NCBI RefSeq assembly: GCF_024227715.1
Contig: NZ_CP100448.1
Location: 2,625,655-2,689,654, forward strand
From: Halomarina litorea
GTDB lineage: Archaea > Halobacteriota > Halobacteria > Halobacteriales > Haloarculaceae
Direction of reading: 5' to 3'
DNA: 64,000 nt
The position numbers and the translations under genes were made by a program. Below the pieces are notes generated by a model that was given only the letters and a program-made list of their open reading frames with translations, made no database searches and had not been told where the DNA came from. This document shows positions 1-64,000 of this stretch, one piece after another. The number at the start of each line of letters is the position of its first letter. Positions within the stretch are counted from its first letter, which is position 1.

Positions 1-291
1 CGAGACGCGCGTTCCGACCTGATAGGTCCGGAACTCCCAGCCCTCCATCGCCGCGAGCGCTCGCTCCGCGAACTGCTCGAAGCGGGTACACTCGCCCTCG
101 CAGACCCAGCAGTCCTCGGGGGTCGGCGGTTCGTAGGGGTCGTCCGTCGCCAGCGCGAACGAGACGCGCATGGCCTTCCCGCGCTCGGCGTTCGTGAGGC
201 CGAAACTGCGGTCGGCGACCAGTCGCCCGAGACAGGCGTCGCAGACCGGGCCGGTCGCCACCGCCCGTTCCGTCACGTCGTGCAGGTCCAT
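1..291 (-). CDS. pus10: tRNA pseudouridine synthase Pus10, N-terminal part (cut by window edge)
   Basis: Reading the minus strand from the ATG at 291 gives 97 open codons that run off the left edge. The residues show the archaeal Pus10 N-terminal zinc-binding arrangement: a CDAC pair at C17/C20, followed by LGR, and a CWVC pair at C61/C64. These precede what should become the THUMP-like and catalytic domains. Pus10 makes pseudouridine 54/55 in the T-loop of archaeal tRNA, a job TruB does in bacteria. The catalytic domain lies outside the window, so the call rests on the Cys pairs and their spacing. This is a small ORF easily missed because it is truncated. Confidence 0.82.
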   Translation of the reverse strand, partial: MDLHDVTERAVATGPVCDACLGRLVADRSFGLTNAERGKAMRVSFALATDDPYEPPTPEDCWVCEGECTRFEQFAERALAAMEGWEFRTYQVGTRVS

Positions 292-351
292 TAGCGTACG
301 TCAGGCCACGCCGCGCCTTTGGCCTTCGGATTGGCGGGTCGGCGGCGAGCG

Positions 352-1161
352 TCAGTCCGGTCGCTCGCCGCCACCCGCCGTCCGTCCATCGAAACCGGTG
401 TCGACCCGCCGTCCGCGCGCCCGGTCGCCCCGGAGGAAGGCGAGCGTCGTCGCCGAGAACGCGAACCCGACGGGCGCGGCGACGGCCGACGCGAGGAGGA
501 TACCGCCGACGCCCGCCGTGTACGCCAGCAGGGAGACGGGCACCGACACCACCGCGCCGACGACGAGGTACTTCACGAAGAACGCGAGGTGCTCGCCACC
601 CGCGACGGCGAGCCGGTAGCTCCGACGGAGTGCCGACCCGATGGACCGGTCCTCCGTGACGACGAGGAAGGGCGCGGCGTAGAACAGGTAGCCCGCGAGG
701 AGGAACAGGGGGACGCCGACGAGCAGACCGAGGATGCCGCTCGCCAGCGCCGCCGCCACGACGAGGAACCCGACCAGCGCCACCAGCACGGCGTACACCA
801 GCAGGTCGACGACGTACCGGCGGGCGTTGGCGACGAAGTCGTACCGGCCCGTCCGGAACGTCTGTTCGAGACTCCCGAGGTAGCCCGCCGCGAGCACCCC
901 CTCCGCGACGAGGGCGAACGGGAGGACCCACAGCGGACCTGCGACGGAGAACCCGTCCGGCGCGGGCGGGTTGACGAACGACCACAGGCCGACGACGGCC
1001 TTCGGGAACGGGAAGGCAACGTCGAGCACCCGGTCGCTCCCGACGGCCCTGAAAATCTGGCCCACCTGCAGGAGCGACCAGACGAACGGGACGACGACGA
1101 GGCCCCGGGCGGGGCGGGTGCGCTCCCACGAGTCCGAGAGCAGGTCGAAGAACGCGACCAT
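352..1161 (-). CDS. Polytopic membrane protein of unknown function
   Basis: A 269-residue protein starting at ATG 1161 (MVAFFDLL). I rejected longer upstream extensions because they are Ser/Arg-rich and would run antisense through the next gene. It has about six hydrophobic segments, with an Ala/Val/Leu-rich core at residues 20-245 and a short Arg-rich, charged C-terminal tail. There are no catalytic motifs. It is divergent from the DUF389 gene, with about 175 bases between the two starts. It resembles the many haloarchaeal multi-helix proteins of unknown role, and I cannot assign a function. Confidence 0.72.
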   Translation of the reverse strand: MVAFFDLLSDSWERTRPARGLVVVPFVWSLLQVGQIFRAVGSDRVLDVAFPFPKAVVGLWSFVNPPAPDGFSVAGPLWVLPFALVAEGVLAAGYLGSLEQTFRTGRYDFVANARRYVVDLLVYAVLVALVGFLVVAAALASGILGLLVGVPLFLLAGYLFYAAPFLVVTEDRSIGSALRRSYRLAVAGGEHLAFFVKYLVVGAVVSVPVSLLAYTAGVGGILLASAVAAPVGFAFSATTLAFLRGDRARGRRVDTGFDGRTAGGGERPD

Positions 1162-1336
1162 CTCAGCGGCCTCGCGGGGGCGAAGCGTTCGGGAGGGAGT
1201 CGAGAGCGGCGCTGGCCGGGGAGGGGCGGGGGACCATCTCTGCTCGAATCCCCACCGTCGAGTGACATAACCGTTCGGGACGGGAGGCGTTCTCCCGGCG
1301 GCAACGGTTTTCACGCCGGGTGGAGTTACCCACGCC

Positions 1337-2707
1337 ATGCGCTTACTGCAGGTGTCGGTGCCGACGAACCGCCGCGCGGCGGTCGAGTCGGCGCTCGACG
1401 ACCTCGACACGCGGTATCTCCTCGTCGACGAGGTGAGCCACACCCCGTCGCTGGTCTGTTACATCCCGGTGCCGTCGGGGGCGGCCGAGGGGGTGCTCGA
1501 CCGCCTCTACGACGCGGGACTGGACGAGGACGCTTACGCCGTCGTCACCGACGCGAGTTCCGTCAGGGGCGTCGACACTGACCGACTCACCGCCGAACTG
1601 GTCGAGGGGCCGCAGGGCGACCGGGGTATCTCCCACCCCGAACTCCGCGAACGGGCCGACGACCTGTGGCCCGACGGGAGCACCTACATCGCGCTGGCCC
1701 TCCTGAGCGCCGTCGTCGCCACCGCCGGCCTGCTGCTCGACTCGGCCATCGTCATCGTCGGGGCGATGGTCATCGCCCCGTTCGCCGGGACCACCCTCTC
1801 GGCGTCCGTCGGGTGGGTCATCGACGACTACGACATGATTCGACGGAGCGCCCGTGCGCAGGTCGTCGGCCTCGTGGTGGCCGTCCTGAGCGCCCTCGGC
1901 GTCAGCGTCGCCATGCGACAGGCCGGGTTCGTCCCGCGGATGCTCCAGATAACCGCCGCCGAGCAGGTGGGCTTTTTCATCACGCCGAGTCTGCTGGCGC
2001 TGGCCATCGCCATCTGTGCGGGCGCGGCGGGTGCGCTGGCGCTGGCGACTGACCTCCCCGTCTCCATCGCGGGCGTCGCTGTCGCCGCCGCAATCGTCCC
2101 CGCCGCGGCCGCCTTCGGCATCGGCGCGGTGTGGGGCCTCCCGCTGATGGCGTTCGGGGCCATCGTCCTCCTCCTGATGAACATCTTCTTCATCAACGTC
2201 ACCGCCTACGCCGCGCTGGTCCTCCTCGGCTACCGGTCGTCGGTGGTCCGGGACTCGCTCGGGAGCGTCGGCTTCGACCTGCGGACGGGAGTCTACGCCC
2301 TGCTCGCCGTCGCCTTCGTCGTCGTCGGGGTGGGGACCACCGCCGCCACCGCACAGCACATCGCCTTCGAGCACTCGGTCGGGACGGAGGTGACCGACAC
2401 GCTGGACGACGAGGCCTACAGCGGCCTCGAACTCCACGACGTCAGCACCCAGTACAACGACATGGGCATCTTCGGCGAACCGGAGACGGTGACCGTCGAG
2501 TTCGGGCGCAGTTCGGACCGCGACTACGCGACGCTCGCGCGGACGTTACAGGACAGCATCAGCGACCGCACCGGCCACCCGGTGACCGTCCGGGTGCAGT
2601 TCACGGACTACTCCGAGGCGACGCCGGTGTCGGCGACGCTCGACGCGCCGTCCGACCGCCGGGCACTCCGGGCCCGTTCGCCCGCCCTCAGAGCAGGAAC
2701 GAGATGA
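1337..2707 (+). CDS. TIGR00341 / DUF389 family membrane protein
   Basis: A 456-residue protein. The N-terminal soluble domain (residues 1-110) starts with a MRLLQVSVP strand followed by a Rossmann-like alpha/beta pattern, as in TIGR00341 proteins. A DUF389 hydrophobic domain of about six helices follows (about 120-345), with the characteristic small-residue-rich stretch around IVIVGAMVIAPFAG. A further soluble C-terminal region (350-440) ends the protein. The molecular function of the family is unknown and a transporter or sensor role is only guessed. The 3' end overlaps the convergent DUF1328 gene by about 20 bases. Confidence 0.85.
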   Translation: MRLLQVSVPTNRRAAVESALDDLDTRYLLVDEVSHTPSLVCYIPVPSGAAEGVLDRLYDAGLDEDAYAVVTDASSVRGVDTDRLTAELVEGPQGDRGISHPELRERADDLWPDGSTYIALALLSAVVATAGLLLDSAIVIVGAMVIAPFAGTTLSASVGWVIDDYDMIRRSARAQVVGLVVAVLSALGVSVAMRQAGFVPRMLQITAAEQVGFFITPSLLALAIAICAGAAGALALATDLPVSIAGVAVAAAIVPAAAAFGIGAVWGLPLMAFGAIVLLLMNIFFINVTAYAALVLLGYRSSVVRDSLGSVGFDLRTGVYALLAVAFVVVGVGTTAATAQHIAFEHSVGTEVTDTLDDEAYSGLELHDVSTQYNDMGIFGEPETVTVEFGRSSDRDYATLARTLQDSISDRTGHPVTVRVQFTDYSEATPVSATLDAPSDRRALRARSPALRAGTR

Positions 2708-2885
2708 CCGCGAGGACGATGAACACGAGCACGAGGATGCGCGCCGCCTCCATCGTCAACCCCGCGATACCGCCGAATCCCGCCAGCCCCGCCACGACGG
2801 CGAGGACGACGAACACGACGGCCAGCCACAGCAGGCTACCCGACTGGAGCGGCATGGCCAGCAGCGCCGGGAGGTAGGACACCAT
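2688..2885 (-). CDS. DUF1328 (UPF0391) small membrane protein
   Basis: A 65-residue protein from ATG 2885 (MVSYLP). It has two hydrophobic helices, at about 15-37 and 45-65. Between them lies a Gly-rich loop (GLAGFGGIAG) typical of the DUF1328/YtjA family. The family is widespread in bacteria and haloarchaea and has no known biochemical role. It converges on and slightly overlaps the DUF389 gene. A longer upstream reading to 2939 adds an Arg/Asp-rich segment not seen in the family, so I chose the internal ATG. Confidence 0.75.
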   Translation of the reverse strand: MVSYLPALLAMPLQSGSLLWLAVVFVVLAVVAGLAGFGGIAGLTMEAARILVLVFIVLAVISFLL

Positions 2886-3119
2886 CGTCAGGCCACCCCC
2901 CCGGTCCGCGCGGTCGGTCGGACGGTCCAGCACCGGCACGCCGCGATGTCGTGGGACATGCTACCCGAAATGGACACGATAGCGCCGGATAACCGTTGAC
3001 CCTGCAAGGGCAGAATCGCCCGTCCGTGGCTCCGCCGGGGCGTCCGCGCAACTGTCCTCTTCGCGGGGCGATCCCGTGCAATCGTCCCGAGTCCCGGACA
3101 GTCAGAGCGGTTCCGTCGC

Positions 3120-3126
3120 TTAACTA
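3120..3126 (+). promoter_or_regulatory. TATA-like element of the FNT gene
   Basis: TTAACTA lies 28-34 bases before the ATG at 3154, the spacing expected for a haloarchaeal promoter with almost no leader. It is the only AT-rich heptamer in a GC-rich upstream region. Position and composition are the only evidence. Confidence 0.4.
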
Positions 3127-3153
3127 AGCTCTCACCCACCGTACTTCGGCGGA

Positions 3154-3990
3154 ATGGCAACCGCGACCGAGGGGTCCGGGGACGCGACCAGCCCCAAGTC
3201 CCAACAGGACATCCTCACCGAGCAGATACACGAGGGGCTGAGCGAACTCCGCCGCCCCTGGGACGGGTTGTTCCTCTCGGGTCTCTCGGCGGGTCTCGAC
3301 GTGGGGTTCGGCCCCGCGCTGATGGCCGTGATGCTCACGCTCGCGGACTTCTCGTTCGCCAACGAACTGACGAAGGAGCTGCTGATGGCGAGCGCCTACA
3401 CCGTCGGATTCATCCTCGTCGTCCTCGGGCGCTCCGAGCTGTTCACCGAGCACACGACGCTCGCGGTCCTCCCGGTCCTCGACCGGCAGGCGTCCGTCGG
3501 CCAGCTCGCCCGCCTCTGGAGCGTCGTCTACGCCGGGAACATCGTCGGCGCGGTGCTGTTCGCGGCCTTCCTCGCCGTCATCGGACCCGCCACGGGCGTC
3601 ATCGAGCCCGCGGCGTTCACCGAGATCGCGACCGGCCTCGTCGAACACCCCTGGTGGGTGCTCGTCGGCGCGGGCGTCCTCGCCGGGTGGCTGATGGGCC
3701 TGCTGTCGTGGCTCGTCGCGGCCGGCCAGGAGTCCTTCACGCGCGTGCTGTTCGTGTTCATCTGCACGTCGGCCATCGCGCTGTTGCACGCCCCCCACTG
3801 CATCGCCGGCACCGTCGAGGTGGTGATGGGCGTCCTCGGCGGCACGGGCGTCGGTCTCGGGGACTTCGCGTACTTCCTCGTCTTCTCGACGATAGGGAAC
3901 GTCGTCGGCGGGACGGTGTTCGTCGCCCTCCTGAAGTACGGGCACGTCGCCCGGAGCGGGCCACGCACGGAGCGGCCCGCAGGCTGGTGA
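3154..3990 (+). CDS. Formate/nitrite transporter (FNT) family channel
   Basis: A 278-residue protein with six hydrophobic helices between about 40 and 265 and a hydrophilic N-terminal tail. FNT proteins are pentameric channels that pass small monovalent anions such as formate, nitrite, hydrosulfide or lactate. The family's central-pore region is recognisable as a His-containing segment (LHAPHCIAG) before helix 5. The substrate cannot be told from sequence. No formate or nitrite metabolism genes are adjacent. The next gene starts within about 50 bases and may be co-transcribed. Confidence 0.85.
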   Translation: MATATEGSGDATSPKSQQDILTEQIHEGLSELRRPWDGLFLSGLSAGLDVGFGPALMAVMLTLADFSFANELTKELLMASAYTVGFILVVLGRSELFTEHTTLAVLPVLDRQASVGQLARLWSVVYAGNIVGAVLFAAFLAVIGPATGVIEPAAFTEIATGLVEHPWWVLVGAGVLAGWLMGLLSWLVAAGQESFTRVLFVFICTSAIALLHAPHCIAGTVEVVMGVLGGTGVGLGDFAYFLVFSTIGNVVGGTVFVALLKYGHVARSGPRTERPAGW

Positions 3991-4039
3991 GCGTCGTGTG
4001 CGTCCCGCCCGTCGACACGGCTCCTGGAGGCGGTCGGTA

Positions 4040-4621
4040 GTGCAACTGCCCGGCCACGTCGGCCTCGTCCTCCTCGTGGTGTCGCCCGTCTGGTTCGGCC
4101 TGGTGACCCGCGAGGCGGTTGGCGTCACCCTGCTGGCCCTGCTGACGGCGATGCTCCCGGACGTGGACCTCGTCCTCGAGGCGTTCCTCCCCATCGAGCA
4201 CCACGGGGTGACCCACGGCGTGTGGTTCGTCCTCGCCGTCGGCCTCCTCCTCGGCGGCCTCGTGACGTGGTGGTACGTCTCGGGCGGGCGACGGCACTTC
4301 CGGCCCGGGAGCGACGCCCGCCACCTCCCGGCGCGGACCGTCTTCGCCGTCACCGCGAGCGCGTTCGTCCTCGGCGGGACGACGCACATCCTCGGGGATA
4401 TGCTCACCGCCCCCGACGTGGCCCCGCCGATTCGCCCGCTGCTCCCGCTCTCGGACGCGGTGGTCAGCTTCGACGTGCTGTGGGTGTACGACCCGGTCGT
4501 GAACTTCGGCCTGCTGGCGCTCGGCCTCCTCGTGCACCTCGCGCTCTGGCGACTCGCTCCCAATGGGACGACGCTCAGTCGAGTTCGGGGAAGTACCGGC
4601 CGTGGAAGTCGAAGGGGATAG
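4040..4621 (+). CDS. Membrane-bound metal-dependent hydrolase, YdjM/DUF457-like
   Basis: A 193-residue protein from GTG 4040 (VQLPGHVGLVLL). Another in-frame GTG at 3998 would add an Arg-rich 14-residue extension. Sequence features of the YdjM (LexA-regulated inner-membrane hydrolase) family are an N-terminal GH pair, an MLPDVD segment, HHGVTHG and THILGDM. These supply the conserved His and Asp residues thought to bind metal. There are about four membrane helices. The substrate is unknown for the whole family. The 3' end overlaps the convergent carotenoid oxygenase gene by 47 bases. A second, shorter relative lies at 41,862-42,404. Confidence 0.75.
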   Translation: MQLPGHVGLVLLVVSPVWFGLVTREAVGVTLLALLTAMLPDVDLVLEAFLPIEHHGVTHGVWFVLAVGLLLGGLVTWWYVSGGRRHFRPGSDARHLPARTVFAVTASAFVLGGTTHILGDMLTAPDVAPPIRPLLPLSDAVVSFDVLWVYDPVVNFGLLALGLLVHLALWRLAPNGTTLSRVRGSTGRGSRRG

Positions 4622-6020
4622 CGTGCGGGACGGCGGCCCGCGCCCGCTCCTCGAAGGTCCGACCGTCGAGGACGACGAGCCACGAGTGGCCCGCCCCCAC
4701 GTCGAGTTCCACCGTGAGGACGACGCCGTCGTCCTCCGCCTCGCGGTCGCTCGCGGGCGCGGGGACGAATATCGGCTCGCTGTAGTGGCGCTCTCCCTCG
4801 GCGGCGAACGCCGTCGCCTCGCGCGTCTCGGTGTCGACTTTCACCAGCCGACCGGGCCACTCGGTGACCGGCTGGTCGGTCCCCTGCGCGTAGACGTAGC
4901 GGTGGGGTCGACAGCGCACGGCGGGTGAAGCGGTCGGGAGGGCGGTGCCGTCGTGCAGTCGCTCGCGGTCGACCGACGCCCCGTCCGCACGGAGCGAGAC
5001 GGTGAAGCGGTCGAGCGACCCGCCGAAGACCCCGAGGTCGTCGGCGCGGAGGCGGGAGAGCGAGAGCGCCGCCAGCGAGGCCGCGTCGGGGACCGTCTCG
5101 AGGTCCACGACGAGGTCGTCGCCCGGTCGCGGGCGGCCCTCGCCCGCCGGCCGGGCGTTGCGCTCGTAGGCGTTGACGTGGTGGAACCCGAAGAACGCCT
5201 CCATCCGCGGTTCGGCGACGAGGCCACCGGTCCGCCGGTCGACGACGAGAAACCGGGTGCCCCGGTCGGGTTCCCAGCGGAAGGCGTCGACGAACCCGCC
5301 GTCGCTCCGGAGCATGTCCATCGGGTCCACGACGAACGGGAACTCCGTGAGGACGACGTAGTTCGGCGTGAGCGCGAAACTGTGCATGTACGCGGGTTCC
5401 TCGACGGGTACCGTAGCGACGTGCTCCCGACTCGTCGCGTCGACCGTCTCGTGGACGTGGTAGGCACACCGCCGGCCGAACTCCACCTCGAAGGTGACCA
5501 GTCGGTCGGTCCACGGGTCGCGCACGAGGTGGGCACACGAGAGGTGTCCGCTCGGTTCCGGGCCGTCGTACTGGACGTGTCCGAGGGTGTCCAGCGTCCC
5601 CGGGTCGAACTCGACCCGGCGCGGCGTCTCCGTGAGCGCGAGGTAGCGGTCGCCGAAGCGCTCGGCGACGATGTTCGTGTTGTCGTAGGCGGGCGCGAAC
5701 AGCGCCCGAAGGAGGTCGAGCGCCGACGCGCCGCCCGTCGCGAACCCGGTCAGGGGCTCGCCGTCCCACACCCGCTCGAAGGTGTCGGTCCGCAGGAAGC
5801 GGTTCCGGTACGTGACTCCCTCGCCGTCGAACCCGAAGCGGTGGAGCATCGCCAACCCGTCGAACCAGTGGTCGATGTCGGTCCCCCCCGCGGTGAACGA
5901 CCCCGGGCCGTTGCGGACGAGGACCCCCGTGAGCCACGCGGGGAGCGACCCCTCGACAGGGAGGTCCGTCGCCCGCTCCCGCGTGAGCGAGTGGAAGCCG
6001 AGTCGCTCGCCGGCAGTCAT
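4575..6020 (-). CDS. Carotenoid oxygenase (carotenoid cleavage dioxygenase family)
   Basis: A 481-residue protein, the usual length for the RPE65/CCD beta-propeller family. The four iron-binding histidines can be placed near H164 (SCAHLV), H213 (YMHSFALT), H280 or H281 (FHHVNAYE) and H473 (DFHG, close to the C-terminus). RNGPGSF near residue 36 is the family's usual N-terminal motif. Such enzymes split carotenoids oxidatively to aldehydes, including retinal from beta-carotene. In haloarchaea retinal is usually credited to the Brp/Blh membrane enzymes, so this soluble enzyme could act on other carotenoids. The start at ATG 6020 is preceded by a GGGGGGAG stretch. Confidence 0.88.
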   Translation of the reverse strand: MTAGERLGFHSLTRERATDLPVEGSLPAWLTGVLVRNGPGSFTAGGTDIDHWFDGLAMLHRFGFDGEGVTYRNRFLRTDTFERVWDGEPLTGFATGGASALDLLRALFAPAYDNTNIVAERFGDRYLALTETPRRVEFDPGTLDTLGHVQYDGPEPSGHLSCAHLVRDPWTDRLVTFEVEFGRRCAYHVHETVDATSREHVATVPVEEPAYMHSFALTPNYVVLTEFPFVVDPMDMLRSDGGFVDAFRWEPDRGTRFLVVDRRTGGLVAEPRMEAFFGFHHVNAYERNARPAGEGRPRPGDDLVVDLETVPDAASLAALSLSRLRADDLGVFGGSLDRFTVSLRADGASVDRERLHDGTALPTASPAVRCRPHRYVYAQGTDQPVTEWPGRLVKVDTETREATAFAAEGERHYSEPIFVPAPASDREAEDDGVVLTVELDVGAGHSWLVVLDGRTFEERARAAVPHAIPFDFHGRYFPELD

Positions 6021-6099
6021 GCTCCCCCCACGAGTGAGGGCGCCTTACCAGTTGCCACCGCTACTCGCGGAGGAGTGGGTACGGGGACCAGAGAACGGA

Positions 6100-6210
6100 C
6101 TATACGACCGCGTCGTGTTCGACTCGCGCGTGTTCGAGGAGTTCGTCGGCCGTCTCGAACACCTCGCCACAACTGCACCGGTGAAGGCCCTTCAGTTGCT
6201 CTGGTGGCAT
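6100..6210 (-). CDS. 36-residue C2H2-like zinc-finger microprotein
   Basis: The minus strand from ATG 6210 to TAG at 6102-6100 encodes 36 residues. Two cysteines (C12, C14) are followed by a hydrophobic/acidic helix and two histidines (H27, H32), giving C-x-C-x12-H-x4-H. This is a compact variant of the C2H2 finger: the EVFETADELLEHARVEH stretch has the Phe and Leu positions of a classical finger helix. A good TATA-like box sits at the leaderless distance upstream. Haloarchaea encode many such zinc-finger microproteins. The target (DNA, RNA or protein) is unknown. Confidence 0.66.
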   Translation of the reverse strand: MPPEQLKGLHRCSCGEVFETADELLEHARVEHDAVV

Positions 6211-6233
6211 ACCCTTGGGTTTGGCGCGTGATG

Positions 6234-6241
6234 GGTTATAC
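6234..6241 (-). promoter_or_regulatory. TATA-like box of the zinc-finger microprotein
   Basis: On the minus strand this reads GTATAACC, 24-31 bases before the ATG at 6210. That is the position expected for a leaderless haloarchaeal transcript, and it supports the short gene as real. Confidence 0.5.
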
Positions 6242-6325
6242 GTTGTGTAATCTCACGGAAAGTAGTACAGACGGCCAGCCACGAGCGGCGGAACCGAGCG
6301 ACCGGCAGGCTCCGGTCGCCGACAG

Positions 6326-6565
6326 CTATTTGAACCAGACCGTCGCGCCGGCCACGTCGGCGGGCGTCTCGACGGCCCGGTCGAGTCGGCCGGTGAACAG
6401 GTCGTAGACGGCGTCCGAGACGGTCACCTCGACCGACCTGTTGCCGTCGTCCGGGGCGACGGTGACGACGTACCTGGCCTCGCGACGGTCGACCCGACGG
6501 ACCACCCCCGACTGCCAGCCCTCGGCGGTCGGCGGGGGTGTCTGCGCGCGCAGTCGGTCGTACAT
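6326..6565 (-). CDS. Small acidic protein of unknown function
   Basis: A 79-residue protein from ATG 6565. It begins MYDRLRAQTP and ends in AGATVWFK. The predicted strand-rich pattern (GVVRRVDRREARYVVTV, then VEVTVSDAVYDLF) resembles a small beta-barrel, but I recognise no family. Codon use matches the neighbours, with strong G/C at third positions. It lies between the zinc-finger gene and the next hypothetical gene on the same strand, with about 50 bases to the latter's stop. Confidence 0.6.
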   Translation of the reverse strand: MYDRLRAQTPPPTAEGWQSGVVRRVDRREARYVVTVAPDDGNRSVEVTVSDAVYDLFTGRLDRAVETPADVAGATVWFK

Positions 6566-6614
6566 GGGACGGGGAGGCGACCAACGAGAAAAGCCGTGGC
6601 GGTCGCACGGGCGC

Positions 6615-7352
6615 CTATCCCATCGCCCGGTGGAGCGGGTCGCGCCACGCCTGCGCCGCGTCGTAGTTCGAGAACGTCTCGCGGACCCGTTCGCCGAGGA
6701 GCGTCTCCGCGTAGGCGTCCCGGTCGGCGACGTCGTCGAGCGACCCGAGCGCGTTCGTCAGTTCGCGCCCGTCGCTGATGGCGTCTTTCGCCCCCTCCCG
6801 GGTCGGCGAGGGGACGTAGGGCACGCTCGCCGCGAGCGTCTGGGCGTTGTCGCCGTAGGCGTCGGAATCGGCGATGACCTCGAAGACGGTGTCGTGGTCG
6901 GCTTCCGGCGTGCGGTCGACGAACCACTCGACGGCCGACGAGGGGTAGCCGAGCGCCTCGCCGTACTGTCGCTGGGTTCGCGCCCCCGGCGACGGGCCCG
7001 CCGTCCGGAGGAAGCGGGGGACCGTCTGCCGGTCGGTCCCGAGCAGGAGTTCGTACCAGATGAACTCCCTGCCGTCCTCCTCGACGGTTTCGACCGGGGT
7101 CATCACCCAGTCGAACCCGACGGCGTCGAGCGCTCTCCCCAGGTCCTCGCGCGCCAGCGTCGGTTCGGGTTCGACGACGTCCCACGCCGGAATCCCCTCG
7201 GCGGTGTAACACGCCGCCAGCCCGGCCATGGGCTTGACGCCGGTACCGACGGCCAGCATGTCGACGATGTCGCTGTTGGGTGCGGCCGGGCCGAGGTCGC
7301 GACCCAGCGCGAGCAGTCGTCGCGCTTCGGCCTCGGTCAGGCGACCACTCAT
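6615..7352 (-). CDS. Conserved-looking haloarchaeal protein of unknown function
   Basis: A 245-residue soluble, acidic protein from ATG 7352 (MSGRLTEAEARRLL). An upstream extension to 7478 is Arg/Pro-rich and was rejected. It is rich in Asp and Glu with no transmembrane segment or signal peptide. The recognisable pieces are only local, such as DMLAVGTGVKPMAGL near residues 30-45 and YGEALGYP near 135. No enzyme motif can be assigned. Its stop at 6615 lies about 50 bases from the start of the 79-residue protein, so the two may form a transcription unit. Confidence 0.6.
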   Translation of the reverse strand: MSGRLTEAEARRLLALGRDLGPAAPNSDIVDMLAVGTGVKPMAGLAACYTAEGIPAWDVVEPEPTLAREDLGRALDAVGFDWVMTPVETVEEDGREFIWYELLLGTDRQTVPRFLRTAGPSPGARTQRQYGEALGYPSSAVEWFVDRTPEADHDTVFEVIADSDAYGDNAQTLAASVPYVPSPTREGAKDAISDGRELTNALGSLDDVADRDAYAETLLGERVRETFSNYDAAQAWRDPLHRAMG

Positions 7353-7560
7353 ACCGGGGGCCCCGCGCCCGCGTCCGGGTGTCGGACGCGTGGCGATTCT
7401 GCTCGGAAGACGGCCGTGACAGTACTCGTATCGCTCATGAACGAAGGGCAGGACTGGACACTGATGAATGTGCTCCATGACTGAGCGGCGCCCGGACGGA
7501 AAAAGGCGGGGGGCTTCACGGAAACGAACGGGTTTTGTGGTCTCGGAAGCGCGACGACGT

Positions 7561-8382
7561 ATGGACGACTCCCTCCTGCTCGCACTCGTCGTCGGCGTCC
7601 TGCAGGGCGTCTTCGAGTGGTTACCGATATCGAGCGAGGGACAGATCTCCCTCTATCTCTCCGTGGTCGAGGGCTTACCTGCGAAAGCAGCCACCCAGTT
7701 CTCGCTCGTCCTCCACGCCGGCACCGCGGTGTCCGCGCTCGTCTACTACCGCGGGGAGGTCCGCGACGTCCTCGCGCGGATCCCCGAGTGGCGGCCCGCG
7801 ACGGCGTTCGAGCGGACGCCGGAACTCACCTTCCTCGTCGTCGCGACGCTCGTCTCGGCGCTGTCGGGGGCGGTCGCCTACACCGTCCTCGACGAACTCG
7901 TCTCGGCGCTGACCGGCGGGGCGTTCGTCGCCCTCGTCGGTGCACTCCTCGTCGGGACGGGCGTCCTCCAGCGCGTCGCGACGGGCGCACTGGGCACGCG
8001 GGAGACGCCCACCGCCGGGGACGCCCTCCTCGTCGGCGTCCTCCAGGGACTCGCCGTCCTCCCCGGCGTGTCGCGCTCGGGGACGACGGCGGGCGCGCTG
8101 CTCCTCCGGGGGCACGACGGCCCCTCCTCCTTCCGCCTCTCCTTCCTGCTGTCGATTCCCGCCGCCGCCGGGGCGGGCGTCCTCGTCCTCCTCTCGGAGG
8201 GGTTGCCGGCGCTCACGCCCACGGCGACCGCGGTCGCCCTCGCCACCAGCGCCGTCGTCGGCTACCTGACCATCGACGCGCTGATGCGGGTGGTCGAGCG
8301 CGTCGCCTTCTGGGGCGTCTGCATCGCCCTCGGCGCCCTCGCCCTCCTCGGCGGCCTCCTACTCGTCCTCGGCGGCGCGTGA
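7561..8382 (+). CDS. uppP: Undecaprenyl-diphosphate phosphatase family protein UppP (BacA)
   Basis: A 273-residue integral membrane protein of the BacA/UppP fold. The first signature is EWLPISSEGQ (residues 19-28) and the second is PGVSRSGTT (168-176). Together they provide the Glu, Ser and Arg residues of the active site. In bacteria the enzyme removes a phosphate from undecaprenyl diphosphate to recycle the lipid carrier. In archaea the same fold is expected to act on dolichyl diphosphate left after glycan transfer. The His of the bacterial first motif is Gln here. GlmU-like and GlmS genes follow about 560 bases downstream, giving a glycan-precursor context. Confidence 0.88.
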   Translation: MDDSLLLALVVGVLQGVFEWLPISSEGQISLYLSVVEGLPAKAATQFSLVLHAGTAVSALVYYRGEVRDVLARIPEWRPATAFERTPELTFLVVATLVSALSGAVAYTVLDELVSALTGGAFVALVGALLVGTGVLQRVATGALGTRETPTAGDALLVGVLQGLAVLPGVSRSGTTAGALLLRGHDGPSSFRLSFLLSIPAAAGAGVLVLLSEGLPALTPTATAVALATSAVVGYLTIDALMRVVERVAFWGVCIALGALALLGGLLLVLGGA

Positions 8383-8603
8383 GTGATCGCCTGTGCGGAT
8401 GGTAACAGTTCGAGGAGATTGTTAAATTGGAGAGATACTAACCGGTGGTACGGCTGGTACGTGGAACCTAGACGAGAGCGGGTCGCATCTCCCGACCGAG
8501 AGCGCGCGGCTCAGGGACGCGCGTGCGGTTTCGGCGGCCCTCGACGGCCTCGGTCTCCCCACTCGTCACCCTCCGGGGAGAGGAGACCCACGGGAAGGAA
8601 CAG

Positions 8604-8864
8604 ATGGGTGACCTCGCGCGGCTGTTCGACACGAACGCGAGTCCGGAGACGGTGTACCCGCGACTCCACGACCTGGCGGACGGAGACCTGCTGGAGGCCG
8701 TCGAACTCGTGCGGACGAAGGTGTACCACGTCACCGCGGAGGCGGCGGTCAGAAACCGGCACCACCGGTCGATGCGCCAGCACCTCGCGCTGGCGGCGGT
8801 GTTCGAGGCCGCGTTCTCCCACGACTCAATCCTTCTGTGGAAACGGCGAGGTCCCCTCGCGTAG
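8604..8864 (+). CDS. Possible small protein or gene remnant
   Basis: Eighty-six codons from ATG 8604, preceded by a purine-rich GGAAGGAACAG. The middle part (TVYPRLHDLADGDLLEAVELVRTKVYHV) looks like two amphipathic helices and uses normal haloarchaeal codons. The C-terminal RRGPLA looks frayed. It may be a real small protein or the remains of a longer one. The stretch 8383-8603 upstream holds no gene that I can see, only an AT-rich patch near 8420-8430. Confidence 0.35.
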   Translation: MGDLARLFDTNASPETVYPRLHDLADGDLLEAVELVRTKVYHVTAEAAVRNRHHRSMRQHLALAAVFEAAFSHDSILLWKRRGPLA

Positions 8865-8944
8865 TCCCGCGCGTCGCTGTGGCGCGTGCGCACGGCCCGT
8901 GGCGTAGACAGAACGTTCACGTCCCCGGAGAGTGAGCGATAGGT

Positions 8945-10135
8945 ATGTCCATCGATACGGCGGTCGTCCTCGCCGCGGGGGAGGGGAACCGACTCCATCC
9001 GCTGACGCGCAACCGGCCGAAGCCGATGCTTCCGGCCGCGAACCGCCCCATCCTCGAGTACGTCCTCGACGCCCTGATCGACGCCGGTATCTCCCGTCTC
9101 TGTCTCGTCGTCGGTTACAAGCGCGACCGGGTCCAGGACCACTTCGGCCCCTCCTACCGGAACGTCGACATCGAGTACGTCGCCCAGGAGAAACAGCTGG
9201 GGAGTGGCCACGCCCTCCAGCAGGCCGCCAGCGCCGTCGAGGGGTCGTTCGTCGTCGTCAACGGCGACCGGGTCATCGAACCGCGGATGGTCGAGGCGGT
9301 GATCGACGCCCACACCGAGGACGGCAGCGCGGCGCTCGCGGTCCTCGAACACGGCGACGCCCGACGCTACGGTGCGGTGGAGATCGAGGGCGACACTATC
9401 ACGGCCCTCGTCGAGAAGCCCGAGCGCGAGGACTACCGCCTCATCAACGCGGGGGTCTACGCCTTCGACCGGTCGGTGTTCGACGCGCTGGCGACCACCG
9501 CCCGCGAGAACGGCACCCTCCCGCTGACGAGCGCCGTCGAGGACCTCGTCGAGGAGCGTCGGGTCCGGGGCGTCCGCACGGACGGCCTCTGGGTGGACGC
9601 GACCTACCCGTGGGACCTGCTCACCGTCGCCCGTGAGGTGCTTCGCCACGGGCTGGTCGAGGAGCCGACCACGGGGAGCGGCGTCTGGGTGGCCAACAGC
9701 GCCACCGTCGACCGGACGGCGCGGCTACAGACCCCGGTCGTCATCGGTCCCGACTGCGAGGTGGGCGCGGGCGCCGTCGTCGGACCGAACGTCGCCCTCG
9801 GGCGCAACACCACCGTCGGCGCGAACGCCACCCTGGAGGACTGCGTGCTCGATACGGACACCCGCGTCGGGCCGGGGAGCGTCCTGCTGGACTGCGTGAC
9901 GGGACAGGACGTCCACCTCGGGCCGGGCACCGTCGTCCCCGGCGGCCCCGCCGACGTGCAGGTGGGTGACGCCGTCCACCGCGGCGAGCGCCTCGGGGCG
10001 GTGCTCGCAGACCGGGTGCGGACGGGCGGTGCGGTCACCTGCGAACCCGGCACGCTCGTCGGGACGAGCGCCCGACTCGGTACCGGCGTGGTCGTCGACG
10101 GAACCGTCCGGGCTGACTCGGAGGTGGTCCGGTAA
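8945..10135 (+). CDS. glmU: Bifunctional sugar-1-phosphate nucleotidylyltransferase/acetyltransferase, GlmU-like
   Basis: A 396-residue protein in two parts. Residues 1-235 form a nucleotidyltransferase with the LAAGEGNRLHPLT signature and KPML substrate loop (about 9-29). Residues 250-390 form a left-handed beta-helix of hexapeptide repeats, as in acetyltransferases. This architecture in archaea carries out acetylation of glucosamine-1-phosphate and uridylylation to UDP-GlcNAc. The nucleotidyltransferase could also take glucose-1-phosphate or dTTP. The stop codon overlaps the start of glmS by one base (TAATG), so the two are translated as an operon. Confidence 0.85.
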   Translation: MSIDTAVVLAAGEGNRLHPLTRNRPKPMLPAANRPILEYVLDALIDAGISRLCLVVGYKRDRVQDHFGPSYRNVDIEYVAQEKQLGSGHALQQAASAVEGSFVVVNGDRVIEPRMVEAVIDAHTEDGSAALAVLEHGDARRYGAVEIEGDTITALVEKPEREDYRLINAGVYAFDRSVFDALATTARENGTLPLTSAVEDLVEERRVRGVRTDGLWVDATYPWDLLTVAREVLRHGLVEEPTTGSGVWVANSATVDRTARLQTPVVIGPDCEVGAGAVVGPNVALGRNTTVGANATLEDCVLDTDTRVGPGSVLLDCVTGQDVHLGPGTVVPGGPADVQVGDAVHRGERLGAVLADRVRTGGAVTCEPGTLVGTSARLGTGVVVDGTVRADSEVVR

Positions 10136-11919
10136 TGTGCGGCATCATCGGCTGTGTCGGTCGCGGCGACGAGACGCTCGACACCCTCGTCCACGGCCTC
10201 TCGAAACTGGAGTACCGCGGCTACGACTCGGCCGGCGTCGCCCTCGCCAACGGGAGCGTCGAGGTCGTCAAGCGCGCGGGGGAACTCGAGAACCTCCGGC
10301 GGGCGCTGAACGGCGAGCGCGACGGCGTCAGCGGACGCGTCGGCATCGGCCACACCCGGTGGTCGACGCACGGCCCGCCGACCGACGAGAACGCCCACCC
10401 GCACCGCGACTGCACGGGGCGGGTCGCCGTCGTCCACAACGGCATCATCGAGAACTACCAGGAACTGCGCGACGAACTGACCGACGCGGGCCACGAGTTC
10501 GAGAGCGAGACGGACACCGAGGTCGTCCCGCACCTCATCGAGACGGAACTCGCGGGCGGGGCCGACCCCGAGACGGCCTTCCGGTCCGCCATCGAGCGAC
10601 TGGAGGGGAGCTACGCCATCGCCTGCGTCCTCGCCGACGACGACCGGGTGTTCGCCGCCCGCGAGGACTCCCCGCTCGTCCTCGGTATCGGTGACGACGC
10701 CGTCTACCTCGCCAGCGACGTCCCCGCGTTCCGGGAGTTCACCGACAAGGTCGTCTACCTCGAAGACGGCGAGTTCGCGGTCCTCGATGGCGAGGGCTGG
10801 TCCGTGACCGACTCGACGGGGGCCCCCGTCGAGAAGGCCATCGACACGGTGACGTGGGACCCCGAGGAGACCGGCAAGTCGGGCTACGACCACTACATGC
10901 TGAAGGAGATACACGAACAGCCCCGCGCCCTGCGCCAGTGTGTCAGCGGGCGGGTGAGCGAACTGAGCGGCGAGGTCGACCTCGACGTGGACGTCGACCC
11001 CACCGGCGTCCAGTTCGTCGCCTGTGGCACCTCCTACCACGCGGCGGTGTACGGCGCACAGCTGTTTCAGGAGGCCGGCATCCCGGCGCAGGCGTTCCTC
11101 GGCAGCGAGTACGCCACCTCGCCGCCGCCCATCGGCGACGACCTCGTCGTCGGCGTCACCCAGAGCGGCGAGACGGCCGACACCCTGAGTGCGCTCCGCG
11201 AGGCCCGGCGACGGGGCGCGAAGACCCTCGCCGTGACGAACGTCGTCGGGTCGACCGTCTCGCGGGAGTGCGACGACACGCTCTACATCCGCGCCGGTCC
11301 CGAAATCGGCGTCGCAGCCACCAAGACGTTCTCCTCACAGGTGGTCGCGCTGACGCTCCTCGTCGAGAGCCTGCGCGAGAGTCGCCGCGAGACCATCGCG
11401 GCGCTCCGCGACCTACCCGCGAGCGTCCAGACCGTCCTCGACACCTCGAAGGCCGAGGAGGTCGCCGAGGAGTACGTCGACTCGGACGCGTACTTCTTCA
11501 TCGGGCGGGGGATGCACTACCCCGTCGCGCTGGAGGGGGCGCTGAAGTTCAAGGAGATCTCCTACGAGCACGCCGAGGGGTTCGCGGCGGGCGAACTGAA
11601 ACACGGCCCGCTCGCGCTCGTCACCGAGAACACGCCCGTCTTCGCGCTCGTCACGGGCGAGGGCGAACAGGCGCGCAAGACCATCGGGAACGTCAAGGAG
11701 GTGGAGGCGCGCGACGCGCCCGTCGTGGCGGTGACCGACCGGAAGTCCGACGTGGCGCGCTACGCCGACCACGTCCTCGAGATTCCCGAGAGCGACCCCC
11801 GGACCGCGGCGGTGCTGGCAAACGTCCAGTTGCAGCTCGTGGCGTACTACGCCGCCGCCCAGCTCGGACGGCCCATCGACAAGCCGCGCAACCTCGCGAA
11901 GAGCGTCACCGTCGAGTAG
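10135..11919 (+). CDS. glmS: Glutamine--fructose-6-phosphate aminotransferase (isomerizing)
   Basis: A 594-residue protein of full family length. The N-terminal Ntn glutaminase begins MCGIIGC with Cys2 as nucleophile, and the RGYDSAG loop follows at about residue 25. The two sugar-isomerase (SIS) domains contain CGTSYHA and TQSGETADT, which bind fructose-6-phosphate. The C-terminus DKPRNLAKSVTVE is the invariant family ending that shapes the ammonia channel. It makes glucosamine-6-phosphate, the first committed step to UDP-GlcNAc. It overlaps the GlmU-like gene by one base, matching pathway order. Confidence 0.96.
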   Translation: MCGIIGCVGRGDETLDTLVHGLSKLEYRGYDSAGVALANGSVEVVKRAGELENLRRALNGERDGVSGRVGIGHTRWSTHGPPTDENAHPHRDCTGRVAVVHNGIIENYQELRDELTDAGHEFESETDTEVVPHLIETELAGGADPETAFRSAIERLEGSYAIACVLADDDRVFAAREDSPLVLGIGDDAVYLASDVPAFREFTDKVVYLEDGEFAVLDGEGWSVTDSTGAPVEKAIDTVTWDPEETGKSGYDHYMLKEIHEQPRALRQCVSGRVSELSGEVDLDVDVDPTGVQFVACGTSYHAAVYGAQLFQEAGIPAQAFLGSEYATSPPPIGDDLVVGVTQSGETADTLSALREARRRGAKTLAVTNVVGSTVSRECDDTLYIRAGPEIGVAATKTFSSQVVALTLLVESLRESRRETIAALRDLPASVQTVLDTSKAEEVAEEYVDSDAYFFIGRGMHYPVALEGALKFKEISYEHAEGFAAGELKHGPLALVTENTPVFALVTGEGEQARKTIGNVKEVEARDAPVVAVTDRKSDVARYADHVLEIPESDPRTAAVLANVQLQLVAYYAAAQLGRPIDKPRNLAKSVTVE

Positions 11920-11984
11920 TCGAGAGAGGCGTCAGAGCGTCTCGTCGACGGAGCGGTCGAACCGCGCGACGTCCGCGTCTTCCG

Positions 11985-12830
11985 TCAGTGTTCCTCGGGC
12001 GAGGCGAGCGCGCACGTCTCGCAGGGCAGGCGCTGGCGCAGGCGTTCCTCGGCGGTCAGGCCGGTGAGCGGGCTGGCCGGGAGCGCGGGCAGCCGGTACT
12101 GGTAGATCCCCCGTCGTTCGCAGGCGTCGAAGCGCAACAGGAGGTGGCGGTCCTTCCCGACGACGGACGAGTACGGGCGGCCACAACGGTTCGTCTCGAA
12201 GTTGAACTGCCGGCGTTCGAGCGGTCTGGCGGCCCACGCGTAGCCGCTGACCATCGGGCTGACGACCACCCCGGAGCCGTCGTCCGACTCCCGAATCGAG
12301 CCGTGGTCGTGTTGCAACCCGAGGGCGTGGCCGCACTCGTGGAGGAGTATCTGGACGGTCCGCATGGGCAGCGAGTCGGGGACGACGGGGCCGACGCTGT
12401 CGGCGGGGGGCGCGCGAGCGAGTTCCCGTGCGCCCCCGACGGCGGCGACGTAGGGGACGCCGGCACCGGTCGGCGCCCGTCGCATGGAACTGTCGGTGAC
12501 CAGTAGGTTGACGTCGTCGACGGGGAGGTGTCGCCCCTCTGCGGTTCCGGTGACGAGGCGCCGTGGCCACATCCCCTCGACGACGAGGCGGTAGGCGCTC
12601 TCGGTGTCGAAGGAGGTGACGCCGCCGTAGGAGACGTTCGCGGAGAGCGCGAAGCCCTCGAACCCCCGCCGAAGGTAGCCCTCGACCCGTTCGTGGAGGT
12701 CGGGGTACTGGGCGGCGCGCTCGGTCGCCCACCAGCGGACGTCGATGTCCCCGACGAGCGTGGAGACGACGCCGACGGACCCGAGCGTGCCGACCACGCC
12801 CGTCCCGAGGAGGAACTCACGGCGGCGCAT
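11985..12830 (-). CDS. Tat-exported zincin metalloprotease-like protein
   Basis: A 281-residue protein. It starts MRRREFLLGTG, a twin-arginine signal followed by a hydrophobic stretch to about residue 27. Residues 164-174 read HECGHALGLQH, matching the metzincin zinc site HExxHxxGxxH. SPMVSGY at about 191-197 could be the Met-turn. The protein should therefore be an extracellular folded zinc peptidase, or an archaemetzincin/M10-like protein. Several Cys residues near the C-terminus (CGRPY, DACERR, CETCA) could form disulfides or bind metal. I recognise no specific subfamily. Confidence 0.75.
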   Translation of the reverse strand: MRRREFLLGTGVVGTLGSVGVVSTLVGDIDVRWWATERAAQYPDLHERVEGYLRRGFEGFALSANVSYGGVTSFDTESAYRLVVEGMWPRRLVTGTAEGRHLPVDDVNLLVTDSSMRRAPTGAGVPYVAAVGGARELARAPPADSVGPVVPDSLPMRTVQILLHECGHALGLQHDHGSIRESDDGSGVVVSPMVSGYAWAARPLERRQFNFETNRCGRPYSSVVGKDRHLLLRFDACERRGIYQYRLPALPASPLTGLTAEERLRQRLPCETCALASPEEH

Positions 12831-13028
12831 CGCGCGTCGGCCGGTCGCGACCGCCTTCGGGACGGCCGCCGGCCCGCGTCCACCTCCTCGGTTCGGTCAT
12901 AGGCGCAGTATTGCTGGCAGACACTTAACCAGTCGGTGAGTCGGTAGTAAGGGAGGTCGAAAGGTGACACGAGAGAGCGGTCCCCGCCCCACCGGCACGC
13001 TTACTCCCTCGACCGGCCACAGGACGGT

Positions 13029-13548
13029 ATGACCGACGACGCCAACCAGCCGAACCCCGCAGACCGGCCACCCGGGGTGGACCTCGCGGGGCCGTCGCGC
13101 TCGTGACGGGCGCGAGTCGTGGCGTGGGTCGGGGTATCGCCGCCGAACTCGGCGCGGCGGGCGCGACGGTGTACGTCACCGGGCAGTCAGTCGCCGGCGC
13201 GACCACCCGAGCGGAACTGGGCGGGACCGTCGGCGAGACGGCGGCCCTCGTCACCGACCGGGGTGGTGAGGGGATCGCGGTGCAGTGCGACCATACCGAC
13301 GACGGACAGGTGCGGGACCTGTTCGACCGCGTCGAGAACGAATCGGAGCGACTCGACGCCTCGTCAACAACGTCTGGGGCGGCTACGAGGGCTACGACGA
13401 GACGTTCGACGCCCCCTTCTGGGAGCAACCCACCGCCCGGTTCGACCGGATGCTGGACGCGGGGGTCCGGGCGCACTACGTCGCGAGTCGGTTCGCCGTC
13501 CCGCTCCTCGCCCCGGGAGGCCTCGTCGTGAGCACGACGGCGTGGGAC
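13029..13548 (+). pseudogene. Short-chain dehydrogenase (SDR) remnant, frameshifted and 3'-truncated
   Basis: Starting at ATG 13029, the SDR pattern is spread over three frames. LAG-AVALVTGASRGVG (the NAD-binding TGxxxGxG) needs one missing base near 13090. RLD-LVNNVWGGYEG (the NNxG-type motif) needs another missing base near 13360. The reading then runs through an SDR-like strand, VVSTTAWD, to 13548. There the homology stops before any YxxxK catalytic pair, and PEBP-like sequence begins directly. The fragment is therefore non-functional. Codon use is that of the host genome, so decay is recent enough for the reading to be traced. Confidence 0.7.
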
Positions 13549-13816
13549 TACTGGGTGGTCTGGAACGTCCCGCCTGACGTCGGCGAGATACCGGAGGACT
13601 GGGACGCGACGGAAGCGGAGGAGGGGACGAACGACTACGGGTCGCGGGGCTACGGCGGCCCGAACCCACCGGACCGCGAACACACCTAGGTTCCGCCTGT
13701 TCGCCCTCGACGCGACGCTCGACTTGCCCCCGTCGGCGGACGTGTTCGGACTCCTCTCGGCGACGACGGGGCACGTCCTCGCGGAGGCGACGCTGACGGG
13801 GACGTACGCGCCCTAG
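13549..13816 (+). pseudogene. PEBP / YbhB-YbcL family (Raf kinase inhibitor-like) remnant
   Basis: Downstream of the SDR fragment the translation turns into PEBP family signatures: YWVVWNVPPDVGEIPE, then GTNDYGSRGYGGPNPP, and, after a frame change, FRLFALDATLDLP and GHVLAEATLTGTYAP. The frame break is at TAGG near 13687. Two missing bases (TAC CGG to TA GG) would restore the usual EHTYRF. The N-terminal half of the PEBP domain is absent. The stop overlaps the end of the convergent beta-propeller gene. The neighbouring SDR and PEBP remnants look like the two ends of a deletion. Confidence 0.66.
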
Positions 13817-15072
13817 ACGTCCCGGAGCGCGACCAGTTTCCGGTTGTCCGCGCCACCGCGGTCCTCGCCCTCGATGTAGAGCATGTCGTCGACGACTGCT
13901 CGGACCGCGCCGTAGCGTCGGTCGATGTCGTGGGTGAACCGCTCCTCGCCGTTCGCGGCGTCGAACGCGACGACGGAGGCGGCGATGGGGTCGACGCCCT
14001 GTCGGAGGGCGTACACCGTCCCCGACGAACGGACCAGCGAGAGGAACTCGCCGTCGGGACGGGCGCTCCACCGTCGCTCGAGGGAGGCGTCGAAGGCGTG
14101 GACGCCGCCGGTCGTCGCGAGGACGAGGCCGTCCGGCCCCGCCGCCATCGACCTGAGTGACGGCACGTCGAGTCGGACCCGCCGCATCGTCAGTCCGTTC
14201 TCGGTGTCGAGTGCAAACAGGACGGGCGTCCGGTCGATGGGTTCTCCCTCCTCCCGGCCCCCGGTCGGGATGGCGACGGCGACGAGCGCGTGGCCGTCGA
14301 CGACGAGGTCGTAGAGGAATCCCGGTGACCCCCAGTTCCACAGGTGGTCGCCCGTCGCCGGGTCGTAGGCGTCGACGGTCGTGTGGTACCGACTCGGGTT
14401 GCTGGGAGCGTTCAGGCGGACTGTCTCGATACAACCACGGAGGACGACCGAGTCGGTCGCCGCGACGACGGCGTCGTACGGGACGCGGTTTCGCGGCGGC
14501 GCGGCGTGCCAGCGCTGGTCTCCCGGGGCGACTCCGTAGACGTCCGTCGACCGGGTCGTCGCGAAGACGCCGGCGGTCGTGGCGACCGGCGGCGCGAGGG
14601 TGTCCGAACCACCGAGGTCAACGGACCACGCGACCGACCCGTCGGCGAACGCCCGAAGCGTCGGGCCGAGTCCGGGAACGACGGCGACACCGTCGACGAG
14701 CGTGACGGCCTCGGTCCCCCGATGGTCGACGGCCCACCCGACCTCGCCCGACCCGTCGAGGACGGCCAGTCGGCTGGCGTCGTTGCGCCGGTCGAACGCG
14801 TACACCCGACTGACCCCGTTCTCCGCCGTGCTGACGGCGATCTTCCCACCGAACCCGTCGGCGGTCCACGCAGGCTCGACGGGACCGGTCGGGCCGTCGG
14901 CGTCGGCGTTGGTGTGGGTCCGGCGGGCGTCTCCGGCACTCGACGGCCAGTCGCCCGCACCGGTCGGGACCGGGAGCGACACGGCGCCGTCGAACAGCGG
15001 CACGGAACAGCCGGCGGTCATGCTGGCACCGCAGAGCGCGAGGAACCCACGGCGGGTGCTGTTGGAGGGCAT
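13813..15072 (-). CDS. Tat lipoprotein with PQQ-type beta-propeller
   Basis: A 419-residue protein. Its N-terminus has a twin-arginine (R7-R8 in STRRGFLAL) and a lipobox ending TAGC at C22, so it should be a Tat-secreted, lipid-anchored surface protein. Repeating blade-like segments follow (VYAFDRRNDASRLAVLDGSGEVGW, VDAYDPATGDHLWNWGSP, VVAFDAANGEERFTHD). These are the PQQ/outer-membrane BamB-like repeats in which each blade ends in a Trp or Phe position. Haloarchaea have many such proteins. Some bind no PQQ and serve as scaffolds, so enzymatic activity is uncertain. Confidence 0.82.
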   Translation of the reverse strand: MPSNSTRRGFLALCGASMTAGCSVPLFDGAVSLPVPTGAGDWPSSAGDARRTHTNADADGPTGPVEPAWTADGFGGKIAVSTAENGVSRVYAFDRRNDASRLAVLDGSGEVGWAVDHRGTEAVTLVDGVAVVPGLGPTLRAFADGSVAWSVDLGGSDTLAPPVATTAGVFATTRSTDVYGVAPGDQRWHAAPPRNRVPYDAVVAATDSVVLRGCIETVRLNAPSNPSRYHTTVDAYDPATGDHLWNWGSPGFLYDLVVDGHALVAVAIPTGGREEGEPIDRTPVLFALDTENGLTMRRVRLDVPSLRSMAAGPDGLVLATTGGVHAFDASLERRWSARPDGEFLSLVRSSGTVYALRQGVDPIAASVVAFDAANGEERFTHDIDRRYGAVRAVVDDMLYIEGEDRGGADNRKLVALRDV

Positions 15073-15130
15073 CGTACACCGGTCGGTTCGTGCCCGGAGA
15101 CAAGAGTGTCCCGGATGCTCGCATCCGGTC

Positions 15131-15448
15131 TCAGAGCGTCTCCAATTCGCGAATCTCTTCCTCCGACCAGTCGTAGTACGGTTCCTCTATCTCGCGGAGC
15201 GAGCGCACGCACTCGTTGTGGCGTTCGCGGGCGACGGGCGCGTAGGGGTCCCCAGGGTTGGCCCGAATCCACTCGCGCAGGTCGGCCAGCGCGCGCGGCG
15301 AGTAGCTGTCGATGTTGTCCTGCTTTCGGAGGAGTTCGAGCTTGCGCTCCTCCGAGCGCAGCGACCGGACGAGCGCGGCGGTGGCGACGCCGGGGACGAC
15401 GAGGAGCGTGACGAGCATCGACGCCCACGCGACGGCTGAGAGCGCCAT
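15131..15448 (-). CDS. Small membrane-anchored protein next to SNF symporter
   Basis: A 105-residue protein from ATG 15448 (MALSAVAWASML). A GTG at 15457 would overlap the transporter gene by eight bases. It has one hydrophobic helix (about 4-27), then a charged coiled-coil-like stretch (SLRSEERKLELLRKQDN) and an acidic tail. The transporter's stop codon lies immediately before the start, so translation is probably coupled. Position and layout suggest an accessory or regulatory subunit of the symporter, similar in principle to the tiny MetS subunit of bacterial NSS transporters but not homologous as far as I can see. Confidence 0.62.
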   Translation of the reverse strand: MALSAVAWASMLVTLLVVPGVATAALVRSLRSEERKLELLRKQDNIDSYSPRALADLREWIRANPGDPYAPVARERHNECVRSLREIEEPYYDWSEEEIRELETL

Positions 15449-15449
15449 C

Positions 15450-16925
15450 TCAGTCACCCCCCCGTGCGGCGGCGTCGGTGGCGTCCGGCGTGCTCTCGGC
15501 GTCCTTCCCGACGACGCTCATCACGGCGACGCTGACGGCGACGAGGGCGACCATGAGCGCCACGCCCGTCAGCATGAGCGTCTGGTTCTCCGTGCCGATG
15601 CTCGTGACGACGCCGTAGCCGATGATGAACACCATCACGACCGGGATGGCGTACTTCACGACGGGGTTCCACCACGACCCGACGTAGATGCCGGCGTTGC
15701 GGTTCAGGTCGATGACGCGGGCGCGCTCGGGGCCGAACTTCCACGCGACGAGGGCGATGATGGACAGGGTCGCCAGCGGGAGACCGAAGCTCCCGAACAT
15801 GAAGTCCATCTGTCCGAGGAACGCCGAGGAGTAGGCGCTCGGCAGGCCGAGCAGCCAGATGACGCCGCAGACGGCGAGGACGGACCCGGTCCGCGAGAGG
15901 CGCGTCTCCTCGGTGACGGTCGTGATGCCTACCTCGGTGATGCCGAGACCGGACGTGAACGTCGCGAAGAAGAAGGAGACGAAGAAGACGACCGCCCAGA
16001 GGCCACCGGCGATGAGTTCGGGGAACACCTCCGCCAGCGAGATGAACAGGAGGTTCGACCCGGCGCTCGGTTCGAGGCCGAACGCGAAGACGACGGGGAA
16101 GGTGGCGAACACGGCGAGGATACCGATACTGGTGTTCCCGATGGCCGTGAACAGGCCACCGCCGAGTGGCACGTCGTCGTACCGCCCGAGATAGCTGCCG
16201 TAGGTGAGCGCGATCCCCCACCCCAGTCCCGTCGAGAACAGCGCCTGACTGAGCGCGGCCACCCACGTGGACCCGCGGGTGAGGAACTCCCAGTCGGGCG
16301 TGAAGACGAACGCCACCCCCTCCATCCCGCCCGGGAGGGTGACGCCGCGGACGGCGACGGCGACGAGGGCCACCACGAGCAGGGGAATCATCCACTTGAC
16401 GACGCGTTCGATGCCCCGGCGGATACCGAAGACGAGGACGCCCGCGAGACTCGCCATCGTGAGCGTGTGCATTCCGATGACCAGCGCCGGGTTGGTGATA
16501 AACGAGTCCCAGAACGGCTGGGGCTGGAACCCCGGCTGCGTGAACGTAAAGAGCAGCGAGTGGCCGGCGTAGTACAGCGCCCACCCGATGATGGGCGCGT
16601 AGTACGACATCAGCGCCACGTTGACGAGGAGGACGACGAGACCGAGGCCCTGTGCCCGCCGCGACCCGAACACCTGTTTGAACGTCCCGATGACGCCGTT
16701 GTTCGTGTAGCGGCCAATCATCGTCTCGGCCATCAGGCCGGGCACCGCGATGACGTACAGGAGGAGGATGTACGCGAGGAGGAACGCGCCGCCGCCGTTC
16801 TCCCCCGTGGTGAACGGCATGCGCCAGATGTTCCCCGCGCCGACCATCGCCCCCAGCATCGCCATGAGGAACCCGAACCGACTCCCCCACTCCTCTCGTG
16901 CGGTTCGTGCCTGTGAGTCTGACAT
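15450..16925 (-). CDS. Sodium-dependent transporter, SNF/NSS family
   Basis: A 491-residue protein from ATG 16925 ([19 protein letters not shown]). The first helix holds the NSS signature [11 protein letters not shown], with sodium- and substrate-contacting residues in the unwound segment. It is followed by GGGAFLLAY. About eleven to twelve helices fit the LeuT fold. The family imports amino acids, osmolytes or neurotransmitter-like amines with sodium. The substrate is not predictable. A strong TATA box lies upstream and a small partner gene follows directly. Confidence 0.9.
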
Positions 16926-16958
16926 GTGAAAGCTACCCACACCTGCGGAGTGATGACA

Positions 16959-16967
16959 CATATAAGC
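16959..16967 (-). promoter_or_regulatory. TATA box for the SNF transporter
   Basis: On the minus strand this reads CTTATATGT, one of the best TATA matches in the window. It is 35-42 bases before the ATG at 16925, so the transcript should have a leader of roughly ten bases. Confidence 0.55.
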
Positions 16968-17125
16968 ACGACCAACCATGTCTGGGAAGAGCCACGATTG
17001 AGCCACAGTCACGGGTCGAGACCACTTCCGGCCGAGGCACGACGGAGGGGGTCGAAGACGGAGCGAGAACGGGTCGCCGTCGGGGAATTCCCACGGTTGA
17101 AGTAGCTCGCCGTCGGGGTTCGGGT

Positions 17126-19795
17126 ATGGAGGCGACGGGGCCGCCCGCGAAGATGGCGGAGCGCCGCGAGGAGCTGACGCCGATGCTGTCGCAGTACTTC
17201 GCGCTGACCGAGGAGTACGACGACGCCCTCGTGCTCTTTCAGGTCGGGGACTTCTACGAACTGTTCTGCGACGCCGCGGAGGCGGCCGCCCGCATCTGCG
17301 AGATCACACTGACGAAGCGGGAGGACTCGACGGGCACCTACCCGATGGCGGGCGTCCCCATCGACAACGCGGCCCCGTACGTCGAGACGCTCCTCGACGC
17401 CGGCTACCGCGTCGCCATCGCCGACCAGGTACAGGACCCCGAGGAGGCGTCGGGACTGGTCGACCGGGCGGTCACGCGCGTCGTCACGCCCGGCACCGTC
17501 GTCGAGGACGAACTGCTCGGGGCCGGCAACACGTACGTCGCCGGCCTTATCCGGGGGTCGGGGGACGGCGACACCGTCGGGGAGGCGGGGGCGGGCGAGC
17601 GCTGGGCGGTCGCGTTCGTGGACGTCTCGACCGGCGAGTTCCGTGTCACGAGCGGCGACGTCCCCACGATACAGGACGAACTCGACCGCTTCGCGCCCGC
17701 CGAACTCGTCACCGCCCCCGGGTGCGACCACGGCTTCGACGTTGAGGGGATGTACACCCCCTTCCGCGAGGCGGCCTTCGAGTCCGCCGCGGCGCGCGAG
17801 CGACTGGGCGGGTACGTCCCCGCGCCGGACGCCGTCGTCGAGACGGACGCCGAACTGCGGGCGGCGGGCGGCCTGCTCGCGTACGCCGAGTACACGCAGG
17901 GCGTCGACTCGGGGGGGCTGGAGTACATCTCGCGCATCGCGCGCTACGACCCCCGCGAGGGGATGGGGCTGGACGCCACCGCGCTGCGCTCGCTGGAGGT
18001 GTTCGAGAACCGCGAGGGCGACGACGACCACACCCTGCTGGGCGTCCTCGACGAGACGTCGTGTGCGCTCGGCAGGCGCGAACTCACCCACTGGCTGCGC
18101 CGCCCGCTGCTGGACCGCGAGCGCATCGAGCGCCGACTGGACGCCGTCGAGGAACTCGCCCGGCGGTCGCTGGTCCGCGAGGAGGCACGCGACCTCTTGA
18201 AGGACGTCTACGACGTCGAGCGACTCGTCACGCGCGTCTCCCGCGGGCGAGCGAACGCGCGCGACCTGCGGGCGCTGAAGTCCACGCTCGACGTGGTGCC
18301 CGAACTGCGCGAGACGCTCGCCGACTGCGAGTCGCGCCCGCTGCGCCGCCGTCGGGAGGCGCTGGACGAACTGGCCGACGTCCGCGGCCTCGTCGGGCGG
18401 GCCATCACCGACGACCCGCCAATCGAGGTGACGGAGGGCGGCGTCATCCGCGAGGGGTTCGACGACCAGTTGGACGACCTCCGGGCGACCGAACGCGAGG
18501 GCCGCGAGTGGGTGGCGGACCTCGAGGCGCGCGAGCGCGAGCGGACGGGCATCGACTCGCTGAAGGTAGGCTACAACGAGGTCCACGGCTACTACATCGA
18601 GGTGACGAACCCGAACCTCGACCGGGTGCCCGACGACTACACGCGCCGACAGACGCTGAAGAACTCCGAGCGGTTCTACACGCCGGACCTGAAGGCTCGT
18701 GAGGACGAGATTCTGGGGGCGGCCGAGCGCGCCGACACCCGCGAGTACCAGCTGTTCACCGAGGTCAGAGACGACGTCGCGCGGGAGGCCGAACGGGTAC
18801 AGGCCGTCGCGGCGGTGCTCGCGGAACTCGACGTGCTCTGTACGCTCGCCGGCGTCGCGGTCGAGCGGGACTACGTCCGCCCCGAGTTGGGCAGCGGGGG
18901 AGTCCACGTCAAGGCGGGTCGCCACCCCGTCGTGGAGACCACCGAGGAGACGTTCGTGCCGAACGACGCCGACCTGCGCGAGCGACCGTTCGCCGTCATC
19001 ACCGGGCCGAACATGAGCGGGAAGTCGACGTACATGCGACAGGTCGCCCTGATTCAGGTGCTCGCGCAGGTGGGGAGTTTCGTCCCCGCCGACCGGGCGC
19101 GCCTCCCCCTCGTCGATCGCGTGTTCACCCGCGTGGGTGCGAGCGACGACATCGCGGGCGGGGCCTCCACGTTCATGCGCGAGATGACCGAACTCACCGA
19201 GATCCTCCACAACGCCACCGAGGACTCCCTCGTACTCTTAGACGAGGTGGGCCGCGGGACGAGCACCGCCGACGGGCGTTCCATCGCGTGGGCCGTCTCG
19301 GAGTTCCTCCACGACGAGGTGGGCGCGACGACGCTCTTCGCCACCCACTACCACGAACTGACGCGCATCGCCGAGGGGCGACCCGGTATCCAGAACCTCC
19401 ACTTCACCATCGCGCGGGAGGGGACGGACGTGACCTTCCTCCACACGGTCGTCGAGGGGGCGAGCGAGGCGTCCTACGGCGTCGAGGTGGCGCGACTCGC
19501 GGGCGTCCCCACGTCGGTCATCGAGCGCTCGCGTCACCTGCTGGAGTCGGGACTGCCCGGCGAGGCGGGGGCGCACCCCGACCCGGCGGCCGACCGGTCG
19601 AACGGTCACCGCGACGACGCGGACGGAGCGCGCACGGCGACGGCGGCGGGGTCGGACTCGGAGCCGACGCCCACGGCGGGCGACAGCGGGAAGCCCACCG
19701 ACCTCGAAGTCGCCCTGCGCGAGTTGAACATCGCGAACATGACGCCCGTGGAGGCGCTGACGTGGCTCCACGAGAGACAGCGGGGACTCGAGTAG
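17126..19795 (+). CDS. mutS: DNA mismatch repair protein MutS
   Basis: An 889-residue protein from ATG 17126. The N-terminal mismatch-recognition segment has VGDFYELF (D42-F43-Y44-E45 region), which carries the Phe-x-Glu wedge. The connector, lever and clamp domains follow. The ATPase has Walker A GPNMSGKS at about 627-634 and Walker B LLDEVGRG with D706-E707. A low-complexity Asp/Ala/Ser linker (about 815-850) precedes a final helix pair ([19 protein letters not shown]) typical of the MutS C-terminus. It binds mispaired DNA and recruits MutL. mutL begins three bases after its stop. Confidence 0.96.
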
Positions 19796-19798
19796 ACG

Positions 19799-21481
19799 AT
19801 GACGACCGAATCGGAGACGCGAGCGGGGGAACGAACCGCGGTCCGGCGACTCGACGAGTCGACCGTCGCGCGCATCGCCGCCGGCGAGGTGGTGACGCGC
19901 CCGGCGGCGGCGGTCCGCGAACTGGTGGAGAACGCCCTCGACGCGGGGGCGTCGGCGGTGTCGGTGACCGTCGAGAACGGCGGTCTCGACCTCGTCAGCG
20001 TGAGCGACGACGGGCACGGCATGAGCCGCGAGGACGCCCGACTGGCCGTCGAGCGCCACGCGACGAGCAAGATACGCGACGCCGCCGACCTCGCCACGGC
20101 CCCGACGCTCGGCTTCCGGGGGGAGGCACTGCCGAGCATCGCTGAGGTGGCCCGCCTCGACCTGCGGACGCGGACCGCCGGGGAGGACGAGGGGACGCGC
20201 GTGACCGTCGCGGACGGCGACCCGACCGTCCGGGCGGCCGGTCACGGCGTCGGGACGACCGTCGAGGCGCGCGACCTCTTCGCGGACCTGCCCGCCCGCC
20301 GCGAGTCGCTCGGCACCCCGAAACGCGAGTTCGCCCGCGTGAGCGACCTGCTCGCGAGCTACGCGCTGGCCCACCCGGACGTCCGGTTCCGCCTCGACCA
20401 CGACGGTCGGACGGTGCTCTCGACGCCGGGGAGCGGGGAGGAGACCGACACCCTGCTGGCGGTGTACGGCCGGGACGTCGCCGGCCGGAGCACGGCGCTC
20501 GCGGCGGGTGACGACGACGAGGTGGCCGTCCACGGCGTCTGCGTCCACCCGTCGGTGACGCGGGCGAGCGCCTCGCACGTCACCGTCGCCGTCAACGGGC
20601 GACCACTCGCGGATTCGGGACTCAGGAACGCCGTCGAGGCGGGCTACGGGTCGCTCCTCCCCGGCGACCGCCACCCGGTCGCCGTCGTCAGGGTTCGGGT
20701 CCCGCCGGACCGGGTGGACCAGAACGTCCACCCCGGCAAGCGCGAGGTGCGCTTCCGGGACGCGGAGGCGGTCCACGGGGCGGTCGAGCGAGCCGTCCGG
20801 GACGCCCTCTCGACGGCCGACCTCGCCCGGAGCGGGGAGGCGGAACTCGGCATCGACCTCGACGGGGAGGGGGGGCTCGAACCCACCCGGTCGCGCTTCG
20901 AGGACCTCACCGTCATCGGGCAGTTCCGCGGCCTCTACCTGCTCTGTGAGGCCGGCGACGACCTCCTCGTGGTCGACCAGCACGCCGCCCACGAGCGGGT
21001 CAACTACGAGCGCCTGCGCGAGGCGGTGGCGGGGGCCGAGGTGGAGACGCTGTCGGTGGACCCCCCCGCGACGCTCTCGCTGTCGCCTGGCGCGGCGGCG
21101 ACCCTCGACGCCCGGCGCGAGGCCGTCGAGTCCCTCGGCTTCCGCGTCGAGTCCTTCGGCGGCGGCACCTACCGCGTGACGGGCGTTCCCGCCCCGTTCG
21201 GGCGCGCGGCCGCGCCCGAGGACGTCCGTGACCTCCTCGATACGTTCCTCTCGGGGGAGTCGCCCGAGGACCCGCGGGAGGCGCTGCTGGCGGAGATGGC
21301 CTGCCACCCGTCGCTGAAGGCCGGCGACGACCTCACGGACGAGGAGAGCGCGGCGCTGCTGGACCGACTGGGCGCGTGTCGCCAGCCGTACGCCTGCCCG
21401 CACGGGCGGCCGACCGTCCTCAGCATCGAGGAGACGACGCTCGCGAAGGGGTTCGGGCGGTCGGGAACCAGGTTCGACTAG
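19799..21481 (+). CDS. mutL: DNA mismatch repair protein MutL
   Basis: A 560-residue protein. The GHKL ATPase motifs are ELVENALDAGA (catalytic E41, N45), DDGHGM (70-75) and GFRGEA (105-110). The C-terminal domain has DQHAAHERVNYE starting at D393, the metal-dependent nicking endonuclease motif, plus ACHPSLKAGD and CPHGRP near the end. It is therefore an endonuclease-type MutL, expected in lineages lacking MutH. It is short for the family because the linker between the two domains is brief. It forms an operon with mutS. Confidence 0.95.
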   Translation: MTTESETRAGERTAVRRLDESTVARIAAGEVVTRPAAAVRELVENALDAGASAVSVTVENGGLDLVSVSDDGHGMSREDARLAVERHATSKIRDAADLATAPTLGFRGEALPSIAEVARLDLRTRTAGEDEGTRVTVADGDPTVRAAGHGVGTTVEARDLFADLPARRESLGTPKREFARVSDLLASYALAHPDVRFRLDHDGRTVLSTPGSGEETDTLLAVYGRDVAGRSTALAAGDDDEVAVHGVCVHPSVTRASASHVTVAVNGRPLADSGLRNAVEAGYGSLLPGDRHPVAVVRVRVPPDRVDQNVHPGKREVRFRDAEAVHGAVERAVRDALSTADLARSGEAELGIDLDGEGGLEPTRSRFEDLTVIGQFRGLYLLCEAGDDLLVVDQHAAHERVNYERLREAVAGAEVETLSVDPPATLSLSPGAAATLDARREAVESLGFRVESFGGGTYRVTGVPAPFGRAAAPEDVRDLLDTFLSGESPEDPREALLAEMACHPSLKAGDDLTDEESAALLDRLGACRQPYACPHGRPTVLSIEETTLAKGFGRSGTRFD

Positions 21482-21808
21482 GGTCGGGCGTCGACCGAGG
21501 GAGCGAGTCGACGACGAACCGTCGGCCAGCGACGGGGGAGGAGGGCCATGGCGGTACGACGGTCCGCCCGTCTTCCGGGTGGGGTGCCACAGCACGTAAG
21601 AACCAGGCCGGTGAGTGGTCCAGTAGAGAGCGACCAGTCGCCGAACCGGACAGTAGTTTAAAATAATTTGGGAGAAATAACGAAAATAATGAACGAACAC
21701 GTGAGACGTATTCGGAGCGCAAGCGAGAGAGGAGCGGGGTCGACCGGGACGTTCGGCCGGTCGGACCGGCGAGACTGGCGAGGGCGACCGACCGGGGGCC
21801 GCTGACCG
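21482..21808 (+). other. Intergenic region with AT-rich promoter-like block
   Basis: About 327 bases without a gene. Most is GC-rich and featureless. A sharply AT-rich run (TTTAAAATAATTTGGG, then GAAATAACGAAAATAATG) lies at about 21657-21690, 120-150 bases before the asparagine-synthase-like gene. It could hold its promoter with a longer leader, or mark a junction between the mismatch-repair genes and the glycan locus. Confidence 0.4.
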
Positions 21809-23665
21809 ATGCCGGGACTCTCCATCGTCGTCGACGAGGGCGGTGTGGACCGCGCGGCCGCCGACGCCGCACTGGAGCGCTGTGAGTTCCTCCCGCGCTA
21901 CGACCACGACCACCACGTCGTCGACGAGACGGTCTACGTCGCGGACACGGGCTACGAGACGTACCCCGTCCGCCGGTTCGACTTCGACGGAACGACCGTC
22001 GTCGTCGAGGGCTACCTGTACGACGTCGAGGACCTCGAAGGGGAACTCAGGCAGGTCGCGTCGTGGCTGGAGGACTCGCGGACGATGCAACTCCGCGACT
22101 GGCTCGCGAGTCGCGACGGCGAGTTCGTCATCGCCGTCCAGCCGCCGGACGGCGACCTCCGGGTCCTCAACGACCCGCTCTGTCGCCTCCCGCTCTACCG
22201 GGCGACGGTCGGCGAGCGGACCGTCGTCTCTCGCGAACTGACGTTCGTCCGGGAGTGGCTGTCGAACGTCGGCGAACCGGTGGAACTCGACCGACTGGGC
22301 GTCGCACAGACGCTCCTGTTCGGCTACACGCTCGGGACGCGGACGGTGTTCGAGGGGGTGTCGGAGCTCGACCCGGCGACCTGCCTCACGTTCGACGGCG
22401 ACGTGCGGACCGACAGCCTGTACGAACACGCCTTCGAGCAGTCGACGGAACCGGCGAGCGTCGACGCCGCGGGGCGACGGCTGGCCCGGAAGTTCGCCGA
22501 GGCCTGTCGAAACCGAGCGGACATCCCCGGGCGAGCGGTACTCTCGCTGAGTGGGGGCCTCGACTCGCGGGCGGTCGCGGCCGGCTACGACGCGGCGGGC
22601 GTCCCGTTCTCGGCCGCGACGTTCGTCGACGAGGACGCCGACGAACTGCCGACGGAGGCGACCGTCGCGCGGTCGGTCGCCGAGACGCTCGACGTCGAGT
22701 GGACGTCCGTGGCGACCCCGCGGGACGACCTCGAGGACGTCGAGGCGACCCTGCTGGAGATGAAACAGGGGATGAACTACCTCCGGATGGGGTTCATCGT
22801 CGAGTTCTTCGAGGAACTGTACGAGCGCTACGGCGAGGTGAACTACGTGACGGGCGACGGGGGCGACAAGGTGTTCCACGACCTGCGACCCCCGCGCCGG
22901 TACGACTCCCTCTCGGACCTCGTCGAGTACGCCGTCGAGGCGAACAGCGTGTTCTCGCCCGAACGCGCCGCCGCCATCGCGGGCATCTCCGAGGAACACC
23001 TCCTCGAGTCCGTGCGCCGGCGGTTCCGGTCGTACCCCGAGTCCTCGCTCGAGAACCGGTACACCCACTTCATGCTCCGCGAGCGGGGTATGAAGCTCAT
23101 CAAGCACGGCGAGGACCGCAACCGGTACTTCTTCTGGTCGGTCACGCCGTTCTACTCGTTTCCCTTCTTCCAGGCCGCGATGGAGTACACCCCCGACTGC
23201 AAGCAGTACATGCGCCTGTACCGGTCGTTCGTCGGAGCGCTCGCGCCGGACCTCCTGGCCGTCGACTACGCCGACTACGGCGTCCCCATCACCTCGCTGG
23301 AGTACCGGGCGAAGCACGTCCTCTACCTGACGCTCTCGCGCTGGCCGCGCGTGAAGTCGGCCGTCGTCGACCGGGTGCTCGGGACGCCGAAGGCGCGGGA
23401 CACCGACCTCCCCGACCGGGTCCGGGCCCTCCTCGGGGAGACGGGGGACTCGCTGTCCGAGCGGGAGGTTGCGACGGTCCTCGACGACGAGCGGTACTCC
23501 GAGGCGACACTCTACCACCTCTACACGATGTGTGCGCTCGCCGCGTCGCTCGACGGGTCCGGGGCGGGCGCCGCGGACACCGGGGCCTCCCACGGAACGG
23601 GGGAGTCGTCGACCGACACCGAGTCGTCGGCGACCGACGGGGCCGATTCGACCGTATCCCGGTGA
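21809..23665 (+). CDS. Asparagine-synthase-like protein without glutaminase nucleophile
   Basis: A 618-residue protein related to class B asparagine synthases. The C-terminal ATP-pyrophosphatase domain carries the PP-loop SGGLDSR at residues 248-254 and further conserved blocks (VTGDGGDKVFHD; HGEDRNRYFFWSVTPFYSFPF). The N-terminal half has an Ntn-like pattern (GEFVIAVQ, LCRLPLYRA) but begins MPGLS. There is no Cys2, so it cannot hydrolyse glutamine in the usual way. It could use ammonia or another amine donor, or adenylate a different acid. A Ser/Thr/Asp-rich tail ends the protein. It starts the first glycan locus. Confidence 0.82.
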   Translation: MPGLSIVVDEGGVDRAAADAALERCEFLPRYDHDHHVVDETVYVADTGYETYPVRRFDFDGTTVVVEGYLYDVEDLEGELRQVASWLEDSRTMQLRDWLASRDGEFVIAVQPPDGDLRVLNDPLCRLPLYRATVGERTVVSRELTFVREWLSNVGEPVELDRLGVAQTLLFGYTLGTRTVFEGVSELDPATCLTFDGDVRTDSLYEHAFEQSTEPASVDAAGRRLARKFAEACRNRADIPGRAVLSLSGGLDSRAVAAGYDAAGVPFSAATFVDEDADELPTEATVARSVAETLDVEWTSVATPRDDLEDVEATLLEMKQGMNYLRMGFIVEFFEELYERYGEVNYVTGDGGDKVFHDLRPPRRYDSLSDLVEYAVEANSVFSPERAAAIAGISEEHLLESVRRRFRSYPESSLENRYTHFMLRERGMKLIKHGEDRNRYFFWSVTPFYSFPFFQAAMEYTPDCKQYMRLYRSFVGALAPDLLAVDYADYGVPITSLEYRAKHVLYLTLSRWPRVKSAVVDRVLGTPKARDTDLPDRVRALLGETGDSLSEREVATVLDDERYSEATLYHLYTMCALAASLDGSGAGAADTGASHGTGESSTDTESSATDGADSTVSR

Positions 23666-23784
23666 CGGCGCCGTGATGGCGGCGCGGCCGGTCTCCGAGA
23701 AGCTACTACTGTAGCCGCCCGTTGCTACATCTCCTATGATTGTATCTGAATCCGATAACTCTAGGCCTCGCCCAAGCCAAGTTG

Positions 23785-26127
23785 ATGGCACACGAATCTG
23801 GCAACGAAGACGAACCCGGTGCGGACGAACGCAGTGACGGGACGCTCCACCGACGGCGGTACCTCCAGTTGGCGGCGGCGACGGCGGCGACGCTCCCGCT
23901 CGCGGCACGGCAGGCGTCCGCGGCGACGACGCGCGGCGGCATCACCTTCGACCGCGTCCTCGACGCGGTCGACGACCTCGGCATGGACCCGAACGGCAAC
24001 GAACCGGTCAACGGGAAACTAGAGCGCGCACTCACGGATGGCACCTGCGTGGAGTTCCCGGCCGGCGAGTACGTCGTCGACGGCCCGGTCTCGAAGTGGG
24101 GCGCGGAGCGCATCGGCGTCGTTGGCACCGGCGCACAGGCGGACGTTCGGTTCGTCACGGAGGGCGACAGCAACATCTGGCTGTTCCGCATCCTCAACTG
24201 CCGTGACGTCCTCATCGAGAACCTGACGCTGGACCAGACCGACTCGCAGACCGGCGGCTCCATCGGGACGGTGTTCAACGTCTACGACAACCTCGTGTTC
24301 CGCGACGTGGACATGCCCGGGTTCAACCCCATGGGCGACGACGACCTCTGGGGACTCGTCATCCGCATCCTCGAACGCGACGGGACGGGTCTCGTCGAGA
24401 ACTACACGCACACGGGTCCCTCGGAGTTCAAGGGCCCCGTCGGGTCGGAGGGGGCGGGCGGCGTCTTCGACGACAAGCACAAGGGCAGTCTCACGTTCCG
24501 CGACTGCCACATCGAGAACGCCAACGGCGACGGCGGCCTGTACACCGGGAAGCACGCCGGGGAGGTCCACTTCGAGAACTGCTTCTTCAAGAACAACGAC
24601 CTCGCGGGGATGCGCCTCGGCGCGGGGTGTACGATGCGCGACTGCGTCGTCGTCAACGACTGGGACGACGCCCACCCCGACAACACCGGGACGCTGGGCG
24701 GCGCGAACGGCCTCTACTTCGCGACGGGCCCCTACGGCAAGTCCGGCGGCTACGTCGAGAACTGCGACATCATCCACAAGTCCGTCGACGGGGACTCCTC
24801 GGCTGCCGTCTTCATCAACGGCTCGGACGGCGGCATCGAGTTCCGCAACACCCGCATCCAGAACGACGTCGACGGCGCCTACGCGGTGTGGGCGTACGCA
24901 CCCGGCGAGCGGTTCGCGAGCGACGGCATCCCGGACGACCCCGCCATCTACATGGACGGCGTGAGCATCACGGGGACGTCCTCGAAGCGCACCGCGGTCT
25001 ACCTCGACAAGCGCTCCGGGTCCCGCATCGAGAACTCCTGCATCCAGATGGACGGGGCCAGCGGGAACGGCGTCGTACTCGACGACTCCGGGAAGTGTTC
25101 CATCTCGAATACGAACATCAACGTCCCCGGCGACGCGACGGTGTTCAACAACACCAGCGTGAGCACGTCGAACATTACTCACGGCGACTCGTGTCCCATC
25201 CCGGACGCCTCGTGGTCGCGCGGCGACTCCGGCAGCGGTTCGGCCGACACGGGTGACGGCAGTTCCGACGGCTCGGACAGCGGTTCGGGCGACACCTCCG
25301 GGTCGCCGTCACCCGACGACGTGAAGGGCGACCTCCTCGTCGTCGAGGCGCCCCAGGGCAACGTCGTCAACTACGAGTTCGTCGTGGAGGGGGTGGCGAC
25401 GCCCGCCGACCCCGACACCGGCGAGGGCGACTGGGACTCGACGACGAAGGGCGACGGCACGATGACCGTCTCGGGCTGGACGAGCGACGGTCGGTTCGAC
25501 TCCTGGGCCGTCGAGGGCCGCATCGTCGACTTCGCCTCCAACCGCGACCCCTGCGTCCTCACGCACAACGGCACGACGGTCACCGCGGAGGACCTCGTGG
25601 CGCCGCCCGGCGACCACCTCGTCGTCGAGGCGCCGCAGGGCAACGTCGTCAACTACGAGTTCGTCGTGGACGGGACGGCCGCGCCCGCCGACGACGACAC
25701 CGGCGCGGGCGACTGGGACTCGGCGACGACCAGCGGCGGGATGACCACCGTCTCCGGGTGGACGAGCGACGGTCGGATGGACTCCTGGACCGTCGAGGGC
25801 CGCATCGTCGACTTCGCCTCCAAGCGCGACGACTGCGTCCTCACGCACAACGGCACGACGGTCGCCCCCGAGGACTTCGGCGTCGAGGAACTGCCGAACA
25901 AGCTCGTGCTCACGTCGACGAGCGACGCCACCGAGACCCGGTACAGCTTCAGCGTCACGGGCGACCTGGTCAAGAGCTACGACCACTCCGTCGAGTCCTC
26001 CGACACCATCGAGGGCGGTGCGGCGACGGGCGTCATCACCGCCGATGCCGACGCCTACACCTTCTCGGGGGACATCGCCTCGTTCGACCTCGACGGGAGC
26101 GCGAACATCTCCTTCGAGCGCCAGTAG
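23785..26127 (+). CDS. Tat-exported right-handed beta-helix (pectate-lyase-like) surface protein
   Basis: A 780-residue protein from ATG 23785 (MAHESGNED). A twin-arginine signal (HRRRYLQLAAATAAT, ending near ARQASA) is followed by a region of parallel beta-helix coils (about 60-480). The repeating pattern is IENLTL, FRDVDM, FRDCHIENANG, FENCFFKNND and VENCDIIHK. An acidic Ser/Gly/Asp linker (about 484-513) joins three C-terminal modules. Beta-helix proteins of this type bind or cleave polysaccharides, or act as surface adhesins. No catalytic triad is evident to me. It lies between sugar-modifying genes, so a role at the glycan surface is likely. Confidence 0.78.
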   Translation: MAHESGNEDEPGADERSDGTLHRRRYLQLAAATAATLPLAARQASAATTRGGITFDRVLDAVDDLGMDPNGNEPVNGKLERALTDGTCVEFPAGEYVVDGPVSKWGAERIGVVGTGAQADVRFVTEGDSNIWLFRILNCRDVLIENLTLDQTDSQTGGSIGTVFNVYDNLVFRDVDMPGFNPMGDDDLWGLVIRILERDGTGLVENYTHTGPSEFKGPVGSEGAGGVFDDKHKGSLTFRDCHIENANGDGGLYTGKHAGEVHFENCFFKNNDLAGMRLGAGCTMRDCVVVNDWDDAHPDNTGTLGGANGLYFATGPYGKSGGYVENCDIIHKSVDGDSSAAVFINGSDGGIEFRNTRIQNDVDGAYAVWAYAPGERFASDGIPDDPAIYMDGVSITGTSSKRTAVYLDKRSGSRIENSCIQMDGASGNGVVLDDSGKCSISNTNINVPGDATVFNNTSVSTSNITHGDSCPIPDASWSRGDSGSGSADTGDGSSDGSDSGSGDTSGSPSPDDVKGDLLVVEAPQGNVVNYEFVVEGVATPADPDTGEGDWDSTTKGDGTMTVSGWTSDGRFDSWAVEGRIVDFASNRDPCVLTHNGTTVTAEDLVAPPGDHLVVEAPQGNVVNYEFVVDGTAAPADDDTGAGDWDSATTSGGMTTVSGWTSDGRMDSWTVEGRIVDFASKRDDCVLTHNGTTVAPEDFGVEELPNKLVLTSTSDATETRYSFSVTGDLVKSYDHSVESSDTIEGGAATGVITADADAYTFSGDIASFDLDGSANISFERQ
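25330..26124 (+). repeat. Three tandem modules of about 94 residues in the beta-helix protein
   Basis: Unit 1 begins at 25330 and unit 2 at 25612. The two are 282 bases apart and nearly identical over long stretches (LVVEAPQGNVVNYEFVV, VSGWTSDGR, GRIVDFAS, CVLTHNGTT). A third unit from about 25897 is strongly diverged (KLVLTSTSD, TRYSFSVTG) but keeps the strand pattern and similar spacing. The first two look like a recent duplication and the third like an older copy. Confidence 0.75.
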
Positions 26128-26194
26128 ACCGCACGCCATCACCAGATCGTGACCCGACCGCCGGTCGTCCCCCGTTCGTCGGCGACCCGGCCGG

Positions 26195-27139
26195 TCAGTC
26201 GAGTCGAGCCGCGACCATCCGTTTCGCCCGCTGTGCGAGTCGCACGGTCGGCGTTCTCCCGAGCGACAACACGAAGAACGCGTAGGCGTCCCACCGCGTG
26301 GGGTCGGCGCGGATGGTTCGCAGCGCGAACCGCCTCGCGTCCGCATACTGTCCCCGCTGGAGCGCCGAGAGCGCCACCTCGCGGGCCGTCGCCGCGACCA
26401 GCGCGTCCCGACAGCCGTACTCCTCCGCGAGCGGGCCGAACGTCTCGAGCATGAGCGGGTAGGCCACGTCACGCTTCGCGGTGATGTCGTCGCTGATCTG
26501 CGAGTGCCCGGAGCTCTCGCGAACGACCAGCGGGTCCTCGATGACGTCGAACTCGGTGTACTGCGAGAGGCGGATGGGCCACTCGCGGTCCTGCCAGCAC
26601 GGGAAGCGCTCGTCGGTGAGGCCGGCCTGTTCGATGACGCTCGCGCGGACCATCAGCGTCGAGAACGTCCCGAGCGAGGCGCCCGACAACAGGTCCTCCG
26701 TGACGTCGCCCCGGACCGTCGGGCGGAGGGTGTGGACGACCGACCCCTCCTCCGTGAACCGCTGGCCCGTGTAGACGACGCCGACGGCGGGTCCGCCCCG
26801 CTGGAACCGGTCGTACTGGCGCTCCAGTTTCGTCGGCACCCACTGGTCGTCGTCGTCGATGAACGCGACGAACCGCCCGGTGGCCGCCTCGATGCCGGTG
26901 TTCCTCGCGGCGGGCGCGCCGCGGTTCTCCTCGTGACGGATGTACCGGACGGCGATGTCGGACGAGGAGAGGGTGTCGAGCACCCCCTCGGCGGGGGTCG
27001 GTGAACAGTCGTCGACGACGATCAACTCGGCGTCGGTGAACGTCTGGTCGAGGACGCTCTCGGCCGCCCGCCGGACGAACTCGGGTCTGTCGTAGGTGGG
27101 CAGCACGACGCTGACTTCGGGGTGTCGGGTCTCGCTCAT
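26195..27139 (-). CDS. Family 2 glycosyltransferase
   Basis: A 314-residue protein with a GT-A fold. It has the N-terminal VSVVLPTYDRPEFV, the nucleotide-binding VVDDCSP (about 41-47), ENRGAPAARN (71-80) and the metal-binding DDDD run at 95-98 followed by QW. Substrate-specific loops follow and a predicted helical tail rich in Ala/Arg (about 240-314). It should transfer a sugar from a nucleotide donor during surface glycan assembly. No membrane helix is evident. It is separated by about 58 bases from the DUF354 gene, on the same strand. Confidence 0.88.
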   Translation of the reverse strand: MSETRHPEVSVVLPTYDRPEFVRRAAESVLDQTFTDAELIVVDDCSPTPAEGVLDTLSSSDIAVRYIRHEENRGAPAARNTGIEAATGRFVAFIDDDDQWVPTKLERQYDRFQRGGPAVGVVYTGQRFTEEGSVVHTLRPTVRGDVTEDLLSGASLGTFSTLMVRASVIEQAGLTDERFPCWQDREWPIRLSQYTEFDVIEDPLVVRESSGHSQISDDITAKRDVAYPLMLETFGPLAEEYGCRDALVAATAREVALSALQRGQYADARRFALRTIRADPTRWDAYAFFVLSLGRTPTVRLAQRAKRMVAARLD

Positions 27140-27197
27140 GGTGTGCTCGGGGTCGGGGGGAAGGTGTGCTCGATGGCGGTTCCGGGGCTCGTCACCG

Positions 27198-28286
27198 TCA
27201 GACGGGGGTCGACCGGCGCGGTCGGAGCTTCGACCGCTCGGAGACGAACGCGGGGTCGCGGGCGACGTCCATGAGCAGTTCGGTCAGGTCCACCTTGTCC
27301 GCGAGGAACTCGTCGCGGCGCTGCTGGTAGCGCGCCTGCGCGTCGGGGTCGCCGAGAATTTCCGAGACGTGCTCGGCGACCCGCTCGAGGTCGCTCGTGA
27401 TTCGGATGAGGCCGGCGTCCTCCAGCGCGACGAACTCGCCGGGGCCCTGGTTGGCCCAGTCGCTACACGCGATGGCGGGCGTGCCGAGGAACGCCGCCTC
27501 GATGACCATCGTCCCCGTCTCGGCGACGAGGAGGTCGGCCTCGGCCATCACGTCGTGGATGCGCGCCGGGTGGAGGTCGTACTTCCGGGCGCCGAGCGCC
27601 TCCAGATCGAGTTCACCGGACTCGTCGGAGACGAGGACGGTCACGTCGTCGGGCGCCGCCTCGATGACCTGTCGGCGCTGCTCGATGGTCCGGCCGACCG
27701 CGTCCCGGTCGTGGAGCGCGTCGAGCGACGCGAACCGGACGAGCATGAACCGCTCGTCCGGCTCCAGCCCGAGGTCCTCGCGGACCGTCGGGTCCGGGGT
27801 GAACACGTCCGGGAGGAGGTAGCCACACTCCTTGAACCCCTTGAACACGTAGTGGTTCTTCCCGAGGTCGATGTCGGTGGCCTCCGGCGTGAGGATGAGG
27901 TCGGCGAACGGGCTGGACGCCCGGTGGAGCAGTTCGCTCGGTTCGGCGTCGAGCAGGAGGATGACCCGCGCGTCACAGAAGAGGCTGGCGAACGCGGCGT
28001 AGGGACCCCGCCCGAAGATGACGTCCGGGTCGTACCGGCGGACGTGCCGGGCGATTCGGAAGAACTGCTGGGGGAGCTCCCGCGCGAACCCGAACGTCGA
28101 GTAGTCCGACGTCTTGTGGGACCCGTAGACCTCGTAGGGGACGTCGTGGTAGTCGAGGATGTCGAGGGTACACGAGTAGTCCCGCGCCAGAACGAGCATC
28201 TCGTCCTCAGAGTCCACGACCGTCCGGGCGAGATGCCGATACGTGTGTGCGTGCGCTGGCGTATTCACGAAGACCAGGTATTTCAT
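27198..28286 (-). CDS. DUF354 family protein (glycosyltransferase-like)
   Basis: A 362-residue protein with a GT-B/MurG-like layout. The N-terminal MKYLVFVNTPAHAH strand-turn is followed by FGRGPYAAFAS. The C-terminal half contains VAETGTMVIEAAFLGTPAIACSDW, which is the UDP-sugar-binding-like loop of the DUF354/UDP-GlcNAc epimerase-like superfamily. DUF354 genes sit in archaeal and bacterial surface-glycan loci. They may be glycosyltransferases or NDP-sugar processing enzymes, and this one is not experimentally placed. Confidence 0.8.
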   Translation of the reverse strand: MKYLVFVNTPAHAHTYRHLARTVVDSEDEMLVLARDYSCTLDILDYHDVPYEVYGSHKTSDYSTFGFARELPQQFFRIARHVRRYDPDVIFGRGPYAAFASLFCDARVILLLDAEPSELLHRASSPFADLILTPEATDIDLGKNHYVFKGFKECGYLLPDVFTPDPTVREDLGLEPDERFMLVRFASLDALHDRDAVGRTIEQRRQVIEAAPDDVTVLVSDESGELDLEALGARKYDLHPARIHDVMAEADLLVAETGTMVIEAAFLGTPAIACSDWANQGPGEFVALEDAGLIRITSDLERVAEHVSEILGDPDAQARYQQRRDEFLADKVDLTELLMDVARDPAFVSERSKLRPRRSTPV

Positions 28287-28424
28287 GGTCGAGAGTGCGC
28301 GCTACACGGCCATTGTTATGGTCCGTCTTATCCGCACGACGGGAGCGCGACGGGGTCGGGCGGTGCCCGGAGCGACGAGTAGGCTGTGGATACCGGGTCG
28401 TGTCCCGCGCGAGTGCGGGCCGAC

Positions 28425-29141
28425 TCAGCTGAGGTACTGCTCTTCGAGTGCGGTGTCGATTCGGGCCTTCGCGTGGGCGCCCGCGTCCCGCACGCAGCGC
28501 TCGAACGACCGGTGGGTCTCCCCCCAGATGCCCGGGTGGGTCAGCACCTGCATCCGGTCGTCGAACCCGTCGGGGAAGGGGGCCTCGTCGAGCCAGCGGT
28601 GGCTCGAGTCCGCCCGGTAGAGGATGTCGGTCATGAACCGCGGCTCGTAGGTGTGGGTGAACCCGTCGAACGTGCGGTCGAGGACCCACTCCGGCGGGAT
28701 GTGAAAGGAGATGACGGGGTGGTCGTTGCCGGTGACGCCCGAGAGCGCCGACAGTTCGCGGTCGACGAACGACTCGAGGGTCGCGTCCTCGGGTTGCTCC
28801 GACCAGTACTGGTGGGTGCTGAAGTGGACGCCGACCTCGTGGCCGAGCGACTCGATACGGGCGACGACGTCGCGGTACTCGCGTTCGAGGAGGTTGTACA
28901 GCGGGTTCGTCAGCAGGAAGAAATACGTCGACGTGACGTCCATCTCCGCCTCCAGTTCGGCCATCCGGAGCGCGTCCCCCGGCGAGAGGTCGACGTCGTG
29001 ACGCAGGAACACGGACCGCTCGGTGGGAGCGTCGGAGAAGGCGTGGAACTCGAAGCCGGCCGACTGCAGGTCCGCGAGCAACGCCCGGTACGTCGAGAGC
29101 GTGTACCCCTCCAGCGGCTCGGTGTAGTCGGAATCTACCAT
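28425..29141 (-). CDS. Polysaccharide deacetylase family protein
   Basis: A 238-residue NodB-type protein. RHDVD at about 47-51 gives the catalytic Asp and metal-binding residues. HEVGVHFSTHQY (101-112) gives the metal-binding histidines in a position fitting motif 2. It should remove N-acetyl groups from a polysaccharide or activated sugar, requiring zinc or cobalt. There is no signal peptide, so it is cytosolic and more likely acts on a precursor or lipid-linked sugar. It is divergent from the LpxD-like gene, with promoters in the shared 102-base gap. Confidence 0.83.
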   Translation of the reverse strand: MVDSDYTEPLEGYTLSTYRALLADLQSAGFEFHAFSDAPTERSVFLRHDVDLSPGDALRMAELEAEMDVTSTYFFLLTNPLYNLLEREYRDVVARIESLGHEVGVHFSTHQYWSEQPEDATLESFVDRELSALSGVTGNDHPVISFHIPPEWVLDRTFDGFTHTYEPRFMTDILYRADSSHRWLDEAPFPDGFDDRMQVLTHPGIWGETHRSFERCVRDAGAHAKARIDTALEEQYLS

Positions 29142-29160
29142 AGTCCGTACTCCCGACGGA

Positions 29161-29170
29161 TATCAATAAG
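29161..29170 (-). promoter_or_regulatory. TATA-like box of the deacetylase gene
   Basis: On the minus strand this reads CTTATTGATA, 20-29 bases before the ATG at 29141. That fits a leaderless transcript. Confidence 0.45.
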
Positions 29171-29210
29171 GCTACTGGCACTCCCGCACCCGGAATTCGA
29201 GCGACGACAA

Positions 29211-29219
29211 CGCTTATCG
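29211..29219 (+). promoter_or_regulatory. TATA-like element of the LpxD-like gene
   Basis: CGCTTATCG lies 25-33 bases before the ATG at 29244. Together with the minus-strand box at 29161-29170 it makes a compact divergent promoter. Confidence 0.4.
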
Positions 29220-29243
29220 GGGTGAGTCGGGTCGCTACACACC

Positions 29244-30059
29244 ATGAGCGTGGACTCCACCACCGTCGCGTCCTTCCTCGGCACCGACCACGGGGGCGCA
29301 AGCGTCGAGCTCGCGGACTACAACGGCCTCGACCAGGCCACCCCGGCCGACCTCTCGTTCTACGTCGGCGACGACCCCGACGCGCTGGCGGCGACGGACG
29401 CGGGCGCGGTCGTCTGCAGACCTGCGGTCGCCGCACAGGTCGACCGCGCCACCGTCCACTCGTCGACGCCGAAACCGGACTTCTGCCGGGCGGTGGGTCG
29501 GTTCTTCGCGGCGAGCGAGGACCCACAGGTTTCGCCCGCCGCGACGATCCGCGAGGGCGCAGCACTCGGCGAGGCGTGTCACGTCGCCCCCGGCGCGTAC
29601 GTCGACGACTGCGTCGTCCTCGGGGACCGGTGCGTCGTCCAGCCGGGGGTCGTCCTCGGGGCACAGGGGTACAACTACACGCCGGACGCGTCCGGCGAAC
29701 TCCACCACCTCCCGCACAAGGGGAGCGTCGAAATCGGCGACGACGTCACCATCGGGGCGAACAGCGTGGTCGACCGGGGGGTCTTCGAGGCGACCGAGAT
29801 TCGCTCGGGGACGAAGCTCAGCAGCAACGTGAAGGTCGCCCACAACGTCACCGTCGGCGAGGACGTCCGCATCGCGATGGCCGCGACCATCGCCGGGAGC
29901 ACGACCATCGGCGACGGGGCGTACATCCACCCGCAGGTCTCGGTCGCCTCCCACTGCCACGTCGGCGAGGGGGCGGAGGTCGGGATGGCCACCAAGGTCC
30001 TCGACGACGTCGCCCCCGGGACCACGGTCGTGAACCCGACCGAGATACGGGAGCTCTGA
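29244..30059 (+). CDS. LpxD-like hexapeptide-repeat N-acyltransferase
   Basis: A 271-residue protein. The N-terminal domain (DLSFYVGDDP at about 37; VVCRP at 56) matches the uridine-binding domain of LpxD. The C-terminal left-handed beta-helix includes GAQGYNY (139-145) and VDRGVFEAT. KVAHNVTVG places H200 where LpxD has its catalytic His. LpxD N-acylates UDP-3-O-acyl-glucosamine in lipid A synthesis, which archaea do not make. The enzyme here probably adds an acyl or acetyl group to an amino sugar nucleotide. It is close to a deacetylase and UDP-sugar genes. Confidence 0.82.
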   Translation: MSVDSTTVASFLGTDHGGASVELADYNGLDQATPADLSFYVGDDPDALAATDAGAVVCRPAVAAQVDRATVHSSTPKPDFCRAVGRFFAASEDPQVSPAATIREGAALGEACHVAPGAYVDDCVVLGDRCVVQPGVVLGAQGYNYTPDASGELHHLPHKGSVEIGDDVTIGANSVVDRGVFEATEIRSGTKLSSNVKVAHNVTVGEDVRIAMAATIAGSTTIGDGAYIHPQVSVASHCHVGEGAEVGMATKVLDDVAPGTTVVNPTEIREL

Positions 30060-30208
30060 ACGGGCCGAGCGACGGACGACACGCCGCGTACTCGCGCGGG
30101 ACGACGGAGCGAGAAACGCGGCGAACGGCTCGGGCGACGCTCGACGGGCGGGTGTGCGGGACGCGACGGACCGTCGAGGAGTCGAGGAGTTAGTCGCCGC
30201 TCAGTCGC

Positions 30209-31549
30209 TCAGTCGGTCCGACCCCGGCCGATGGTGTACCGGGGGCGGTTCAGGTGGCCGAGGGTGTCCCGACCGTCGACGAGGACGCTGTCGTCGAACG
30301 CCGTCCAGTCGACCTCGAGAAACTCCTCGTGAGGCGTGACCATCACGACCGCGTCGACGTCACACGACTGCAGGTCGTCGACCGAGACGGGTTCCGCGCC
30401 GAAGTCGGCGGGGTCGACCATCGGGTCACAGCCGTAGACGGTCGCGCCGCGCTGGGACAGGCCCTCGATGATGGGCTTGGCCGGCGTCGCCCGCGTCTCC
30501 TTGACGCCGGGGCGGTAGGTGACCCCCAGGACGAGGACGGACGACCCGTCGATGTCCACGCCGTTCGCGGCGAGTTCCTGTGCCGTCTTCTCGACGGTGA
30601 ACGCCGGCATCGACTCGTTGACGTCGCGCGCCGTCTGCATGAGCGGGGCCGGCTCGTCGGTCTGGCTCATCAGGAAGTGCGGGTACCAGGGGATGCAGTG
30701 CCCGCCGACGCCGGGGCCGGGGGAGTGGATGTGACAGTACGGCGTCGCGCTCGCCGCCTCGATGGCGTCGAGGGCGTCGATGTCGAGAGACTCGGCGAGG
30801 CGCGCCAGTTCGTTCGCGAGGGCGATGTTGACGTCGCGGTAGACCCCCTCGAACAGTTTGACCGCTTCCGCCGTGGTCGCGCTCTTCATCGCGTGAATCT
30901 CGTTGTCGACGAACTCGCCGTAGACGAGTTCCGCGACCCGGGTGCTCTCCTCGTCGATACCGCCGACGACCTTCGGGTGCTTCCCCCGGATGTCGAACAG
31001 CGCGGTCCCGCTGGAGGTGCGCTCCGGGCAGAACGCGACGCCGAACTCCCCGCGTTCGAGGCCGCTCACCGACTCCAGACGCGGCGTGATGATCTCCCGG
31101 CACGTCCCCGGCGGGACGGTACACTCGACGAACACCGTATCGCCCGGCGAGAGCCCGGCGCCGATGGAGTCGACCGCGGCTTCGAGCGCCGAGAGGTCCG
31201 GCGTGTTGTCGTCGGTCAACTGCGTCGGGACGATGACGATGTGAATCGAGGCCGCCTCGGCGGCCGTGTGGGCGTCGGTCGTCGCCGAGAGTTCGCCGTG
31301 TTCGACCAGGTCCGCGACCAGGTCGTCGAGCCCGGGTTCGCGCTCGATGTGCGATTCGCCCCGGTTGAGGCGCTCGACGACGTCCGGGTCGATGTCGACG
31401 CCGGTCACGTTGCCGGACCGTTCGGCGTAGACGGCCGCCATCGGCAGGCCCATCTTGCCGAGGCCGTAGACCGCGATCGGGACCTCGCCCGACGTGAGTG
31501 CCGATTGCTGTTCCTCTCGAGTCCGCTCGGAGTTGTAGAGTCCGTTCAT
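30209..31549 (-). CDS. Nucleotide sugar 6-dehydrogenase, WbpA/UDP-GlcNAc dehydrogenase type
   Basis: A 446-residue protein starting at ATG 31549. The NAD-binding YGLGKMGLP is at 28-36, the catalytic Lys is in TAEAVKLFE (K231), and the thiol nucleophile C285 lies in GPGVGGHCIPWYPH. It oxidises C6 of a UDP-hexose to a uronic acid in two steps. In the WbpA-B-E-D set the substrate is UDP-GlcNAc. The start overlaps the stop of the Gfo/Idh gene (ATGA), so it is the last gene of a coupled operon. A ManNAc- or Glc-specific reading of the family cannot be excluded. Confidence 0.88.
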   Translation of the reverse strand: MNGLYNSERTREEQQSALTSGEVPIAVYGLGKMGLPMAAVYAERSGNVTGVDIDPDVVERLNRGESHIEREPGLDDLVADLVEHGELSATTDAHTAAEAASIHIVIVPTQLTDDNTPDLSALEAAVDSIGAGLSPGDTVFVECTVPPGTCREIITPRLESVSGLERGEFGVAFCPERTSSGTALFDIRGKHPKVVGGIDEESTRVAELVYGEFVDNEIHAMKSATTAEAVKLFEGVYRDVNIALANELARLAESLDIDALDAIEAASATPYCHIHSPGPGVGGHCIPWYPHFLMSQTDEPAPLMQTARDVNESMPAFTVEKTAQELAANGVDIDGSSVLVLGVTYRPGVKETRATPAKPIIEGLSQRGATVYGCDPMVDPADFGAEPVSVDDLQSCDVDAVVMVTPHEEFLEVDWTAFDDSVLVDGRDTLGHLNRPRYTIGRGRTD

Positions 31550-32520
31550 GTCGTGTTCGTCGTCGTCTGGTTCCGGGTCCGCGCGAGTTCGTCGATGCGG
31601 TTCGTCACTTCGAGCGCCTCGATGGCGTCGAGTGCGCTCACCTTGGGCGGGAGGTCGTTCTGCGAGGCGTCGACGAACGCCTCCAGTTCCTCCCGGAGCG
31701 GTTCGGCGGAGTTGATCATCGGCTGCTCGATGACGTTCTGGTGGCGGTAGTACACGTCGCCGGTTCCGCCCGTGAACTCCGGTTTCGACTGGCGGTAGAT
31801 GTGGATGGTCTGGTTCAGGTAGTCCAGTTCGATGAGCCTGTCGGAGGCCGTCACGGTGAGCTTCCGGACCTTCCGCTGCGTGACACGGCTCGCGGTCAGC
31901 GACCCGAGCGTGTCGTTCTCGAACCTGATCTGCGCCGTCGCGTACTGCCCGTCGGCCGCGCCCTGCGCACTCAGCGACTCGATCTCCGAGTCGACGAGGT
32001 TGAGCAGGATGTCGATGTCGTGGATCATCAGGTCCTTGACGACCCCGTCCTGGATGTCCCGCTCGATGGGGGGACCGAGGCGCTCGGCCTCGATGGAGAT
32101 GGGGTCGACGGTGTCGATGATGTCGAACAGCGCGGTGACCGCGGGGTTGAACCGCTCGATGTGGCCGACCTGCAGGAGGACGTCCCGCTCGTCTGCGAGC
32201 GCCGCCAGTTCGCGGCCCTCGTCGAGGTCGTCGACGAACGGCTTCTCGACGAGGAGGTCGATACCGGCGTCGATGCCCTGTCTCGCGATCTGGCTGTGGA
32301 ACTGCGTCGGGACGGCGACGGAGGCGCAGTCGACGCGGTCGAACAGGTCGTCGAGGTCGAGCGACTCGATCTGGTACTGGTCGGCGACCTCCGCCGCCGC
32401 CTCGGTGTCGGCGTCCGAGACCCCGACGAGGTCGACGCCGGGGAGTTCGCTGTACACCCGGACGTGGTTGCGACCCATCGACCCGACGCCGACGACACCG
32501 ACGCGGACGTCGTCGGTCAT
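31546..32520 (-). CDS. Gfo/Idh/MocA oxidoreductase, WbpB-like (UDP-sugar 3-dehydrogenase)
   Basis: A 324-residue protein with GVVGVGSMGRNH (about 8-19) for NAD(P) binding, EKPFVDD (catalytic Lys in EKP at 92-94) and a later MIHDIDI catalytic-site segment. In the WbpB reaction the C3 hydroxyl of UDP-GlcNAcA is oxidised so that an amino group can be added. Overlap of four bases with both neighbours supports one transcript. The amino-sugar context is stronger evidence for this role than the sequence alone. Confidence 0.84.
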   Translation of the reverse strand: MTDDVRVGVVGVGSMGRNHVRVYSELPGVDLVGVSDADTEAAAEVADQYQIESLDLDDLFDRVDCASVAVPTQFHSQIARQGIDAGIDLLVEKPFVDDLDEGRELAALADERDVLLQVGHIERFNPAVTALFDIIDTVDPISIEAERLGPPIERDIQDGVVKDLMIHDIDILLNLVDSEIESLSAQGAADGQYATAQIRFENDTLGSLTASRVTQRKVRKLTVTASDRLIELDYLNQTIHIYRQSKPEFTGGTGDVYYRHQNVIEQPMINSAEPLREELEAFVDASQNDLPPKVSALDAIEALEVTNRIDELARTRNQTTTNTT

Positions 32521-33596
32521 CGGGACACCGCCTCCCTGACGGCGTCGGCGACCGCACGGACGTCGGCCTCGGAGAGCTGGGGGTGGACGGGCACGGAGAG
32601 CACCTCGTTCACGGCCCGCTCGGTGACGGGCGCGCTGACGTCGAGGTGGTCGTACGCCCCCTGCATGTGGACGGGTTTGGGGTAGTAGACCTTCGACCCG
32701 ACGCCGGCGTCCTCGAGCGCCGCCATCAGGTCGTCGCGCGCCTCGTAGCGCAGCGTGTACTGGTTGTACGTGTGGCGGAAGCCGTCGGGTTCGACGGGCG
32801 TCGTGACCGCGGTGTCGGTCAGTCGCTCGGTGAGCACGCGGGCGTTCTCCCGGCGCGAGTCGATGTAGCCGGGGAGGCGGTCGAGCTGGACGCGACCGAT
32901 GGCCGCGGCGATGCTCGTCATCCGGAAGTTGTGGCCGACCTCGGGGTGGTCGTACCCCTCGGTCCGGCCGTGGTCGACGAACCGGCGGGCGCGCACGGCG
33001 AGGTCCTCGTCGTTCGTGGTGATCATGCCGCCCTCGCCGGTCGTCATGTTCTTCGTCGGGTAGAACGAGAAGCAGGCGACGTCGCCGAGCGACCCGACGG
33101 GGGTGCCGTCGACGGCCGCCCCGTGGGCCTGCGCCGCGTCCTCGACCAGCGCGAAGTCGTACTCGTCGGCCAGTTCGCGCAGGCGACCCATCGCCGCCGG
33201 CAGGCCGTAGAGGTGGACGGCGATGACCGCGTCCACGTCCAGTCCGTCCGCGAGGCGGGCTTCGAGGGCGTCCGGGTCGATGTTGTACGTCTCCGGATCG
33301 ATGTCGACCAGTTCGATGTCGGCGTTGCAGAAACTGACCGCGTTCGCGGTGGCGATGTAGGTGAACGGCGTCGTCACCACGGTGTCGCCGGGACCGACGT
33401 CGATGGCCTTCATGGCCGCGTGGAGCGCCGTCGTCCCGTTCGAGGTGGCGACGCCGTGGTCGGCCTCGACGTAGTCTGCGAACTCCCGCTCGAACGAGCG
33501 GACCTCGGGGCCGTCCGCGAGCATCCCCTCGTCCATGACCTCCATCACGCGGGCTTTCTCCTCCTCGCCCATCACGGGGTTGGCGATGGGTATCAC
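32517..33596 (-). CDS. DegT/DnrJ/EryC1/StrS aminotransferase, WbpE-like
   Basis: A 359-residue PLP enzyme. EDAAQAHGA (D153) contacts the pyridine ring, and [14 protein letters not shown] has the Schiff-base Lys at 182. [10 protein letters not shown] near residue 51 is the usual phosphate-binding start. It transfers an amino group, usually from glutamate, to a keto-sugar nucleotide, here most likely the 3-keto product of the neighbouring dehydrogenase. It overlaps both flanking genes by four bases. Confidence 0.9.
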
Positions 33597-34165
33597 AGGT
33601 TGTTCCCCCCTTCGAGTTTCTCCGGGAGCGGGCGGATCTTCGCCGGGGACCCGACGGCGAGCATCCCCGCCGGGACGTCCTCGGTGACGATGGCGCCCGC
33701 GGCGACGAACGCCCCCTCGCCGACGGTGACGCCGGGGAGGACGGTCGCGTTCGCCCCGATAGAGACGTCGTCTTCGAGGGTGGGCCCGACGAGGTCCACG
33801 TCCTGCCGGATGGGGTACGGGTCGTTCGTCAGGGTGGCGTGCGGGCCGATGAACACCCGGTCGCCGATGGTCGTCTGGCTCGGGACGTAGACGCCCGTCT
33901 GGAGGCTGACGTTCGACCCGATGGTGGTGTGGCCGTCGATGACCGTGTCGGTCCCGACGAGGACGTCGTCGCCGATGGTCGTCTCCTCCCGGATGAGGGC
34001 GCGGTGGCCCGTGTTGAGCCCCGCCCCGACCACGACGTCGGAGTAGAGGATTGACCCCGAGCGAATCGTCGCGTCGGGGCCGAGTTGCGTCTGTTCGCCG
34101 TCACCGACGTCGAGTTCGACGTCGTCTGCGATGCTTACGGTGCTGTCGAATCGTTGTGTGCTCAT
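33593..34165 (-). CDS. Hexapeptide-repeat N-acetyltransferase, WbpD-like
   Basis: A 190-residue left-handed beta-helix protein, with repeats such as [26 protein letters not shown] and [28 protein letters not shown] resembles the acetyl-CoA-site turn of WbpD/WlbB and PglD relatives. It is expected to acetylate the new 3-amino group, giving the 2,3-diacetamido uronic acid. It is the first gene of the operon, with a 505-base divergent upstream region. Substrate identity is inferred from its three partners. Confidence 0.84.
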
Positions 34166-34670
34166 GAGGATGTGGTCATGTGTCTCGGTGGACTGACGAG
34201 GGACTCGATACAGGCATGGGTACCCGACCGACGGGGTTTGTTATGCACCGCAAACCGCCCCCTGTCGTTTCCCTACTCGGTGTTTGTCCGACCATAATTT
34301 CAGACGTCTCGAGGAGAGATAACCCGTTTACGACAGTCTCTCGCGCGATTCGCGCGAAAGCGCGCGAGCCACAGACCGTCCGCCGACCCTCCGAGACTCC
34401 TGAAACCAGATATATTGCGAACGAGTAAATACGTGTCGGGCGAAGGTAATTCGCGTCGGGAGACACTCCGGAACGACCGCGCCAGGCCCGTCCGACGGCC
34501 TCCAGCGGGGCGGGCCGGTCGTTCGTCAGGTGTCCCCTCTCGCTCGCGCGACCGGGCCGCTCGACCGTCCTATCGGTCGATAGTACCTGCGTAACAAAGC
34601 CCCTTCGTCCCCACATGACGCACAGACAGTTGCCTTCCGTCGACCATCCCACCCTCAACGTACCCTCACG
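34166..34670. promoter_or_regulatory. Divergent intergenic region with inverted repeat
   Basis: About 505 bases without a convincing gene, between the acetyltransferase and the GT-C-like gene. It holds an AT-rich block at 34408-34430 with a TATATT core, plausible as a promoter on either strand. An inverted repeat, CTCGCGCG at 34340-34347 and CGCGCGAG at 34361-34368, flanks the short palindrome TTCGCGCGAA. Reading frames in this stretch lack haloarchaeal codon pattern. Confidence 0.45.
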
Positions 34671-36476
34671 ATGACACGCCACCGCACGACAAAGTCGTCA
34701 CTCGTCCTCGGCTACGTAGCGCTCACCGTCGCGATCCTCGCGGCTCACTTCACGCCGATGCGGAGTTACGAGCCGTCCATCTACGCAGCGACCCCGCTGC
34801 TCTACTGGTTCGGGTTCGGAATCGCCATCCTCGCGGCGGCGTTCGTCATGGCGTACGACAGAGAGAGCTGGCAGTTCACGGTCGCCCTCCTGCTGTTCGT
34901 GATGGCCATCGGGACGTTCATCTTCCTCCCGTTCATCAGGTCGTACTTCGCCTACGGGCAGGGCGACGCGCTGACGCACCTTGGATGGATGCGTCGCATC
35001 GTGAGCGGTGAGTGGAGCGGGTTCGAACTGGTCTACCCCGGCACCCACATCATCGCCGTCCTGGTCAACAGCGTCACCGGCATCTCCACCAATCGGTCGA
35101 TGCTGTTCGTCCTCGAGATATTCGTCTTCTCGTATCTCGTCTTCCTCCCGCTGGCGGTCCGGTCGGTCCTGAACGACCGCTCGGCGGTGGCCATCGCCAC
35201 CGTCGCCGCCGGGATGCTCCTGCCCATCACGAACCTCTCGACGTTCCTCGACTACCACCCCTTCACGATGACGGTGTTCTACTTCCCGTTCGTTCTCTTC
35301 CTCGCGTTTACCTACCTGCGAAGCGGGGAGAAGGGGTCGATCCGGGGCGTCCTCGGTTCGTCGCTGGGACTCCTGTTGGTCCTCTCGCTGTTCGCCATCG
35401 TCCTCTTCCACCCGCAGGTGGCCCTCGACGTCCTCATCCTGTTCGGCACCATCGGCGTCGTCCAGTTGCTCATCCACCGCCTCCCGAGCACCGAGGGGAT
35501 GCAGCGGGGCCAGTCGTTGCTCGCCCCGACGGTGATCAGTTCGGTCCTGTTCGGGCTGTGGGCGCTGCGGTACAACAAGGTCCTCCGGATGTTCGGCTAC
35601 GTCAGCGAGGCCGTCGGGTCGTTCTGGGCCACCAGCGGCGGGAACACGGGACAGACCGTCCAGAGCCAGGGCAACTCCCTCGCGGACATCGGCGTGACGC
35701 TGGTCGAGGTGTTCGCACGGATGCTCGGCGTCCACCTCATCTTCTTCCTGCTGGCGGCGGCCATCGTCGTCTGGGCGGTCGCGGGCCGCCTCAGCGGGGT
35801 TCGGACCGACCGGAACGCCGTCGTGGGCTACTTCACGTACGGGAGCCTCGTGCTGACGCCGTTCTTCCTGCTCCACTTCATCGGGAACATCTCGTCGTAC
35901 TTCTTCCGCCACCTCGGGTTCGCGATGGTGCTCGTCACCATCCTCGCCGCGTTCGCCGTCCACGGTCTCACCGACCGGTTCTCGGGCAGCAACGTGTTCG
36001 CCGCGGTGAAGCCCCTCGGCGTCGTGGTCGCCATCGTCGTCCTCGGCGTGTCGCTCTACACGGCCTACCCCTCGCCGTTCATCTTCCTGACGACGCAGGG
36101 CGTCACGGAGACCGAGATGGTCGGTCACGACATCGCCTTCGAGACTTCGGCCGAGGACGTCCCCTACTCGGGGATCAGGCAGGGGCCGGGACGGTACGAG
36201 GACGCCCTCAACACGAACGTGCCGACCACCGGCGCCGTCAACGGCACGTACATGGAACAACAGCGGTTGACTGAGATACACGACGAGCCGTACTACCTCA
36301 TCGTGAGTGGCTACGACAGGGCCATCGAGACGAAGGGGTTCCGGGGCATCGACTACAGCCAACAGGCGTTCGATAGCCTCCGCACCGAGGAGGGGGTGAG
36401 CCGGGTTCAGGTCGCACAGGACTTCTACCGGTACTACATCGTCCCGACGAACGGCAGCGGCGGGTCGAGTTCCTGA
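34671..36476 (+). CDS. Polytopic membrane protein, GT-C glycosyltransferase-like
   Basis: A 601-residue protein with roughly eleven to twelve hydrophobic segments and a soluble extracellular C-terminal domain (about 475-601) that contains two N-glycosylation-type NGT/NGS sites. In the first large loop YGQGDALTHLGWMRRI (about 95-110) has the acidic residue expected of GT-C enzymes, which use dolichyl-linked sugars on the outer membrane face. Function as a glycosyltransferase is inferred from topology and this loop, not from a firm motif. It stands between the diacetamido-sugar operon and the ABC operon. Confidence 0.66.
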   Translation: MTRHRTTKSSLVLGYVALTVAILAAHFTPMRSYEPSIYAATPLLYWFGFGIAILAAAFVMAYDRESWQFTVALLLFVMAIGTFIFLPFIRSYFAYGQGDALTHLGWMRRIVSGEWSGFELVYPGTHIIAVLVNSVTGISTNRSMLFVLEIFVFSYLVFLPLAVRSVLNDRSAVAIATVAAGMLLPITNLSTFLDYHPFTMTVFYFPFVLFLAFTYLRSGEKGSIRGVLGSSLGLLLVLSLFAIVLFHPQVALDVLILFGTIGVVQLLIHRLPSTEGMQRGQSLLAPTVISSVLFGLWALRYNKVLRMFGYVSEAVGSFWATSGGNTGQTVQSQGNSLADIGVTLVEVFARMLGVHLIFFLLAAAIVVWAVAGRLSGVRTDRNAVVGYFTYGSLVLTPFFLLHFIGNISSYFFRHLGFAMVLVTILAAFAVHGLTDRFSGSNVFAAVKPLGVVVAIVVLGVSLYTAYPSPFIFLTTQGVTETEMVGHDIAFETSAEDVPYSGIRQGPGRYEDALNTNVPTTGAVNGTYMEQQRLTEIHDEPYYLIVSGYDRAIETKGFRGIDYSQQAFDSLRTEEGVSRVQVAQDFYRYYIVPTNGSGGSSS

Positions 36477-36587
36477 CCCGGCGGGCGGACGGACCAGTGG
36501 AGTAGCCTGCGAAGAATCGATCCCTCCCGTTGGAGGTAGCTGTTGAGCACCGGCCCGGACCTGCCTTCGACGATGAACCAGCGATAG

Positions 36588-36639
36588 TTTATATCGGGCA
36601 GCAAACAGGCCAACACGTATGCGGGGCACCTGGCGATGA
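36588..36639 (+). promoter_or_regulatory. TATA box and overlapping six-codon leader ORF before the ABC permease
   Basis: TTTATAT at 36588-36594 sits 25 bases before an ATG at 36619 that opens MRGTWR and ends at TGA 36637-36639. This TGA overlaps the ATG of the permease at 36636 (ATGA). A leaderless transcript would therefore start with the six-codon ORF and couple its termination to the permease start. Only the sequence arrangement is evidence; translation of the leader is not shown. Confidence 0.45.
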
Positions 36640-39524
36640 GCTATCGACGCGCCCTCCTCACTCGCTGGTCCCGCCGAGACCGTCTCGCCGTCCTCGTCGT
36701 CGGAGTGACCGTCGCCTTTCTCGTCGGGAGTGTCGTCGTCTTGCTCGCCGTCAGCGCCCAGTCCGTGGCGATCGCCGACCAGTTCGAATCTGCCGCGAGC
36801 GTCGGTCTCGCGGGCACCGGTGACAGCGAGACGCCAGCGGTGAGACTGCCGGTGGCCGTGGTGACGGACGAAGACGGCCGCGAGCGAACCGTCGTCGGGG
36901 TGCCAGCCGAGTCCTCACTCCCCGCCACGTCCACGCGCGGCCTCGCCCGTCCCGGTGCGGAAGCGACGACTCGCACCCTGCGCGGGTCGTCGTCGACCCT
37001 TGATGTACCAGTCCGCCTCGCCGACGGGTCGACGCTCGCCCCGGACTCGTGGTACGTCGCGGACGCGGAGGCCGTCGAGCGACTGGGCGTGACGCGGACG
37101 CTCGCCGTTCGACCGACGGCCCGGACCGTACCCGATAGCGGGGCACCGTTGACGGGGGCACTCGCGTATTTCGTCGCCGGGACCCGTCAGGTTCTCGCGC
37201 TCCTCGGCGTCGTCAGTGCTGCGGCGGCCGTCATCGTCAGCGTCATCGTCCACAGCGTGACGCGGATGAGCGTCCGTGATCGCCGAGGGGCGATTCGCGT
37301 CCTCCGGTCGACCGGAGCGACACCGCGACAGGTCATCGTCCTCTTTGCCGTGCGCGCGGGACTCCTGACGGCGACGGGTATCGCCCTCGGGTACGCCGTC
37401 GGCGTCATCGTTCCGAACGCGGCCGTCGGCGTGGCCATCAGCGCCGGACTCCCCGTCGGCCTCGACCTCGCGATGACGGGTCGGACCGCCCGAATCGTGG
37501 CGGGCTTGATGGGGGCGACACTCGCCGTCGGGGTGCTCGCCGGGGCACTCGCTGCCCGACCCGCGGCGACTGGAGCGCCGACCGCACCCGAGGGCGGCCG
37601 TCGACTGTCGGCGGCGCTCCCCGATCGGGTTCTCCCCGAGACGCTCTCGGCCCGGGCGTTCGTCCCGACGACGAGCGCGCTCACGGTGTTCGTCACGTTC
37701 GTCCTCGTGTTGGCCTCGTTGAGCGGCCTGCTGGTCGGCATCGGCGGGACGGCCGACGGAACGATAGCGGAACCCGGCGCGGTCCACCCGGTTGCGAGCA
37801 CAGTCGACGAGGGATACGCGGACGCGCTCCGGGCCGCCGGTCGGAACGCGAGCCCCGAAATTCTCCTCTTTCAGGTGGTCGATGGCCACCCCTTCCCGGC
37901 GCGCGGAGTACAGTTCGAAGCCTACCGACAGTTCGAAGGGGCGGAGGTGGTCGCCGGTCGCACGCCGGTGCCCGATGCGACGGGGGAGGCGGTCGTCGGG
38001 CGTAGCCTGGCGGATACCCTCGACGTCGGCGTCGGTGACACCGTCGTGCTCGGCGGGAGCACCGAGGCGGCGATCGCGACCGTCGAAGTGGTCGGCGTCT
38101 TCCGGGCGTCGGGTATCGCAAACGACCACCTGCTCGTCTCGTTGCCGCTGGCGCGGCACCTCCGGGGGATGGGACCGCAGGCAGTGAACATCGTCCGCGT
38201 CGAGGACCGACCGACCGGGGCGGCCGGCGAGTCGCTCGCGGTTCTCGGCGTCGACGCGCCGAGGCGAGTCCCCGCGGGCAAGGAACTCACGGCCGGGATA
38301 CGGCTCAGGAACATCGGGTCGACACCGTCGTCCCGGACAGTCGTGGCGCGATTCGACGGGCAAGAAGAGTCGCTGGACGTGACGCTCGCACCTGACGGGA
38401 GCACAACCCGGACGGTGTCGTTCGCCACCGAGACGCCGGGGAACTACACCCTCACGGTGGACGACCGGACGCGGACGGTCACGGTCGTCCCGCCGGGCGC
38501 CCTCCGCGTGTCGAACGTCCCGACGACCGGACCCCCCGGCTCGGCAGTGAACCTCCGGGTTCGGACAGTGGCCGGCGAGCCCGCCGCGAACGCGACGGTT
38601 ACGCTCGGAAACCGGACCACCCGTACCGACGCCCGAGGGAAGGTAGTGCTTCGACTCCCCGCGGACCCCGACACCTACACGCTGCGAGTTCGCCGCGGTG
38701 AGCGGGAGCTGACGCGTCCGATCCGCGTGGCCACTGATGCGACCCGAGCGCCCGTCGCCTCGCTCACCGTCCCGGAGCGAACCACCGTCCTCTCGCCCGC
38801 GACCGTCAGGGCTCGACTCGTGAACCCGTGGGACGTGCCGGTAACGCGGCGCGTCCGCGTTCGCGGGCCGGGCACCGACGCTACGCGGGTCCTCACGGTC
38901 CCGCCGGGCGGGTCGCGAACGCTCTCGACCGACCTCCAGCGAACGGCGCCGGGAACGTACGACGTGGTGATGTCGCTCAACGGGAGCGTCGCCGCTGAGC
39001 GAACGTACACCGTCACCGGTGACGCCCGACTGGGGAGTGCGCTCGCCTCCAGCGGCCGCCTCCAGCGGGGGGGCGGCGTCGACGGGCTGCTGGAGCGCGC
39101 GTTCGGGAACGTCGGACTCCTTCTGGGGACGCTCGTCGTCCTCGGCGGGCTGATGACGACCGGGAGCCTGACGGCGGCGTTCGCGAGCGCAGCGCAGGCA
39201 CGAACCCGCGAGGTCGGCATCAGGCGGGCCACGGGAGACTCGCCTCGCGGTGTGGTCGGCGCGGTCCTCCGTGACGCCGCCCGCATCGCGATTCCGGCGA
39301 CCGTGCTCGGGACGCTCCTCGCCCTCGTCGTCCGAGCGGCGCTCGCACGGGCGGGGCTGCTGACCGTCTTCGGGGTCCACCTCTCGACGCCCGTCCCGCT
39401 CGCGACGCTCGCGGGAATCCTGATCGCTGCTCTCGCGCTCGCGATGGGGAGTGCCGCGCTCGTCGCCGCCGGGTTCGTCCTCCGCGACCCCGCCGCGTTG
39501 CTCCGGTCGGGGGGTGACGGATGA
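36636..39524 (+). CDS. Single-chain FtsX/MacB-type ABC permease with Ig-like ectodomain insert
   Basis: A 962-residue protein. The layout is TM1 (about 18-40), a short ectodomain, an FtsX helix group (about 170-320) and another helix (about 345-370). A MacB-like ectodomain follows (about 375-545), and then roughly 250 residues of Ig-like strands resembling CARDB modules (about 548-800). A final FtsX group (about 805-955) contains REVGIRRATGDSP. FtsX/MacB permeases work as mechanotransmission machines or lipoprotein/peptide exporters, usually as a homodimer. Here two FtsX groups sit in one chain. It overlaps the next gene by four bases and shares an operon with an ATPase. Confidence 0.78.
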   Translation: MSYRRALLTRWSRRDRLAVLVVGVTVAFLVGSVVVLLAVSAQSVAIADQFESAASVGLAGTGDSETPAVRLPVAVVTDEDGRERTVVGVPAESSLPATSTRGLARPGAEATTRTLRGSSSTLDVPVRLADGSTLAPDSWYVADAEAVERLGVTRTLAVRPTARTVPDSGAPLTGALAYFVAGTRQVLALLGVVSAAAAVIVSVIVHSVTRMSVRDRRGAIRVLRSTGATPRQVIVLFAVRAGLLTATGIALGYAVGVIVPNAAVGVAISAGLPVGLDLAMTGRTARIVAGLMGATLAVGVLAGALAARPAATGAPTAPEGGRRLSAALPDRVLPETLSARAFVPTTSALTVFVTFVLVLASLSGLLVGIGGTADGTIAEPGAVHPVASTVDEGYADALRAAGRNASPEILLFQVVDGHPFPARGVQFEAYRQFEGAEVVAGRTPVPDATGEAVVGRSLADTLDVGVGDTVVLGGSTEAAIATVEVVGVFRASGIANDHLLVSLPLARHLRGMGPQAVNIVRVEDRPTGAAGESLAVLGVDAPRRVPAGKELTAGIRLRNIGSTPSSRTVVARFDGQEESLDVTLAPDGSTTRTVSFATETPGNYTLTVDDRTRTVTVVPPGALRVSNVPTTGPPGSAVNLRVRTVAGEPAANATVTLGNRTTRTDARGKVVLRLPADPDTYTLRVRRGERELTRPIRVATDATRAPVASLTVPERTTVLSPATVRARLVNPWDVPVTRRVRVRGPGTDATRVLTVPPGGSRTLSTDLQRTAPGTYDVVMSLNGSVAAERTYTVTGDARLGSALASSGRLQRGGGVDGLLERAFGNVGLLLGTLVVLGGLMTTGSLTAAFASAAQARTREVGIRRATGDSPRGVVGAVLRDAARIAIPATVLGTLLALVVRAALARAGLLTVFGVHLSTPVPLATLAGILIAALALAMGSAALVAAGFVLRDPAALLRSGGDG

Positions 39525-41170
39525 CCCGACGAAGCGACGTGTTGCTCGCGGTGTCGGTGCTCGCGGTCGCCGTGTCCGTTCGGCTCGCGCCGCTCGCGCT
39601 CAGCCCGCTCCCGTACAACACGGACGCGTACGTGTTCGTCCGCAACGCCGAACTCATCCGGGAGGCGAACGGCGTCGCGTTCAGCGGCCCGACGGCACCC
39701 TACCCCGACGAGTACCTCTTCGACACCCTGCTCGCCGCTCTGAGCGACGCGACCGGCATCGCACCGCTCGCACTCGTCCAGGGGTTCGTCGCCGTCGTCG
39801 GTGCGATTCCCCCGCTCGTCGCTGCGGCACTGGGTCGGACTCTCGCCCTCTCGGCGGGGCTCACGCGCGTCCGCGCCCGACTCGTGGGGCTGCTCGCCGG
39901 GCTCGGACTGGCCGTCGAGGGCCTCTACCTCTGGCGAACGCTCACCATCAGCAGCGAGGTGATGGGACTGGCCGTCGTCGCGCTCGTCGTCCTCGCTGCC
40001 CACCGGTCGTTCACGACGGCCCGACCGGCGTGGCTCGGCCTCGCCGTGGGGTTCGGCGTCCTCCTGCCCATCGTCCACAACGGGAGTACGTTCGTCGGCG
40101 GGCTCGTCGTGTCGGTGCTCGTCGTGCTCCACGTCGCTCGCGACCCCACCCTCCGCCGAATCGTCCTCGGCGGCCTCGCCGTCCTCGGGTTCTGGACCGT
40201 CGCGTTCGGCTACTACGCCGTCGTCGACCTGCCGGACGCCTCGGACGTGTCGGCCGCCCCGGGGCTGTTCGTCGCGTGGGGCGTCCTCTTCGCGCTCGTC
40301 GGTCGGTGGGCGGACACGACCTCCCGGCTCGGGAAGCGGGCCCTCCCGATAGCGGCCGTCGGCGTCGGGTTCCTCGCGTTCCTCGCGAACGCCCTCGTCC
40401 CGGTGTTCCCGGGGTCCGCGACGACCTCGCCGGTCCTGCTCGCGCTGGTCGTGCCGCTGCTCGTGCTGGTGGCGCTCGCCGCGGACGCCTTCCCCGACGC
40501 GACGACGCGCCGCGGGCTGGTCGCGCTCGCGCTGTTCCTCGGACCGGTCGCCGCCGTGGGGTTCGCGATGACCGCCGGGCGGACGCTCGACTACCAGGGG
40601 CTCGCCACCCGCTCGCAGACGTTCGCCCACCTCGCGGTGCTCGTGCTCGCGGCGCTCGCGACCGTCCGTCTGGCGAGCTCTCGAGGGTCGAGCGTCGCGC
40701 GCGTCGGCGTGGTCGCCCTGTTCGTCGGCGCCGTCGTCGCCTCGGCACCGCTCCCGTTCGTGTTGGCGGGAGCGGGCGCGACACCGTTCCAGGCGGTGAC
40801 GTCCCCCGCCGAGTTCGAGACGGCGATGTTCGCGACCGAGCACGTCCCCGGCCGATGGGCGGCCGACGACCACGTGACGCACGTCGGCGGAAAGTACCGC
40901 GGCGCGCCAGTGACCGACCTGCCCGTGTTCACGTGGCTCGGCGGCGCCGACCCGCCGGGGTGTCCCACGGTCGGCCAACGATCGTGGACGACGACAGGGG
41001 CCCCGGCGTTCCCCGAGCCGCTGTCCATCTCACGGGGGGCCTACGAACGCTGGTACACCGTCAACGACGCGGTCTACGCGACAACCGGCGGCGACCCGTT
41101 GGTGCTCGTTCTCGGCGACGGGGCGGGGACGTGCGAACCGGCACCCACATCACCGCGAGGGGCGAGGTGA
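39521..41170 (+). CDS. Polytopic membrane protein, GT-C/oligosaccharyltransferase-like
   Basis: A 549-residue membrane protein with about twelve hydrophobic helices and a soluble C-terminal domain (about 430-549). In the first loop, YNTDAYVFVRNAELIREANG holds an acidic DAY motif, as in GT-C folds. Its start overlaps the permease stop by four bases and its stop overlaps the ATPase start by four bases, so it is translationally embedded between the two ABC components. It may glycosylate a substrate or act as an extra membrane subunit. The function is inferred from context and topology only. Confidence 0.7.
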   Translation: MTRRSDVLLAVSVLAVAVSVRLAPLALSPLPYNTDAYVFVRNAELIREANGVAFSGPTAPYPDEYLFDTLLAALSDATGIAPLALVQGFVAVVGAIPPLVAAALGRTLALSAGLTRVRARLVGLLAGLGLAVEGLYLWRTLTISSEVMGLAVVALVVLAAHRSFTTARPAWLGLAVGFGVLLPIVHNGSTFVGGLVVSVLVVLHVARDPTLRRIVLGGLAVLGFWTVAFGYYAVVDLPDASDVSAAPGLFVAWGVLFALVGRWADTTSRLGKRALPIAAVGVGFLAFLANALVPVFPGSATTSPVLLALVVPLLVLVALAADAFPDATTRRGLVALALFLGPVAAVGFAMTAGRTLDYQGLATRSQTFAHLAVLVLAALATVRLASSRGSSVARVGVVALFVGAVVASAPLPFVLAGAGATPFQAVTSPAEFETAMFATEHVPGRWAADDHVTHVGGKYRGAPVTDLPVFTWLGGADPPGCPTVGQRSWTTTGAPAFPEPLSISRGAYERWYTVNDAVYATTGGDPLVLVLGDGAGTCEPAPTSPRGAR

Positions 41171-41865
41171 CCGGCGTGGACGAACACCCCGACGACTCCG
41201 ACGTCATCCGCGCGCGGGACATCGTCGTCGCCCGAGGGGACCGACGAATCCTCGACGGACTCTCGGTGTGCATTCCGCGAGAGAGCACGACGCTCGTTCA
41301 GGGTCGGAGCGGGGCCGGGAAGACGACGCTGTTCGACGTCCTCGGGTTGCTCGCGACGCCGACCGAGGGCGTCCTCGAGGTCGACGGGACCGACGCCGCC
41401 TCGCTCCCCGAGCGCAAGCGCGCGCGCCTCCGCCGGGAGACCCTCGGGTTCGTCTTTCAGGACTTCCAGCTCATCGACGACCTCTCGGCCCGCGAGAACG
41501 CCCGCCTGCCGCAGGAACACGCGAACGAGGTGGACGAGGCGTGGCTCGACACGCTGTTCGACCGACTCGAGTTGACGGGCGTCTCCGACGCCTCGCCGCG
41601 CACGCTCAGCGGGGGCGAGAAACAGCGCGTCGCTATCGCGCGGGCGCTGGCGAACCGGCCCGCGGTGGTGCTCGCGGACGAGCCGACGGGGCAACTCGAC
41701 CCGGAGACGACGGAGGCGGTCCTCGACCTCCTCTTACGGATGCACCGCGAGGCCGCGACGGCGCTCGTCGTCATCAGCCACGACCCGCGCCTCGCCGGGC
41801 GGTTCGACCGCACGCTCGTCCTCGAGGACGGGCGACTATCCGCGTCCGACGACAGAAACCGCTAG
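41167..41865 (+). CDS. ABC transporter ATP-binding protein (MacB/LolD-like)
   Basis: A 232-residue ATPase from GTG 41167, which overlaps the preceding stop as GTGA. Walker A is GRSGAGKT (46-53), the Q-loop is FVFQDF (95-100), the signature is LSGGEKQ (147-153), and Walker B is VVLADEP (167-173) with H205 as the switch His. This group (LolD/MacB/FtsE) energises FtsX-type permeases, matching the permease two genes upstream. A longer reading to the left is the antisense-like extension of the neighbouring coding frame and was rejected. Confidence 0.9.
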   Translation: MTGVDEHPDDSDVIRARDIVVARGDRRILDGLSVCIPRESTTLVQGRSGAGKTTLFDVLGLLATPTEGVLEVDGTDAASLPERKRARLRRETLGFVFQDFQLIDDLSARENARLPQEHANEVDEAWLDTLFDRLELTGVSDASPRTLSGGEKQRVAIARALANRPAVVLADEPTGQLDPETTEAVLDLLLRMHREAATALVVISHDPRLAGRFDRTLVLEDGRLSASDDRNR

Positions 41866-42404
41866 TCCCGCCACCCGCGCAGGGGCGCGGCGAGCGTCCC
41901 CAGCCCGGGGAGCCCGTCGCGGACCCAGAGCGCCACCGCGAGAGCCGTAAGCGCCAGCCCGAACGCGAAGAAAGGCGTGACCTCCAGTGAGACGAGATGC
42001 TCGGCGAAGCTCGAATCGCGCTCGTAGGGCGGGGGCGGGACGAGCGGCCACGCGAGAAAGCGGAGGAACACGACGTCCAGCCGGACGAGCGGGAGGAGCG
42101 CGTCGCCGAGGAGGTGGCTCAGGTAGCCGACTCCGAACGCGGCGGCCACGTCGCGACGGTCGTATCGGCGGGCGACGGCGCCCCCGACGCCGATGACGAG
42201 CGCCGCCGTCAACAGCGAGTGGGCGAGCGACCGACCGGAGGGGAGGAGCGCGAAGGACCACGCCAGCGGTTTGTCGACGAGGTCCGGGAACTGCGTCCCG
42301 ACGCCGAGGGCGAGGACCGGCAGCCCGGTCGGCGTCGAGCCACGTGCGGAGAGGAGCGCCCGATAGAGGAGGTAGCCGAACGCCGCGTGTCCCCAGGGCC
42401 ACAT
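41862..42404 (-). CDS. Membrane-bound metal-dependent hydrolase, YdjM/DUF457-like
   Basis: A 180-residue protein with about four helices. MWPWGHAAFGYLLY at the start, QFPDLVDKPL, SLAHSLL and SHLLGDALLP give the conserved His and Asp positions of the YdjM family. It overlaps the convergent ATPase gene by four bases. The biochemical role of the family is unknown. A second relative is at 4,040-4,621. Confidence 0.82.
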   Translation of the reverse strand: MWPWGHAAFGYLLYRALLSARGSTPTGLPVLALGVGTQFPDLVDKPLAWSFALLPSGRSLAHSLLTAALVIGVGGAVARRYDRRDVAAAFGVGYLSHLLGDALLPLVRLDVVFLRFLAWPLVPPPPYERDSSFAEHLVSLEVTPFFAFGLALTALAVALWVRDGLPGLGTLAAPLRGWRD

Positions 42405-42493
42405 TACCGATCAATCGAGCGCCCGCTCCGATACCTGCTTCGACATCGTTCCGTGCCGACAGACTGGTAAGCATCGCCCCGTCACTCACGGCA

Positions 42494-42769
42494 ATGGCAT
42501 CGACCCGGCGCGAGCGCTTCGTCTTCGGCCACGTCGCCTGGACGCTCGCGACTATCGTCGCCCTCTCTCTGCTCGGGTCGCTCACGCTCGAACTCGTCTT
42601 CGTCGTCTCGCTCATCGGCTTTCTCGTCCTCGTTGAGCTCACCGCCCCGGTTGCGGTCCGACCCGCGTGGCGTCGGCGCCTGAAGTGGGTCATCGGCCTC
42701 GGCCTCATCGTCTTCGCGTATCTCGTCGTCAAGCGCATCCTCGCCATCCTTCCGCCGGGGGTGCTCTGA
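42494..42769 (+). CDS. Small three-helix membrane protein of unknown function
   Basis: A 91-residue protein from ATG 42494 with helices at about 12-30, 33-52 and 64-82. An Arg-rich loop (RPAWRRRLK) separates the last two. It overlaps the DUF4350 gene by one base (TGATG), so it is co-translated with it. Similar small membrane genes precede DUF4350/MoxR genes in other haloarchaea. I do not recognise a named family. Confidence 0.66.
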   Translation: MASTRRERFVFGHVAWTLATIVALSLLGSLTLELVFVVSLIGFLVLVELTAPVAVRPAWRRRLKWVIGLGLIVFAYLVVKRILAILPPGVL

Positions 42770-43851
42770 TGGTTCCCGACCTCGACGACCTCGGTTACCC
42801 CCGGGCGGTCCTCCTCGCGTTGACGTTCGTCGTCGCGCTCGCCGTCGTCGTCGGCGCGAGCACCTCGGGCGCGGCGTTCGGGGCGTTCAACAGCCAGTGG
42901 GACGGTGCGAGCGACCTCCGCGCCGAGGCCGGCGCGGTCGACACCGGCTCCGTACTCCTCCGGGACACCGCCCGGTACGAGACGGTAAACGCGAGCGACG
43001 CGGTCAGCGTGGTCCTCTCGCCCGACCGGGCCTACAGCGCCGAGGAGTCCGAACACATCAGGCGATTCGTCGAGCGTGGCGGGACGCTCGTGGTCGCCGA
43101 GGACGTCGGCCCCGGGGGGAACGAACTGCTGCGTGCGGTGGGGGCGAGCGCACGCCTCGACGGCCGGCCGCTGCGCGACGACCGCTACAACTTCCGGTCG
43201 CCCGCACTGCCGGTCGCGAACAACGTCACGAACGCGACCAACGCCACGAACGCGACGTGGTTGAAGACCGAGCGGCTGACGCTCAACTACGGGACCGTCG
43301 TCCGGCCGAACGGCAGCGAGGTCCTCCTGCGGAGTTCGGAGTACGGCTACCTCGACGAGAACGGCAACGACGCGCTCGACGACGGCGAGACCATCGGGAG
43401 CTACCCGGTGGTGACGGCCGAGTCGGTCGGCGAGGGACGGGTCGTCGTCGTCAGCGACTCGAGTGCGCTCATCAACGCGATGCTCGACCGACCGGGCAAT
43501 CAGGCGTTCGTCAGGGGCCTGTTCGCCGACTTCGACCGGGTCCTGCTCGATTACTCGCACACCGAAGACCTGCCGCCGCTGGCGCTGGCCGTCCTCGTCG
43601 TGCGGGAGTCGGCGTGGCTACAGCTGCTCGTCGTCGGCGCGCTCGCGGGCGGAGTCGACTACTGGGCCCGCCGGGCCGAGACGGGACGCGACGGCGGGCT
43701 CGCAGCCGTCCGTCGTCGCGTCGGCGTCGGGGAGACCACCACTCCTGCGTTCGATGACGACGCCGCACGTGCCTACCTCCGACGCATGCACCCCGAGTGG
43801 GACGAGGAGCGGATCTCTCGCGTCGTCCACGCCCGCCGGAGGCGTGACTGA
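42769..43851 (+). CDS. DUF4350 domain-containing membrane protein
   Basis: A 360-residue protein from ATG 42769. A helix near 12-32 is followed by a soluble domain with VVLSPDRAYSAEESEHIRRFVERGG and TLVVAEDVGPGGNELL. This is the DUF4350 pattern, a glutamine-amidotransferase-like fold without its catalytic Cys. A second helix (about 268-285) and a charged tail end it. The ectodomain has several Asn-x-Ser/Thr sites in a short NVTNATNATNAT run. It is part of the MoxR-associated envelope gene set. Confidence 0.8.
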   Translation: MVPDLDDLGYPRAVLLALTFVVALAVVVGASTSGAAFGAFNSQWDGASDLRAEAGAVDTGSVLLRDTARYETVNASDAVSVVLSPDRAYSAEESEHIRRFVERGGTLVVAEDVGPGGNELLRAVGASARLDGRPLRDDRYNFRSPALPVANNVTNATNATNATWLKTERLTLNYGTVVRPNGSEVLLRSSEYGYLDENGNDALDDGETIGSYPVVTAESVGEGRVVVVSDSSALINAMLDRPGNQAFVRGLFADFDRVLLDYSHTEDLPPLALAVLVVRESAWLQLLVVGALAGGVDYWARRAETGRDGGLAAVRRRVGVGETTTPAFDDDAARAYLRRMHPEWDEERISRVVHARRRRD

Positions 43852-44179
43852 CCGGCCGGTAGCGGGCGAGTCGGACGGGACAGAGTCCGAGAGGGCGCGT
43901 CCCCTTGGTCGGTCGCGCGTTTCGTCTACCGTGTGAAAAGCCCCCGCGAAAAGGAACGCGGTGGGGCGTTGCCTGCAGGCGAAGGGGGGCTTCCCGATCG
44001 AATGCGATACGCAGTGTCGAACAACCGGCGCTGGTTCACGCCGGGACCTCACGTCACGAGATCCGATTGTATGTTAGCACTCCACACTATATCACTCTGT
44101 TCCCCGTCCCCCCGGGAGCCGAGTTCCTCGCACACCCATGTAATAGCTCTTATACGTCCCCGCTGGAAAAGAGTCACAG
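43852..44179 (+). promoter_or_regulatory. Intergenic region with TATA box of moxR
   Basis: About 328 bases without a gene. CTTATAC at 44150-44156 lies 24-30 bases before the moxR ATG (44180), the leaderless distance. An imperfect GC-rich hairpin at 43941-43966 could end the DUF4350 transcript. Nothing else was found. Confidence 0.45.
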
Positions 44180-45253
44180 ATGACCGCCCGCGACCCAGCA
44201 GCAGTGTACGAGGCCCTCCGCGAGGAGATCGGGACCGTCCTCATCGGCAAGACGGACATCGTCGAGGGGCTCACCGTCGCACTGTTCACTCGCGGGCACG
44301 TCCTTCTGGAGGGCGTCCCCGGCGTCGCCAAGACGACCATCGCGAACCTCTTCGCCCGCGCGACCGGCCTCCAGTACACCCGCATCCAGATGACGCCGGA
44401 CGTGCTCCCGGCGGACATCACGGGGACGACCGTCTATCGGGAGTCCGCCGGCGAGTTCGAGCTGCAGAAGGGACCGATATTCGCGAACGTGGTGGTCGCA
44501 GACGAGATCAACCGGGCGACGCCGAAGACCCAATCGGCGCTCCTCGAGGCGATGCAGGAGCGACACGTCACCATCGAGGGCCAGACGCTCGCGCTCCCGG
44601 ACCCGTTCATCGTCGTGGCGACGCAGAACCCCATCGAGATGGAGGGGACCTTTCCGCTCCCCGAGGCACAGCGCGACCGCTTCGAGCTCAAGCTCACGGT
44701 CGACCTGCCCGACCACGACGAGGAGCGGGCGCTGCTCGATTCCTTCGACGCCGAACCGGAGCTCGGCCCGGACTCGGTCGACCGGGTGGTCTCCGTCGAC
44801 GAGCTCCTCGACGCCCGGGAGACCGTCGCCGAGGTCTACGTCTCGGACCTCCTGAAGCGGTACATCCTCGACCTCGTCGCGGCGACCCGAGAGAGCCCCG
44901 ACGTGAGACACGGCGGGTCCCCGCGCGCCTCGCTGGCCTTCCTCAACGCGGGGAAAGCGCGGGCGGCAATCCACGGGCGCGAGTACGTCATCCCCGACGA
45001 CGTGAAGGCGCTCGCTCACAGCGTCCTCGCCCACCGACTCGTCTTGAGTACGGACGCCGAGTTGAGCGACGTCACCGCCCGCGACGTCGTCGACGACGTG
45101 CTCGAGGCGGTCGAGCCCCCCGGAACGGACCCCGACGAGCAGGTCGCCACCGTCGACGGGGGGACGGTGACCGAGACGGACGAAGCGGCCGACAGCGACG
45201 TGCCGAACACGGACCGGTCGGAGGACGGCGGACCGACGGACACCCACGAGTAA
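44180..45253 (+). CDS. MoxR-family AAA+ ATPase
   Basis: A 357-residue protein. Walker A is GVPGVAKT (45-52), Walker B is VVVADEIN (104-111), and sensor 1 is ATQNP (about 154-158). EMEGTFPLPEAQRDRF is the MoxR signature. MoxR ATPases act as chaperone-like remodellers that work with DUF58/von Willebrand-factor-A-type partners, here the DUF58 gene on the opposite strand. The C-terminus is an acidic low-complexity tail (about 312-357). It is convergent with the DUF7982-like gene, 11 bases apart. Confidence 0.93.
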   Translation: MTARDPAAVYEALREEIGTVLIGKTDIVEGLTVALFTRGHVLLEGVPGVAKTTIANLFARATGLQYTRIQMTPDVLPADITGTTVYRESAGEFELQKGPIFANVVVADEINRATPKTQSALLEAMQERHVTIEGQTLALPDPFIVVATQNPIEMEGTFPLPEAQRDRFELKLTVDLPDHDEERALLDSFDAEPELGPDSVDRVVSVDELLDARETVAEVYVSDLLKRYILDLVAATRESPDVRHGGSPRASLAFLNAGKARAAIHGREYVIPDDVKALAHSVLAHRLVLSTDAELSDVTARDVVDDVLEAVEPPGTDPDEQVATVDGGTVTETDEAADSDVPNTDRSEDGGPTDTHE

Positions 45254-45264
45254 CGCGCGAGCGG

Positions 45265-46182
45265 TCAGTTCGCGTCCGATTCGGCGTTCCCGGCGCTGTC
45301 TCCGGCCGCGCCCTCCCCCTCATCGCTTTCCTCGGGCGTCCACGAGCAGGTGACGAGCGCGTCGTAGCGGTCGTCGCCCGCGGTGCTGACCTCGACTTCG
45401 ACGGGCGCCGCCAGCCCCGTGGCGAGGCCGACGCCGAGCAGGGAGGCGACCGGGTGGTCGAACCGGTCCGCGGGACGGTACACCGGGTCGTCGAGGCCGA
45501 CCGTGAGGCGACCCTCCCCCGCACGCTCGGTATCGGCGCGCGCCACGAGTTCGAACTGCTCGACGGCGGCGTCGGCGAGCTGTCGAGCCAGCGCGGCGGG
45601 CCGGTCGGCCGGCGGGCCCGCGCGGGCGCGCTCGAACTCCTCGTAGAGCCTGCCCCCGGTGGGCGCGAGCGCGAGTCCCCGAGTGACGTCGTCGCCGGTG
45701 ACGAACGTCGCGCGGAGCGCGTCGTCGGTCGGGACCTCGTCGGTCTCGTACTGCGGGATGAACAGGCGCGGACCGCCCGCCGTCGGGACGTACACGCGCG
45801 TTCCCGCGAGGCCGAGCTCGTCCGCGATGGCGGCCTCGTTGTCCGCGTACGCGCCGACGACGTGGTCGCCGACGCTCGCCGAGACGAACCGCTCGGGCGT
45901 CAGGAAGTAGGTGAGGACGGCGGCGAAGACGCCGGTCCCCCCGAGCGCGAGGAGGACGGTCCGGACGCCGGGGAACAGCACAGCGCCCGCGAGCGCAAGC
46001 CCGCCGACGAGCAGGAGCCCGAGCGCGGTCCGTCGGTACCGGGAGCGTCTAGCCGACTGGTAGGCCGCCCGGAGTCGACGGTTCTCCTCGGCGAGGAGGT
46101 CCACCCTGGCCAGCAGGTCCTCGTCGTCCGGCGGGGTGTCGTCAGACGGACGCTCGCGCTCGGCGGTCGCGTCGGCGCTCAC
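45265..46182 (-). CDS. Membrane protein of haloarchaeal DUF58 cluster (DUF7982-like)
   Basis: A 305-residue protein from ATG 46182. It has an acidic N-terminus, a coiled-coil-like AEENRRLRAAYQSARRSRYRR segment, two helices (about 51-70 and 73-92) and then a soluble domain. It belongs to the last position of the DUF58 transcription unit and overlaps the preceding gene by four bases. I associate this layout with a haloarchaeal family named DUF7982, but I could not check that. No enzyme motif is seen. Confidence 0.68.
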   Translation of the reverse strand: MSADATAERERPSDDTPPDDEDLLARVDLLAEENRRLRAAYQSARRSRYRRTALGLLLVGGLALAGAVLFPGVRTVLLALGGTGVFAAVLTYFLTPERFVSASVGDHVVGAYADNEAAIADELGLAGTRVYVPTAGGPRLFIPQYETDEVPTDDALRATFVTGDDVTRGLALAPTGGRLYEEFERARAGPPADRPAALARQLADAAVEQFELVARADTERAGEGRLTVGLDDPVYRPADRFDHPVASLLGVGLATGLAAPVEVEVSTAGDDRYDALVTCSWTPEESDEGEGAAGDSAGNAESDAN

Positions 46183-46673
46183 GTGTCGCTCACCAGACCC
46201 ATACGTACGCGTTCGTAGCGATGCACCCCGTAAACCAGCGTCGCTCCGGCGGCGACCAGCGCGAGCGCGGCCTGCCAGAGCGCGGCGAACGCGAACGATG
46301 CCAGCGCAGCAGTCGTGAGCATCACGGCGCCCGCGCTGAGCAAAGCGAGAGCGGCGACCGCCGGTCGGGGAGTGCTCGTCGCGTCCCGGGCGAGGACCAG
46401 CGTGGCCCCGAGAACGGCGAGGCCGACCTCGGTGAGTGTCGCCGGCGCGACGAGGACGGCCGCGACGGCGAGGCCGACCCCCGCCGCGTAGACCGGCGGT
46501 GCGAGTGCGTACAGGCCGACGACGGCCAGCGCACCAGTGACCCGAGCGAGAAGGGCGGTCGAAAACCGCGGGTCCACGAGGAGGTGCCGGGGGACGAGAA
46601 CGGCGACGAGCAGCGCCATCCCGAGCACGCTGGCGAGAGTGAGCACGAGGGCGCTCGGCCGTCGGTCAGCCAC
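46179..46673 (-). CDS. Hydrophobic membrane protein of DUF58 cluster (DUF7519-like)
   Basis: A 164-residue protein made almost entirely of Ala/Leu/Val-rich helices, about five. Its ends overlap both neighbours (four bases downstream, eight bases upstream), so translation is coupled in the order DUF58, this gene, then the 305-residue protein. A partner to the DUF58 protein is the natural guess. The family name is from memory and unverified. Confidence 0.66.
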   Translation of the reverse strand: MADRRPSALVLTLASVLGMALLVAVLVPRHLLVDPRFSTALLARVTGALAVVGLYALAPPVYAAGVGLAVAAVLVAPATLTEVGLAVLGATLVLARDATSTPRPAVAALALLSAGAVMLTTAALASFAFAALWQAALALVAAGATLVYGVHRYERVRMGLVSDT

Positions 46674-48114
46674 GCGTGGTCACCCCCTCGCGCGTCCGTC
46701 GCGTCCGGCGGTCGGAGAGGACAGCGTCGATGCGGTCGCCGGGGACGACTTCGAGGGCGGTCACGCCGTCGAGGCGGGCGAGTTCGCGCCGGAAGTCCTC
46801 GAACGCCAGGTAGCGCTCGTAGGCGGTCTCGAGGTCGGCGAGGCCGTCGGGCTGGTAGAGCGCGCGCGGCGCGAGGGCGACGACGACGCGGTCGTCCCCG
46901 CGGCTGGCGAACTTCACGGTCTCTCGAACGCCGACCCTGTCGGTGTCGTCGGTGAACAGGAACGTCCGAATCGACCCGTGGTGGCCCTCCAACGCCTCGC
47001 GGGTGGCGGCGAACAGCGGGTTGGCCTCGACGCGGCGGACGTAGCGGTCGTTCGCGGCGAAGTACGGCCGGAGGACCTCCCCGAATCGGTCTTCCGGGAG
47101 GCGAGCGGTCGCTCGTCGCGCGGCCGCCGGACCGAACGAACTCGAGGGTGCGTCACGCTCGCCCGGCGTGGGTTCGAGCAGCCGGAGCTCCCGCCGGATG
47201 CGTTCTGCGGTTCCCTGGGCCGCGCTCACGTCGATTCGGGAGGTGATTCCCTCGTCGCCGACCGTGTAGCAGCCGACCGGGTCGTTCAACCGGTGGGCCG
47301 CGGCGGTGATGGCGAGCGCCACCTCCCGGAGGAAATCCAGCGGGCGTTCACCCTCGAGGCCGAGGCCGGTCGTCGCGCGGTGGTCGACGAGCAGCATGGT
47401 CACGAGGTCGGTCTCGGCCCGGAACTCGCGGACCTGCGGGCGGCCGAGACGGGCGGTCGCCTTCCAGTCGATCCGGCGGGCGGCGTCGCCGATCGTGTAC
47501 TCGCGGAGCCCCTCCGGGTCGAGGCCGGCCGTGCCGAACTTGCCTACCTCGTGGTCGCCGTACCCGATGGCGACTCCCTCGCCGCGCTCGCCCACGCGGA
47601 CGTTTCGTGGGACGCGCGGGTCGACAGTCACCGATACGGACTCCCCGCGACCGAGTGACTCCGTGTAGAGGCCGGCGGGGTCGCGCGTCTCGACGGTGGG
47701 CTGCTCGAGGGTGAACGAACCGGCGACGGGAAACGTGACCTCGAACGACCCCGTTACCCGCCGGTCCTCGGGCGCGAGCGTGACGGTCCGGTCGGCCGCG
47801 GTCGACCCGCGTGCGCTGACCGGCGGGGCCGCGCGAGCGGTGACGGAGAGCCCCGTCGTCGCGGGGAGGGCGAGCGAGAGTGTCACCCCTATCGAGTCGT
47901 CGGTCGCCACGCGCGCGGGTGTCGCCGTCTGGTCGACGACCAGCGTGTCGTCGAGCCGGGCGATATCGCGCGTGAAGAGGAGCTGACGGGCGAGGAGCCA
48001 CGCGCCGACGAGCGCCGCGGCCGCGAGCAACAGCGGGCGCTGGAGGAGGACCGCGAGTGACGCGAAGCCGACGCCGAGTGCGACCGCCGCCCAGAACCGG
48101 CGCGTGACCTGCAC
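46666..48114 (-). CDS. DUF58 domain-containing protein
   Basis: A 482-residue protein from GTG 48114 (VQVTRRFWAAVAL). It opens with two membrane helices. The DUF58 motif GDAARRIDWKATARLGRPQVREF is centred near residue 235. It is followed by a von Willebrand-A-like domain containing MLLVDHR and, later, IRTFLFTDDTDRVG. DUF58 proteins are partners of MoxR ATPases. A longer upstream reading to 48462 would run antisense through the DUF4129 gene and lacks the hydrophobic start, so I kept the internal GTG. Confidence 0.83.
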   Translation of the reverse strand: MQVTRRFWAAVALGVGFASLAVLLQRPLLLAAAALVGAWLLARQLLFTRDIARLDDTLVVDQTATPARVATDDSIGVTLSLALPATTGLSVTARAAPPVSARGSTAADRTVTLAPEDRRVTGSFEVTFPVAGSFTLEQPTVETRDPAGLYTESLGRGESVSVTVDPRVPRNVRVGERGEGVAIGYGDHEVGKFGTAGLDPEGLREYTIGDAARRIDWKATARLGRPQVREFRAETDLVTMLLVDHRATTGLGLEGERPLDFLREVALAITAAAHRLNDPVGCYTVGDEGITSRIDVSAAQGTAERIRRELRLLEPTPGERDAPSSSFGPAAARRATARLPEDRFGEVLRPYFAANDRYVRRVEANPLFAATREALEGHHGSIRTFLFTDDTDRVGVRETVKFASRGDDRVVVALAPRALYQPDGLADLETAYERYLAFEDFRRELARLDGVTALEVVPGDRIDAVLSDRRTRRTREGVTTRG

Positions 48115-48207
48115 ACGGCGAGTGAACGCCCGCGGCGAATTGAAGGTACTGGTGTCGCCGACGCGAGCAACAACACACAAGGGTCGTCGCACCGGAGCGT
48201 CGGTATC

Positions 48208-50340
48208 GTGACAGCTCGGGCCCTGCTCGCGCTCCTCCTCGCGGTCGCGCTGGTCGCCCCGACGGGGATGGTGGCCGGAACGCCGAGTCCGACGAGCGCG
48301 GCCGATACGACGGGCTCGACCGACGTGACGGGCGCGGCCCCCGGTATCGCGCAGGCGACTCCCCCGGACAACGTGACGAACGGGTCGGTCCGCCACCGCG
48401 ACCCCGCGGCGGTCGGGGAGGACGGGAGCGTCGAGGACCTCCGGCGGTGGCTCGTCGGGCAACTGGCCGGCCGGTTGGACGGGGGGGCCATCCAGCTGAG
48501 CGAGGGGGACTACGACGCGGCGCGTCGCCTCCTCGGAGACCAGTACAGCAAGCGCCTCGACCAGCTAGTCGACGTCGTCGGCGACACCGAGACCACGCGG
48601 ACGCTCAACCGGACGCGTGAGAACCAGGAGGAGACGACCGAGGCCGTCCGCGAGTACCGCGAGACCGCCGAGGAGTACCGCGAGGCCCGCGAGAACGGGA
48701 ACAACACGAGAGCGCGAGCACTGGGCCGCGAACTCGAGCTCATCAGCGAGCGCGTCACCAGGAACGCCAACGAGACGCGCGCGGGGTACGGCCGACTCGG
48801 CAACCAAACGGGCGCGGACTTCACCGAGGCCAGCGTCGCCATCGCGAACGTCTCGGCGAACGTCTCGGAGACGCAGGCGGAGATCCGCGACGAACTGTTC
48901 CGGGAGACGAACCTCACGGCGAGCGCCGACGGCGAGACGGTGTCGTTCACCGACCCGCTGGTCGTCGAAGGGGAGCTCCGGACAGAGAACGGGACAGCCA
49001 TCGGTGACGAGCCCATCCGACTGCGCGTCGGCAACCGGACCTATGCGACCCAAACGGACGACGAGGGGCGGTTCACGGTGACGTATCGTCCGGTGACGCT
49101 TCCGGTCGACGCGACGAACGTCACCGTCGAGTTCCGCCCCGCCAACCGGTCTGCGTACCTGCGCTCCGCGACGACGCTTCCGGTGCGCGTCGAGCAGGTC
49201 ACGCCTACCGTGTCGGTCAACCGGACGCCCTCGGCGGTGGCGTACAACGAGACGCTGACCGTCACGGGGCGAGTGAGCGCCGACGAGGTGGGCGCGCCCG
49301 CGCCGGTCGCGGTGGTCGTTGGGGACCGGCGAGTCGCACGCGGGCGAGCCGACGGGAACGGGACGTACCGGATCCGGGTCAGCCTCCCGGCGAGCGTCGA
49401 CGCCGGCGAGCGGCCCGTGCGCGCCGTCGTTCCACTCGAAGGGCGCGCGCTCGCTCGCGCGGAGGCGTCGGCGACGGTGACCGTCGAGGAGACGGCCACC
49501 GCGCTGTCGCTCGACGCCCGGCAGGTCGCCGACCGGACCGTCCAGGTGAGCGGTCGATTGACGACGGCGTCCGGCGAGGCGCTGGGCGACCGGACCGTTC
49601 GCATCGAACACGACGGCTCCGAGCTGACGACGGTCCGGACGGACGCGTCGGGGCAGTTCCGGACGCGCGTCGATGTGCCCGAGGCGACCCCGGACAACGG
49701 GACGTTCGCCGTGAACGCGACGTTCGCGGGGTCCGGGACGAACCTCGACAGGGCGCAGGGAGGGGCGACCGTCGAACTGGTCGACCTGACCGATGGGGAC
49801 CCCGAGAACTCCTACGGCGATGGCGTCGGCGGGCAGGTGGCCGGCCTGCTCCTGCGCAACCCCGTCGCGCTCGCGTCGCTTCTGGCCGGATTGCTCGTTC
49901 TCGCCGGGGCGGGCGCGTACGCGGTACTGACGGGGAGCGACGCGGACGACGATATCACCGATAGCGTCGACGAGGGCGTCGAAGCCGGCGGGGAGAGCGC
50001 ACCCGAGCCCACGTCTGCAACATCGATGGCGGCGTTGCTCGACCGGGCACGTGGTCAGATCTCCGAGGGGTCGACGGACGCGGGGGTCGTCACGTTGTAC
50101 GCGGCGACGCGCCGCCTGCTCGAGGCGGGGCTGCCCGACGAGTACGGCCGGACCCACTGGGAGTTCTACCGGAGTGCGCGCGAGCGCCTCGACGGGGGCG
50201 AGTCGGGCGTCCTCCGCGAGCTGACCGAGGCGTACGAGCGAGCGGCGTTCTCGCCGGACTCGACGCCGACCGAACGGGCACAGGCACTCATCGAGCGGGT
50301 CGGGGAGTTCCGCGACGGCGACGACCCATCGGCCGACTGA
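48208..50340 (+). CDS. Exported Ig-repeat membrane protein with DUF4129-like C-terminus
   Basis: A 710-residue protein from GTG 48208. A signal sequence of about 25 residues is followed by a Thr/Ser-rich stretch and a Glu/Arg-rich helical segment (about 90-220). Three Ig-like strand modules (about 245-530) carry numerous Asn-x-Ser/Thr sites. A membrane helix (about 550-570) and a cytoplasmic domain ending in TPTERAQALIERVGEFRDGDDPS follow. The tail (YAATRRLLEAGLPDEYGRTHWEF) matches DUF4129, a transglutaminase-associated domain often adjacent to MoxR and DUF58 genes. It is divergent from DUF58, with 93 bases between. Confidence 0.76.
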   Translation: MTARALLALLLAVALVAPTGMVAGTPSPTSAADTTGSTDVTGAAPGIAQATPPDNVTNGSVRHRDPAAVGEDGSVEDLRRWLVGQLAGRLDGGAIQLSEGDYDAARRLLGDQYSKRLDQLVDVVGDTETTRTLNRTRENQEETTEAVREYRETAEEYREARENGNNTRARALGRELELISERVTRNANETRAGYGRLGNQTGADFTEASVAIANVSANVSETQAEIRDELFRETNLTASADGETVSFTDPLVVEGELRTENGTAIGDEPIRLRVGNRTYATQTDDEGRFTVTYRPVTLPVDATNVTVEFRPANRSAYLRSATTLPVRVEQVTPTVSVNRTPSAVAYNETLTVTGRVSADEVGAPAPVAVVVGDRRVARGRADGNGTYRIRVSLPASVDAGERPVRAVVPLEGRALARAEASATVTVEETATALSLDARQVADRTVQVSGRLTTASGEALGDRTVRIEHDGSELTTVRTDASGQFRTRVDVPEATPDNGTFAVNATFAGSGTNLDRAQGGATVELVDLTDGDPENSYGDGVGGQVAGLLLRNPVALASLLAGLLVLAGAGAYAVLTGSDADDDITDSVDEGVEAGGESAPEPTSATSMAALLDRARGQISEGSTDAGVVTLYAATRRLLEAGLPDEYGRTHWEFYRSARERLDGGESGVLRELTEAYERAAFSPDSTPTERAQALIERVGEFRDGDDPSAD

Positions 50341-50400
50341 TCGGCGCGGCGGCCGGCTCGACGGTCGGCGGTCCGGGGAGCCACCGGCGAGCAGCGGTCG

Positions 50401-51621
50401 TCAGTCGTCGGTCGCGAGTTCGGTGTGTGGACGGAAGTGCCCCGTCTGCGCGTAGAGGCCACCAAGCAGGAGTCCACCGGCGAGCAGCGGGACGACCGCA
50501 CAGGCGGCGTAGACGGTCGTGAAGCCCAGCGAGTCGACGAGGGGGAGCGAGACCATCGGCCCGAGGCCGCCGCCCAGGTCGCCGAGGATGTTGTTCGTCC
50601 CCATCGCCCGACCCATGCGGTCGGTGGGCGTCAGGTCCGCGAGCAGCGCCATCAGGGGGCCGCTCGTTCCGCCCTGCCCGGCACCGATGAGGACGCACGC
50701 GGCGACCAGAAGCGGGAGGGAATCGGCGAGCGCGAGGAGAACGAACCCGAGAAACGAGACGACGAGAAAGCCGAGGAGAACGGGTGTCCGGGTGCCCTGC
50801 AGGTCGCTCGCCTTCCCGCCGGCGAGCATGAACACGGACGCCGAGACGACGGTGACGGCCATCAACAGCCCGGACATCCCCTGCGGACCGTAGCCCCAGA
50901 CGCCGATAGCGTTGGCCTCGAGGAAGAGCACGAGCGTGGAAAACAGCGCCCCCAGATAGGCGAAGTAGAGTCCGAAGTTCACCAGACCCACCGTCAGCGT
51001 CGGGAGGCTCGTCTCCAGTTCCCACGGTCGAATCGCGGTTCGGCGTTCGGTGACGTGGGTCTCGGGGACCAGCAGGTAGGCGATCGCGCTCGCCAGGAAG
51101 GCGAAGGCGGCGGCGACCACGAACGCCGTCGCGATGCTGTAGACGTCGCTGACGACGCCGCCGAGGACGAGGCCCGCAGGGAAGCCGAGCGTGATACCCC
51201 CGCGGACGACGCCCATGCTCGTCCCTCTCGACCGGCCCGTCGAGACGTCCGCGGCGATTGTGTAGGCCGTGGCGAAGACCATCGCGCTGCCGACACCCCA
51301 GACGATCCGGGCGGCGAGAAACCACGCCTCGGGGAGCGACGAATCGAGGGCGACGACGTACCCCAGCGTGGCGACGCTCTCGACGAACAGCCCGACGACC
51401 AGCGGTGTCCGCGTGCCGACGCGGTCGATGAGCGACCCCGCGGGTCCGTTTGCGAGGATGCGCATAAACCGGTTGGCGCTCAGGATGAGGCCGACGAGGA
51501 CCGGCGAGATGCCGAGGACGGCCCCGAGATTCGGCAGGATGGGAAAGACCACGCCACCGCCGAAGCCGACGAAGAACGTACTCGCGATGAGCGCGAGCAC
51601 CACCGAGCGCGGGCGAGTCAT
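50401..51621 (-). CDS. MFS transporter
   Basis: A 406-residue protein with twelve helices and the major-facilitator signature between helices 2 and 3 (NGPAGSLIDRVGTRTP, about 58-73). The second half repeats the fold, with a FRPH-type C-terminal tail. The substrate is unknown. It resembles the drug/metabolite exporter branch. It is divergent from the winged-helix gene at 51,732, with 110 bases between, an arrangement seen when a regulator controls a transporter. Confidence 0.85.
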   Translation of the reverse strand: MTRPRSVVLALIASTFFVGFGGGVVFPILPNLGAVLGISPVLVGLILSANRFMRILANGPAGSLIDRVGTRTPLVVGLFVESVATLGYVVALDSSLPEAWFLAARIVWGVGSAMVFATAYTIAADVSTGRSRGTSMGVVRGGITLGFPAGLVLGGVVSDVYSIATAFVVAAAFAFLASAIAYLLVPETHVTERRTAIRPWELETSLPTLTVGLVNFGLYFAYLGALFSTLVLFLEANAIGVWGYGPQGMSGLLMAVTVVSASVFMLAGGKASDLQGTRTPVLLGFLVVSFLGFVLLALADSLPLLVAACVLIGAGQGGTSGPLMALLADLTPTDRMGRAMGTNNILGDLGGGLGPMVSLPLVDSLGFTTVYAACAVVPLLAGGLLLGGLYAQTGHFRPHTELATDD

Positions 51622-51700
51622 CTGGTCGGTCGACGGCTCCGTATCGGAGGGGTGTAGTTCATCACGGGGAGCGTTCGTTCGTCGACTACTCGCTGAGGGG

Positions 51701-51708
51701 GATTAAGT
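51701..51708 (+). promoter_or_regulatory. TATA-like element of the winged-helix gene
   Basis: GATTAAGT lies 24-31 bases before the ATG at 51732, the leaderless distance. Confidence 0.4.
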
Positions 51709-51731
51709 CACCGGGGAGTGTACGGTAGGGT

Positions 51732-52181
51732 ATGCAACCGGACGGAGCGGACACCGACGACGCTGCGTGGACGTGGCAGGTCCTCCAGCAGGTGACCGAA
51801 ACGACGCGGGCGAACCTCCTCGCCGACGTCGTCGGCCACCCTGACGGCGCCCCGAGCGTCGACGAACTGGACTACATGAATCCCAGTCTCTCCGTCGACA
51901 CGATCCGCCGGCATCTCGCGCTACTCAGAGAGGCGGGCGTCATCGAGGAGCTAGTCGTCCCGAACGGCGAGCGGACCCGCGGGTATCCGTACAAGTTCTA
52001 CCGCGTCACGTCGGCCGCCCGTGACCTCTTCGACCGAAACGGGTTGTTCCCGCGGGACGCGTGGCGACGACAGTACCAGCGCGTCACGAAGACACCAGAG
52101 ATACGAGAACTCGAGGCCATGCCACGGCCGTCTCCGAGCGAGAACTCGACCCGACCAGCGGCCTCTCCGTCCAACGACTGA
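51732..52181 (+). CDS. ArsR-like winged-helix transcription regulator
   Basis: A 149-residue protein. The helix-turn-helix includes LLADVVGHPDG and SLSVDTIRRHLALLREAGVIEEL (about 52-74), followed by the wing (VPNGERTRGYPYKFYRVT). It has a Trp-rich start and a Ser/Pro-rich, likely disordered, tail. Its likely target is the divergent MFS gene, judged only from position. The downstream DUF1616 gene may also be controlled by it. Confidence 0.78.
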   Translation: MQPDGADTDDAAWTWQVLQQVTETTRANLLADVVGHPDGAPSVDELDYMNPSLSVDTIRRHLALLREAGVIEELVVPNGERTRGYPYKFYRVTSAARDLFDRNGLFPRDAWRRQYQRVTKTPEIRELEAMPRPSPSENSTRPAASPSND

Positions 52182-52252
52182 TCGGACCGTCGGGGAGCGC
52201 CCTCGACTGCCAGTCAACTGATTTTTACCCGGCCGCGAGATAGCTCAACCAG

Positions 52253-53335
52253 ATGGACGCACGACTGTTGCTCCCGCGGCCGGTCCGCCGGTTGCCCGCC
52301 GATCTCGCGGCAGTCGTGCTCGCCACGCTCCTGACGAACCTGTTCGTCCTCGCCCCCCTCCTGCGCGAGACGCCCGTTCGAATCGTGTTCGGGCTCGTCT
52401 TCGTGCTGTTCGTCCCCGGCTACGCCTTCATCGCGGCGCTGTTCCCCGAGGCGGGGAGCGAGCCGGGAGCGGACGGCGACCCGGAGGCGTTCGACGAACC
52501 GCTCGAGGACGAGCGAGGCATCAGCGGCCTCGAACGGGTCGCCCTCTCGCTGGGGACGAGCATCGCCATCGTCCCGCTCATCGGGCTGGTGTTGAACTTC
52601 ACCCCCTTCGGGATTCGACTGGTGCCCATCCTCGCGAGCGTGAGCCTGTTCACGCTCGGCTGCGTTGCCGTGGGCGCGCGTCGGCGCTGGCGGCTGCCCG
52701 CCGACGAACGCCTCGTCGTCCCCTACCGCGAGTGGGCGACGGGCGTGCGGACCGAGCTGTTCGAACCCGACACGCGTGGGGACGCCATCCTGAACGTCGT
52801 GATGGTCATCAGCATCCTGCTGGCCGTCTCGAGCGTCGGGTACGCCGTGATGGTCCCGAAGGAGGGCGAGTCGTTCACCGAACTCTACTTGCTCACGCAA
52901 AACGAGACGGGCGACCTCGTCGCCGACGACTACCCGACGAACTTCACGCGCGGCGAGGGGCAGTCGCTGTACGTCGGCGTCGGGAACCACGAACACGAGC
53001 GGGTCAACTACACGGTGGTGGTCGAACTCCAGCGCGTGGACGTCCAGTACTTCGAGAATGGGACCCGTGTGTCGAACGTCACCAACGCGACGAACGTGAC
53101 GAACGTCTCCGTCGAAGTCCTCGAAGAGGAGGAACTCCAGCGGTTCTCGCCGACGGTGGGCGACAACGAAACCTGGCAGGAGCGTCATACCGTGACGCCG
53201 ACGCTGACGGGCGATCGGTTGCGGCTGGTCTATCTGCTGTACAAGGGAGACGTGCCGGCCGAGCCGACGACTGAGAACGCCTACCGGGAGGTACATCTGT
53301 GGGTGAACGTCAGCGGCGATGAGCGTCGGGAGTGA
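52253..53335 (+). CDS. DUF1616 membrane protein
   Basis: A 360-residue protein. Four helices in the first half (about 17-36, 40-62, 97-120 and 125-145) are followed by another near 180-200 and a large extracellular C-terminal domain. This layout, with the FGLVFVLFVPGYAF segment, is the DUF1616 family. The ectodomain carries several N-x-S/T sites (NETGD, NFTRG, a VTNATNVTNVS run). DUF1616 genes often sit next to S-layer or glycosylation loci in haloarchaea. Function is unknown. Confidence 0.83.
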   Translation: MDARLLLPRPVRRLPADLAAVVLATLLTNLFVLAPLLRETPVRIVFGLVFVLFVPGYAFIAALFPEAGSEPGADGDPEAFDEPLEDERGISGLERVALSLGTSIAIVPLIGLVLNFTPFGIRLVPILASVSLFTLGCVAVGARRRWRLPADERLVVPYREWATGVRTELFEPDTRGDAILNVVMVISILLAVSSVGYAVMVPKEGESFTELYLLTQNETGDLVADDYPTNFTRGEGQSLYVGVGNHEHERVNYTVVVELQRVDVQYFENGTRVSNVTNATNVTNVSVEVLEEEELQRFSPTVGDNETWQERHTVTPTLTGDRLRLVYLLYKGDVPAEPTTENAYREVHLWVNVSGDERRE

Positions 53336-53605
53336 GCGCCCGCAAGCAAGCAATCGGGGTAACTGGCCAAAACGAACACACCGCGAACAACTACTCGAAC
53401 AATCGTGTTTTTACCTGTGATATCCGGGAATGCGGTAAAATCGGTCGGAGATACATTTTATTCAATCTACTCATCTTACGGTTAATACCAAGTATCCGAA
53501 ACTACTATACCATCTTCGCCGTCATGTTGTTCTGAGAACATTGGCAGAAATGGGAACATGTGAGAGACTGTGGACGGATTTGACGCACGAGGGAAGGGAT
53601 TAACG
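53336..53605 (+). promoter_or_regulatory. AT-rich intergenic region at the start of the second glycan locus
   Basis: About 270 bases that are far more AT-rich than anything before them, with runs such as ATACATTTTATTCAATC and TACGGTTAATACC. Possible TATA-like elements are many. No gene is visible. GTG 53606 is preceded by a purine-rich GGAAGGGAT. This stretch marks the left edge of the low-GC segment. Confidence 0.45.
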
Positions 53606-54937
53606 GTGTCACGAGGATCAAGTCAACGAGCGGGAGCGGAGTCCGAGTCACTCACAGCGAGCCAGCCGGCACTCGGTATCGTCGCGACCCGGGACAACGC
53701 CAGCGACGTGGCCGGGGCGATTCTCCGCGCCCACGACGAGGGCTACGAGGTGTTCGTCGCGACGAACGCCGTCGACGACCTCGAGGCGACCCGCTTTGCC
53801 GACCAGCTCGGCGCGACCGTCATCGAGACGAACGAGGTCGGCCGCGACCCCCTCGTCCAGTCGCTCTCGCAGGCCGCCCGCCATCACGGCCATCCGGGAT
53901 TGCTCTATCACGAACACCCGAGCGAGCCCATCGACTTCGAGGCGAGCACCGACGCGATGTACGGCCAGCCGGAGTACGTCTGTGAAACGGAGGTCGCACC
54001 GACCGTTCGGTCGGAGCCGACCGTCCTCGCCGCGATTCCGGCGTACAACGAGGGTGCGGCCATCGCGGACGTGGTCCGTGGGGCGCGGGAGTACGTCGAC
54101 GAGGTGCTCGTCATCGACGACGGGAGTACCGACGCGACTGTCAGTGAGGCCGTGCGGACGGGCGCGACCGTCATCGAACACGAGACGAACAAGGGATACG
54201 GCGGAGCGCTGAAGACCGCCTTCCGGGAGGCCAAGCGGAGCGGTGCCGACCATCTGGTGATTCTCGATGGGGATGGACAACACAACCCGAGCGACATTCC
54301 GGACTTGCTACGAGTGCAGCGGGAAGACGAAATCGAGGTGGTCATCGGAAGTCGGTTCGCTGGAGAGGTGGTATCGACGTTACCGCTGTACCGGCGTTTC
54401 GGCCTCGCAGTGGTGAACCTACTGACGAACCTAAGTCTCGGTGTCGTTCGGTCTGACTCCCGCGTCCGCGATACACAGAGTGGGTTCCGAGCGTACAATC
54501 GGGACGCTATCGAGTCCCTAGCCACCGACCGAACGCTCGGCGACAACATGAGTGCGAGTACGGACATCCTGTACCACGCCCACAGTCGTGATTATCGGAT
54601 TCGGGAGGTCGGAACCGTAATCGATTATGAAGTCAAGAATGGGAGTACGCACAGTCCGCTTTCCCATGGCATCTCACTGGTTGGCAACATTCTCAAAACA
54701 GTAGAACGAAAGCGGCCAGTCTCAGCGCTGGGCGTCCCGGGCTTTGTCAGTTCCATCGTCGGTATTGGATTCGGTTACATGACACTCGCGAACTACATCG
54801 ACTCTGGGGTATTTCCGCTAGGGCTCGCGATGGCGTCCGTGTTCTTCGTCCTCGCAGGGATTTTCTCCTGCTTCACCGCCATCATTCTCCATTCGCTGAA
54901 CTCGCACTACAAGAGCCAACCGTGGTTTGATTCGTGA
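53606..54937 (+). CDS. Family 2 glycosyltransferase, dolichyl-phosphate-sugar synthase-like
   Basis: About 443 residues from GTG 53606; an earlier GTG at 53570 adds 12 residues. An N-terminal regulator-like domain (residues 20-100) with VATRDNASDV precedes a GT-A core with PAYNEGAAIADV, DDGSTDAT, NKGYGGALKTAFREA, DGDGQHNP and GSRFAGEV. Two C-terminal helices anchor it to the membrane. This is the dolichyl-phosphate mannose/glucose synthase (DPM1/AglJ-type) layout, which loads a sugar onto dolichyl phosphate. GC falls sharply inside the gene, near 54,240. Confidence 0.86.
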   Translation: MSRGSSQRAGAESESLTASQPALGIVATRDNASDVAGAILRAHDEGYEVFVATNAVDDLEATRFADQLGATVIETNEVGRDPLVQSLSQAARHHGHPGLLYHEHPSEPIDFEASTDAMYGQPEYVCETEVAPTVRSEPTVLAAIPAYNEGAAIADVVRGAREYVDEVLVIDDGSTDATVSEAVRTGATVIEHETNKGYGGALKTAFREAKRSGADHLVILDGDGQHNPSDIPDLLRVQREDEIEVVIGSRFAGEVVSTLPLYRRFGLAVVNLLTNLSLGVVRSDSRVRDTQSGFRAYNRDAIESLATDRTLGDNMSASTDILYHAHSRDYRIREVGTVIDYEVKNGSTHSPLSHGISLVGNILKTVERKRPVSALGVPGFVSSIVGIGFGYMTLANYIDSGVFPLGLAMASVFFVLAGIFSCFTAIILHSLNSHYKSQPWFDS

Positions 54938-55022
54938 CGAAGCCCGACAAAATCGTACAGAAAGAGCGTAGCTATGCTGAGAGCGATTGATTGAAATAAC
55001 GAACATGCAACCGAGAAGATAG

Positions 55023-56321
55023 ATGAGTTCGATTTGCGTTCATGGCCTGGGCTATATCGGCCTCCCGACCGCTGCGATGTTAGCGAACAACGGTCATTCC
55101 GTCCGGGGGTACGACATCGATGCGGCACGAGTTAAACGCCTCGAGGAAGGGGAGAGTTCGATCGACGAGCCGGGGCTGGACGACTTCGTCCAAACGGCAA
55201 TCGAGTCCGGCGCGTTGACGGTTACCACAGAAATTCGCCCTGCAGAGTACCACGTCATCTGTGTTCCGACACCATTCGATGTCGAACAGAGAGAGGCCGA
55301 CCTAAGTTACGTCAGGGCAGCAAGTCGGACCGTCAGATCGGAGCTTCGAGAAGGGGATACCATAATCCTGGAATCGACAGTTCCCCCGGGAACAACCGAT
55401 ACCGTAATCCGACCGATTGTAGAGGAGTCGGGACTCGTAGCAGGCGACGACTTCGGGCTGAGCTACTCCCCGGAAACGGTGTTACCTGGAAACATCCTAG
55501 AAGAGCTACGCGAGAACGACCGCATCGTCGGCGGTATCAGTGAGGAGTCGACCACTGCTGCTATCGACCTGTACGGATCGTTCGTCCAAGGGGACATCCA
55601 CACGACAGCCGATACGACGACCGCGGAGTTTGTCAAGCTCATCCAGAACACGTTTCGGGATACGAACATCGCACTCGCGAACGAACTGGCGAAAATCGCT
55701 CGTGATCACGATATCGACGCTCGGGAGGCGATTCGTCTCGCAAACGAACACCCACGAGTCGATATCCATCATCCTGGACCGGGCGTTGGCGGTCACTGTC
55801 TCCCCATCGACCCATGGTTCCTCGGACAGAACTCGGACGAGCTCGACCTCGTTTCGACCGCCAGACAGGTTAACGATGGGATGACCGAGTACATCGTGGA
55901 ATTGCTACGGAAAGAACTGGGAGCGCTTGAGGGTCAGCGAATCGCGATTCTCGGGATCGCATACAAGGGGAACGTCGACGACATCCGGAACAGTCCTGGA
56001 CTGGCACTCGCCCGTTCGTTGCAGAGCGCTGGACAAATGACGGCTTCCGTGGTTGCTCCTGATGGTGGTAAGGCTGGTGCCAGCATCGATATTCGGCTCA
56101 ACGATCCCCACGTCAACGACCAGACGCTGAATCTCCGTCCAATCGAGGAAGCCACCGACGCCGCCGACGCCGTCGTTATCGCTACGGACCACACCGAGTA
56201 TACACAAATCGACCCCCGAGAATTACGAGAGCGAATGGACGGCGAGACCGTTCTCGATACGAAGGCACTCGTAGACCCTACTCAGTGGGAAGCGGCAGGG
56301 CTTGACGTCGTTCGTCTCTAA
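55023..56321 (+). CDS. UDP-N-acetyl-D-mannosamine dehydrogenase type nucleotide-sugar dehydrogenase
   Basis: A 432-residue protein. VHGLGYIGLP (6-15) is the NAD site, K205 in AEFVKLIQNTFRD is the catalytic Lys, and C259 in GPGVGGHCLPIDPWF is the catalytic Cys. The run SPETVLPGNILEELRENDRIVGG matches the ManNAc-dehydrogenase (WecC) branch better than Glc dehydrogenases. It should make UDP-ManNAcA. No UDP-GlcNAc 2-epimerase (WecB) is present in the window, so its substrate would have to come from elsewhere. It is distinct from the WbpA-like gene at 30,209. Confidence 0.87.
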   Translation: MSSICVHGLGYIGLPTAAMLANNGHSVRGYDIDAARVKRLEEGESSIDEPGLDDFVQTAIESGALTVTTEIRPAEYHVICVPTPFDVEQREADLSYVRAASRTVRSELREGDTIILESTVPPGTTDTVIRPIVEESGLVAGDDFGLSYSPETVLPGNILEELRENDRIVGGISEESTTAAIDLYGSFVQGDIHTTADTTTAEFVKLIQNTFRDTNIALANELAKIARDHDIDAREAIRLANEHPRVDIHHPGPGVGGHCLPIDPWFLGQNSDELDLVSTARQVNDGMTEYIVELLRKELGALEGQRIAILGIAYKGNVDDIRNSPGLALARSLQSAGQMTASVVAPDGGKAGASIDIRLNDPHVNDQTLNLRPIEEATDAADAVVIATDHTEYTQIDPRELRERMDGETVLDTKALVDPTQWEAAGLDVVRL

Positions 56322-56340
56322 CTCGACACCCAACGACAAA

Positions 56341-57591
56341 ATGGATGATTCATCACCGCGCGTGCTCGTCGTAACGCAGGCGTTCCCGCCCGAAAAAGGT
56401 GGAAACGCCTCACGAATGGGGGACCTCTGCCGGCACATGGCCGACAACGTGGAGTTGACTGTCGTGGCGCCCCCAACCTGCTTTCCTCCGGGTGAGTTCG
56501 AGTGGTCATGGAAACGTGCGACCAAGAAGCGACGCGAGGGTCACGATTTGATTCGGCTGTGGTCGTGGCAGCCACGAACCGTCGATCCATCGTTCGTCGA
56601 GCGCATGTTGTACTACATCATCTTCGCGTTCCACGCGCTCGTCTGGGCGTTTCTGCGACGGGACGAGTTCGACGTCGTTCTTACGTCCTCGCCGCCGATT
56701 TTCACTGGCTTGGTCGCGTTTCCGCTTTCTATTACAGGGTCCGCTAAGTGGGTACTCGATATCCGTGACCTCTGGATAGACGTCTCGAGTGATCTCGGAT
56801 TCATCTCCGGGGATGGGATTGCGACGCGCCTGAGCCGCAGGTATCAGGAACAAGCACTCAAACGAGCCGATCTGGTTACAATTACTACTCCGGGGACGGA
56901 GGCGAGAATGCGGGAACACTACTCGTTCGAGACGGCAGTTCAAGTGATTCCCAACGGTGTCGACACGCAGTACTTCGAACCTCAAGATGAGCCCCAGACT
57001 GCCGACCTGATTTACACGGGAAACATCGGATACGGTCAGGATTTAGAGACGTGTATTCGAGCACTCCCGTTACTCGAGAATAGCGATGTGACGTTCACAC
57101 TCGTCGGGGATGGCGACCTGCGACCAGAATTAACGGCGTTGGCCGAACGACTCGGAGTAACGGACCGAGTCGAGTTCACGGGACTCGTCCCACGCGACGA
57201 AATCCCCCGCCTTCTCAACGGTGCGACAATTGGTGTTGCACCACTCAAAGCTCGGGAGTCGCTGTCGTATGCCGTCCCGACCAAGGTCTACGAATACCTG
57301 GCCTGTAAGCTCCCTGTGCTCGCCCTTGGGAACGGTGAAATCGAACGGGTTGTCGAAGCCTCTGAAGGGGGAGTCATCCCGGACGGGTCACCACAATCGG
57401 TTGCTGATGCTATCGATGAACTACTCGATGACGAGCGGCGCCGACGGAGGATGGCAACGCGAGGGCGGCAGTTCGTCGTCTCCAACTACGACCGACAGGC
57501 CATCGCGGCCGAGCTCTTTGATGCGATCTCGAAGCTCGTCGAGCCTGCGAACTGGCCGGTCTCGGAACGGCGGGCACGGAGTCGCTCATGA
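56341..57591 (+). CDS. Family 4 glycosyltransferase (WbuB-like)
   Basis: A 416-residue GT-B protein from ATG 56341. The N-terminal VLVVTQAFPPEKGGNASRM is followed by a UDP-sugar acceptor domain and, after IYTGNIGYG, the GT4 donor domain with LVGDGDLRPEL and YAVPTKVYEYLACKLPVLALGNGEIE (the E-x7-E motif). It resembles WbuB-like amino-sugar transferases. It overlaps the heparinase-like gene by four bases and starts 19 bases after the dehydrogenase, so the unit is probably one operon. Confidence 0.87.
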   Translation: MDDSSPRVLVVTQAFPPEKGGNASRMGDLCRHMADNVELTVVAPPTCFPPGEFEWSWKRATKKRREGHDLIRLWSWQPRTVDPSFVERMLYYIIFAFHALVWAFLRRDEFDVVLTSSPPIFTGLVAFPLSITGSAKWVLDIRDLWIDVSSDLGFISGDGIATRLSRRYQEQALKRADLVTITTPGTEARMREHYSFETAVQVIPNGVDTQYFEPQDEPQTADLIYTGNIGYGQDLETCIRALPLLENSDVTFTLVGDGDLRPELTALAERLGVTDRVEFTGLVPRDEIPRLLNGATIGVAPLKARESLSYAVPTKVYEYLACKLPVLALGNGEIERVVEASEGGVIPDGSPQSVADAIDELLDDERRRRRMATRGRQFVVSNYDRQAIAAELFDAISKLVEPANWPVSERRARSRS

Positions 57592-59474
57592 AGCGTCTCG
57601 ACGAAGACGTTACACAGCCAGGTGTACTCGACCGCTGGCGCATCGCAGCGATCACCGTGTCGAATATGCAACGCGAGCAGTTGCTCGGCATGCTCGAGCG
57701 AAACGCTCGGCAGGCGATCCTTCCGAGACTGCCGATCGATTTCGACGCTCGCTACGAGGCTCGTATTCCTGATGAGCTATCCATCGATAGCTCGGCACTC
57801 GACCAAAACACCGGTAATCTTCGCAGTTCGCTGAGTCGTGCGACTCGAACGGACTTCCGGGAACGTCTACAGGCGTTTGAGAACCGGAAGCTGGAATTCC
57901 TCAACCACGAGGTCGCACTCGACTCTAATCGAGCTATCGAGTTCGATGACGACCAACTGGCTGACGTCCCACTACTCTGGTGGCTCAAATACCAGTCGCT
58001 CGAGCCAGTCAAGTGGCTCGTTCTTGGCCTCGAGGATCCGGAATCACGCCCTGACCTCGTAAACACAGTGGATGAGTGGGTGAAATCTCTTCTCGACACC
58101 ACAACCATTGGATCGAAGGGGTATCTTCGTCGGGACTGGATTCCCCATGCGGTCTCACTGCGCGTGATACATCTCGCCCGGTACTGTGCGTGGCTGCGTG
58201 AGCACGATGTGACTGTTGACCGGTCGATTCTCCGGTATCTCTACAAGAACGCGCTGTTCCTCGAGAACCACGTCGAATACGACGTAGGTGGGAATCATCT
58301 CATCGAAAACGCGACGGCGCTCTTCGTGGCAGGAACACTGTTCAAAGAATCACCTAGGTGGAGAACCGAAGGGAAGCAGCTGCTGGAAGAACTGGCCTCC
58401 GACCAGTTCCTCAGCGATGGCGGTCACTTCGAACGGAGTCCGATGTATCATGTAATGGTTCTCACGCGGTACCTGACGGCGGCTAATCTTCTCCAACTGG
58501 ATGGCAACTCAGCGTGGAGTCCTATACTCAGTATTGCGAGAGACGCCACACAGTTCGCTCGTTCGCTCACGCCTCCTGACGAGGCGATACCGTTACTGAA
58601 CGATTCGGTATTCGGTGAGGAACTCTCCCTGGCAGAAGTCTCTGATTACGCAGCGGCAGTCGGGCCCCCCGTGTCCGACCTCCAGTCTCGGCTCGACTCC
58701 TCGGGCTACTACTGGCTTGGGTCGGGAGCGAATCGGATGCTGGTCGATGCCGGTCCTGTCGGCCCTGCCCACCTCCCAGGGCATTCGCACAACGCCCTAC
58801 TGAGCATTTTACTGTGGCTCGACGGAAACCGGGTGTTCACTGACACAGGGGTTAGTCAGTATAGCGGTGATTCAGGTCGCCAGTACGTCCGAAGCGTGCA
58901 GGCACACAATACGGTCCAGGTGGACGATTCGGAGCCGAATGATATCGCTGGTCAATACCTGATGGGGCGGCGGGCGAACCCGACTGTGACGTACTCCACG
59001 GACGGGACACTAGAACGGCTGGTCGGGACGTATTCGAAAGTGGGTCGAGGAGACTCCAAGTATAGACATACCCGGAACGTCTGCTCAAGTGGGGACTGGT
59101 GGCTAGTTCTCGACAGTGTCGATATGGGTGGGCGTAGGCCCGTACAAAGCCGGCTGCACGCACACCCAGACATCGAACTCGATCCGACGACAACGCCTGG
59201 AGAGTACCAGATACTAGAGTCGGAAGGATCGACGATCGGTTCCTTCTACGCGCTCAATTGTGACGCCGTTGAGCGGGCCATTAGTCCGTATTTCCCTGCG
59301 TTTGGCGTCGAGAGAGAGCGGGAAGCGCTCGAGCTGACGTATGATTCGTCACGGGCGACGTCCGGGTTCCTCGTTTCCCGCTGGCCTTACGACACGGTAG
59401 AGTACGACAGCAAGACGGATACACTGAAGATTGAAGACGAATTGTTCGCCCCGTTCGGGGATGATGAGAGATAG
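57588..59474 (+). CDS. Heparinase II/III-like protein
   Basis: A 628-residue protein. The N-terminal alpha/alpha toroid region (about 100-370, with DGGHFERSPMYH) is followed by the beta-sandwich with PGHSHNALLSILLWLDG (about 396-412) and the AHNTV motif near H440. These give the Tyr/His residues of the polysaccharide lyase fold. Family members cleave uronic-acid polysaccharides by beta-elimination, or sit in EPS clusters with no known activity. There is no signal peptide, so a cytosolic role on precursors is likely. It is coupled with the GT4 gene (ATGA). Confidence 0.83.
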   Translation: MKRLDEDVTQPGVLDRWRIAAITVSNMQREQLLGMLERNARQAILPRLPIDFDARYEARIPDELSIDSSALDQNTGNLRSSLSRATRTDFRERLQAFENRKLEFLNHEVALDSNRAIEFDDDQLADVPLLWWLKYQSLEPVKWLVLGLEDPESRPDLVNTVDEWVKSLLDTTTIGSKGYLRRDWIPHAVSLRVIHLARYCAWLREHDVTVDRSILRYLYKNALFLENHVEYDVGGNHLIENATALFVAGTLFKESPRWRTEGKQLLEELASDQFLSDGGHFERSPMYHVMVLTRYLTAANLLQLDGNSAWSPILSIARDATQFARSLTPPDEAIPLLNDSVFGEELSLAEVSDYAAAVGPPVSDLQSRLDSSGYYWLGSGANRMLVDAGPVGPAHLPGHSHNALLSILLWLDGNRVFTDTGVSQYSGDSGRQYVRSVQAHNTVQVDDSEPNDIAGQYLMGRRANPTVTYSTDGTLERLVGTYSKVGRGDSKYRHTRNVCSSGDWWLVLDSVDMGGRRPVQSRLHAHPDIELDPTTTPGEYQILESEGSTIGSFYALNCDAVERAISPYFPAFGVEREREALELTYDSSRATSGFLVSRWPYDTVEYDSKTDTLKIEDELFAPFGDDER

Positions 59475-59591
59475 AGTGGATGAGCCGAAGAACCACACGC
59501 AAATTCGACACCCGTAACACTCATTCGAGCGGCGTTCGCGGGAAGAAATAGCTATCAACTGTACTCGATTGAACACATCTCTATACGAAAT

Positions 59592-61751
59592 ATGAAACAG
59601 GTAATTCAGGATTTCAAGACAGGTGACGTTCGACTCTCGGATGTCCCCCGACCGCAGGTGCTCGACGACGGCGTTCTCGTCAAGAACCACTACTCCTGTG
59701 TAAGCGCCGGCACCGAGAAGACAATGATCGAACTGGGCAAGAAGAACGTCGTCAACAAGGCGAGGGAACGGCCGGACCTCGCAAAGAAGGTCTTCGAGAT
59801 GGCGCGAAATGATGGGCTCGTTTCGACGTACCAGAACGTGATGGCACGTCTCGAGGAAGCAACGCCTCTCGGGTATAGTTGCTGTGGCGAGGTCATCGAA
59901 GTCGGTGAGAACGTCACCGAGTTCTCGGAGGGCGACATGGTCGCCTGTGCTGGTGCTGGCTACGCGAACCATGCGGAAGTCGTCTCAGTCCCGCGAAACC
60001 TCTGTGCGCCCGTCCCGGACGGCGTCGAACCGTCGAATGCCGCCTTTGTCACGATTGGCGCGATTGCGATGCAGGGGATTCGACGGGCGGATCTCTCTCC
60101 CGGCGAGCGGGTGGCCGTATTGGGGCTTGGACTCGTCGGCCAGACGGTCGTTCAGATTTTGAACGCTTACGGGTTCCCAGTCCTCGCGGTGGACATCGCT
60201 CCTGGCCAAGTCGAAACGGCACTCGACCTCGGTGCTGACAAAGGTGCGGTAATCGGGGACGACGATATCGAACAAGTTGCGGAGCACTTCTCAGAGGGGA
60301 ATGGTGTCGATGCGACCGTCATCGCTGCCTCCACGAAGAGCAACCAGCCAGTCGAACAGGCGGGCGAGATCACCCGCGAGCAGGGTCGGGTCTCCGTCAT
60401 CGGGCAAGTCGGTATGGACGTCCCTCGCGAACTCTACTACGAGAAGGAACTCGACTTCCTGATTTCCCGCTCCTACGGCCCAGGACGGTACGACAAGCAG
60501 TACGAGGAGAAGGGCCTCGACTATCCGATTGAGCACGTCCGCTGGACAGAAAATCGGAACATGCGGGAGTGTCTTCGACTTCTCGCCACCGGCCGCCTCG
60601 ACTTCGAACCGATGCAGACTCACGAGTTCGAAATCGATTCATCGACAGACGCCTACGACCTGATTCTCGAGAACCCGAACGACGAGGCGTTTACGGGTGT
60701 TCTTCTGAAGTACGCACCCGACCGTGAGCACTCGACAACGTTAGAACGCACACCGACTGCGACGCCTACGACGGGCACTCAGCAGAAATCCGCGCCGCTT
60801 GCAGTCGGCATGATCGGGGTCGGGAACTTCGCTAAGGGAACGCTCCTCCCGATCATCGAGGACATCAAGGCCCTCGACCTCCGGGCTGTCGCTTCGGCGA
60901 CTGGGGTGTCGGCGTCTCAAGTCGCTGCACAGCACGATTGCTCGTACTCGACGACTGATTACCGGCAGATCGTCGAGGACAATGCTATCGATATCGTCGT
61001 CATTGCGACGCGTCACAACCTCCACGCTGAAATCGCGACTGCTGCACTCGAGCAGGGAAAAGACGTCCACGTCGAGAAGCCACTAGCGATTTCCGAAGAG
61101 GGACTCCAACAGGTCGCGACGGCGGCCCGAGATGCACCGGGTCGGTTGATGGTCGGCTTCAATCGACGATTTGCGGAGCCAACTCGGCAACTCAAAAAGT
61201 CTGTTTGCGATGGGCCAGGACCAGTAATGCTCAACTACCGGGTCAATGCTGATTCGATTCCAGAAGACCACTGGATACATGACCCCGAAATCGGTGGCGG
61301 GCGCGTCGTTGGTGAAGTATGTCACTTCGTGGATTTCGCGCGCTTTGTTGCTGACTCGCCGATCGAGCAGGTGTACGCAACCGGAATCACCAACGAAAGC
61401 AAGTCAGTCCCGCCTGAGAACGTGGACGTAACATTAGAGTTCGAAAATGGAAGTACAGCATCCGTACTCTACACGACACTTGGTGATAGTTCGCTCCCGA
61501 AAGAACACGTCGAGGCGTTCGGAAACGGCCGTGCCAGCCGAATTGACAACTTCAAGGGCGGACGAATGAGTCTTGGCCAGGACAAAGGTCACGAACGCGA
61601 GTTCAAATCCCTCGTGAAGTCGATTCTGGCTGGAGAACGATCGGCAATAGCGCTTGAGGCGGCGATCGAAGTTACTGAGTCGACCTTCGCAATCCATGAA
61701 TCGCTTCGGCGCGGTGAACCGATCCCGCTTACCATCGACACGTACCTTTGA
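59592..61751 (+). CDS. Two-domain oxidoreductase: zinc-type dehydrogenase plus Gfo/Idh/MocA domain
   Basis: A 719-residue fusion. Residues 1-370 are an MDR-type dehydrogenase, with CGEVIEVGENVTEFSEGDMV and the cofactor-binding AVLGLGLVGQTVVQ. A Thr/Ser-rich linker (about 380-400) leads to a Gfo/Idh/MocA domain (about 403-719) with MIGVGNFAKGTLLP and VEKPLAIS near 494. Such fusions accompany heparinase II/III-like genes in bacterial EPS loci and probably act on an oxidised sugar intermediate. The reaction is not established. It follows the heparinase-like gene by about 117 bases. Confidence 0.86.
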   Translation: MKQVIQDFKTGDVRLSDVPRPQVLDDGVLVKNHYSCVSAGTEKTMIELGKKNVVNKARERPDLAKKVFEMARNDGLVSTYQNVMARLEEATPLGYSCCGEVIEVGENVTEFSEGDMVACAGAGYANHAEVVSVPRNLCAPVPDGVEPSNAAFVTIGAIAMQGIRRADLSPGERVAVLGLGLVGQTVVQILNAYGFPVLAVDIAPGQVETALDLGADKGAVIGDDDIEQVAEHFSEGNGVDATVIAASTKSNQPVEQAGEITREQGRVSVIGQVGMDVPRELYYEKELDFLISRSYGPGRYDKQYEEKGLDYPIEHVRWTENRNMRECLRLLATGRLDFEPMQTHEFEIDSSTDAYDLILENPNDEAFTGVLLKYAPDREHSTTLERTPTATPTTGTQQKSAPLAVGMIGVGNFAKGTLLPIIEDIKALDLRAVASATGVSASQVAAQHDCSYSTTDYRQIVEDNAIDIVVIATRHNLHAEIATAALEQGKDVHVEKPLAISEEGLQQVATAARDAPGRLMVGFNRRFAEPTRQLKKSVCDGPGPVMLNYRVNADSIPEDHWIHDPEIGGGRVVGEVCHFVDFARFVADSPIEQVYATGITNESKSVPPENVDVTLEFENGSTASVLYTTLGDSSLPKEHVEAFGNGRASRIDNFKGGRMSLGQDKGHEREFKSLVKSILAGERSAIALEAAIEVTESTFAIHESLRRGEPIPLTIDTYL

Positions 61752-61902
61752 AATAATAGGTCTCGACTCAGTTGCGTCCAGTAGTAAGGCGTGATGACTA
61801 CGTTGCAGGCTTGACCGTGATATATTCGTTTACTGGTTTTGTTATTTGCCCAAACACAGCTTACGAATCGTTTTTGTCAGTTGGGGGTCAGCCTATGCGT
61901 AT

Positions 61903-63786
61903 ATGTGTGGCATCTTCGGATATTTTGGTCCGGCATCACACCGGACTGGCCAGGATTCCGGCGAGCTCTCCCATCGAGGCCCGGATGCAAGCGGAGAGTT
62001 CGAGCGAACGATTGGCGATAGGACACTGTGGATAACTCACGACCGACTCAGTATTATCGACCTCTCGGATCGCGGTCGACAGCCGATGACTCTGGCTGAC
62101 GACGATATCGTTCTCTCGTACAACGGGGAGATCTACAACTACGAGCAACTACGCGCTGATCTGAAAGAGACCGGGTACGAGTTCACTTCAGATACCGACA
62201 CGGAAGTCATACTCAACGGATACTACGAATGGGGATTGGACACACTGCTGGAGCGCGTTCGTGGTATCTTCGCGTTCGTTATCGCTGACCACCAAACAGA
62301 GGACCTCCATGTAGTACGGGATTGCTTCGGCGTCAAGCCAGTCTATTATTTCGATGGGGAATTTTTCGCCTGTGCGTCCGAGATCAAGGCGATCCTCCAA
62401 CGGACGAGTGTCGACGCAGTGCTCAATAAGTCTGTCTTAGGGGAATATTTGGCAAACCTGTGGGTACACGAACCGGATACGCTGTTCAAAGACATCTACA
62501 AGTTAGAGAGTGGCCACTACTTGACCCACGACCTCACGACAGGGGATACGGAAACGACCGAATACTGGAACATTCTCGATGCCACGCCAGACATAGCGAC
62601 GACCGACTTAGATGAGCTCATCGAACAGGCCATGGAACGGAACATGGTCAGTGACGTCCCCGTCGGCGTCTACCTAAGCGGTGGCATCGATTCGTCGATT
62701 ATCACGTATCATGCTGCCCAGTCCGCTGACGATTCTCTACTAGCGCTGAACCTTCGAAATGAGACGGACAAGGAGTTCGATGAGTTCGCCAATCTTCAGC
62801 GACTCGGCGACCGGCTGAATATTGATATCGAATCGTTCGACCCGACCGAGTCGATGCTCGACATCTACGAGGAGATGATCTACTATCTCGACGAGCCGAT
62901 TGCCGACCCTGCGATCATCCCAGCCTATCTGCTCGCTCGAGAGGCGAACGAGCGTGGCATCAAGGTGATGCTCTCGGGAATGGGTGCCGACGAACTCTGG
63001 GCAGGATACACGCGGTACAAAATCATTCAACACCAGTCGCTTGGTCGACTCGGAGCTCCGCTGTTCAATGGGGCGTACAAAGCATGGCCGAGCCGCCAAT
63101 CGGACTTCCGACAGAAGCTCCGCCGCGTCGGGACCTACCTATCGAACCCAGGGCCGAACAGCTACTTCTCGCTGATGTATTACTTCGACTCGGAGACGGT
63201 CAGTCGGCTCCTCAAGAGTGATTCATGGCGAGAAGATTATGAGGCGAAAATTGAGGCGATGCTTCCGACAGGAAGTCAGCTTGACCGAGTTCAGCAGTTC
63301 CAATACCTGGACCTCAAGGGTTTCTTAGGATCACATAATCTTATTTATGCCGATAAAGCAAGTATGGCAAACGGTGTCGAAGTTCGTGTTCCGTATCTTG
63401 ACCGAGATTTAGCCGAGTTCGCGTTTCATCTGCCGACCGATGAGAAGACTCGTGATGGCCTCAAGACGCCGCTCAAAGAGCACCTGCGCTCGATACTGGA
63501 CGGAGAATTCGTCAAACATGATAAGCAGGGATTTGCCTTTCCCATTGAGGATTATCTGAGTTCAAGTCGGATGCACGACCAACTTGAAACGATGGTTTTG
63601 GATGACCGAATGAGCGCGTGTTTCGATATTGATGTCATTAAGGAGCAACTTGAAGCCCACTTCGCTGGCGAAGAGAACTATTCGATGCGAATCTGGGTGT
63701 TATACACATTCTGGCTATGGTTAGAGGAATTCAATGTGAGTATCCCTTCTAAATCAGAAAGTAAGGCCATCTCTCAAACATCTTAA
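61903..63786 (+). CDS. asnB: Asparagine synthase (glutamine-hydrolysing), AsnB-type
   Basis: A 627-residue protein. It opens MCGIFGYFG with Cys2 as nucleophile, then SHRGPDASG and the HDRLSIIDLS glutaminase core. The synthase half carries the PP-loop SGGIDSS at 259-265. It makes asparagine, or in glycan loci it can amidate a uronic acid or make an acetamidino group. I chose ATG 61903 because Cys2 must follow Met. Codon use is much more AT-rich than in the first half of the window. It contrasts with the Cys-less relative at 21,809. Confidence 0.9.
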   Translation: MCGIFGYFGPASHRTGQDSGELSHRGPDASGEFERTIGDRTLWITHDRLSIIDLSDRGRQPMTLADDDIVLSYNGEIYNYEQLRADLKETGYEFTSDTDTEVILNGYYEWGLDTLLERVRGIFAFVIADHQTEDLHVVRDCFGVKPVYYFDGEFFACASEIKAILQRTSVDAVLNKSVLGEYLANLWVHEPDTLFKDIYKLESGHYLTHDLTTGDTETTEYWNILDATPDIATTDLDELIEQAMERNMVSDVPVGVYLSGGIDSSIITYHAAQSADDSLLALNLRNETDKEFDEFANLQRLGDRLNIDIESFDPTESMLDIYEEMIYYLDEPIADPAIIPAYLLAREANERGIKVMLSGMGADELWAGYTRYKIIQHQSLGRLGAPLFNGAYKAWPSRQSDFRQKLRRVGTYLSNPGPNSYFSLMYYFDSETVSRLLKSDSWREDYEAKIEAMLPTGSQLDRVQQFQYLDLKGFLGSHNLIYADKASMANGVEVRVPYLDRDLAEFAFHLPTDEKTRDGLKTPLKEHLRSILDGEFVKHDKQGFAFPIEDYLSSSRMHDQLETMVLDDRMSACFDIDVIKEQLEAHFAGEENYSMRIWVLYTFWLWLEEFNVSIPSKSESKAISQTS

Positions 63787-63797
63787 TTCCCCATCTG

Positions 63798-64000
63798 CTA
63801 ATTCTGCAATATATTAGATACGTTTGAATATATCTTCTCATGCTTATTCGCACATGCTTGCAACGAAAACCGGTCGGCGGCAGTTTTTCGAGCTGCTTCC
63901 CCCCTTCGCTTTCGCTCCGTTGGGTGTTCTATAGCATGTCTAATAGATTTTGACAGTTTGTCAGGGTCTTTCGGTGGGACCAGCCAACCAGACTCGCCGT
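63798..64000 (-). CDS. Family 4 glycosyltransferase, C-terminal part (cut by window edge)
   Basis: Read on the minus strand to the stop at 63798-63800, the last 66 residues are visible. They include GESGWLVPPKDPDKL, the donor-site/C-terminal loop of GT4 enzymes, followed by the helical end (EAARKTAADRFSL) seen in that family. It is convergent with asnB, only 11 bases apart. The rest lies beyond the window. It adds another glycosyltransferase to the low-GC locus. Confidence 0.74.
   Translation of the reverse strand, partial: GESGWLVPPKDPDKLSKSIRHAIEHPTERKRRGEAARKTAADRFSLQACANKHEKIYSNVSNILQN

Follow-up and report, generated by a model that had tools for sequence, protein, structure and literature searches.

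The window analysed in the current study, a stretch of 64,000 nucleotides of Halomarina litorea (contig NZ_CP100448.1), contains a conserved GC-rich chromosomal block whose last gene encodes a DUF1616 protein. This gene is followed by an AT-rich intergenic gap, a glycosyltransferase gene (GT2) and five further genes (table 1). The first-pass annotation had described a composition break within GT2 that leads into a cassette of surface-glycan genes, and the Pfam content of the downstream genes bore out the cassette.

Table 1. Features of the locus; positions are counted from the first base of the window.
Feature	Position	Strand	Properties
DUF1616 gene	52253..53335	+	Pfam PF07760, E 2e-122; GC3 0.90
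AT-rich intergenic gap	53336..53569	.	234 bases, 45% GC, island-like; left end of low-GC island
GT2 gene, probable mosaic	53570..54937	+	455 aa, GTG start; Pfam PF00535
First ~22-36 codons of GT2	53570..53677	+	GC3 0.36 over first 22; island-like codon usage
GC-rich patch in GT2	53636..54241	+	chromosome-like codon usage, GC3 0.88-0.89
Putative recombination junction	54194..54266	+	change-point interval; conserved stretch just 5' of DGDGQH motif
3' half of GT2	54242..54937	+	island-like codon usage, GC3 0.66
Nucleotide-sugar dehydrogenase (UDP-Glc/UDP-ManNAc dehydrogenase type)	55023..56321	+	Pfam; TIGR03026 above cut-off; GC3 0.64
GT4 glycosyltransferase	56302..57591	+	Pfam
Heparinase II/III-like protein	57588..59474	+	Pfam
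Zinc-binding dehydrogenase fused to Gfo/Idh/MocA oxidoreductase	59592..61751	+	Pfam
Asparagine-synthase-like amidotransferase (AsnB)	61846..63786	+	Pfam/TIGR01536; internal GC3 step near 63214

Low GC reaches to about 25-28 kb past the window, so that the island measures ~36-38 kb. In 1-kb steps its GC content falls from 0.57 to 0.40 and then rises again to 0.58, so that the island is composite. In the continuation of the window (loci L061, 1-20000, and L062, 1-8000, which correspond by extension to 64-92 kb of the window) the GC content was 38-47% at 64-73 kb and 55-61% thereafter. The genes found there encode a flippase, GT4 glycosyltransferases and an FkbM methyltransferase, followed by a Cdc6/Orc1 protein, in which no AAA core was recognised, and the products of three TnpB/IS605 genes. 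The region is accordingly a glycan gene cluster of atypical composition that lies beside a conserved flank and carries TnpB/IS605 and Cdc6/Orc1 genes (L061/L062). Searches for tRNA genes at the island edges found none. An orthologue of the next gene in genome G034 was searched for as a right-flank marker of an empty site, but the matches were weak, came from paralogues and lay at a great distance from the island.

The frame of GT2 is intact over its whole length, in agreement with the first-pass annotation, which had placed its start at the second in-frame GTG (53606), an alternative start. The gene product consists of a probably degenerate GT-A copy, a catalytic GT-A domain and two C-terminal transmembrane helices. 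In the AlphaFold model (pLDDT 82.5, pTM 0.73), an alpha/beta domain at the N-terminus is followed by the GT-A domain and by a pair of long helices at the C-terminus; the model was matched by Foldseek to ArnC, GtrB and dolichyl-phosphate mannose synthase (DPMS). The nearest curated families (NCBIfam) are the polyprenyl-phosphate sugar synthases PpgS and AglJ, but all scores were far below cut-off (113.9 bits for GT2 versus 325 for AglJ, TIGR04182, and 370 for PpgS, NF058614), i.e. the family threshold was not reached. Similarity in fold and motifs suggests that GT2 is probably of the polyprenyl/dolichyl-phosphate sugar synthase type. AglJ, PpgS, ArnC, GtrB and DPMS, which were the best structural and profile matches, share with it the GT-A fold and C-terminal membrane helices. 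Unlike these enzymes, GT2 carries the additional N-terminal copy, and in comparison with the dolichyl- and undecaprenyl-phosphate sugar synthases every one of its NCBIfam scores falls far short of the family cut-offs.

The N-terminal domain (residues 31-146, window positions 53660-54010) is common to many haloarchaeal homologues, and is not recognised by Pfam. In hhalign it matched the initial part of the GT-A domain (probability 92.8%, E 4e-7), and it is devoid of a DxD motif. It therefore has the appearance of a duplicated and degenerate first half of a GT-A fold.

Composition step within the GT2 gene

The six G/C counts per 60-base line listed in the first-pass annotation (43, 40, 35, 31, 23 and 39) were all exact on recount, and the break that it had placed near 54240 was recovered with a best change-point at 54242. 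Third codon positions (GC3) and synonymous codon choice were used for this analysis, because the amino-acid content of a protein affects raw GC. In a likelihood analysis of codons 41-455, the single best GC3 step fell at 54242 (interval 54194-54266), with a GC3 of 0.89 in codons 41-224 versus 0.66 in codons 225-455. The log-likelihood gain was 16.4 (permutation p = 0.002, the smallest p obtainable), and a step described the data better than a smooth gradient (-211.6 vs -216.9). Other gene-internal steps with a gain above 10 in the window were found at three over-extended starts and in AsnB, and one further step of this size lies close to the end of a short ORF whose frame is uncertain.

Codon usage was scored conditioned on the amino acid, with a training set taken from the genes of the window only (36 ORFs of the GC-rich part and five island genes); it is slightly noisy, as some of the 36 chromosomal ORFs have over-long predicted starts. 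Codons 41-224 of GT2 scored +38.4 nats and are chromosome-like (chromosomal segments, mean 46.2; island segments, maximum -18.7). Codons 225-455 scored -80.8 nats and are island-like (island segments, mean -78.3, maximum -33.9), and the lowest chromosomal segment of the same size scored +4.6 nats. The two parts of GT2 match two distinct codon-usage classes, and neither part falls within the range of the class that the other part matches. The low-GC transmembrane C-terminus was considered as a cause of the step and rejected, since the step persists in GC3 and in amino-acid-conditioned codon usage, and since it is missing from homologues that share this C-terminus.

A fit with two change-points gave a further edge upstream of the step: it divided the gene at 53636 and 54242 into parts with GC3 of 0.36, 0.88 and 0.66, and the left edge at ~53636 was significant (p = 0.003). 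Codons 1-40 scored -18 nats. The best chromosome-like segment by codon usage spans 53678-54250, which places the left edge of the patch at 53636 (GC3) or 53678 (codon usage) and the right edge at 54242-54250. The left edge is the weaker of the two, because in GC-rich homologues, too, GC tends to be lower towards the start, and because the first ~12 codons of GT2 may be untranslated.

AsnB, too, has an internal GC3 step, with a gain of 10.6 at codon 457 (0.68 before, 0.48 after), and this step is missing in the only two close family homologues of this gene (0.75/0.76 and 0.79/0.76). AsnB is a possible second mosaic gene of the island.

Homologues of GT2 and the conserved flank

Among 36 homologues of GT2 the difference in GC3 between the 5' and 3' parts had a mean of -0.029 (sd 0.045, maximum +0.046), compared with +0.234 in GT2 itself (z = 5.9). 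As none of the 36 shows it (0/36), the composition step is not a property of the GT2 family, and a family-wide composition gradient was rejected. As far as composition is concerned, a gradient shared by orthologues, which the first-pass annotation had named as the observation that would speak against its reading, was absent from these 36 homologues. Homologues with a GC3 of ~0.9 exist in the family and in the order, indicating that suitable donors exist.

In the genomes searched, the closest homologue of the whole gene was ~59% identical, and the best identities of the parts were about 54% (5') and 69% (3'). The best match of the 5' part came from genome G034, and those of the 3' part from G345 and then G034. 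No parental sequence of GT2 was present in the genomes searched or in plasmids, an absence from these collections that is compatible with the existence of a parent. All plasmid matches were below 60%, and the other GT2 genes within the same genome are only distantly related. Trees of the gene halves gave no resolved placement with a first set of 35 rows. With 37 rows the 5' half was placed near G034, G021, G345 and G249 and the 3' half near G143 and G072, with weak support. AU tests on these placements yielded p values of 0.15-0.59, none of them significant. Incongruence between the trees of the two halves was dropped as proof of a different parentage of the halves on account of the weak support and of AU p values that were all at least 0.15.

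The DUF1616 protein has relatives with 73-77% identity in the congeners G007, G006 and G002. The block that ends in DUF1616 is common to G007 and G034, and G044 (another genus) has the block without DUF1616. In G006, G002 and G034 the DUF1616 orthologue is followed by unrelated genes and not by GT2; the site of the island carries other genes in these close relatives, in which the island is absent or replaced. In the congener G007, a GT2 homologue lies ~35 kb from DUF1616 in opposite orientation. Of 392 genomes of the order, 50 gave strong matches to the 5' part of GT2 and 89 to the 3' half. It is the block with DUF1616 at its end, and not GT2, that forms the conserved flank. The first-pass annotation had taken GT2 as a conserved anchor, but the patchy distribution of GT2 and its absence after DUF1616 in G006, G002 and G034 do not agree with that role. 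In G044 the block leads into a run of GT2, sugar dehydrogenase, GT4 and heparinase-like genes, which shows that similar cassettes do settle at this flank.

On contig 13 of G007 (L065, 48000-60000), DUF1616 and its conserved neighbours had a GC3 of 0.56-0.63, compared with ~0.90 in the genome of the window. The whole DUF1616 block of G007 may lie on a low-GC replicon or region.

The GC content of 22 host intergenic gaps ranged from 59 to 83%, and that of island gaps from 43 to 47%. At 45%, the gap upstream of GT2 belongs with the latter. The low-GC island starts directly after DUF1616 (53335), not inside GT2, and an island boundary at 54240 was rejected since both the gap (53336-53569) and the start of GT2 are already island-like. 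Part of the earlier proposal survives these results: there is a junction near 54240 that the homologues lack, and recombination is its simplest cause. Native chromosome up to 54240, with the exchange beginning at that point, is not in agreement with the low-GC gap upstream and with the second GC3 edge at ~53636.

Origin of the GC-rich patch

We prefer to regard 54240 as the right edge of an internal GC-rich patch of ~0.6 kb (53.64/53.68-54.24 kb), and not as the left boundary of the island, because the gap and the gene start are island-like and the separate left edge is significant. The internal patch appears about twice as probable as a single boundary. The best explanation for it, which we judge slightly likelier to be right than wrong, is a short homologous-recombination tract between GT2 homologues within a low-GC island gene. 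According to this model, GT2 would belong to the low-GC surface-glycan island that begins right after DUF1616, and ~0.6 kb within its 5' half, at roughly 53.64-54.24 kb, would derive from a GC-rich homologue of GT2, either as a replacement or as a retained piece. The proposed route is homologous recombination, either by double crossover or as a gene-conversion tract. The right junction would fall into a conserved segment immediately ahead of the DGDGQH motif, which is why the reading frame could survive, and the product would probably be a still-working membrane-anchored polyprenyl-phosphate sugar synthase that is chimeric within its GT-A fold.

GT2 combines a sharp internal junction between two sequence types with the absence of this junction from the 36 homologues. 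The stretch at the junction is more conserved than 92% of 24-residue windows (92nd percentile), and homologous pairing would be easiest there. A step that is sharp, specific to the lineage and located in so conserved a stretch is most simply explained by recombination, which we infer, together with the direction of the exchange and the function of the enzyme, from these data. Against the tract speak the failure to find a donor or close relative (~59% at best), the AU tests (p of at least 0.15) and the weaker left edge.

The most serious competitor, which we nevertheless consider unlikely, is a single crossover near 54242, by which everything upstream, including an AT-rich promoter, would be resident chromosome and everything downstream an imported cassette, with GT2 as the anchor. 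This position is the strongest edge, clusters headed by GT2 recur in other genera (G071, G008 and G044), beside DUF1616-family genes or on the same backbone, and lower GC close to the gene start is also seen in GC-rich homologues. However, the upstream gap falls below all 22 host gaps, and the GC content upstream (44%) is lower than in any homologue with a 5' GC3 of at least 0.80 (0.51-0.70, none below 51%). The separate significant left edge and the lack of GT2 after DUF1616 in the congeners G006 and G002 and in genome G034 also argue against a single crossover.

Uneven codon choice in a gene of single origin, caused by codon-use selection or by uneven amelioration, would need no recombination at all. 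Codon usage does vary along genes, and both halves of GT2 resemble the same broad subfamily, but the step occurs in no homologue, is sharp instead of gradual and separates parts that fit two distinct codon-usage classes, which makes this explanation quite improbable.

Still lower in probability is the successive exchange of two glycan cassettes at the site, with the GC-rich 5' part as a remnant of the older resident and the 3' part belonging to the newer cassette. The composite nature of the island, the second internal step in AsnB (~63214, missing from its two homologues) and the glycan genes of G044 on the same chromosomal block are consistent with such a history, yet cassette exchange alone does not account for the fact that the sequence upstream of the patch is island-like in composition.

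An assembly or consensus artefact, i.e. a chimera of two genomes, is very improbable, as GT2 lies with its frame intact inside a 3.1-Mb contig and is single-copy, with no near-identical second copy to misjoin, although the assembly has a completeness of 98.4% and a contamination of 3.06%.

Relation to known haloarchaeal systems

Recombination within genes has been reported for haloarchaeal aglJ, aglD and aglB, and alternative glycosylation clusters of Haloferax are of low GC and carry orc1 (PMC5867893). The island described here resembles these clusters as a low-GC variable glycan cluster with an Orc1/Cdc6 gene in a GC-rich haloarchaeon, but it differs in gene content and genus (PMC5867893). 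The evidence for intragenic exchange in Haloferax came from close strains and RDP (PMC5867893), whereas in the current study it is compositional. In the cell-wall island GI1 of Haloquadratum walsbyi, recombination includes an event of ~250 bp within a gene (PMC4535781). GI1 likewise concerns surface structures, and its diversity stems from homologous recombination and from mobile elements. In that case the versions that recombined had themselves been sampled (PMC4535781), whereas no parental version of GT2 was present in the genomes and plasmids searched. GT2 is most likely a further example of the documented intragenic recombination in haloarchaeal glycosylation genes.

A wider reading is that the island was built up as its genes recombined internally time and again (GT2 at 54.24 kb and AsnB at ~63.21 kb), and that haloarchaeal glycan islands diversify, besides gene gain and loss, through chimeric enzymes whose parts are joined at conserved catalytic motifs. 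We regard this as doubtful, a little more so than the single crossover.

If the proposed tract is right, it would be a recombination tract in a surface-glycan enzyme that was recognised by composition alone, and the left edge of the glycan island would be placed at the conserved DUF1616 flank. Such a finding would support, and not change, the known view that homologous recombination reshuffles the cell-surface genes of haloarchaea.
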